Positions 1 to 37,489 of a stretch of 37,489 nt of DNA are shown here, piece by piece. A program made the position numbers and the translations under genes. Numbering within the stretch: position 1 is the stretch's first letter; every line of letters starts with the position of its first letter. Source of the stretch: Candidatus Harrisonbacteria bacterium (GTDB taxonomy: Bacteria; Patescibacteriota; Minisyncoccia; UBA6257; UBA11618); assembly GCA_016867415.1 (NCBI GenBank), contig VGJO01000003.1, positions 1 to 37,489 of the forward strand. Reading direction: 5' to 3'. A model generated the notes under the pieces. That model was given only the letters and a program-made list of their open reading frames with translations, did no database searches and was not told the origin of the DNA.

Positions 1-2597
1 TGCGCTCCGGTCTTGATCATTACTCCCCCGTCAAGCGTAGTCTTGCCCGTCGCCAATAAGGTCCCGCCCACCGAGACATTGCCCGAAAAGCTTCCGTCTT
101 TGGCATTCGTCAAATCCTTCCCGCCCAAATCTCCGTCAAAAGATCCCCCACCCCCTCCCGGCACAGCTTGCCATTCAAACCCGCTTCCCGTATAGACAAG
201 ATACTGATCGGCCGTCGGCGCATTGGCAGGAAAAGCTATCTGCCTATTTCCGATAATAATATTATTAGGCTGAATACTTTCAAAATTCCCCTCCTTCCAC
301 CTATTTGTCACCGAACCAATGTTATACAAAACATCCTGATCTGGAATAAGATCCGAAGCTATCCGTCCATTAAAAGTCACTTTGTCTACCTGATCACTCC
401 CAAGCGCCACATCTCCATTCAAAGTCGTCGCTCCGTCCACATTCAACGTTCCAGAAAAATTTCCATCCGGCCCACCTCCTCCGCCACCGGAAAGATCCAC
501 CTCCCCTCCATTGAGAAACAACTTACCTCCATCTATATTTATATCCCCTTTCACAGTAAGTGCCTTATCCGGAGCTTCAGTATTAACACCCACTTTCCCA
601 TCCGAAGTAATAAACAATCTCGTTTGAAGATTGGGTGCCGTCGTTCCCGTCTCAAATCCAATGCCAGTTGGCACACTTCCCGGCGCTGGATCCTTATCTA
701 CTTTAGCGTAAAAATTAGCACCAATTTGATACGGTGGCCGATTTGCTTCTGGATCATCTACTCCTTGAAAATCAAATTTACCCAAATAATCTCCTTTTTT
801 GACTGCTTTGATAGCATCCGCATTTCCTCTCCCCCGGCGAAAACTTATAAATGGCGATCGGTTTGCATCAATGTCGTTAAAGCGCCTCACTGACACTCCG
901 CCAAAATCTTTATTAGTTCTCCCTACCACATCAAGCATGGAAAATACTGGGTCATCAGTTCCAATTCCCACCGGTGCGTTAAAAAGACCTTTTCCCGTCA
1001 CATGCAAATCAGCGCTTGTGCCTGTATCCTCAATATAAAGAAGCTGATTATTAGGCACAGATTCCGAGGTTGGGTCCGATCCCTGCGCGTCAAAGAAGCT
1101 GAATCTCGTATTATCTCCCTTTCCAAAAACTATACCTGGCTCCGGAATATTGCCAAAAGATATTTTATTATTAGCATTATCAAATATAAGAGAATTCTCT
1201 CCGAATCGGACTACACCTTCTACAAAAAGATTTTTAAGTTGAACAAAATTTGCTACTACCACATCAAAGATTGCATCAAAAGGAGCTTCCGGAGTTCCTA
1301 GGGTTAGTCCTTGCGGATGCGCTGAGACTGCTTTTTGAAATTTTTCTGTGGTGCCAATTTTTTCAACGTCTCCTTTCCACGATGTAATCAATCTCATCTC
1401 AGGGGTGTTCTTAGATGTTAGATCTTTCACTTTCCTGCCAAAAAATCTTCCCATCCCTTGTAAAGAGCTATTGGTCGCGTCCGAAATTTTAGCCCCCCCC
1501 ACACTAATCTCAGGAAAGATTTTATATTTATCTAGCTGCTGGCCTTCTTTATAAAAAGCTAAACAGTATGCATCCCCGTCTACTCCAGAAACCTCCAAAG
1601 AAACATCCCACATCCCTACATTCCCGATAGTGATATCAGACACCCTATTCCACATATCATTTTTTTGTTGGAAAGTTTGCGGCCGCACTTCCTGCCCTTC
1701 AAATTTAGGATCCACCGCCGATGATACGAGATCATCCTCAATATTAAGACCCTTAACTCGAGAAAACTTTACCGGCTCTGCCGAATCAGGATCTCCTACC
1801 CGCTTGTATCTCATATTAGATGAGCAAGTCTGGCCGGAGTTTTTCTTTGCGTATCGTAACTCAAAAACCCCCTTCCCGAACCGCAACGGCTTTTCTTCCA
1901 CCAAAAGCCCCATTCTCAATCGAATAGGGATATTTTCTCCTTCTCTGTTTTTAGGCACTGGTGCCGGCTTATTTTCTCCAGCCAGCGGATGGACTACAAT
2001 TAGCCCATTATTAGGAAAATAAGATCGATAACCTTCCTGAGTTATTATTGTTCGAGCAAGAGCGGTATTAGGTGCCACAATCGTACTGCTATATGATGAC
2101 GCTCCCGATGACGCTTCTACCGTAGTAAAACTCCACGTCCCAGATCCGGCGATTCCACCATGAGGAGTGTGCACCCCCTGAGATATTAAGCCAGACATGA
2201 TTTCCACGTAGTAAGTCGCAGAAGAACTTTGAAGGACGTCAGGGGGAGGGGTCAATACTAATGTATCTCCACTGAATGATGCTGGAACTATTGGGGGATT
2301 ACTTCCCGGAGTATTTGTTCCATCTGTTGAAAAACAGAGTACCGTTTCACCATTTGTTGCTTTTTTTATAGTAATAAAACATGATCCTGAAACCCCAGGC
2401 ACAATACCAGTGACATCAGTAATAAGGTTTAGTGACGCCGGCGTCCCGTTTGTAATTGAGAGAGTACCACCATTCGCAGGATTTAAAGATACAGTCTCTA
2501 TTATATTATTTGCATCATCCGCCCGTAGCTCTGAAAAGACAAAAAAAACACCAAAAAAATTAACTAGAATAAAAAAACTCAATAGAAATCGATTCAT
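1..2597 (-). CDS. Secreted fibre-like surface protein (signal peptide, Ig-like SbsA-type N-terminal region, tail-fibre/YadA-like repeats); C-terminus truncated by window edge
   Basis: Minus-strand reading from ATG at 2597 (MNRFLLSFFILVNFFGVFFVFSELRADDANNIIETVSLNPANGG...) stays open to position 1 by hand translation. Contains ...YYVEIMSGLISQGVHTPHGGIAGSGTWSFTT (Big_5/SbsA-like ending) and ...VGVNTEAPDKALTVKGDINIDGGKLFLNGGEV... tail-fibre-like motifs. Not in the ORF track because no stop lies in the window. Confidence 0.85.
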   Translation of the reverse strand, partial: MNRFLLSFFILVNFFGVFFVFSELRADDANNIIETVSLNPANGGTLSITNGTPASLNLITDVTGIVPGVSGSCFITIKKATNGETVLCFSTDGTNTPGSNPPIVPASFSGDTLVLTPPPDVLQSSSATYYVEIMSGLISQGVHTPHGGIAGSGTWSFTTVEASSGASSYSSTIVAPNTALARTIITQEGYRSYFPNNGLIVVHPLAGENKPAPVPKNREGENIPIRLRMGLLVEEKPLRFGKGVFELRYAKKNSGQTCSSNMRYKRVGDPDSAEPVKFSRVKGLNIEDDLVSSAVDPKFEGQEVRPQTFQQKNDMWNRVSDITIGNVGMWDVSLEVSGVDGDAYCLAFYKEGQQLDKYKIFPEISVGGAKISDATNSSLQGMGRFFGRKVKDLTSKNTPEMRLITSWKGDVEKIGTTEKFQKAVSAHPQGLTLGTPEAPFDAIFDVVVANFVQLKNLFVEGVVRFGENSLIFDNANNKISFGNIPEPGIVFGKGDNTRFSFFDAQGSDPTSESVPNNQLLYIEDTGTSADLHVTGKGLFNAPVGIGTDDPVFSMLDVVGRTNKDFGGVSVRRFNDIDANRSPFISFRRGRGNADAIKAVKKGDYLGKFDFQGVDDPEANRPPYQIGANFYAKVDKDPAPGSVPTGIGFETGTTAPNLQTRLFITSDGKVGVNTEAPDKALTVKGDINIDGGKLFLNGGEVDLSGGGGGGPDGNFSGTLNVDGATTLNGDVALGSDQVDKVTFNGRIASDLIPDQDVLYNIGSVTNRWKEGNFESIQPNNIIIGNRQIAFPANAPTADQYLVYTGSGFEWQAVPGGGGGSFDGDLGGKDLTNAKDGSFSGNVSVGGTLLATGKTTLDGGVMIKTGA

Positions 2598-2664
2598 GAA
2601 TATCGTAAGAAAATTTTAACATTTTTCGATACTTGATATCTGTGGAAAACCAATGATTCCAAAG

Positions 2665-2708
2665 CATAAAAAATCGCCCTGCACCATACGGTGCAGAGCG
2701 ATTTTTTT
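2665..2708 (-). terminator. Rho-independent terminator
   Basis: AATCGCcCTGCACC-ATAC-GGTGCAGaGCGATT hairpin flanked by A/T runs, between the ends of two minus-strand genes. Confidence 0.8.
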
Positions 2709-2723
2709 GATATTTCTGTCTAT

Positions 2724-3185
2724 TTATTGCTTCTTAGGAGAAGGCTCTGGAGTCGGCGTTGTTTTTGCTTCTTGCCCTTGTGACTGCTGTCCTTGCGGCG
2801 CCGAAACAATTGGACCTACATTCACCAACTTATTTTTAGAAGGACTGTAAATTACTGCTTTTTGAGACTTGGGAAATACCAAGACCTTATCCCCGTTTTC
2901 AACCATTGCGTAAAATGGCTGCTCCGCCTTAAGTTTTTCCGCATCTGTCACCGTTGCCAAGATCGGCTCATCCCCTTCGGGCAAAACCATCAGCTTTCCA
3001 ACTTTCACCACTGCATCCGCCAATTCTTGCTTAGCTTCTTCTGAGTTTTGAGCTGGAGAGATGCTGGTATTTCTAACACTATAAACCCAATATGCTCCCC
3101 CACCTACAAGGATCGCGAGAATTGCCAGAGAAACAATCATACTTCCTCCCGCCGCTCCTCTTCTAATTGTAATGTTTTTATTCAT
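2724..3185 (-). CDS. Hypothetical single-TM protein
   Basis: 153 aa ORF, N-terminal TM (GGSMIVSLAILAILVGGGAYWVY), P/Q/E-rich tail, terminator downstream. Confidence 0.75.
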   Translation of the reverse strand: MNKNITIRRGAAGGSMIVSLAILAILVGGGAYWVYSVRNTSISPAQNSEEAKQELADAVVKVGKLMVLPEGDEPILATVTDAEKLKAEQPFYAMVENGDKVLVFPKSQKAVIYSPSKNKLVNVGPIVSAPQGQQSQGQEAKTTPTPEPSPKKQ

Positions 3186-3284
3186 ATGTATTCGAATAAT
3201 ATGTGAATTCGTAATACACCTAATTCTAATCGTTTGGAAATCACTGTCAAACTTTAATGGTATGAGAGAAAAATACTTTTCTAT

Positions 3285-4556
3285 TTAAATAAGCTTTTCC
3301 AGTATTCTTACAAAAATTTCATGAGACGTAGCCAAGACTAAATTACCATTCACAATTCCGTAATCAAAAGCATTTTTTCCATCGGGAAAATGAGCCGATC
3401 GGATCATATATTTCCCTTTAAAGAGCTCCGGGTGAAACTCCTCTGAAGATCCTAATGGTGTAGTGAAAAAGAGATCTTTAAAAAAATCTTTTTCAAATTC
3501 TTCTAAAACTTCTGGGTTAAAATCATCCTTCACCTGCTTCAGTACGTACCCCACACTCGCTAATTCCCCATCTGATTGCAAAAAAACTCTCAATGACGAA
3601 TCAAAAGAATCACGGAGAGAGGACATTAACTTACTCCCCTGAAAACCTTTTATGAGATTTGCCAGTTGATCCGTTGCTAGAAATTCCTTAGGTAAGGCAA
3701 GCTCAAGAAAAGCTGGTTTTTTAGTAGCTAACAAAATCCGAACTTGATCAGAAAGAAGAGAAGGAAGAGATGGTGAAGAAGAAACTGGTAACACTCTATT
3801 TTCAGAAGAAAATAAACTGTCTTTTTTTAAAGAAAAATTCGGAGCCGCTGAAGAAAGAGGAGGAAGAGCTTTAGAAAACCAAAATCTGCTTGCTATTCCC
3901 ATGAGTCCAAGAGCAGAAATAAGCACTAAAATCCACCATCCCACTGGATTACTTTGAGAAAAAGGAGTAGCCCTTGGTGATACCTCCTCTGAAGATTCCG
4001 CCTCTTCTTCGAAATTATATGGGATGCTTCCATAAGAATTATTCTCTATATACTTTTCCTCTTTATCTTTTACATTAAGATATCTACCATCAATTTCTTC
4101 TTCTTTTGTATCAGTAGGTGTCTGACCTCTATCCCCTATCACTCCCAAAGAACTTCCTAATTGAGTAAATAAATTCTGTGCTTTGGATACAATGTATTCT
4201 CCCACCTGGCCAAAGATAGCCAAGATTTGACCGCCACTTTCAGACTCTCTTCCTACTATCACCGTCCCGCCTCCTCCGCCTCCACCTCCTGAAGATCCAG
4301 AAGACTGTGTTACCGCCGCTCTTGGTGACGGACTGCTTTCCACCGAAAAACCGCTTCCCGAAAACGACCCTACTATCGGATCTCCGGAGGGTGTCACCGA
4401 AAAATTGCTTCCTGTTGTAAGAGTAGCGATTGGGGTTATTTTTGTCTGCGTGACCGTATACTCCCCACCCGGCGAAGTGAGTGTCTGCGCTTTAGTGTAT
4501 AAAAAAAACAGAGAGGTAAAAGAAAAAGAAAATATAAAAATAAATAAAAGCCGCAC
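3285..4556 (-). CDS. Hypothetical secreted/membrane protein
   Basis: 423 aa ORF with signal peptide, Gly-rich linker (SSGGGGGGGG) and an internal TM (WWILVLISALGLMGIASRF). Confidence 0.75.
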   Translation of the reverse strand: MRLLFIFIFSFSFTSLFFLYTKAQTLTSPGGEYTVTQTKITPIATLTTGSNFSVTPSGDPIVGSFSGSGFSVESSPSPRAAVTQSSGSSGGGGGGGGTVIVGRESESGGQILAIFGQVGEYIVSKAQNLFTQLGSSLGVIGDRGQTPTDTKEEEIDGRYLNVKDKEEKYIENNSYGSIPYNFEEEAESSEEVSPRATPFSQSNPVGWWILVLISALGLMGIASRFWFSKALPPLSSAAPNFSLKKDSLFSSENRVLPVSSSPSLPSLLSDQVRILLATKKPAFLELALPKEFLATDQLANLIKGFQGSKLMSSLRDSFDSSLRVFLQSDGELASVGYVLKQVKDDFNPEVLEEFEKDFFKDLFFTTPLGSSEEFHPELFKGKYMIRSAHFPDGKNAFDYGIVNGNLVLATSHEIFVRILEKLI

Positions 4557-4599
4557 AAAATAAGTATAATCCCTTCTCTAAAAATCCTAAAATCCCCAG

Positions 4600-4636
4600 A
4601 AAAAAACCTCGTCACTTTTTGACGAGGCTTTTTTTT
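4600..4636 (-). terminator. Rho-independent terminator of the DUF1559 gene
   Basis: CCTCGTC-ACTTTTT-GACGAGG with flanking A6/T8 runs, just downstream of the stop at 4652. Confidence 0.8.
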
Positions 4637-4651
4637 CTCCGAAAAAAACTA

Positions 4652-5587
4652 CTAATACTCTCCTATCACCTGCTTATCGTCTTTCTGAGCCAAAAGCTGA
4701 TAGGTAAGGTATGAAGTTGAATCCGGCGCGCTTGCTATTACTTGATTAATAAATCTCACTTTCCCATCACAGAAAAGCGCAAATGCTCCGCCACTATGCT
4801 CGGAGGAAAAACCCAGATGATCTCGATAATCCCGACTATTGAGCGTTACTCCTCCAGTACATTCTCCTACATTGTCATAGTTTGGATGAGGAATTCCCGG
4901 CGAGTAAGATCCCATGGTCCGCTGACAGCACCAATTCCCTGCATTCGGCTGCTGCCATCTACCCATGTTATCCAAGTTCGGTTGAGTAGTAATCTCATAC
5001 CGGCGTTCGAGAAAGAGGAAAGTTTGACTCGTCCCGTCTCGGATAGAAGCAAGACCGATCGAACTATTCTGGTCAAAGATTCCAGAAAAAGGTGTCGGAG
5101 ACGCTCCAGTTCTCTGCGCTCCTCTATTCCCCAAATACGTCGTCATTCCATAGCCTCCTCGCCAAAGATTGGGATGAATTGAAGTATCCGACGGACAGAG
5201 AAACGCCGGGATCTTTGTCTGAAGAAGCACCACTACTGCTGGTGTCGTTGGCACCACCGAATTACTAATTGGTAATTTTTGATAAAGTCCCGCCTGATCC
5301 ATCTGCGGCAAGATCGCCCGCAAAATTCCCCATCGCCTATTATTCGTGGCTGGCGAGACTGCGTTTGATCCTACCCATCCCGGCGGAAACACCTTATTGC
5401 TATCCAGGTAGTTATGAAGAGCGAGACCGATCTGCTTTAGATTGCTCTGGCACTGCACCCGTCTCGCTGATTCTCTCGCCGCCTGCACCGCCGGCAAAAG
5501 AAGCGCGATAAGAACGGCAATAATAGCAATCACCACTAGAAGTTCAATGAGCGTAAATCCTTTCCGAGTCATGGAAAGCCCCTTCAA
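4652..5587 (-). CDS. DUF1559 (H-X9-DG) domain prepilin-like protein
   Basis: N-terminal type IV prepilin motif KGFTLIELLVVIAIIAVLIALLLPAVQAARESARRVQCQSNLKQIGLALHNY; C-terminal H-X9-DG (HSGGAFALFCDG). Confidence 0.93.
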   Translation of the reverse strand: MKGLSMTRKGFTLIELLVVIAIIAVLIALLLPAVQAARESARRVQCQSNLKQIGLALHNYLDSNKVFPPGWVGSNAVSPATNNRRWGILRAILPQMDQAGLYQKLPISNSVVPTTPAVVVLLQTKIPAFLCPSDTSIHPNLWRGGYGMTTYLGNRGAQRTGASPTPFSGIFDQNSSIGLASIRDGTSQTFLFLERRYEITTQPNLDNMGRWQQPNAGNWCCQRTMGSYSPGIPHPNYDNVGECTGGVTLNSRDYRDHLGFSSEHSGGAFALFCDGKVRFINQVIASAPDSTSYLTYQLLAQKDDKQVIGEY

Positions 5588-5804
5588 TTAGAGAAAAAAG
5601 AATCGTAAATGTTCTAAAAAAATTCTAACAATGAAAAAGAAGGCTGTGGAAAACTAAATAATTTCTAAAAATAAATTCCTTTTTTAAGAAGAGATTTCTA
5701 GCTAAGCACCTTCACTTTCCCCTCCTAAATTATTCTCAATAATATTCTCCCCATTTAAGCTTCGATTAAAAATATCCGAGGCAACTTCTTCGGTAAATCT
5801 GGAA

Positions 5805-5878
5805 TGGTGGACTTAGCGAGAATCGAACTCGCGTCTCCGCAATGCGAATGCGGCACACTACCACTGTGCGATAAGCCC
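5805..5878 (-). tRNA. tRNA-Ala(CGC)
   Basis: Minus-strand cloverleaf GGGCTTA...CCGCA-TTCGCAT-TGCGG...TAAGTCC-A-CCA; anticodon CGC; G3:U70 identity pair; encoded CCA. Confidence 0.93.
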
Positions 5879-5933
5879 AAAAAAACATCCTTAAAATACC
5901 AAAAAAGCCCTAGAAGGGCAACAAGAAAATATC

Positions 5934-6125
5934 TTATTGACTACTAGTGCCATCCGCTCCCCCTCCTAATTCATAGTCGTACAAATCTTTCGGTGTCTCT
6001 GGACTCTGGATATCAGTCACTACATTTTTCAAATCAGCCGGCAAACTTGGTTGTTCCTTGTAAATTAATAATCCAAAAATTCCTGCCAAGACCAACGCAA
6101 AAAGAAACCACTGTATCTCTCTCAT
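5934..6125 (-). CDS. Small hypothetical membrane protein
   Basis: 63 aa ORF with N-terminal TM helix. Confidence 0.5.
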   Translation of the reverse strand: MREIQWFLFALVLAGIFGLLIYKEQPSLPADLKNVVTDIQSPETPKDLYDYELGGGADGTSSQ

Positions 6126-6446
6126 ATAAAATAGTGTAAAAAATTATTTAATTTTTATTAAATAAAATATTATTTTTAGCAATAAAAGTTCTTAGAAAGA
6201 ACATAACCTAAAAAAATAAAAAAAGAAAGGGGAAATATCATACTTCATAAATTGAGTATTCTAGTTTTCATCCTAACTATTTACGATTTTTTCTTGAAGG
6301 AGATCATAGTGTATGCAACTCATGAAAAAATTATGAAGAAATTTCAAATTTTCCAAAACTCAAATAAAAAATTCTTGAAATAAGGATTAAGTACCTAAAA
6401 GAGAATATGATAAAACAAAGATCTTTTCCAAAGATGATAAAATTAA

Positions 6447-6677
6447 GCTTCTGACATCCTGCAAAAAGAATGTGAAAGAATTTTTGAAAAAAACTTTAAA
6501 AAAATCATGATCACAAAAGGCTATTTTAAGCCTCCTGTTCTGAGAAATTTAAAAAAAGGAAAAGCACCACAAACTCTTTTTTTCAAAAAATCCCGAACAA
6601 AAGAAAAAGCAAAAACCTTCAGTCCAAAAGAGCTAAGTGATCTTGGTGAGATTCCATTGGTTCTAACAAGGTCGTGA
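6447..6677 (+). pseudogene. Possible remnant of a small basic protein gene
   Basis: Open frame (76 codons) ASDILQKECERIFEKNFKKIMITKGYFKPPVLRNLKKGKAPQTLFF...; the upstream sequence breaks into several short frames. Confidence 0.25.
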
Positions 6678-6805
6678 TTAACCTTTAAGAATAAAAAAAA
6701 TAAAATCACAAGCAAACCTCATTCTGGGTAGAGATAATCTGGATTTTTGTAATTACTGATATAAAAAATTGAATAAAAAACAGCTTTTATAAAATAAAAA
6801 TCCAG

Positions 6806-6876
6806 TCGGGGTAGTCGGAATCGAACCGACACTACAGACACCCGAAGCCTGCGTACTACCACTATACTATACCCCG
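6806..6876 (-). tRNA. tRNA-Pro(CGG)
   Basis: CGGGGTA...CAGGC-TTCGGGT-GTCTG...GTCGG-TTCGATT-CCGAC-TACCCCG-A; anticodon CGG; C1-G72. Confidence 0.92.
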
Positions 6877-6946
6877 AAAAACAAGATTATTAAACAATAA
6901 AAATAAGCTTTTTTCAAATTCTACTCTGCCAGTTTCCTCTTCTCTT

Positions 6947-8416
6947 TTATTTCACAAAAAATTTCTTCCTCGTTTCCCGATCCCGTTCTTCAGTCAGATC
7001 TCCTTTATGTTCTTTCGCCTTTTTAGCTCGCGCCATAAGCTCCTCATCCGTCTCTGTTTGTATTTCTTTTGCCCTCCCTAATAAATACTCCGCTTCATTT
7101 CGCTTTGGATCATCCAAGACCTCATCCAAAAGCGCCGAAAGAATCCATCCTAATCTCGGCCCCGCCTCCATCGTAAGTTCCTTCATCAGCATCGTTCCAT
7201 CCACTTTGAGCATCTTTGGTTCAATCGGATCCTGCTTCACTTTCTCGATCATGTAGAGCAAATGTCGCAATTTATATGGCACTGCCTTTGGCACTCCGCT
7301 CCCAATCCGATCTGCTTCTCTGAGATGCAAAAGATCATCAATATTTTCTGCTCCCACTTTTTTCATAAATCGCCTCACCCCCGCCTCCGATACCTCCCCA
7401 GTGTTGTAATAAAACATATGATGCCGCACCAAATGCGCTACCATGTCCACCACTTTTTTAGAAAACTTAAGCCGAGTCAGCGCCGTCTTTACCATCCGCT
7501 CCCCCACCACCTCATGGTTATAAAAAGTACTCTCCTCTCCCTCTCCTCGCTTCGTCCGTGGCTTCCCAATATCGTGAAAAAGCGCGGCCAGTCGCACCTC
7601 AAGACTAAAATTATTTTCCGCCGCGTATTGCAAGACCCGCAAAGTATGCTCATACACGTCATAAATATGATGTTTGTTTTGCCCGCATCCCACCGTCTCT
7701 AAAAGTTCCGGCAAAACATATTTAATAAGTCGAGTCTCAGTGAGCGCCCGTATTCCGTATGGCGCCGCCTCCGCCATAATAATCCGAATAAATTCATCTC
7801 GGATCCGCTCAGCCGCCACTTCCTTCAGCTTCTCCACCATCCGCCGCATTGCCGACAAAGTCTTCGACTCGATAAGAAATTGCAATTCGGTCATCAATCG
7901 CACTCCCCGCAAAAGTCGCAAAGCATCCTCATTAAATCGCTCTTCCGCGTCCCCCACGGTCCGAATCACCTTCGCTTCCAAATCAGTCATTCCCTGATAC
8001 GGATCTATCACCTCTCCTTTTGGTGACAAAGCAATCGCATTGATAGTAAAATCCCGCCGTGCCAAATCCTCTTCAATATTTTTGACAAACTCCACAGTAT
8101 CCGGACGCCGACTATCGCTATAACCACTCTCTCGCCGATAGGTAGTCACTTCCACTATTTGCCATCGAGGATCCTCTGCTCCGGTTTTCACTCCCACCGT
8201 CCCATACTGATTTTCATAAAAACTTTCGGGAAAAAGCTCCTGAATCTTCTCCGGCGTTGCATTCGTCGTCACATCCCAATCCCGTGGCTCAAGCTCAAGC
8301 AAAAGATCTCGCACACACCCACCCACAAGATAGCCCTCATACCCGGCCTCAATAAGAGTGATAGCTATGGCGAGTACCTCCTTCGGCACTTTTTCTAATA
8401 AGACTTTTCCCGGCAT
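6947..8416 (-). CDS. cca: CCA tRNA nucleotidyltransferase with HD domain
   Basis: LVGGCVRDLLL, DWDVTTNATPEKI, RRDFTINAIA and HD motif LFHDIGKP. Confidence 0.95.
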   Translation of the reverse strand: MPGKVLLEKVPKEVLAIAITLIEAGYEGYLVGGCVRDLLLELEPRDWDVTTNATPEKIQELFPESFYENQYGTVGVKTGAEDPRWQIVEVTTYRRESGYSDSRRPDTVEFVKNIEEDLARRDFTINAIALSPKGEVIDPYQGMTDLEAKVIRTVGDAEERFNEDALRLLRGVRLMTELQFLIESKTLSAMRRMVEKLKEVAAERIRDEFIRIIMAEAAPYGIRALTETRLIKYVLPELLETVGCGQNKHHIYDVYEHTLRVLQYAAENNFSLEVRLAALFHDIGKPRTKRGEGEESTFYNHEVVGERMVKTALTRLKFSKKVVDMVAHLVRHHMFYYNTGEVSEAGVRRFMKKVGAENIDDLLHLREADRIGSGVPKAVPYKLRHLLYMIEKVKQDPIEPKMLKVDGTMLMKELTMEAGPRLGWILSALLDEVLDDPKRNEAEYLLGRAKEIQTETDEELMARAKKAKEHKGDLTEERDRETRKKFFVK

Positions 8417-8454
8417 TGCTTTTAATAATAGGCTATTTATCTATTTTTTAGAAT

Positions 8455-8490
8455 AAAAAAGCTGGTCTTACGAATAAGACCAGCTGGAGA
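8455..8490 (-). terminator. Rho-independent terminator
   Basis: GCTGGTCTTA-CGAA-TAAGACCAGC, T-run on the minus strand. Confidence 0.8.
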
Positions 8491-8508
8491 TAAAATATGT
8501 TTTTTCAA

Positions 8509-8652
8509 TCAACTACGCCACCGCCTAAGTCCCGGCAGTTGTAGTACCATGAGGATCATTGTGTATCCCATGATCATCCCCCACGCCGCGATCGCATGCC
8601 AATAAAACTTCGATTTTTCCTTCACAAAAAACACCGCAAGATCCAGCTGCAT
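8509..8652 (-). CDS. Small single-TM protein (47 aa)
   Basis: MQLDLAVFFVKEKSKFYWHAIAAWGMIMGYTMILMVLQLPGLRRWRS; hydrophobic segment, followed directly by a strong terminator; below the ORF track cutoff. Confidence 0.5.
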   Translation of the reverse strand: MQLDLAVFFVKEKSKFYWHAIAAWGMIMGYTMILMVLQLPGLRRWRS

Positions 8653-9134
8653 GATTCCTCTCCCAAAAAAGAGCTTCTTATCCTTTCACTTTATCAAAAA
8701 CTTACACTGCCGTAAAGTTATAGTCCCAAATGCATATTTCTCACTTTTCATTCAAAATAAGCTCTTTTTTCTCCCTATCTTTCCCACTTTTTTATTGCCT
8801 CTAGAAAAGGAAAAAAGGAAGAGCTTTCATCACTGAACTAAGATTCTGCAATCCAAGATTTACCTAATTGAGGTAAAATAAAATTCTTAATTCCTTTCTC
8901 TCTCTAATTTCCAAATACTAACTACTAATTACTGAATCATGCGCTATATATAGTACATAGCTTTTCTATCCCTCTCTTTCTTAGTATAAAAAATATTTTG
9001 AATACATAGAGGAATAATAGAAAATTTGTGCATTCAGGATAAATGGCATCTGATTACAGATGCACGAAGAAATTTATACTGGAGATATTGCGACCCCTCC
9101 TAGGGTGACTATCTATTAATGCACCTCTTCGAGG

Positions 9135-9207
9135 TGCATCCAGTAGGGATCGAACCTACGACCGTCTCCTTAAGAGGGAGCTGCTCTACCGGCTGAGCTA
9201 TGGATGC
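9135..9207 (-). tRNA. tRNA-Lys(CTT)
   Basis: GCATCCA-TA-GCTC..GAGC..CTCC-CTCTTAA-GGAG..GTAGG-TTCGATC-CCTAC-TGGATGC-A; anticodon CTT. Confidence 0.88.
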
Positions 9208-9263
9208 GAAAGAAATGTCTTTCTATAATACACTTTTTACACGTTTTGACAAGAAAAAATAAA

Positions 9264-9292
9264 CACCCAATAAATACTGGGTGTTTATTTTT
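9264..9292. terminator. Bidirectional Rho-independent terminator
   Basis: AAACACCCA-ATAAATAC-TGGGTGTTT with flanking A and T runs. Confidence 0.75.
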
Positions 9293-9309
9293 TGAAACCT
9301 AAAAAAAGA

Positions 9310-9423
9310 CTATCTCTTCTTTTTCTTAGCGGTCTTCTTCTTGGTCGTTTTCTTCTTTGCTGCCATGAGTTTATTTTTTTGGTCCATCAAGTTCTCGACC
9401 TTGACTTTCTTATTCTCGCACAT
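9310..9423 (-). CDS. Tiny Lys-rich protein (37 aa)
   Basis: MCENKKVKVENLMDQKNKLMAAKKKTTKKKTAKKKKR*, directly followed by a terminator hairpin; below the ORF track cutoff. Confidence 0.55.
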   Translation of the reverse strand: MCENKKVKVENLMDQKNKLMAAKKKTTKKKTAKKKKR

Positions 9424-9560
9424 GAACACCTTTGGTCAATTGTGGATAAGATTTTTCCTCCAAAAAATAATTTTCTACAAATCCCAAAAAAGAAAAAATT
9501 ATTTAAAAAGAAATAAACTCTATAACAAAGACTCAACAATACAAGATTAATTTCCGAAAA

Positions 9561-9670
9561 TTTTTTTCCAAAGACAAGACATTTCAGAAAAATATGCGAG
9601 AGGCATACATAAGGGAAGTATGTCGACCAAATATTTTTCTGAAATAACACAGTATTTGGGAAAAAAGACC
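9561..9670. repeat. ~110-bp palindromic repeat family, copy 1
   Basis: TTTTTTTCC-AAAGACAAG...GAGGCATACATAAG...TATGTCGA...CAGTATTTGGGAAAAAAGAC, matching the blocks at 15841-15951. Confidence 0.7.
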
Positions 9671-9676
9671 AAAAAT

Positions 9677-10432
9677 TTATTTCAGATCAAAAGTGATGGA
9701 GACAGACGCCGCCACCTCTTGCGCCACTATCTCCATATCTTGTGTGGGCACCGCCGCGCACATCCCTCCATACGTCGGATTGTAAGAAGTAAAGTTTGAA
9801 TTTTCACTAAAAGAGTTTATTCCGCCAATCTTCTTATCCATCGCCTTGGCAATTCCCTTCGCTTTTTCCTTAGCTTTCACGATAGCTTCTTCTCTTGCGG
9901 CAGAAAGCGCCCCATCCTGATCAGAAAAAGTAAGACAGCTTCCATATCCTGATCCCGGAACAAACCCCGCTTCCTCTCCCGCTTTCATTACTTGGCTAAT
10001 CTTTTGAGAAAGCTTCACTGGATCCTTCTCTTCGAGCTTCACGTAGACATTCTTCGTATCTTGATAATCTCCCTCCGGAAATCCGCTATTGCCACTCGTA
10101 TATGAACTCGCCAAATAAATATCTTCTTTCTCTACTCCTGCGACCCCCATCACTTCATACAGCTTCTTGAAAAGTCCCGTTGATTGCCTTGACGCCGCCG
10201 CTTGGGTATCTCCTCTCCCTTCCACACTAAAAGAAATATATGCTTTATCCGGCACTGCTTTCGTCTTCGCCTCCACAGATACAGAAACGGTCCGATAAGA
10301 AGTCGGGCCACTTTGTACCCTTCCTACTACATCATATGCCGCCAATACCGCCGTAAAAACTATTAAAAGAAATAGTATATACACGCCCCATCGTACAAAC
10401 ATCTTTTCTCTTTCTCCTAAAATAGTATCCAT
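9677..10432 (-). CDS. SIMPL (DUF541) domain protein, membrane-anchored
   Basis: N-terminal TM; VSVSVEAKTKAVPDKAYISFSVEGRGDTQAAASR and C-terminal AREEAIVKAKEKAKGIAKAM. Confidence 0.85.
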   Translation of the reverse strand: MDTILGEREKMFVRWGVYILFLLIVFTAVLAAYDVVGRVQSGPTSYRTVSVSVEAKTKAVPDKAYISFSVEGRGDTQAAASRQSTGLFKKLYEVMGVAGVEKEDIYLASSYTSGNSGFPEGDYQDTKNVYVKLEEKDPVKLSQKISQVMKAGEEAGFVPGSGYGSCLTFSDQDGALSAAREEAIVKAKEKAKGIAKAMDKKIGGINSFSENSNFTSYNPTYGGMCAAVPTQDMEIVAQEVAASVSITFDLK

Positions 10433-10630
10433 AAAGTTTTATTCCCTATTCTATCGCTTCCTATCTAAAAAACAAATCTTTTTTTTGTTATACTAAGCCA
10501 AATTTACCAGGGATCCCTCCTTGGCTTGTCGAAGCGTACTGTATCCCACCGGTTTCAGCTGCGCTGAAGTCTTAGCAAAAGTAGGAGCCTTTGGCGAAGG
10601 AGAACTCTTAATTGAGACATTACTCATTCT

Positions 10631-12760
10631 ATGGTCCATCTCGATGACCGACTCAAAGACGTCAAAGGCCTTTCTCCCCGCTTTCTTCCTCATCTCGAAA
10701 AACTAGGCATTCACAGCATTCGCGATCTTCTCTCTCACTTTCCTACCCGTTATGAAGATTATCGTGAGCAAAAAAATATTAGCGATCTTATTCCCCGCGA
10801 ATCCGCCGCAATAAAAGGCCGGATCACCAAAGTCAGCCAAAAAAATATCTACCGGCGCCGGATGTCGATCATTGAAGCATATATAGAAGATGAGACTGGT
10901 ATAGTCCGCGCCGCCTGGTTTAATCAACCATATGTCGGTAAGCTCCTCTCCGAAGGCAAAGAAGTTATTTTGAAAGGCCGAGTCTCCGAAAGCAAAAAAG
11001 ATCTTTATTTTTCCTCACCTCTCATAGAAGACCCTCGCCTTGCTGAAAAAAAACGACCCTACCTCCTTGGTCACTATCCCGAGACTCGCGGCCTCACCTC
11101 CCGCGGCCTCCGCTATCTTTTAGATGGTGTAATAAAAAATATTGCTCCTATTCCCGACCCTCTTCCCTCATCTCTCCTGCAAAAAATTTCTCTTCCTGAT
11201 CTTCACTCCGCCTTCACCCACCTTCATTTTCCCCGCTCGCTTAAAGAAGCTGAAGTGAGCCGTGATCGCCTTATCTTTGACGACCTTCTCCTTCTCCAGC
11301 TCGTCAATCAAAAGACCCGTTCTCGTTTAGCAAAAGAAAAAGCTCACCCTATCCCTCACACCACTTCCGAGCTCGAGACCCTTCTTGCTTCCCTTCCCTA
11401 CACTCTCACTGCCACTCAAAGCCGTTCCCTAAAAGAAATACTCGCCGATATCGAAAATCCTCATCCCATGAACCGCCTCCTCGAGGGTGATGTCGGCTCC
11501 GGTAAAACAATCATTGCTTTAATTAGCATGCTTCTTGCCGCTCGTCGCCGTTTTTCTTCCTTTCTCCTCGCTCCCACCGAAATTCTCGCTCGCCAGCACT
11601 TTGACACACTCCAAAAATTCTTCATGGATCTTCTCGATGAATGGCGCATTAACGCCGCTCTCATTACCGGTGATGAGACCCGCCTTTTCCTAGGTAAAAA
11701 TCTCGTCTCCTCTCCCTCCAAACGTGAGCTCGCTCACCTTATAGAAAAAAACGAAGTCCGTCTCATAATCGGCACCCATACTCTCCTTGAAGAAAAGTGG
11801 CGCGGCAAAGATCTCGCCTTGACTGTGATCGACGAACAGCACCGCTTCGGCGTCCGCCAGCGCGCCGCTTTAAGTGGTAAAAAAAGTGACGGCATCTATC
11901 CTCACCTCCTCTCCATGTCCGCCACCCCCATCCCTCGCACACTTGCTCTCTCGATCTTTGGCGACTTAGATCTTTCAACCATTGAAGAACTCCCGAGTGG
12001 TAGAAAATCCGTCATCACTCGCATAATAAAAAAAGAAAATCGCCTCAAAGCCTACGAATTCATCCGCAAAGAAATTCACCTCGGTCGCCAAGCCTACATC
12101 ATCTGTCCCCGGGTAAAAAAATCCGACGATGAAAGCCTAGCTCCCAAAGACCTTAAAGACATTTTGAAGTATGAAATCAAAGCCGCCGAAGAAGAATTCA
12201 CTCGCCTCAAAAAAGAGATATTCCAAAAGGAACGTCTCGGCCTCCTCCACGGTAAATTAAAAAATGGCGAAAAAAACTCCATCATGAGCGCCTTCCACTC
12301 CGGCAAGATCGATATTCTCGTTTCCTCCTCCGTCGTCGAGATCGGCGTCGATGTGAAAAATGCCTGCGTAATCATGATTGAAGGCGCCGATCGCTTCGGC
12401 CTTGCCCAACTCCATCAGTTCCGCGGTCGCGTTGGTAGAGGGCAACATCAATCCTATTGTCTCCTCTTCACCGACAATGAATCCGAAAAATCCCTAACTC
12501 GCCTTCACTCCTTAGTCGAGTCCAAAAATGGCTTCGAGCTCGCCGAACGCGACCTCGCTCTCCGTGGCCCTGGCGAACTTCTTGGCGACTCCCAGACTGG
12601 CGTCCCTGATCTTGTCATGCGCTCGCTCCAAAACATCGACCTCCTCCGCCTCTCCCGTGAAGCCGCCACTGCCATAATAAAATCCGACCCTGATCTCAAA
12701 AATCATCCTCTCTTAAAATCCCAACTTTCCCTCTTTGAATCCTCTCTTCATTTAGAATAA
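10631..12760 (+). CDS. recG: ATP-dependent DNA helicase RecG
   Basis: LLEGDVGSGKT, LAPTEILARQHF, VIDEQHRFGVRQR, SATPIPRTLAL, GRVGRG, ERDLALRGPGELLG. Confidence 0.97.
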   Translation: MVHLDDRLKDVKGLSPRFLPHLEKLGIHSIRDLLSHFPTRYEDYREQKNISDLIPRESAAIKGRITKVSQKNIYRRRMSIIEAYIEDETGIVRAAWFNQPYVGKLLSEGKEVILKGRVSESKKDLYFSSPLIEDPRLAEKKRPYLLGHYPETRGLTSRGLRYLLDGVIKNIAPIPDPLPSSLLQKISLPDLHSAFTHLHFPRSLKEAEVSRDRLIFDDLLLLQLVNQKTRSRLAKEKAHPIPHTTSELETLLASLPYTLTATQSRSLKEILADIENPHPMNRLLEGDVGSGKTIIALISMLLAARRRFSSFLLAPTEILARQHFDTLQKFFMDLLDEWRINAALITGDETRLFLGKNLVSSPSKRELAHLIEKNEVRLIIGTHTLLEEKWRGKDLALTVIDEQHRFGVRQRAALSGKKSDGIYPHLLSMSATPIPRTLALSIFGDLDLSTIEELPSGRKSVITRIIKKENRLKAYEFIRKEIHLGRQAYIICPRVKKSDDESLAPKDLKDILKYEIKAAEEEFTRLKKEIFQKERLGLLHGKLKNGEKNSIMSAFHSGKIDILVSSSVVEIGVDVKNACVIMIEGADRFGLAQLHQFRGRVGRGQHQSYCLLFTDNESEKSLTRLHSLVESKNGFELAERDLALRGPGELLGDSQTGVPDLVMRSLQNIDLLRLSREAATAIIKSDPDLKNHPLLKSQLSLFESSLHLE

Positions 12761-12790
12761 AAAACAAAAGTAGATTACAGAAAAGATGAA

Positions 12791-12900
12791 GATTTTTCCT
12801 TCAAGGCTAGAAGAAAATGGGGCTTACAAGGAAGCATAAGTACGCCGTATGTTGACGAATAGGCAAAAGCTTAGACAACGCCCTGGAGGAAAAAGACAAG
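12791..12900. repeat. ~110-bp palindromic repeat family, diverged copy
   Basis: GATTTTTCC...CAAGGC...GAAGCATAAGTACGCCGTATGTTGACGAAT...CAACGCCCTGGAGGAAAAAGAC; same block order as 9561 and 15841. Confidence 0.5.
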
Positions 12901-13128
12901 CGAAAATATAAAAAGATAGGAGTCTTCCCTCCCCCATCTCTTTTCCTAAGCAGTTCTTTGCATGTACACCTTTCCGAATTTTGGAAATGAAGAGTATCCA
13001 CTTTCAAACTCATAGATAAAGATCTGCCTCCAATCTTATCTTTTCCCTCATCTTGAATTTGCCCTAAAACCCAGTACACTATTTAAAATACTTTCCCGCC
13101 CATTGAAAACCATAGAAGGAGTTTCCTC

Positions 13129-13821
13129 ATGAATCCTGCTGTTCTTTCAAAACCCGCCATCCTTGCTGCAAAAGAACGGGGTGATATCGACATCACTCCG
13201 TTTAATGAAAAAAATCTTGCCAATACGAGCTATGATGTCACACTCGGTGAATACTATTACCGAGAACAACCCCCCGAATCGGGCTACACCATCTACAATC
13301 CCTGGCAAAATTCCGAAGTGACTCGAGTGTGGGGAAAAGGGTACTTTCAAGCTGTGCTTTTTTCCGAATGGAAACGAAAACATGGGGAACATCCTCAACT
13401 TGAAAAAGGCATCGCAAATAATAATAAAATAATCTGGCTCGCCCCTGGCGAAACTATCCTTGGCCACACCAATGAATTCATTGGGGGTAAAAATGGCATT
13501 ACGACCATGATGAAAGCCCGCTCCTCCATCGGTCGCAATTTCATTACTGTTTGCAAATGCGCTGGTTGGGGTGACATTGGCTACATCAATCGCTGGACCA
13601 TGGAAATCAGTAATGCTAGTCGCCACTATCACATTCCTCTGATAGTCGGTCGTCGTATTGCTCAAATCATCTTCTTTCCCTGCGAAGCAATTGGTAATGA
13701 AGATTACTATGGTCAAGGAGGAAAGTATCAAGTTGGTGGAGACATCAAAAAATTAACCAACTCCTGGCACCCTTCCATGATGCTTCCCCGCCTCTATGAA
13801 GACCGAGAAATAAAATCTTGA
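13129..13821 (+). CDS. dCTP deaminase / dUTPase-fold protein
   Basis: NTSYDVTLGEYYY, KARSSIGRNFITV, GWGDIGYINRWTMEISN, QIIFF; RBS GAAGGAG upstream. Confidence 0.85.
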   Translation: MNPAVLSKPAILAAKERGDIDITPFNEKNLANTSYDVTLGEYYYREQPPESGYTIYNPWQNSEVTRVWGKGYFQAVLFSEWKRKHGEHPQLEKGIANNNKIIWLAPGETILGHTNEFIGGKNGITTMMKARSSIGRNFITVCKCAGWGDIGYINRWTMEISNASRHYHIPLIVGRRIAQIIFFPCEAIGNEDYYGQGGKYQVGGDIKKLTNSWHPSMMLPRLYEDREIKS

Positions 13822-13840
13822 AAAAAGAAAGGAACAAAAA

Positions 13841-13870
13841 ATCCCGCGAACACCTCGCGGGATTTATTTT
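13841..13870. terminator. Bidirectional Rho-independent terminator
   Basis: CCCGCGA-ACACC-TCGCGGG between convergent genes, flanked by A and T tracts. Confidence 0.8.
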
Positions 13871-13889
13871 TGCAGTCACGAAAAAAATT

Positions 13890-14441
13890 TTATTTCTTCA
13901 TGACCACCAGCACAGTTTCCTGAAACGCTCCGGGAAACCCTTCAATCTCATCAAGCGCCATGAAATTTGGTTGAGGAGGGATATTCGGATGAGGTAAGTG
14001 AATTGCCGGAACATACCGGATCCCCTCCTCATCTCGGCCCACACTTCCTAAAAAAACCATGACCGCCGGACAAATCTCCTCTTTCACCACAAACTTCGCC
14101 TGCAAAAATTGAGACAAAGCCCCTAGTTGCAGACATGGCCGATCTTCATACAAAGAAAGGACGGACTCCACCGGCGTTTTACAGCTCGGACTACCAATCA
14201 TATCCACGTCAAAGTAATCATAGATATCAAATTCCATTGGTAATCGCAACACCTCGTTGCATCTTCCCGAAGGCTGATCCAAAGGAAAAAGTTTCATTCC
14301 CTTCCGCCTGAATTGTATCCGAGAAAAGCTATCCGTTGAATTAATCTCTCGCTCTAAAGAACAAAACACTTTTCTCCATTGCCTTCGTGACGCAGGTGCA
14401 ATCATCTTTCTATCCTCCTTTCTAAGGAGATGCTTTTTCAA
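13890..14441 (-). CDS. Hypothetical protein
   Basis: 183 aa ORF; start overlaps the end of the upstream ORF by 20 nt; terminator downstream. Confidence 0.65.
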   Translation of the reverse strand: MKKHLLRKEDRKMIAPASRRQWRKVFCSLEREINSTDSFSRIQFRRKGMKLFPLDQPSGRCNEVLRLPMEFDIYDYFDVDMIGSPSCKTPVESVLSLYEDRPCLQLGALSQFLQAKFVVKEEICPAVMVFLGSVGRDEEGIRYVPAIHLPHPNIPPQPNFMALDEIEGFPGAFQETVLVVMKK

Positions 14442-14991
14442 TCACCTCATGCTGAGTCACCTTCATCTTCCCACCATTCTTGAGACATACTACTCCCACT
14501 TCACCCATAATCCCTTCTCCACGAAAGTATGCAGCAAGATCCACCCACTCCTCCGCTAGAATTCCCCTTATATCCGAGATGAGTCCATAGCAATAAAAGT
14601 CAGAGGTCGATCCATACCGTCGCAAGATAGGAAAGGGAAACAAGCTATGCAGAATAGTATTCGTCCGCAAGAGTGTATTCTCCGCCTCTCTCTTCAAATC
14701 CTCATACGAGAAAAAAGCTCGCCCCACCGCATACGTCCCAATCCCATCCTCCGATATAAGATACCCTAGAAATGCGTTCAAATCTTTCGGCGGCGTCAAA
14801 ATTTTTTTCAAAATTAGGGGCAATGAATTAGAAGTAATCATTACCTCCGTGTCTGTGTCTAGTTGCGTTTGCTTCTCATACTCCACCAAAATTTTTTTCC
14901 CCGCCACTTCAATAAGAGACGGGATCATTTCCTGATGATTTCGCATCTTGGGCAACTGAATTGGCGAAGTCCCCACCGATCTGGTAGCCAT
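14422..14991 (-). CDS. Hypothetical protein
   Basis: 189 aa ORF, translationally coupled arrangement with 13890..14441. Confidence 0.65.
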   Translation of the reverse strand: MATRSVGTSPIQLPKMRNHQEMIPSLIEVAGKKILVEYEKQTQLDTDTEVMITSNSLPLILKKILTPPKDLNAFLGYLISEDGIGTYAVGRAFFSYEDLKREAENTLLRTNTILHSLFPFPILRRYGSTSDFYCYGLISDIRGILAEEWVDLAAYFRGEGIMGEVGVVCLKNGGKMKVTQHEVIEKASP

Positions 14992-15399
14992 TAGAAGTCC
15001 TTTCTTTATCTACAGGAAAAGCAAGAAGAAGGTTCCTCTTCTCACTAAGTTAAATTCTCAACGTCCTAAAAACCCACTTTGAAATTACCTTGCTTTCCTT
15101 AAAAAGTAAAGAGAAATCCTTTTCAAAAGAAAGTTTTTATGTTTATATAAATAACCCTCTAGTTTTTATTAAAAAATACTCGCTCTGCAAAAGCGCATAA
15201 TTTTTGGACGAGTCTCCACTGGCAATTAGCTCTCTTAAACTAAAAAATAAAAGAATTAGTAAAAAAGAACTAAAATGAGCTAGATCAGCGAGGCTCCCCA
15301 TTTCTTTTCGAGGAGCTACCGGAGCATACTAAGGGAAGTCTGTAAGGAGATACCGCAGGAAAAAACGGGAAAATTCGCCAAAAAGACAAGCTTAATAGA

Positions 15400-16608
15400 A
15401 TGAAGAAAATCCTCGCCATCGAAACCAGCTGCGACGACACAGGCCTCGCTTATGTAGAATGCGAAGGTTCTTTTCCTGATGCTATTTTCAAAGTCATTTC
15501 TTCTCGTCTCTCCTCCCAGACGCTCACTCACTCCCCCTATGGTGGTGTCGTCCCCATGCTCGCGAAGCGTGAACATATCAAAAATCTCCCCCTCCTCCTC
15601 GAAGAAATAAAAAAAGAATTCCGAGGAAAAAATATTCCTTTCACTCCGGATGAAATAGCAGTCACGATCGGACCCGGCCTTGAGCCCGCTCTCTGGGCCG
15701 GCCTCGAATTTGCCAAAAGCTTAGCCACCGAACTCAACCTCCCCCTAGTCGGCGTCAATCACCTCGAAGGCCATATCTACTCCAATTGGTTAAATGAAAA
15801 GAGCGAAAAAGAGACGTCACAAAGCAGAAGTAATTTCGCTGGATTTTTTCCCAAAGACAAGGCGCAAGTGAGCAATACTCGCGAGGCATATGTAAGAGTG
15901 AATGTCGAGCGAGAAAGCGAAGCGAGCAACGCAGTATCCGGGAAAAAAGACGCAAAATTACCTTTACCAGCATTAATTTTATTAGTCTCCGGCGGCCACA
16001 CCATCCTCCTCCTGATGAAAGCCCAAAATGATTTTCAAATTCTCGGCGAGACTCGCGACGACGCCGTCGGTGAAGCCTTTGACAAGGTGGCAAAAATGCT
16101 TGGTCTCCCCTACCCCGGCGGCCCTGAGATCGAACGCCTCACACGCTATCATTCTGGACTTGATCTGGAATCCAGTAAATGTAAGCTACCAAACTCCTCA
16201 TCTCTTATAAAATTTCCAAGACCAATGATCAATTCCAAAGACTATGATTTTTCCTTCTCAGGCTTAAAAACCGCCGTCCTCTATCATCTCCGCGACAATC
16301 CAATAAAAAACGACGAGAATAAAGCTCTCATTGCCGCCTCTTTCCAAGCCGCCGTTTTTGATCTTTTGAAAAGTAAAATAAAAAAAGCTATCAACGAATT
16401 TCACCCCATATCCCTTTTCCTCTGCGGCGGCGTCGCTATGAACTCCCTTCTCCGCACTGCTCTCACACAAGTAGCAAACGAATCCGAAATCACCTTTCAT
16501 GCCCCTGCTCCTGGCCTCAACTCCGACAATGCCATCATGATCGCTTTCGCCGCCTACCTTGGCCGTCCCTACCCTACAAGCACCGTCCATGGCCACCTTT
16601 CTCTTTAG
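15400..16608 (+). CDS. tsaD: tRNA N6-adenosine threonylcarbamoyltransferase TsaD, with two repeat-derived insertions
   Basis: MKKILAIETSCDDTGLA, GVNHLEGHIYSNW, LILLVSGGHT, KMLGLPYPGGPEIE, DFSFSGLKTAV, LCGGVAMNSLLR. Confidence 0.97.
   Translation: MKKILAIETSCDDTGLAYVECEGSFPDAIFKVISSRLSSQTLTHSPYGGVVPMLAKREHIKNLPLLLEEIKKEFRGKNIPFTPDEIAVTIGPGLEPALWAGLEFAKSLATELNLPLVGVNHLEGHIYSNWLNEKSEKETSQSRSNFAGFFPKDKAQVSNTREAYVRVNVERESEASNAVSGKKDAKLPLPALILLVSGGHTILLLMKAQNDFQILGETRDDAVGEAFDKVAKMLGLPYPGGPEIERLTRYHSGLDLESSKCKLPNSSSLIKFPRPMINSKDYDFSFSGLKTAVLYHLRDNPIKNDENKALIAASFQAAVFDLLKSKIKKAINEFHPISLFLCGGVAMNSLLRTALTQVANESEITFHAPAPGLNSDNAIMIAFAAYLGRPYPTSTVHGHLSL
15841..15951. repeat. ~110-bp palindromic repeat inserted in frame in tsaD
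   Basis: GGATTTTTTCCCAAAGACAAGGCGCAAG...GCGAGGCATATGTAAG...ATGTCGAGCGAG...GCAGTATCCGGGAAAAAAGACG; ends form an inverted repeat TTTTTTCCC/GGGAAAAAA. Confidence 0.75.
16150..16175. repeat. Short palindromic repeat (family 2) in tsaD
   Basis: CATTCTGGACTTGATCTGGAATCCAG, near-identical to 18468-18490 in valS. Confidence 0.7.
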
Positions 16609-16643
16609 ATATTAGTCTTTTTTGGTTAGTATTAATTGAAATT

Positions 16644-18842
16644 ATGGCTCTCCCTGAGATTTTCAAAACTCCCTACAACCCTAAAGATCACGAAAAAAGA
16701 ATATATGAAGCCGAACTCTCCTCCGGCCTCTTCAACCCCGACAATCTAGAAAACACTGGTAAGCCCCCCTACGTCATCATGATGCCTCCGCCAAATGTCA
16801 CTGGTGTCCTTCATATGGGCCATGCTCTCATGCTCACAATCGAAGACATCTTAATCCGCTACAAGCGCCTCCAGGGCTACCGCACTCTCTGGCTTCCCGG
16901 CACTGATCACGCCGCAATCGCCACCCAAGTTCGCGTCGAAAAAGATCTGCAAAAAAAAGAAGGGAAATCCCGCTTCGATCTCGGTCGTGATGACTTTTTA
17001 AAACTAGTAGAAAAATTCGCTTTTGATTCTCATGACACCATCACCTCTCAGATCAAAATAATGGGTGCCTCCTGCGACTGGAGCCGTGAAGCGTATACTC
17101 TTGATGAAAAACGCAACCAAGCCGTCAATACCGTTTTCAAAAAAATGCATAACGACGGCCTTATCTACCAAGGCTACCGCGTGGTCAATTTTGATGTGAA
17201 GGGTGGTACGGTAGTAAGTGATGATGAGCTCGTCTATGAAGAACGTGACGCCACTCTCTACACCTTCCGCTATTCTCCCGAATTCCCTATTGAGATCGCG
17301 ACTACTCGCCCCGAGACCAAAGTTGGCGACACCGCCGTCGCCGTTCATCCCGACGACCCCCGCTACCAAAGCTATATTGGCAAAGATTATTCTTTTGATT
17401 TTTGCCATGTCCCTGTCTCAGTCAAAATCATCGCCGACCCTTCTGTAGAAAAAGATTTTGGCACCGGCGCGCTTGGCGTCACTCCAGCGCATAGCTTAAT
17501 CGATGCTGACATTGCCGAGCGGCATCATCTCCCTCTAAAGCAAGTCATCTCTGAACGCGGCCGCATGATTAACACGATCCCCGCCCTTGATGGCAAAAAG
17601 ACTCTTGAAGCCCGTGAAACCATTGTCTCCTGGCTGAAGGAAAATAATCTCATAAGCAAAGAAGAAAAGATTAAGCAAAATGTCGCTACTGCCGAACGCA
17701 CGAGCGGCATCATTGAGCCTCTTCCGAAAAAACAATGGTTTGTGGCGGTCAATAAATCATTCTCCCTCCCCCACTCCGCAATCCCTGGTATAGAAAGCGG
17801 GAGCACTACTACCTTGAAAGAAATTATGAAGCGCAGTGTAGAATCTGGTGCTATCACTATCAAGCCCGCTCACTTTGCAAAGACCTACTTCAACTGGGTC
17901 GACAATCTCCGCGACTGGTGTGTGAGTCGCCAAATCTGGTTTGGCCACCGTATCCCCGTCTGGTATCGAAATGAAGAAATAGTAGTGAGTGGAGATAAGC
18001 CCGAAGGTGAGGGCTGGATCCAAGACGAAGACACCCTCGACACATGGTTTTCCTCCGCCCTTTGGACTTTCTCTACGCTCGGCTGGCCAGAAAAAACCAA
18101 AGATTTAAAAACTTTTCACCCCACTGATGTCCTCGAGACTGGTTACGAAATTATTTTCTTCTGGGTCGCCCGCATGATTATGATGAGTGGCTATGCTCTC
18201 GGTGAAATTCCTTTTCGTCACATTCTCCTCCACGGCACCGTCCGCGATGCGCAAGGCCGCAAGATGAGCAAGTCATTAGGTAATGGCATCGATCCTTTAG
18301 ACATCGCCGAGAAATACGGCGCCGACGCCGGCCGCCTCGCATTAGTCTACGGCACCGCTCCCGGTACCGATAGCAAAATAAGCGAGGAAAAAATCAAAGG
18401 CATGAAACATTTTGCAAATAAGCTCTGGAACATCGCCCGCTTCATCCTCGAAAATACCGAAGATTGTCATTCCAGACTTGATCTGGAATCTATAAAAAAG
18501 AACCCTTCCTTAACTACCGCCGATAAAGCCATCCTCTCCTCTTTCGAAAACACCGTAAAAAAAGTCGAGGCCGATCTTGAAGCGCAGGATCTGCACACCG
18601 CCGCCGAAGAGCTCTACTCCTTTGTCTGGATGAAGTTTGCCGACGAGTATCTCGAAGTAAGCAAACTTCAACTCAAAAACGAAACACAAAAAGAATCCAC
18701 ACAAAAAATTCTTCTCTATCTCCTAGAAAATTCCTTAATCCTTCTCCATCCCTTCATCCCCTTTGTCACCGAAGCGATTTATGAACATATCCCCGATCGT
18801 CCGTCCACGCTACTATTAGTAGCAAGATGGCCCTCTCTTTAA
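16644..18842 (+). CDS. valS: Valyl-tRNA synthetase (short form)
   Basis: PPPNVTGVLHMGHAL, TTRPET, DTWFSSALW, GRKMSKSLGNGIDPLD. Confidence 0.97.
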   Translation: MALPEIFKTPYNPKDHEKRIYEAELSSGLFNPDNLENTGKPPYVIMMPPPNVTGVLHMGHALMLTIEDILIRYKRLQGYRTLWLPGTDHAAIATQVRVEKDLQKKEGKSRFDLGRDDFLKLVEKFAFDSHDTITSQIKIMGASCDWSREAYTLDEKRNQAVNTVFKKMHNDGLIYQGYRVVNFDVKGGTVVSDDELVYEERDATLYTFRYSPEFPIEIATTRPETKVGDTAVAVHPDDPRYQSYIGKDYSFDFCHVPVSVKIIADPSVEKDFGTGALGVTPAHSLIDADIAERHHLPLKQVISERGRMINTIPALDGKKTLEARETIVSWLKENNLISKEEKIKQNVATAERTSGIIEPLPKKQWFVAVNKSFSLPHSAIPGIESGSTTTLKEIMKRSVESGAITIKPAHFAKTYFNWVDNLRDWCVSRQIWFGHRIPVWYRNEEIVVSGDKPEGEGWIQDEDTLDTWFSSALWTFSTLGWPEKTKDLKTFHPTDVLETGYEIIFFWVARMIMMSGYALGEIPFRHILLHGTVRDAQGRKMSKSLGNGIDPLDIAEKYGADAGRLALVYGTAPGTDSKISEEKIKGMKHFANKLWNIARFILENTEDCHSRLDLESIKKNPSLTTADKAILSSFENTVKKVEADLEAQDLHTAAEELYSFVWMKFADEYLEVSKLQLKNETQKESTQKILLYLLENSLILLHPFIPFVTEAIYEHIPDRPSTLLLVARWPSL
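18465..18490. repeat. Short palindromic repeat (family 2) in valS
   Basis: TGTCATTCCAGACTTGATCTGGAATC; perfect IR ATTCCAGA-CTTGA-TCTGGAAT. Confidence 0.7.
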
Positions 18843-19510
18843 TTCTTGGACTCATAGGACTTCTTCCTAGTCTCATCTGGCTCACTTTTTTTCTATTTGA
18901 AGATCGCCACGAACCCGAACCAAAACTCCTTCTCCTTTCCGCCTTTCTCCTCGGCGGCTCTATGACCTTCATTGCTTTTTTCCTTCAGCTCTTCACTCAA
19001 AAAGTTCATCTCGCTCTTGGCCTAGGATCTAATTCTGTCTATCTTATCCTCACTTTTGCTCTTCTGGAAGAATTATTAAAATTCCTGGTCGTCTTCCTTC
19101 TTTTCTATCCCATAAAAGCCTTTGACGAACCCATCGACGCCATGATCTACCTCATCTCCGTCTCTCTCGGCTTCGCCGCCGTCGAAAACATTGTTTATAT
19201 TCTTAAAACCGGCGCCTCCCAAGTTGGTCTCGAGACGATCGTTCTCCGCTTCATGGGCGCCACCCTTCTTCACGCGCTTTCTTCTGGTATTATCGGCTAC
19301 GCCTGGGGCAAGACCCTCGCTGAAAAAAATAAATCTTGGATCTCTCTTCCTGAAGGCCTTATTCTTGGTACCATCGTTCACTTCTTCTTCAATGTCGCCA
19401 TCCTCCGCTTCGGCTTCACGAGCTACATCCTCCTCTTCCTCATCTGCGTCGCCTTCTTCGTTCTCCTCGACTTCGAACGCTTGAAGACTCCTATCAATCT
19501 CATTAAATAA
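18827..19510 (+). CDS. PrsW-family intramembrane protease-like protein
   Basis: Multi-TM; FLFEDRHEPEP, ALLEELLKF, GFAAVENIVYIL, RFMGATLLHALSSGIIGYA; start overlaps the valS 3' end. Confidence 0.85.
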   Translation: MALSLILGLIGLLPSLIWLTFFLFEDRHEPEPKLLLLSAFLLGGSMTFIAFFLQLFTQKVHLALGLGSNSVYLILTFALLEELLKFLVVFLLFYPIKAFDEPIDAMIYLISVSLGFAAVENIVYILKTGASQVGLETIVLRFMGATLLHALSSGIIGYAWGKTLAEKNKSWISLPEGLILGTIVHFFFNVAILRFGFTSYILLFLICVAFFVLLDFERLKTPINLIK

Positions 19511-19675
19511 TAGTAGTAATCCTGCCTCTGCTTTGCTTCTCGGAAGATATTGCAATACTAAGCTTACTTGCCTAGTGATAGGCGGATCGAAAGATAAAAA
19601 AATCCTTCGGACATTCCAATATTCAGAAAAGAAAATCTGTCTTTCTATTACGCAAAACCCCCTCTTTTAGTAATA

Positions 19676-19735
19676 TTGACAAATATAAATAATGTTGCAT
19701 AAATATTGACTTTTGAGGGGTAGGGATGCTATAAT
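19676..19735 (+). promoter_or_regulatory. Tandem sigma70-like promoters
   Basis: TTGACA-17-ATAAAT (from 19676) and TTGACT-18-TATAAT (19706-19735). Confidence 0.65.
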
Positions 19736-19748
19736 AGAGATAGAAAGA

Positions 19749-19798
19749 TGCCTCGAAAAGAGGTGTTTTTTTATAGTGGGCATTCACTATAAGAGGCA
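19749..19798 (+). promoter_or_regulatory. Possible attenuator leader
   Basis: CCTC-GAAAA-GAGG followed by GTTTTTTT; then TATAGTG...CACTATA hairpin; downstream GAGGCA could pair alternatively with TGCCTC. Confidence 0.35.
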
Positions 19799-19824
19799 CT
19801 CCTTGAGAGATATCTTCTTAACAA

Positions 19825-20376
19825 ATGGGTAAACGTAAAACTTTCTTGGCCTACGCCTTGATGCCAATGCTCTTTGCTTCGACTAGTCTTTCTCCCCTCT
19901 TTACGATGTCTTCGACACCGAATCTCTTAGGATATTCGAGTCTGTTGTTCTCAAAAATCGGAGGAGAAAAAGATGCAGACGACACAAAAGTAATAGAGGC
20001 AGCAAAAGCGAAAGCCGAGCCGAAGATGAAAGCGGTTAAGACTATTCAAGTAGTTGCCACTGCCTACTCTTCAACGCCCGACCAGACAGACGAAACGCCG
20101 TTTGAAACGGCGCTCGGTACCATGGTTCGGGACGGGATCATCGCGGCCAATTTCCTTGATTTCAAAACCAAGGTCCGTATCCCCAAACTCTTTGGAGATA
20201 AGGTGTTCGTCGTAGAAGATCGCATGAACAGACGCTATACCGACGCCATTCCTCCTCGCATTGATCTCTGGATGCCCGAGCGGGAAACGGCCAAAATCTT
20301 TGGCATTAAAGAAGTAGAAATGGAGATTCTTGCCAATGAATCCGCAAATAGTGCCAAACCTAAAAAAGAAATCTAA
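19825..20376 (+). CDS. 3D-domain (MltA/RpfB-C-like) secreted protein
   Basis: VVATAYSSTPDQTDETPFETALG...DKVFVVEDRMNRRYTDAIPPRIDLWMP. Confidence 0.85.
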   Translation: MGKRKTFLAYALMPMLFASTSLSPLFTMSSTPNLLGYSSLLFSKIGGEKDADDTKVIEAAKAKAEPKMKAVKTIQVVATAYSSTPDQTDETPFETALGTMVRDGIIAANFLDFKTKVRIPKLFGDKVFVVEDRMNRRYTDAIPPRIDLWMPERETAKIFGIKEVEMEILANESANSAKPKKEI

Positions 20377-20380
20377 AAAT

Positions 20381-20406
20381 AAAAAAGGGCTTCGGCCCTT
20401 TTTTAT
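20381..20406. terminator. Bidirectional Rho-independent terminator
   Basis: AAAAAAGGGC-TTCG-GCCCTTTTTT between convergent genes. Confidence 0.85.
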
Positions 20407-22205
20407 TTCCTTAAATTATTTTTCAAAACCTTCTTTCTCAACCGAAGACTCTTCGGCGTCACTTCAAGTAATTCATCTTCCCCTAGATATTCGAGGCATT
20501 GTTCAAGTGACATTACTTTCGGCGGCACCAAATCATTCGTTACCGCTTCCGTTTTAGCCCGGAAGTTAGTCAATTGCTTCATCTTCGCTACGTTCACCAC
20601 CAAATCATTCGCCTTCGCGTGAATCCCCACCACCTGTCCTTCATAAATCTTTTCTCCCGGACCAATAAACATTTCCCCTCGTTCCTGTGAGTTCAACAAT
20701 CCATAAGCAGTAGAAAGCCCCGTCTCATGCGCCACGAGTGATCCATGTTGCCCCGGATCAATATCACTCCACTGCGGAAAGTACCCGGCAAAAAGAGTAT
20801 TAATAATCCCCATCCCCTTCGTCTCAATCATAAATTCATTTCGAAAACCGATGAGTCCCCGAGTCGGGATGAAGAAGTGAAAGCTCACAATCCCGTTTTC
20901 TACATTCATATTCTTAAGCTCACCCTTCCGCTGGCTCATCTTCTGGATGATCGATCCGGAATACGCCTCCGGCGCCTCGAGCCACACATCTTCCGCCGGC
21001 TCCATCCATTTGCCATCCTCCTGCTTCATGATCACCTCTGGCCGTGACACTTGGAGTTCATGCCCCTCCCGTCGCATTTTCTCGATAAGGATTGCAAGGT
21101 GCAATTCCCCTCGTCCCGCTACCCAAAATTCCTCTGGCGATCGTCCCGGCTCCACTTTAAGCGCCACATCCGTCTCAAGCTCCTTTTCCAATCGCTCTTT
21201 GAGGTTGCGTGAAGTACAATATTCTCCTTCCTCCCCTGCAAATGGGGAATTATTCACCGAAAAAATCATCTTCACCGTCGGCTCCTCGATCCCAATTGGC
21301 TCCAGTCCTTCTGGGGACTCTGCCGACGCAATCGTCTCCCCGATCGCAATCTCCGGGCATCCTGCGATCGCCACAATATCTCCCGCCTGTGCCTCAGCCA
21401 CCTCATAACGACTCAAGCTCAAAAAGCTCATAAGACTCGTCACCTTAAACTGCTTTTCTTTCTTCTCGCGAGTGATTTGCATCGCCTGCGCATTTGCCGC
21501 CACACTTCCCCGTACGATTCTTCCAATCCCAATCTTCCCCTTAAAATTATCATAGATCACCGAGGTCACCATCATCTGTAGCGGCTTATCAAGCTCCACC
21601 TTTGGTGCCGGTATCTCCTCAATAATCATCTGAAACAGCGGTTTCACATCCATCATCAATTCCACCTTCGGCTCAAAGCCCGCAAGGCCCATCTTCCCCG
21701 ATGCATAGATAGTCTTAAATTCCAACTGCTCATTCGTCGCCCCGAGTTCAATAAAAAGTTCAATCAATTTTTCGTGCACGTATTCTACCCGCGCCTCCGG
21801 CTTATCCACTTTATTCACCACCACGATCACCTTCAGTCCCTGCGCCAAGGCTTTCTTGAGCACAAATCTCGTCTGCGGCATTGGCCCCTCCTTAGCATCC
21901 ACCAAGAGAAGCGCTCCATCCGCCATATTAAGCACCCGCTCCACCTCACCGCCAAAATCGGCGTGCCCCGGTGTATCGATCAAGTTGATCTTCGTCCCCT
22001 GGTACGACACCGCCGCGTTTTTGGAAAATATGGTAATTCCCCGCTCTCGCTCGAGATCGTTGAAGTCCATGATGAGTTCCTGGTTGCCCAGCTTCCCCAA
22101 ATCCGTATCTGATTGTTTAAGCATCGCGTCCATAAGCGTGCTCTTCCCGTGGTCCACGTGCGCAATAATGGCCACATTCCGCAAATCCTTTCTTTCTATA
22201 ATCAT
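20403..22205 (-). CDS. typA: TypA/BipA ribosome-associated GTPase
   Basis: RNVAIIAHVDHGKSTLMDAML, ERERGITIFSKNAAV, DTPGHADFGGEVERVL, VVNKVDKPEAR. Start placed at MIIERKDLRN (22205) because a terminator-like hairpin lies in the ORF track's 5' extension. Confidence 0.95.
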   Translation of the reverse strand: MIIERKDLRNVAIIAHVDHGKSTLMDAMLKQSDTDLGKLGNQELIMDFNDLERERGITIFSKNAAVSYQGTKINLIDTPGHADFGGEVERVLNMADGALLLVDAKEGPMPQTRFVLKKALAQGLKVIVVVNKVDKPEARVEYVHEKLIELFIELGATNEQLEFKTIYASGKMGLAGFEPKVELMMDVKPLFQMIIEEIPAPKVELDKPLQMMVTSVIYDNFKGKIGIGRIVRGSVAANAQAMQITREKKEKQFKVTSLMSFLSLSRYEVAEAQAGDIVAIAGCPEIAIGETIASAESPEGLEPIGIEEPTVKMIFSVNNSPFAGEEGEYCTSRNLKERLEKELETDVALKVEPGRSPEEFWVAGRGELHLAILIEKMRREGHELQVSRPEVIMKQEDGKWMEPAEDVWLEAPEAYSGSIIQKMSQRKGELKNMNVENGIVSFHFFIPTRGLIGFRNEFMIETKGMGIINTLFAGYFPQWSDIDPGQHGSLVAHETGLSTAYGLLNSQERGEMFIGPGEKIYEGQVVGIHAKANDLVVNVAKMKQLTNFRAKTEAVTNDLVPPKVMSLEQCLEYLGEDELLEVTPKSLRLRKKVLKNNLRK

Positions 22206-22210
22206 AAGAA

Positions 22211-22240
22211 AATAAAAAAGGCTTTTCGCCTTTTCAAAAG
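22211..22240 (-). terminator. Terminator-like hairpin in the typA leader
   Basis: Minus strand AAAAGGC-GAAAA-GCCTTTTTT immediately upstream of the typA ATG. Confidence 0.5.
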
Positions 22241-22350
22241 CTTCAATATTATAAAACACAAAAATAAATAAAGCAACAAAACACAGGGTACTAAAATCTT
22301 AAGAACCGATCTGCGCAATTCCTATAAAATAATGTAATATTCATTACATT

Positions 22351-23106
22351 ATGATAGAACCCTACTCCCCCCCGCGAAAACTATCTATAAGCCAATTAAG
22401 CTTTATAAAAATATTTTCTCTTATACACAGAATAATTAGAGGGTTAGCAAATAATATACTCGATAAAAAATATACTAAACCAAGAGAATTCTCAAACGCT
22501 ATTCTACGTGATTATGCACCACTTTTTACAGGAAGCATTATAAATGTATCGGGCTGGAAAGACAGTGATTTAGAAGGAAATACTTATAGAAAATACTTCA
22601 GTAATGCAGAGAGTTATCATATTTCAAACGCTCCAGTAAAAAGTAAAGGGGTTGGTTCACTACCTGGATTAGAAATAGAAATAGATTTAACAAAGCCAAT
22701 TAATTCATCATTAATGCATTCATTTGATATTGTGTGTAACCACACAACATTAGAACACGTCTTTGATTTAAACACCGCATTTAAAAATCTCTGTGATATG
22801 GCTCGTGAAGTAGTAATACTTATAGTACCTACCCCCCGACATATCCATTTTAACGCAGGATATGGTGATTATAATAGACTAACACCAATGGGAATTATGA
22901 AATATTTTGAGAAAAATAAATTTGAAACTCTCGTAATTCAGTCAAATGAACAACAGTTTTCTCCCATATTTTGCTTCGCTATCGCAGCACGTAAAGGATC
23001 AAAATATACGAAGTTAATTAAAAAAAATCTAAATTTTGAAATGGGAGGTAAACTATATGGCTCAAGATTTAATCAAGCGCATATCGAAAAACACGTTAAC
23101 TTATAA
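22351..23106 (+). CDS. Class I SAM-dependent methyltransferase-like protein
   Basis: GSIINVSGWKDSD, FDIVCNHTTLEHVFDLNTAFKNLCDMAREVVILIVPTPRH; AT-rich relative to neighbours. Confidence 0.6.
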   Translation: MIEPYSPPRKLSISQLSFIKIFSLIHRIIRGLANNILDKKYTKPREFSNAILRDYAPLFTGSIINVSGWKDSDLEGNTYRKYFSNAESYHISNAPVKSKGVGSLPGLEIEIDLTKPINSSLMHSFDIVCNHTTLEHVFDLNTAFKNLCDMAREVVILIVPTPRHIHFNAGYGDYNRLTPMGIMKYFEKNKFETLVIQSNEQQFSPIFCFAIAARKGSKYTKLIKKNLNFEMGGKLYGSRFNQAHIEKHVNL

Positions 23107-23129
23107 ATAAGAATCCTTATTTCTTTACG

Positions 23130-23215
23130 TGGTGCCCAGGGCGGGACTTGAACCCGCACATCCCAAGGGATAACAGATCTTAAGTCTGTCGCGTCTGCCA
23201 TTCCGCCACCCGGGC
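23130..23215 (-). tRNA. tRNA-Leu(TAA)
   Basis: GCCCGGG...ACAGA-CTTAAGA-TCTGT, long variable arm TATCCCTTGGGATG, GCGGG-TTCAAGT-CCCGC, encoded CCA. Confidence 0.93.
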
Positions 23216-23237
23216 AATAATCAAACCTTCGTTTGAT

Positions 23238-23312
23238 TGGAGGCGCGGGCGAGAATCGAACTCGCGAATAAGAGTTTTGCAGACTCCTGCCTTACCACTT
23301 GGCCACCGCGCC
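23238..23312 (-). tRNA. tRNA-Cys(GCA)
   Basis: GGCGCGG...GGAGT-CTGCAAA-ACTCT...CCGCGCC-T-CCA; anticodon GCA; U73. Confidence 0.94.
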
Positions 23313-23355
23313 TAAAAGAAAATTACCATTAATAGTAATAAAAAAATGCAATAAA

Positions 23356-23709
23356 TTAAAGCTCTTCTTTCAAATCATCTTCCACTCTCTTTACCGCCTT
23401 TTCCACTCGAGCTGCATTCTTCGCGCCTATGTCCAATTTATACCGCATCTTTGGCACTCGCCGCATCTGCATCTTCTCCACTAAGAATCGCTGGATATAC
23501 CCCGCTCCTTTTTGAAGCTTATCCATCACCGCTTTCTCCTCACTCTCCGGCACCACCGCCACATACGCCACCCCCTCCACCTCATCCTCCGTCACCTCCA
23601 CGTTCGTCACGGTAACGAGCGCCGGCGAAAAATCCATCTCCCGCGTCAAAATCATCGAAAGCTCCTGAAGCAACACACTCTGCAACCTCTGTCCCCTATA
23701 AATCCCCAT
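23356..23709 (-). CDS. rbfA: Ribosome-binding factor A
   Basis: 117 aa; LQELSMILTREM...VTVTNVEVTEDEVEGVAYVAV...RRVPKMRYKLD; downstream of infB. Confidence 0.88.
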   Translation of the reverse strand: MGIYRGQRLQSVLLQELSMILTREMDFSPALVTVTNVEVTEDEVEGVAYVAVVPESEEKAVMDKLQKGAGYIQRFLVEKMQMRRVPKMRYKLDIGAKNAARVEKAVKRVEDDLKEEL

Positions 23710-23774
23710 ATCTTTATTCCCTCCATAAAAGCATCAAATAAAAGAAATGTAAAGGAAAAGAATTAGAGAAAAAA

Positions 23775-24290
23775 CTAATTTCTATAATTCACTCGAATAC
23801 CATCCATGTTGTAATAAAGGCATTCTTGTTGAAGTCCTTGATTAACTATTGGACTACAAAGAGTATTTTTATCAACTTGTCCCTGAAGATACCTCACGCA
23901 TAAGTCGGCTAATCGAGGCTCTTTATAAATATCGCATCTATTATCTCTCACCATGAGCATGATTGATTGAAATTGGTACAAATAGCAATAATCTCTCCCC
24001 ATTTGTTCCGGAATTACCTCACACTCCCCTTTCCTTCTAACCACATCTTCAATACACCGATACCGAGAGTCCTTCCTAGCATCCTGAGGAATCTTTTCAC
24101 ATATAGAATAGTCTCGTCTCTTTTCCGACCTTCTGCAGAAAAGAAGCATGGCTTTTTTGTGGTGGTATTTTGTCTGGTTTTTGTCCTCAAAGTACCACCA
24201 CAAAAAATTCTTTTCGAAGCCTGAAAGAAACCCCGCTGGGGGTTTCTTGTGTCGGAAAAGAGGCGAGGATACTTTCAACCAGCCAACCAA
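23775..24290 (-). CDS. Cys-rich hypothetical protein (true start uncertain)
   Basis: 171 aa ORF; C-terminal ~120 aa with regularly spaced Cys looks coding; the N-terminal part overlaps a palindromic element. Confidence 0.5.
   Translation of the reverse strand: MVGWLKVSSPLFRHKKPPAGFLSGFEKNFLWWYFEDKNQTKYHHKKAMLLFCRRSEKRRDYSICEKIPQDARKDSRYRCIEDVVRRKGECEVIPEQMGRDYCYLYQFQSIMLMVRDNRCDIYKEPRLADLCVRYLQGQVDKNTLCSPIVNQGLQQECLYYNMDGIRVNYRN
24115..24265. repeat. Nested palindromic element with ~15-bp terminal inverted repeats
   Basis: CGTCTCTTTTCCGAC (24115-24129) vs GTCGGAAAAGAGGCG (24251-24265), 14/15; inner perfect 15-bp stem TTTTTTGTGGTGGTA/TACCACCACAAAAAA. Confidence 0.6.
24225..24252 (-). terminator. 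Probable infB terminator
   Basis: AAGAAACCCC-GCTG-GGGGTTTCTT hairpin just downstream of infB. Confidence 0.6.
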
Positions 24291-24306
24291 AGTTAAAAAA
24301 CTTTAA

Positions 24307-25746
24307 CTAGTAAAACACCAAAAAGTCTTCCTTAAGAATCTCAGTTACACTCTTCACCATCATTCCACACTCATTCCCCTCGGTTACCACTACTGCATCC
24401 ACCTTATTTTGCTGCAAGTTAATTAACCGCGCCTCCCCTATCACTACTCCCTTCCGTTCAATCTCGCACTTTGCATTATTCACCACTTCACCCTTAATCA
24501 CCTTTCCACCCACCACCTGCTTCTCCCCCTTGGCTCCAAAAGTCGCCAAGACCTCAAGCCTCCCCTTCTCCACTCGCTTCACATTCCCCGTCAACCAATC
24601 CTCCAAATTTTTGATAAGCTCATACACAATCTCTGAAGAAAAAACCTTCACCTGCGTCTCCTCCGTATATGCCTTTTGCATGATCTCCGCCGCCTTTGAC
24701 ATCTTCACCTTAAAGCCAATCACGATCGCCCTGGTACTCATCGCAATTTTTAAATTTCCATCAGTAATATCTCCCACCGCCTGATCAATAATCTTGATCT
24801 CCGATTTATCCGGCACCGGCAATGCCTTAATGATAGAAGAAAGCGCTTCTAAAGAACCTGCATCATTTGCCTTCAAAATAAGATTAATAAATTTCTTCTC
24901 TTGATCCTTCCTAGTCACGAGTCCCGTGGGCTCTTTGGCCATTTCCGTCTCCTCCACTGTCTTCACTTCTCCTCCAACCAAAAATTCCTCTCCTACCTTT
25001 GGCTGCTTTGGAAAGCCCAGAAGCAAAAAAGGGGTCGAAGGTACCGCTTCCTTGATCTGCTTTCCGCTCGAGTCCTCCATCATCTTTATCCTCGCCTTCT
25101 CCCCCAAAAAAAGCACTGAGTCTCCTACCCTAATCACCCCATCGCGAGCAATCACCGCCGCGACCACCCCTCGCCGATTATCCAAATGTGATTCGAGAAT
25201 AAATCCCTTTCCCGGAGCCGTCTCATCATAGGTAATACCCTCCACCTCCGCCACAAAAAGAAGCAAATCGAGTAATTCATCCACCCCCTCTCCTGTCATT
25301 GCCGATACTGGCTTATAGGAAATATCTCCTCCCATTCCTTCAAGTAACACTCCCAAGGTAAAAAGATCGTTAATCACTCTATTCACATCCGCTCCCGGCT
25401 TATCCATCTTCGTCACTGCCACCACAAACGGTATCTCTGCCTTCTTAATCGTCTCAAATGCCTCCTTAGTCTGCGACCGCACTCCCTCGTCTCCCGCCAC
25501 GATAAGAATAGCAATATCTGCCACTTTTCCTCCCCGTTCCCGCATCATTGAAAATGCCTCATGTCCCGGCGTATCAATAAAAGTCATTTTCTGACCCTTA
25601 TGCTCTATCTCATATGCTCCAATCGCCTGGGTGATCCCCCCCGCCTCCCGCGCCGCCACATTCGTCTTCTTAATGTAGTCCAAAATAGTGGTCTTCCCAT
25701 GATCCACATGTCCCACAACCACAATGACTGGCGGTCTTTTCTTCAT
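24307..25746 (-). CDS. infB: Translation initiation factor IF-2, short N-terminus
   Basis: VVGHVDHGKTTILDYI, TFIDTPGHEAF, VTKMDKPGADVNRV; start placed at MKKRPPVIVVVGH. The ORF track extension to 25878 looks like a spurious hydrophobic leader. Confidence 0.93.
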   Translation of the reverse strand: MKKRPPVIVVVGHVDHGKTTILDYIKKTNVAAREAGGITQAIGAYEIEHKGQKMTFIDTPGHEAFSMMRERGGKVADIAILIVAGDEGVRSQTKEAFETIKKAEIPFVVAVTKMDKPGADVNRVINDLFTLGVLLEGMGGDISYKPVSAMTGEGVDELLDLLLFVAEVEGITYDETAPGKGFILESHLDNRRGVVAAVIARDGVIRVGDSVLFLGEKARIKMMEDSSGKQIKEAVPSTPFLLLGFPKQPKVGEEFLVGGEVKTVEETEMAKEPTGLVTRKDQEKKFINLILKANDAGSLEALSSIIKALPVPDKSEIKIIDQAVGDITDGNLKIAMSTRAIVIGFKVKMSKAAEIMQKAYTEETQVKVFSSEIVYELIKNLEDWLTGNVKRVEKGRLEVLATFGAKGEKQVVGGKVIKGEVVNNAKCEIERKGVVIGEARLINLQQNKVDAVVVTEGNECGMMVKSVTEILKEDFLVFY

Positions 25747-25867
25747 ACGTTCCAATAAAATATCAAATTTTTCCCAATAAGACAACAGAAAATTGACAAA
25801 AAAAATAAATAGAAGCACTATAAACTCCGGACTTTGAAAACCCTTAAAAAAGAAAGAGAGGATTCGC

Positions 25868-26527
25868 GTGACCAACATTCAAAAAAAATTAGAACATTTT
25901 TTTCATCTTAAATTAGATGAATTGAAAGCGAATAATATCTGGCTAGGAGCCGTTGAGCGATTAGAAAGAAGGAAAGAAGAAATTCTTCGCAAAGCCGGTC
26001 AATATCGCTACAAAGATCAAAGTCTTCTTCCTTTTTTGTTTGTGATCGGTCCTCAAGTGCGCTCTTTCCATGATCAGCTCCAGATGGTGCCCGGCAGTTC
26101 CGATTCCATTAATCCACTCCATATTGCCGACCAAGTCCCTAGAGACGAAGTCGCTACTGTCCGGGTCATCTATGGTATTTCCGAGATCAAAGAAGCCGCG
26201 GGCCAGCGTCCCAAAACAGCCCTCGAGACTATTCGCAATGCTAACTGGCGACCCAAACAAAAAAGATACTGTGGCCCGAATAAGAATTATATTGAGATTA
26301 CCACCTGGGATCTCCTCGCCATTGGAAGAGAACTTAATCTCTTAGCTAATGAGAGAATCGTCGCCACTAGTTCGATAGTAAGCGGCCTCCACGCAAGCGA
26401 ACGTGCTCATCCTTGCCTCATGCGAAAAAGTGGTGGTGGTCTCCATGCTTTTAGCATTGGTGAATACGCTGATGACGAAAATCTGCATTACTTCGCCTTT
26501 CGCGAACGAAGTAATATCTTTCTCTAG
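25868..26527 (+). CDS. Hypothetical protein
   Basis: 219 aa ORF with GTG start; terminator downstream. Confidence 0.65.
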   Translation: MTNIQKKLEHFFHLKLDELKANNIWLGAVERLERRKEEILRKAGQYRYKDQSLLPFLFVIGPQVRSFHDQLQMVPGSSDSINPLHIADQVPRDEVATVRVIYGISEIKEAAGQRPKTALETIRNANWRPKQKRYCGPNKNYIEITTWDLLAIGRELNLLANERIVATSSIVSGLHASERAHPCLMRKSGGGLHAFSIGEYADDENLHYFAFRERSNIFL

Positions 26528-26545
26528 CCTCCCATTTTCACCAAT

Positions 26546-26577
26546 AAAAAGCCTGGGTTATCCTCGGGCTTTTTTCT
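26546..26577. terminator. Bidirectional Rho-independent terminator
   Basis: AAAAAGCC...GGCTTTTTT between convergent genes. Confidence 0.65.
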
Positions 26578-26584
26578 TAAAAAA

Positions 26585-27001
26585 TTACTTATTCAGAATA
26601 TCCTCCCAAAATCCTCTTTCTTTAAGCGTTCCGTAGTTATTTTCCCCATCAATCCCCCGCATAATAATAAGAAATACGCAGACTATAAGCCCTACATAAG
26701 GTACGATCATTAAGAGCGAAAACCAGCCACTCTCCCCAATATCATGGAATCGTCTCGCGGTAAGAGAGAGAATAAAAAAAATCTGAACAATCGTGCCAAT
26801 CACAAATAGTGTTCCGACAAAAAAAAGATAAGTGAAAGGTACTGTTTCTGACTGTAGATTATTAAACCAAGCCGATTCAAACAAGTAAAAACTGATCAAA
26901 AGAAGAAATGCTAAATAAATAAGAGAAAAAACAAAGCTCCCAAAAAACCAATGTTTTCGCCCAATCCTCCCATCAAAAAAACTATTAAGATTTCTAGTCA
27001 T
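26585..27001 (-). CDS. DUF805 family membrane protein
   Basis: FFDGRIGRKHWFFGSFVF...LTARRFHDIGESGWFSLLMIVPYVGLIVCVFLIIMRGIDGENNYG. Confidence 0.88.
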   Translation of the reverse strand: MTRNLNSFFDGRIGRKHWFFGSFVFSLIYLAFLLLISFYLFESAWFNNLQSETVPFTYLFFVGTLFVIGTIVQIFFILSLTARRFHDIGESGWFSLLMIVPYVGLIVCVFLIIMRGIDGENNYGTLKERGFWEDILNK

Positions 27002-27071
27002 ATAGTAATAAAAGCACAGTCAAAAAAAAAGAAAAGTACCACGTGGAGTGACGCAGGAAATTCAGAATAAT

Positions 27072-28097
27072 TTAGAGAGATAAATTCTCCGCTTCTTCAT
27101 ATCGAAGCCGTTGCAAAACCATTTTTCCTCCATCTTTTTCCATCAATCTTGGTTGGGCAAAGTCATAAATCATAGTTGGATAAAAATCTATTTTTTTCAC
27201 CCCTTTCTTTGTAAAGAATATTTTAAGCGCCAATCCAGCCCGCGTTTCAAACGACCACATCTGATCAAACACGAAATTTCCCAAACTATAAAAAATATAT
27301 TTTCCTTTATATTGCTCCATGGTCTGCACCACATGAGGATGATGACCAATCACCATCTCCGCTCCCGCATCAATCGCCGACCGAGCAAACTCTGTCTGCG
27401 ATTTGTTTGGCTTCTCTTCGTACTCCCGCCCCGAGTGCATTGAGACAATCACAATATCCGCCTGCACTCTCGCCGCCCGCACCGCCTCCTGCATTTTCTC
27501 TATCCGCATAAACGCCGTCCCCGCCCTGACCCTCCCCGCTTCATAGACCTGCGGCACCACATCTGGATCATTGTATGCTAAAAATGCAAATCTGATTCCC
27601 TTAGTAGTAATAATCACCGGCCGATTTGCCTCTTCACTATTTCTTCCGGCTCCCACATATTCAATCCCCACTTTATAAAGAGCCTCAAAAGTATCAAGAA
27701 GTCCTTTCTTACCAAAATTAGGCACATGATTATTAGCAAGCGATAAAATCGAAAATCCCGCCTCTTGCAATGCTTCAGCCGCCTCCAGATCCGCCCGAAA
27801 ACTCATCTCATAAGGCCGCACCGGCTCGCCCGGCGTAATTGACGTTTCAAGATTTCCAAAAGTAATATCCGCCCCTCTAAGAAACGATTCTGTTTTTCGA
27901 AATGGATAATCATACCCATATTGCTGCATCCTTTTTCCCACTGTCCGCGAAAGCATCACATCCCCCACCGCTACCATTGTCACTTCCGCCTCAACCTCCT
28001 CTTTTAAAATTCCAGGCTTTATTTTCGTTTCCTCACTAAAAGAAAAAAGGGAAATTATGATAAGAACAGAAAGAATAGAGATAGAGTTTTTTTTCAT
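27072..28097 (-). CDS. CapA-family (PGA_cap) metallophosphatase-like protein
   Basis: VAVGDVMLSRTVGKRM, TFGNLETSIT, LANNHVPNFGKKGL, DIVIVSMHSGREYEEKPN, VIGHHPHVVQTMEQYKGKYIFYSLGNFVFDQ. Confidence 0.92.
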   Translation of the reverse strand: MKKNSISILSVLIIISLFSFSEETKIKPGILKEEVEAEVTMVAVGDVMLSRTVGKRMQQYGYDYPFRKTESFLRGADITFGNLETSITPGEPVRPYEMSFRADLEAAEALQEAGFSILSLANNHVPNFGKKGLLDTFEALYKVGIEYVGAGRNSEEANRPVIITTKGIRFAFLAYNDPDVVPQVYEAGRVRAGTAFMRIEKMQEAVRAARVQADIVIVSMHSGREYEEKPNKSQTEFARSAIDAGAEMVIGHHPHVVQTMEQYKGKYIFYSLGNFVFDQMWSFETRAGLALKIFFTKKGVKKIDFYPTMIYDFAQPRLMEKDGGKMVLQRLRYEEAENLSL

Positions 28098-28306
28098 TAA
28101 AAGCTATCTTTGACTATTAATTAAACCCTTGTTTTCCAATTGGCGGTGAAATTATATCCTTTGTACGAACCTTTTTCGAGCGGAAAATGAACTGACCCGC
28201 CCCGCCACTGCCTTGCTTCGCTCGGCAACACCAAAGAAAAATGTCTCTTGCTTTTTTGGATTTGCGCGCGACCAATTTTTTCTTCTAAAAGGATGATAAC
28301 ATTTTT

Positions 28307-28496
28307 GCGGTCGTTTTTGATTGATGTTCGAACTTTCTTTGAGCAGAACCCCGACTAAGGAAACCGCCCCGCCGCCGCTCAAAAGCAGGCGGGCAAAAAT
28401 TCCTTCCCCCCAACCCCCTTCCTTTTTGCCCGCCTGCTTGGGCTTCGCCCTGAAATTTTTTTGGCGAACAGATTTATCGGCGGGATTGGAGCGCGT
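28307..28496. repeat. 190-bp inverted repeat, left copy
   Basis: Reverse complement of 35432-35621 with 2 mismatches by eye; contains a 15-bp perfect hairpin GCAGGCGGGCAAAAA/TTTTTGCCCGCCTGC. Confidence 0.95.
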
Positions 28497-28503
28497 GCCA
28501 ATA

Positions 28504-28818
28504 TCATTGGCGCGCCTCCTTCGGCGACTTAAAAAATAAAACTGATACTACTAAATCTACAATAGACCAAAAGAAATGTCCAAAGTAGAGAGGGTTGATC
28601 GGATTAAAAACGATTGCGATAACGATCATGGTCAGCATCCATCTCTTATTTTTCTCTTTGTGATATAGATACACTGAGAATGCGGCCGCCCCAAAGATCA
28701 CAAGCTTAAGAGCTTGATAGAAAAAGTAAGGCCATACCGGGATTACTGCGACAAGTAATGCTATGGTCGCTATCTTCGAAAAAAGTTTTCGATATTCAGC
28801 TTGTTCTTTGGTAACCAT
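28504..28818 (-). CDS. Small multi-TM protein (DUF6804-like)
   Basis: 104 aa, 3 predicted TMs; FNPINPLYFGHFFWSIVDLVVSVLFF; last gene of the operon. Confidence 0.65.
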   Translation of the reverse strand: MVTKEQAEYRKLFSKIATIALLVAVIPVWPYFFYQALKLVIFGAAAFSVYLYHKEKNKRWMLTMIVIAIVFNPINPLYFGHFFWSIVDLVVSVLFFKSPKEARQ

Positions 28819-28826
28819 AAGTATTT

Positions 28827-29906
28827 CTACGACCTCTCCAAATTTGTAAACTTATCATAATAGGCAAGCTCTTCTTTTGAGATCGATGGTTGAAATTTAC
28901 TCATAGCTTCCAAAAGCAACCTTTCGTCAATAAAACTTTTGTCTTGCGCGACAGCTAGACGAGCGGCCTGTGTGACAATAAGCTCGATGTCCGAACCAAC
29001 GTAGAACTCTGTTTTTTTTGACAATTTGTCGAAGTCAATTCCCTTGTCATAAGGTCGTCCGGATAGGAAAATCCTAAACATATCCTTTCTTGCCTCAAAG
29101 TCTGGCGGTCCAACAAAAATTCGTTTATCCATTCTGCCGGATCTCATAATGGCCGCATCGATCATGTGGGGTCTATTTGTTGCTCCAACGACCAAAATCT
29201 TATTTGCCCCAGCATTGTTGAGCTGAAGCAAAAACTCGTTGATCTCTTCTTTTTTAATATCAGCTGAGGAAGTTAGCTCTTCTCTCTTTGGTATAAGACC
29301 CTCGATTTCATCAATAAAAACAATAGCCGGAGATTGCATCTTCGCCATCTCAAATACTTTCGCAATATTACCTACTGCACCGTGAACCCACGGCGTGGCA
29401 ACCGATGAAGGGTTGAGCTCAAAGAAATTGTATCCCAGTTCTTCAGCCAATTTTTTGACAATAAAAGTTTTTCCACATCCCGGAGGACCATAAAGTAATA
29501 TGCCATTGGGGATAGAGAGTTTAAATTTTAAGAACTTCTCCGGATTTTTTAGGGGCTCTATGACTTCACTAATCAAAAGGGCTTTGAGTCCCTGCATGCC
29601 TGCAACACAATCAAAACCACGCAATGTGGTGAGACTATCGATAATATCGGTTATCTTCTCATGTGAGTGGACATTTATGACCACACCAAGATATTTTTTA
29701 TTCTCATGATCAATCGTCACAAGATCATATCTTTTACCTCGATCAATAACTTCCTCTGGTCGAATATTGGTGAATAGATATAAATATTTTCCGTCAGAAA
29801 GCTCGTAAACTTCTGTGAAAAAGATACGTTCTACGCGACCTTTAATTGTGAGGTCATCCCTCACCTTGAATCCGTTATGTAAAATTGGTTTAGTTGATGT
29901 TGTCAT
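28827..29906 (-). CDS. AAA+ ATPase (classical AAA clade)
   Basis: Walker A GPPGCGKT, Walker B IVFIDEIE, SRH-like ATNRPHMIDAAIMRSGRMDKRIFVGPPDFEAR. Confidence 0.93.
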   Translation of the reverse strand: MTTSTKPILHNGFKVRDDLTIKGRVERIFFTEVYELSDGKYLYLFTNIRPEEVIDRGKRYDLVTIDHENKKYLGVVINVHSHEKITDIIDSLTTLRGFDCVAGMQGLKALLISEVIEPLKNPEKFLKFKLSIPNGILLYGPPGCGKTFIVKKLAEELGYNFFELNPSSVATPWVHGAVGNIAKVFEMAKMQSPAIVFIDEIEGLIPKREELTSSADIKKEEINEFLLQLNNAGANKILVVGATNRPHMIDAAIMRSGRMDKRIFVGPPDFEARKDMFRIFLSGRPYDKGIDFDKLSKKTEFYVGSDIELIVTQAARLAVAQDKSFIDERLLLEAMSKFQPSISKEELAYYDKFTNLERS

Positions 29907-29935
29907 AAATTTTTCTTATCGTCTTTCATAAAAAA

Positions 29936-30508
29936 TTATTGTGGAGTGCAGTTGGCATCTAGGAAATTGTTATAGGTATCAATCTGACTGTCGAAGGCCT
30001 TTCTTCTTTGATCCCAACTGTTTGCGACAGTAATAAGTCTTTGGCGTTCAGTATTATAGCGATCTACCCTAGAGTTGTAATTGTCTACTGCATACTCATT
30101 ATTTTCATCGACATACATTGCCTCAATGGCGACCTTTTCAGCCTTATTTGCGGCAATTTGTCGATCCAAGGTATCACTCTCGGTAGCCAACTGGGCTTCC
30201 GTAGATGCATTCGGTTTTAACTGCATTGCTCTGTTGTAATTAGAATCAGAGCATCGAAATGTTTGACCGCCTTCTGACAAGAGGTTATTGGAATTTGTAC
30301 CGCCAGAAGATGTGTTGGTTGAGGTTGAGGAGCCGCTATCAGACCAAATTATCCATCCAAAAAAGAGAATCACGCTAGCAATGATCAGAATTTTTTTCCA
30401 ATTATATTTACTTTTTTCTGATAGAGGTTTCTCACGATTAATTGTACCCGTTTTTTGAGGGGTATCCTTATCTAAAAAATCTGTATCAAATTTAAGATGG
30501 TCTGACAT
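29936..30508 (-). CDS. Single-TM protein with extracytoplasmic coiled-coil
   Basis: 190 aa; TM KKILIIASVILFFGWIIW, S/T/G/N linker, helical C-terminus with one Cys before and one after the coiled coil. Confidence 0.65.
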   Translation of the reverse strand: MSDHLKFDTDFLDKDTPQKTGTINREKPLSEKSKYNWKKILIIASVILFFGWIIWSDSGSSTSTNTSSGGTNSNNLLSEGGQTFRCSDSNYNRAMQLKPNASTEAQLATESDTLDRQIAANKAEKVAIEAMYVDENNEYAVDNYNSRVDRYNTERQRLITVANSWDQRRKAFDSQIDTYNNFLDANCTPQ

Positions 30509-30514
30509 ATAATT

Positions 30515-31984
30515 TTATCCACTAAATACTGCGCTCAAAATCCAGATGCCTATAATCCCGATAATGGCGTACTGCCAGTACTTCTGCCACTTATGCAGTT
30601 CCAGTTTGCCTAAAAATGAATAACTCCCATTGCCATGATTTTCTACGGTGTAACGTGCAATTGGAATAACTGGTACAAAGAGTAGGACAAAATAGAGAGT
30701 ATCGCCGTAAATCCTAGTTCCACATCCATTAAGAGTGAACATACTAGGCGCACTTGAGATTGGTTTGCCATGTTTAGCTGTTCTCTCTTCTAGCTTCTGT
30801 TTTAGTTCTTGTAGAATCTTTTTCAATTCCAAATCAGTATCGCTGTTATAAATTGCTTGGTTGATTTCTTCTATAGCCCTGTCCGATTTACCCGCCTTTA
30901 CTTTCTGTAAGATTGGGTCAAGAACTTTGTTGTATGCTTCCTCTTTTGTTTTATATGCAAGATTGCTCTGTAGGGTCGCAACATCTGCTTGGACTTTATT
31001 TTTAGAACTCTCTGTGCCAGAAATTTCCTCTGCGATCTTAGCTAGTCCCAGTGCAACCTCGGTTTCATTTAGATCATTGTGTAGATCAATACTAAGACTC
31101 CTTATCGCAGTTGCGGCCCTATCTCGCATTACCTTTGTTTTACTGTCGTTATATAATCCAAGATCGATTAATTTATTTAATTCAGATCGAATTAATCCTA
31201 TGAGTTCTTTTATGGTTTTCTTCTCTTCCTTATCAAGGGTTCCATCCTCGCTGACCTTCAACTTTTCCAATTTTTCAACCGCAATACTAATCGCTTGATA
31301 AGCCGGTCCCAAAACACTTTTCTCAACTTTTTGACCTTTGGCCGAAAAGACCTTCTGAAATTCGTTAATATAATCGCTGTGTTTATGGAGATGATACAGT
31401 TCAGTATAAATGTCAGTCAGGTATTCAACTACATGGCCTTTGAAATCAGAAACAATATCTTCACTGGCTATTTGCTCATCGTGGAGTTTGTATACTTTAG
31501 AGAAAGATGCCCAGAATTTATCTGAATCGACCAACTCTTTCCAGGCGATCAGAGAATTTTGTAGATATTCTTTGTTGTCTTCGACAGCAAGCGTAAGACA
31601 ATACAAAATTGCTAAATTCTTTTTATAAAAGAAAGCTTTTGTGCTTTGACCTTCAGCCGCCTTTTGCCAAACACGAATGGCATCGAGATAGTTCTTTTGC
31701 TTGAGTAGTCCTAAAGCCTGTTCATCAATGCTGTCTGCGATCTGAATCCAAAAGAAATACTCCTTGATCTTCTTCTTTGGAGCTTGAAGTCGTTGCAGGG
31801 CCTCCTTGACTGCGTCCTCAGTTCGAAAATCTTTGAACAGACCGACATCTAAATCATAGCTTGGAACATCATCTACTCTTAAGCGATTAATAATTTCCTT
31901 TGAACGTTTGAGGATATCCTTTTCGCTGGCCGAAATATCCAGTCCCAGAATGTGATATGCGTTGTTTTTGAGTGTATGTGACAT
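30515..31984 (-). CDS. J-like domain plus helical-repeat protein with C-terminal TM
   Basis: NAYHILGLDISASEKDILKRSKEI...FRTEDAVKEALQRLQAPKKKIKEYFFW; C-terminal MFTLNGCGTRIYGDTLYFVLLFVPVIPIARYTV...YAIIGIIGIWILSAVFSG. Confidence 0.7.
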   Translation of the reverse strand: MSHTLKNNAYHILGLDISASEKDILKRSKEIINRLRVDDVPSYDLDVGLFKDFRTEDAVKEALQRLQAPKKKIKEYFFWIQIADSIDEQALGLLKQKNYLDAIRVWQKAAEGQSTKAFFYKKNLAILYCLTLAVEDNKEYLQNSLIAWKELVDSDKFWASFSKVYKLHDEQIASEDIVSDFKGHVVEYLTDIYTELYHLHKHSDYINEFQKVFSAKGQKVEKSVLGPAYQAISIAVEKLEKLKVSEDGTLDKEEKKTIKELIGLIRSELNKLIDLGLYNDSKTKVMRDRAATAIRSLSIDLHNDLNETEVALGLAKIAEEISGTESSKNKVQADVATLQSNLAYKTKEEAYNKVLDPILQKVKAGKSDRAIEEINQAIYNSDTDLELKKILQELKQKLEERTAKHGKPISSAPSMFTLNGCGTRIYGDTLYFVLLFVPVIPIARYTVENHGNGSYSFLGKLELHKWQKYWQYAIIGIIGIWILSAVFSG

Positions 31985-31988
31985 ATAT

Positions 31989-34502
31989 TTATCGCGTTAT
32001 ACCCGAAAGGTTATCTTTAATTTTCTCTTGATCATCGGATGGGAGCAAGAGTGACAAATTGCGGACACACCGTTTCAGTTCGTCCACATCGCCAAGTTCA
32101 ATTGCTTTTCTACCTTTTTCTATGTAATACTTTGCCTCTCTTTTGTTGATAAAGGTTGGATTACTATCAACAATTTTTTTGAAGTGATGTACCCAAGTTA
32201 CTGGGTTAGAAAAAATAGCTTTTGAACTTAACTCTTTTATTTGCTCATTGATACGAATCAGTAGTGATTTATCGTTATTGGCAATAGCTTTCTCTCCTTC
32301 TTCTTTAAGTTTATTTAACTGATCGTTATTTGCGGTTCTGTCCTTCTCGTCCGCATAATCACTAATGATACTTTGTGTGTCTTGGATACCGTCTTTAAAC
32401 TCTTTTACTAACTGGGGCATCTCTTTCTCTTTTTCAATTTTATCCAAGGCAATTTTTAGATCTTTAATCTGTTTATTTGCCTTCATTTTTTCATCTTCGT
32501 CCACAGGAGCATTATTAACACTTGTTTGAGCAGATTGGATGTTATTGTCAATTATTTTTCTTTCGTCGGGCGAGAGGTTTTCTGAAATAGCTTTCGCTCT
32601 TTCTTTTTGAGTCTCAAGATCTTCCTCAATATTTTTAAGCTCAATCGTTTCGTCATGAGAGGTCGAACGAGCATTAACAGTGAGGTCAATCAGTGGGATA
32701 TAAGCCGTAACAAACACTTCTCGTGATTCGTTCACGACAACAGTTAGTTCCAGCGGCGTTCCCTCGGGGAGATCATGCGGCAAATCCTTCCCATTAATAC
32801 CCACCTTACATAGAAACCCATTACGATCTGGCATGTCAGATTCACCCTCAACCACTATAATATCTAACTCATTTTCCTCGCCCCTCTTCAGCTTTCTTGA
32901 TGTTTTGTAATCAGTAAGAAATCTTTTAATGGGGAGCATTGAACCTTTATCAAAAACTCTTTCGCAAATATTTACTGCCACGTTTCTTGTATAATCTTTT
33001 TGCACCACAACAATACCAACAGAATGTGGTAGGGGGGCGCCAGATACCGATAAGCCGTGAGTAATTGTGAATGAATCAGGGTCAATCGGAACAGAATTAC
33101 CTTGTTTGTCAAAGAGATATAACCAATAGACATTTGGTTTATTTGGTTCGACTGCAACCGTATCAAAGAACTTGCCGTTTTTTAGTTTGATTTTTTGACC
33201 ATTATAAAAGCCACTGTCAGATTGAATTTGTATATAATATTCCTCTTCTGATTCTTCCAGACTCTCGATGATCCCGCTGGCTGTTTGTTCCGTATCAGAT
33301 GTAAGGGATTCATAATTTAAATCAATAGATCGAGTTCCTTCCTTGAGTTTTTTGCCATCACTTTCCATAAACTCTTTTGGAATTTTCTGACCGATACCGA
33401 ACACACAAGCGCCTCTCGCAACTACAGTAAGAGGATCAACTGATGCATCAGTGGTGATTTTGAGATCAGCTTCAATCCTTTCTCGAATATAAGGAATCTG
33501 CGTCGGTCCACCGACAAGGATTACTTTTGCAACAGCACCGGCCTTGATACCAGCGTCTTTCAGAGTTTCCTTTGAGAGTTCTATAGTGCGATCAATCATT
33601 GGCTTGATCAATTTCTCAAAGTCTTTTCTTGTAAAATTAACGGTGAGAAAAATCTCCTTGTCATAATCGTCCTTCCCGATATTTTCCACCACGATTGAGG
33701 TTTTATCATATTCAGATAGCTCAATTTTAGCGGTCTCGGCAAAAAACTTTAATTGAGAAAAAGCACTCCTGTATTTTTCATTACTCCTATTAAAGTTTTT
33801 GATAGAAAACTTTTCTAAAATTTTCGGTACAATCACTTTATCAACAATTTCCAAGTCAAAGTTTTTGCCACCGAGAAAATTATCGCCATTATGTCCAAGT
33901 ACCGAAAGTGCTCGATCTTTGGAGGCGATCAATGCAACGTCAAACGTACCACCGCCAAAATCATAAATAAGCCAATTCTCATTCTTGGTATTAGTGAAGC
34001 CGTAAGCGATGGCGGCGGCTATGGGTTCTTGTAGTAACACCACATGTTTAAATCCGGCGAGGTTGCCCGCTCGCTTGGTTGCTTCCGACTGAAGTACCGA
34101 GAAAGCGGCTGGAACAGTGATCACGGCGGCCACCGTGCTGAAGTCTGGATACTTTCTTAAAATATCCTCTTTCAAGCTCTTCAGAATTTCGGCTGAGATT
34201 TCTTCCGGGCCCATGTCCACGTTGGCTCTCTCAAAGTGAAACTTTTCCGAAGTACCCATTAACCGCTTAACTTCAGGTTTGTAGTTCTTAATCTCTTCTT
34301 CCGATGCGTCCTTATAGAAACTTTCGTATGCTTTCTGGCCGACCACTTTATTTCTTGCCTTGTCGAAACCAAAGACGGATGGGGTATATTCTACGCCTCC
34401 CGGTTTCTTAACGATTTCAATATTGCCATTCTTATTAATTGCAACGGATGAATTCGTTGTGCCAAGGTCAATACCTATTTGAATATTTTGTTGGTTGACC
34501 AT
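31989..34502 (-). CDS. Hsp70 (DnaK-like) protein, atypical architecture
   Basis: IGIDLGTTNSSVAI, VITVPAAFSVLQSEATKRAGNLAGF, LLQEPIAAAIAYG, IYDFGGGTFDVALI, VILVGGPTQIPYIRERI. Confidence 0.95.
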   Translation of the reverse strand: MVNQQNIQIGIDLGTTNSSVAINKNGNIEIVKKPGGVEYTPSVFGFDKARNKVVGQKAYESFYKDASEEEIKNYKPEVKRLMGTSEKFHFERANVDMGPEEISAEILKSLKEDILRKYPDFSTVAAVITVPAAFSVLQSEATKRAGNLAGFKHVVLLQEPIAAAIAYGFTNTKNENWLIYDFGGGTFDVALIASKDRALSVLGHNGDNFLGGKNFDLEIVDKVIVPKILEKFSIKNFNRSNEKYRSAFSQLKFFAETAKIELSEYDKTSIVVENIGKDDYDKEIFLTVNFTRKDFEKLIKPMIDRTIELSKETLKDAGIKAGAVAKVILVGGPTQIPYIRERIEADLKITTDASVDPLTVVARGACVFGIGQKIPKEFMESDGKKLKEGTRSIDLNYESLTSDTEQTASGIIESLEESEEEYYIQIQSDSGFYNGQKIKLKNGKFFDTVAVEPNKPNVYWLYLFDKQGNSVPIDPDSFTITHGLSVSGAPLPHSVGIVVVQKDYTRNVAVNICERVFDKGSMLPIKRFLTDYKTSRKLKRGEENELDIIVVEGESDMPDRNGFLCKVGINGKDLPHDLPEGTPLELTVVVNESREVFVTAYIPLIDLTVNARSTSHDETIELKNIEEDLETQKERAKAISENLSPDERKIIDNNIQSAQTSVNNAPVDEDEKMKANKQIKDLKIALDKIEKEKEMPQLVKEFKDGIQDTQSIISDYADEKDRTANNDQLNKLKEEGEKAIANNDKSLLIRINEQIKELSSKAIFSNPVTWVHHFKKIVDSNPTFINKREAKYYIEKGRKAIELGDVDELKRCVRNLSLLLPSDDQEKIKDNLSGITR

Positions 34503-34511
34503 AGTAATAAA

Positions 34512-35036
34512 TTAATGGTTGCTTAGTAAAATTATCTTCGCCTTGCGAACGACCTGACCTTTAAGCATGATTGTAGGCTCGACAGTTTCCTTCACGATCG
34601 ACTCCGGAAGCGTAGGGTCTTTCTCTACAGATAAGATATCGAGATTAAGCCCGTCATTGTATTTGTGGTTCTTGTAGTCCACAATCTCGATATCGTATTT
34701 TTCTAGGTAACGCCTTAACTTTTGTATAGAATTTTCTAGACCTTTTAACTGATTCTCTGGTAAACTCGAAGCAGATTTGGTGATACGTTGCTCGATACGC
34801 CACACTTCTATAGCAAGATCAGTAATCTCATTGGCCTCAATAGTCACTGTTACAAACTTAGGGGCTACTGCAGATTTAATTTCCTCTCTAATCTTTAAAA
34901 ATAATTCTTCGAACTTATCGGCGCCGCTGGACTGATGAACGCCCTTGCGTGAAAGGAGATACACAAAAGCAAGGATTAAAAGAGCTCCTGCGACGGTGAT
35001 TGCTACGACAACTGGGTTTGTAAATAAATTGCTCAT
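34512..35036 (-). CDS. Membrane-anchored GrpE-like protein (putative)
   Basis: N-terminal TM, helical segment, then EKYDIEIVDYKNHKYNDGLNLDILSVEKDPTLPESIVKETVEPTIMLKGQVVRKAKIIL, resembling the GrpE beta-domain pattern. Confidence 0.5.
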   Translation of the reverse strand: MSNLFTNPVVVAITVAGALLILAFVYLLSRKGVHQSSGADKFEELFLKIREEIKSAVAPKFVTVTIEANEITDLAIEVWRIEQRITKSASSLPENQLKGLENSIQKLRRYLEKYDIEIVDYKNHKYNDGLNLDILSVEKDPTLPESIVKETVEPTIMLKGQVVRKAKIILLSNH

Positions 35037-35040
35037 AATT

Positions 35041-35250
35041 TTATTTTATTAAATCATCAAGCGACACTCCGAGCGCATCCGCGATTTTTTTGACTGTTTC
35101 AATAGTGGGATTGGGAGTTGATCCAGCTTCAATTTTGGCGATTGTATGAAAAGCTAAATCCGCCTTTTTTGAAAGCTGATCCTGCGAGATACCGAGTTTG
35201 TTTCGGTATTTTTTTATGTTGTCTGCGATTGTGGATTTTTCCTTTGACAT
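35041..35250 (-). CDS. XRE-family HTH regulator
   Basis: IADNIKKYRNKLGISQDQLSKKADLAFHTIAKIEAGSTPNPTIETVKKIADALGVSLDDL. Confidence 0.93.
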   Translation of the reverse strand: MSKEKSTIADNIKKYRNKLGISQDQLSKKADLAFHTIAKIEAGSTPNPTIETVKKIADALGVSLDDLIK

Positions 35251-35255
35251 ATTCG

Positions 35256-35279
35256 TATAACTTTACTATGATAGTTATA
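35256..35279. promoter_or_regulatory. Putative operator for the XRE regulator
   Basis: TATAACT-N10-AGTTATA inverted repeat directly upstream of the regulator ATG. Confidence 0.5.
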
Positions 35280-35374
35280 TAGTGTTACGATTACTGCTTA
35301 TCGTTAGTTAGTATATGAAATTTTTATTATTTCGTCAAACACAATTAGGGAGTTCCTTGTCGTTGCCCGCGCAT

Positions 35375-35393
35375 GGGTTGGGTGGGGCAAGGG
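35375..35393 (+). other. Canonical G-quadruplex motif
   Basis: GGGTTGGGTGGGGCAAGGG inside the stem GTTGCCC/GGGCAAC. Confidence 0.6.
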
Positions 35394-35431
35394 CAACATC
35401 AACTCTAGCGGCGCATTTTGCTTTACAAAAT

Positions 35432-35621
35432 ACGCGCTCCAATCCCGCCGATAAATCTGTCCGCCAAAAAAATTTCAGGGCGAAGCCCAAGCAGGCGGGC
35501 AAAAAGGAAGGGGGTTGGGGGGAAGGAATTTTTGCCCGCCTGCTTTTGAGCGGCGGCGGGGCGGTTTCCTTAGTCGGGGTTCTGCTCAAAGAAAGTTCGA
35601 ACATTAATCAAAAACGACCGC
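35432..35621. repeat. 190-bp inverted repeat, right copy
   Basis: Inverse of 28307-28496; the ORF track also shows the shared peptide FELSLSRTPTKETAPPPLKSRRAKIPSPQPPSFLPACLGFALKFFWRTDLSAGLERV from both copies. Confidence 0.95.
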
Positions 35622-35875
35622 CAAATTGTACTTTTTGCGAAATCGTAAGATGTTGCCTCGGCGCTTCGCGCCTCGGCATGGTATTTTTCCGCAATTTTGA
35701 AGGCATTTTTGAAATCCAAAAACAAGGTGCGGTCGGCAATGCGGAAGTTCCTGTGCGACAGAACAGAGAAAACGAAGTTTTCAAAACCAATCTTTTTTCT
35801 TTCGCCTCTGGCGAAAGGTTGAGCACATTTTTCTTTGATTGCCCAAAAGCTAACTTCAAAACAATATGGACAACT
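35618..35875 (-). pseudogene. Inverted, internally deleted remnant of a serine recombinase gene
   Basis: Reverse complement matches recombinase 37236-37369 closely and 36253-36290 more weakly; minus ORF KLAFGQSKKNVLNLSPEAKE vs SIAFGQSKYYVDNLSENIKR. Confidence 0.75.
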
Positions 35876-37413
35876 TAAATTTACAAACCAAAAAGTTTTT
35901 CCTCTATGCTCGCAAATCTACGGACGAGCCAGAGAGGCAGGTTTTAAGTATTGAGGCGCAAATGTTTGAACTGCGAGAATTTGCCAAAAAAGAAGGCTTG
36001 AATATCGTCCGTGAATTTGTGGAAAGCAAAACCGCCAAAGAACCGGGCAGAGAAATTTTTAACGAAATGGTGGCGAGCATAGAGAAAAATGAAGCCGAGG
36101 GAATTTTAGCGTGGCACCCTGACCGCCTTGCGAGAAATAGTATAGACGGCGGACGAATAATTTATTTGATAGATACTGGCAAAATATCCGCGCTAAAATT
36201 CCCGACTTTTTGGTTTGATCCGACACCACAGGGAAAATTTATGTTGTCCATTGCTTTTGGGCAATCAAAATATTATGTGGATAATCTTTCGGAAAACATA
36301 AAGAGGGGTATTCGCCAGAAGCTGCGAAATGGAATATGGCCCGCTTGGGCGCCACTGGGCTATATAAACGACAAAAACGCTCGCTGTATCACTGTTGATA
36401 AAGAAAAAGCAAAATATATCAAGCGGGCCTTTGAAATGTACGCCACTGGCGAATACCCCCTCGCTCAAATCCGAAAGATTATCAATTCCTTGGGCTTGGT
36501 TGGCAAGAAAGGCAAGATGCTTTCGGTCTCAAATTATCAATATATGCTCAAAAATAAAATCTATTACGGAATTATTGAATACAACGGCGAAATGTATGAC
36601 GGAAAGCATGAACCGATTGTCACAAAGAAACTTTTTGATTCCGTTCAAGAAGTGATGATGAATAAATCTAAACCGAAAACGCCAAAATTGAAACCTTATG
36701 TGTATAGAGGATTTTTCCGTTGCGGAGAGTGCGGTTGCTTCATCACGACCGAAACACAAAAGAGTCATAACTATTTGCGATGCACTAAACGGAAAAATCC
36801 TTGCACGCAAAAATATGTCCGTGAAGAAATCATCACTTCTCAAATAAAGGAAGAAATCAAAAAAGTTTCTTTGTCTTCCGCTTGGGCAAATGCTTCAATC
36901 AATTATTTTGAAAACGAGAAAATGAAAATTGCCCAAGCGGAAAGCTCTTTCGCCCAAAAAGCGAGGCGGGAGCTTGTAGAGATAGAAACGAAACTTGATC
37001 GCTTGCTGGATTTGCAACTGGACGGCAATTTGTCGCAAGCGGAATATACCGCCAAAAAGCACAAGCTCATTCTCGCTAAAAAAGATTTTGAAGAAAAAAT
37101 CATCGCTTTTGGGCGAAAAAGTAATAATCGGTTCGAACTTGCCATAAACTTCATAAAAGAAGCCAACCAAGCCGAAAAATGCGCTCAACAAGAAAATCCC
37201 GAAAGGATTCGGGATTTTCTCAAAAAGATTGGTTCGAACTTCCGCATTGCCGACCGCACTTTGGTTTTGGATTTCAAAAATGCCTTCAAAATTGCGGAAA
37301 AATACCATGCCGAGGCGCTTTGCGCCGAGGCTAATTCTTACGATTTCACAAAAAGTGAAAATTGGCGGTGTGCTTTCGAAAAAATTCGAACTGATTTCGC
37401 CCAAAATTTGTAG
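35866..37413 (+). CDS. Large serine recombinase (resolvase/recombinase/zinc-ribbon)
   Basis: FFLYARKSTDEPERQVLSIEAQ, LAWHPDRLARNSIDGGRI, NLSENIKRGIRQKLRNG, zinc ribbon CGECGCFIT...CTKRKNPC, coiled coil. Confidence 0.96.
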   Translation: MDNLNLQTKKFFLYARKSTDEPERQVLSIEAQMFELREFAKKEGLNIVREFVESKTAKEPGREIFNEMVASIEKNEAEGILAWHPDRLARNSIDGGRIIYLIDTGKISALKFPTFWFDPTPQGKFMLSIAFGQSKYYVDNLSENIKRGIRQKLRNGIWPAWAPLGYINDKNARCITVDKEKAKYIKRAFEMYATGEYPLAQIRKIINSLGLVGKKGKMLSVSNYQYMLKNKIYYGIIEYNGEMYDGKHEPIVTKKLFDSVQEVMMNKSKPKTPKLKPYVYRGFFRCGECGCFITTETQKSHNYLRCTKRKNPCTQKYVREEIITSQIKEEIKKVSLSSAWANASINYFENEKMKIAQAESSFAQKARRELVEIETKLDRLLDLQLDGNLSQAEYTAKKHKLILAKKDFEEKIIAFGRKSNNRFELAINFIKEANQAEKCAQQENPERIRDFLKKIGSNFRIADRTLVLDFKNAFKIAEKYHAEALCAEANSYDFTKSENWRCAFEKIRTDFAQNL

Positions 37414-37455
37414 AGCGGGCGGAATTCCCCCCAGACCCTCCTTCCGCCCGCCCGC
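37414..37455. repeat. GC-rich hairpin with C-rich loop after the recombinase
   Basis: GCGGGCGGAA-TTCCCCCCAGACCCTCC-TTCCGCCCGC, same architecture as the hairpin in the 190-bp repeats. Confidence 0.6.
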
Positions 37456-37489
37456 AGAAGCGACCCTTTCGGATTGAAAAAACTGCCAA

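Follow-up and report, generated by a model that had tools for sequence, protein, structure and literature searches.

In Rickettsia conorii, nearly half of the Rickettsia palindromic elements (RPEs) lie within open reading frames (ORFs) (PMC10969869). ERIC, Correia and RUP elements are MITEs of about 107-155 bp with inverted repeats and TA termini, and they are intergenic, with some copies fused to ORFs (PMC2229807). REPs are 20-40 bp long and carry a GTAG tag (PMC3733652). Here we describe a hairpin repeat that lies in frame in tsaD of a Candidatus Harrisonbacteria genome (G000; 631.5 kb in 12 contigs, 99.85% complete). The window, meaning the whole stretch of 37,489 nucleotides that was analysed, is contig C3 of this genome. 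The gene and its insert are:

15400 to 16608, + strand: tsaD, encoding tRNA N6-adenosine threonylcarbamoyltransferase, identified by Pfam, alignment, AlphaFold2 and Foldseek; the element codes for residues ~141/144-187
15820 to 15962, + strand: structured palindromic element, in frame in tsaD, with a conserved core at 15841-15956 and TA..TA at 15831-32 / 15959-60

The gene is a single open frame of 402 amino acids that contains no stop codon, and its product matches the Pfam family TsaD (PF00814) at 5e-73. An initial annotation had placed a palindromic repeat of about 110 bp in frame in this essential gene, at 15841-15951. Our analysis confirms the repeat, its frame and its location; the element is longer than was claimed, extending from about 15820/15831 to 15962. 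Using blastn, we found that positions 15827-15966 are 85% identical over 142 bp to C2:39256-39397 (E 4e-35) and 82% identical to C2:88164-88298 (E 4e-29), both of which are intergenic. The similarity thus survives proper alignment and is well beyond chance. The remainder of tsaD matches nothing but its own second small repeat, described below. The left end of the element probably reaches about 15820, judging from a motif, AAAGCAGA-TAATTT, that the tsaD copy shares with C2:188163, C2:204283 and C2:181365. A possible degenerate copy at 15300-15395, immediately upstream of tsaD, was considered and rejected: this stretch folds no better than shuffled sequence and is missed by the covariance models.

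Two further copies lie in the window:

9548 to 9683, + strand: intergenic copy directly past the stop codon of a - strand gene (9677-10432), 2 nt from the gene end
12791 to 12902, + strand: third copy, diverged in sequence and flanked by recG and dcd (neighbours named by Pfam), with a covariance-model E of 2.4e-10

The first of these had been recognised at 9561-9670 as the same repeat as that in tsaD, which holds (66% identity between 15827-15966 and 9548-9677, E 5e-11); the second had not been listed. Since the matches on C2 reach 82-85%, the tsaD copy has its closest relatives elsewhere in the genome. The intergenic copy at 9548-9683 is itself 98% identical to C2:85031-85161, an unrelated locus. 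This identity despite unrelated flanks (9550-9680 versus C2:85031-85161) points to a recent duplication. The description of the repeat as palindromic applies well to the copy at 9548-9683, which folds as a hairpin with perfect arms (z = -7.9), and less well to the tsaD copy (z = -2.8). Covariance models built from 10 and then 45 copies detected 27-29 copies in the genome, and the tsaD copy scored 90.9 bits (E 8.7e-18) as a member of the training set. Three copies (C2:151409, C2:204029 and C1:58733) form a subfamily with an extra side hairpin (GTGCCGAGTACTCTCAGCATAAGACGA), giving a branched rod. Elsewhere in the window, a pair of 134-bp inverted repeats (35617-35750 and 37236-37369; 91% identical) brackets a serine recombinase gene (35866-37413), and one member of the pair lies inside the 3' part of this gene. 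The distance from the end of a related recombinase gene to the element copy at C2:85040 is 51 bp. An ORF at 4652-5587 has a prepilin-like N-terminus, which we take to resemble those of Planctomycetes DUF1559 proteins and presume to be unusual for a CPR genome.

The family extends well beyond this genome. Covariance-model matches occur in genomes of the order (42 of 244) and in samples of the class (87 of 384) and the phylum (48 of 380); the E-values in these surveys are rough, and single weak matches may be chance. A control search of 541 kb of other contigs yielded nothing below E 0.0085. No family in Rfam 15 was matched by the window at gathering scores or by eight loci at E <= 1, and no description of the family was found in the literature searched, mostly outside subscription papers. 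The core of the element measures 110-117 nt, or about 130-140 nt with the outer arms, and copies share a fold of outer, middle and apical helices separated by purine-rich internal loops with near-fixed G/A columns. Across 45 copies from nine genomes, 92% of helix cells are paired, compared with 65% after shuffling, and two-sided changes occur in 28 of 29 pairs. The corresponding values for 112 copies are 90.8% and 68%, with 631 two-sided cells compared with 158. These figures lean towards structure, the copies having been aligned to the model. At 13 sites common to two genomes of one genus (G233 and G234), we counted 64 two-sided changes that kept the pair and 49 that broke it; some orthologous sites in these genomes are occupied by different subtypes. 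Among copies from G018 and G058 (L088, L090, L096, L100, L101, L106), the outermost 10 bp or so and the middle stem differ wholly yet remain complementary, while the neighbouring loops are constant. G.U pairs outnumber A.C pairs (86:30 and 192:64, one conserved U.G pair supplying 88 of the 192), indicating that the + strand is the one that folds. Together, these observations point to a hitherto unlisted, strand-specific hairpin family in many Patescibacteria (CPR), in which base pairing and internal loops are preserved as the arms change.

We examined the placement of 149 copies from six genomes, 145 of which have a right-hand neighbour. That neighbour is encoded opposite to the element in 119 of the 145, at a median distance of 5 nt; where it is on the same strand, it starts within 12 nt in 10 of 26 cases. 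A gene boundary lies <=12 nt from the right end of the element in 105 of 145 copies, and <=12 nt from the left end in just 3 of the 145. At the usual site, directly after a stop codon or tRNA, the folded strand is antisense to the adjacent gene. Orientation also agrees with GC skew in 127 of 149 copies and does not vary on the large Harrisonbacteria contigs; on C1, where genes are mostly on the + strand, 11 of 11 copies are on the + strand. A pure replication-strand rule fits this genome. Exceptions to the local GC skew occur, however, in both G234 (4 of 31 copies) and G233 (8 of 23), which makes the gene-end rule the more general.

This placement raises the main rival to a mobile-element account, namely that the primary role of the family is that of a functional nucleic-acid element kept at gene ends (a 3'-end stabiliser, bidirectional terminator or antisense RNA), which is copied incidentally and reached tsaD by accident. 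Such a function would be consistent with the 95 of 145 copies whose right end lies <=12 nt from the stop codon or tRNA 3' end that closes a gene on the other strand, with the conservation of the fold through two-sided changes at orthologous sites, and with outer arms that are copy-specific yet complementary. Many copies are common to orthologous sites, which also fits a functional element kept vertically. However, the G.U test identifies as folded the strand antisense to the adjacent gene, which does not suit a terminator acting on that gene. Sister species are without copies, or carry replaced copies, at identical gene ends, and in the phylum the majority of the searched genomes gave no match. 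Nor did we detect enrichment of U-tracts: unique palindromic flanks in G233 and G234 show no excess of terminator tails over mismatched flanks (observed 3.04 versus 2.96), in a crude test whose null result arises partly because the right end of the model overruns the stem. We regard a primary gene-end function as an unlikely explanation of the family, although the two accounts may both hold.

The consequences for the protein were examined by aligning TsaD with 29 alignable relatives. Between the GHxYSNW and PALxLLVSGGHT motifs, TsaD of this genome has a linker of 56 residues, compared with 3-31 across the order and 4-15 in its own family. The insertion is missing from all 29 relatives, in which the linkers are short and variable. 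The initial annotation had attributed about 55 extra residues to the repeat; the insertion is real, but the element codes for only about 44-48 of these residues, including residues 144-187 (SNFAGFF..DAKL), and the preceding EKSEKETSQ looks to be mostly host linker. Residues of the catalytic region that are invariant in a 27-sequence alignment, including the HxxGH and SGGHT motifs, are intact. The AlphaFold2 model has a mean pLDDT of 86 and a pTM of 0.84, and its top Foldseek match is E. coli TsaD (4wq5; TM 0.89 by target length). Since residues 135-185 have pLDDT <50 within this otherwise confident fold, the insert most likely forms a disordered surface loop, consistent with the position anticipated for it. 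From the open frame alone, we infer that the insert is translated. Outside the sampled genomes, TsaD matches are mostly from Patescibacteria/Parcubacteria MAGs, at about 36-44% identity, which marks the host as a CPR bacterium; the relatives compared belong to other genera.

A count of copies within conserved ORFs, which the initial annotation had proposed, gave 2 of 149 in the six genomes: tsaD and, in G233, ksgA/rsmA (Pfam RrnaAD, 1e-42). Frames spanning copies at NusB (G234) and PriA (G058) were dropped from this count, the native start most likely lying after the element. In ksgA, the family member is in frame and open and adds about 37 residues, and residues 100-130 of the AlphaFold model have pLDDT <50 in an otherwise confident fold. 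Within the genus of G233, the same loop is empty in G234 and G235, and in G236 it holds an unrelated palindromic repeat; the empty site is too diverged for exact element ends to be read. Sister species differ at this one loop, which supports gain and loss within ORFs without recourse to tsaD. Open frames occur on the + strand of 68 of 142 copies and on the - strand of 104 of 142, compared with about 31 per strand in shuffled sequence, which is common enough for in-frame insertion to be possible. A different KsgA loop of G234 and G235 contains a VIPAEAGIH/VIPAKAGIQ-type repeat, and our data suggest that KsgA loops are a hot spot for in-frame repeat insertion. In five genomes (L375-L378, L381), these loops hold at least three kinds of repeat-derived peptide (hairpin element, VIPAKAGIQ type and CHSREGGNP type).

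In-frame repeats in the window are not restricted to the hairpin family:

16149 to 16179, + strand: small palindromic repeat (TCATTCTGGACTTGATCTGGAATCCAG) unrelated to the hairpin element, a second in-frame insert of tsaD
18467 to 18497, + strand: small repeat (CHSRLDLESIKK) within the reading frame of a ValS-like gene for a class I tRNA synthetase, named by Pfam

One small repeat family (TCATTCCAGACTTGATCTGGAATC / TCATTCYRGACTTGATCTGGAATC) is common to both genes; it has 13 copies in 475 kb of the genome, 13 of 13 on the + strand. In TsaD, it contributes 15 extra residues (RYHSGLDLESSKCKL) that nearly all relatives lack. Thus, core translation enzymes (TsaD, KsgA and a class I tRNA synthetase) are affected, and several unrelated repeat families use the same loops.

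A stable hairpin in an essential gene has the outline of known bypassing elements, and TsaD could conceivably be made without the insert if this were removed or bypassed during expression, as by a self-splicing RNA, an intein-like process or ribosome hopping. We consider this very improbable: there is no Rfam intron match, the frame is open without a stop codon, and the ksgA insert is likewise open and in frame. Moreover, the insertion site is a loop of naturally variable length, so no removal is needed. That the segment is an ordinary hypervariable TsaD loop, in keeping with linkers of 3-31 residues in the order, and its DNA similarity a product of chance or low complexity, is refuted by the match to the intergenic copy and can be dismissed.

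We favour, as probable, the explanation that the insert is one copy of a non-autonomous, interspersed hairpin family found across Patescibacteria, which propagates or has propagated within genomes and is tolerated in a tsaD loop. Under this model, the elements would copy themselves or be copied within genomes; one strand forms a long rod whose helices covary and whose G.A-rich internal loops are conserved, and this folded single strand may be the target of mobilising machinery or of selection. Copies would mostly be retained directly 3' of genes, the site of least harm, with an occasional landing inside an ORF, as in tsaD of the Harrisonbacteria genome and ksgA of G233. Where an open frame, a fitting net length and a disordered, length-tolerant surface loop coincide, the protein could still work and would gain a peptide. 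Some observations sit awkwardly with this model. Searches for the Y1 transposase and the integron integrase, detailed below, yielded no mobilising enzyme. The TA..TA at the element ends could mark a target-site duplication but, TA being self-complementary, is indistinguishable from part of the inverted repeats. The TA-to-TA distance of 128 in tsaD is also not divisible by 3, which requires either a subsequent indel or element ends at other positions. A broader proposal, which we offer tentatively and think rather doubtful, is that structured elements across the phylum are mobile in the form of a folded single strand, either ssDNA or RNA. Replication or gene 3' ends would then determine the side and strand of insertion, and essential proteins would occasionally acquire new peptide loops in this way.

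Comparison with described systems places the family close to several of them. Like attC sites, the elements are single-strand hairpins with variable arms that follow stop codons and whose folded strand is antisense to the gene; unlike attC sites, they are dispersed single copies with no constant R boxes seen, and a search for the integron integrase IntI (TIGR02249) gave nothing above cut-off in ten element-rich genomes. Like REP/BIME repeats with RAYT, they are hairpins near stop codons; they differ in length (110-140 nt), and the Y1 transposase domain (Y1_Tnp, PF01797) is absent from G000 and G003, which led us to reject RAYT mobilisation. With ERIC, Correia and RUP, they share a comparable size, TA ends, an intergenic location with some copies in ORFs and, in the Harrisonbacteria genome, terminal inverted repeats (TAATTT..AAATTA) with an outer stem. 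In contrast to those MITEs, their arms covary while internal loops stay constant, a fixed side abuts the gene end, and no partner transposase (Y1_Tnp was sought) or shared TIR was identified. The parallel with RPEs, which the initial annotation had drawn, holds in part. Compared by description, both are palindromes of 100-150 bp that are dispersed in many copies per genome (27-29 in G000, with hairpin folds), have an open frame and enter unrelated housekeeping ORFs in frame at tolerated surface positions, as recurs in ksgA. The family departs from RPEs in its phylum, its strand-specific covarying fold and the rarity of ORF insertion, most copies lying directly after stop codons. Since tested defining features fail (for RPEs, frequent location in ORFs), we conclude that the family is a variant of interspersed palindromic elements outside the RPE, REP/RAYT and attC families, and mainly a gene-end hairpin. 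The tsaD event itself fits a parallel with RPE insertion by analogy, and indicates that repeat-made peptide segments, known mainly from Rickettsia, also arise in reduced CPR genomes.
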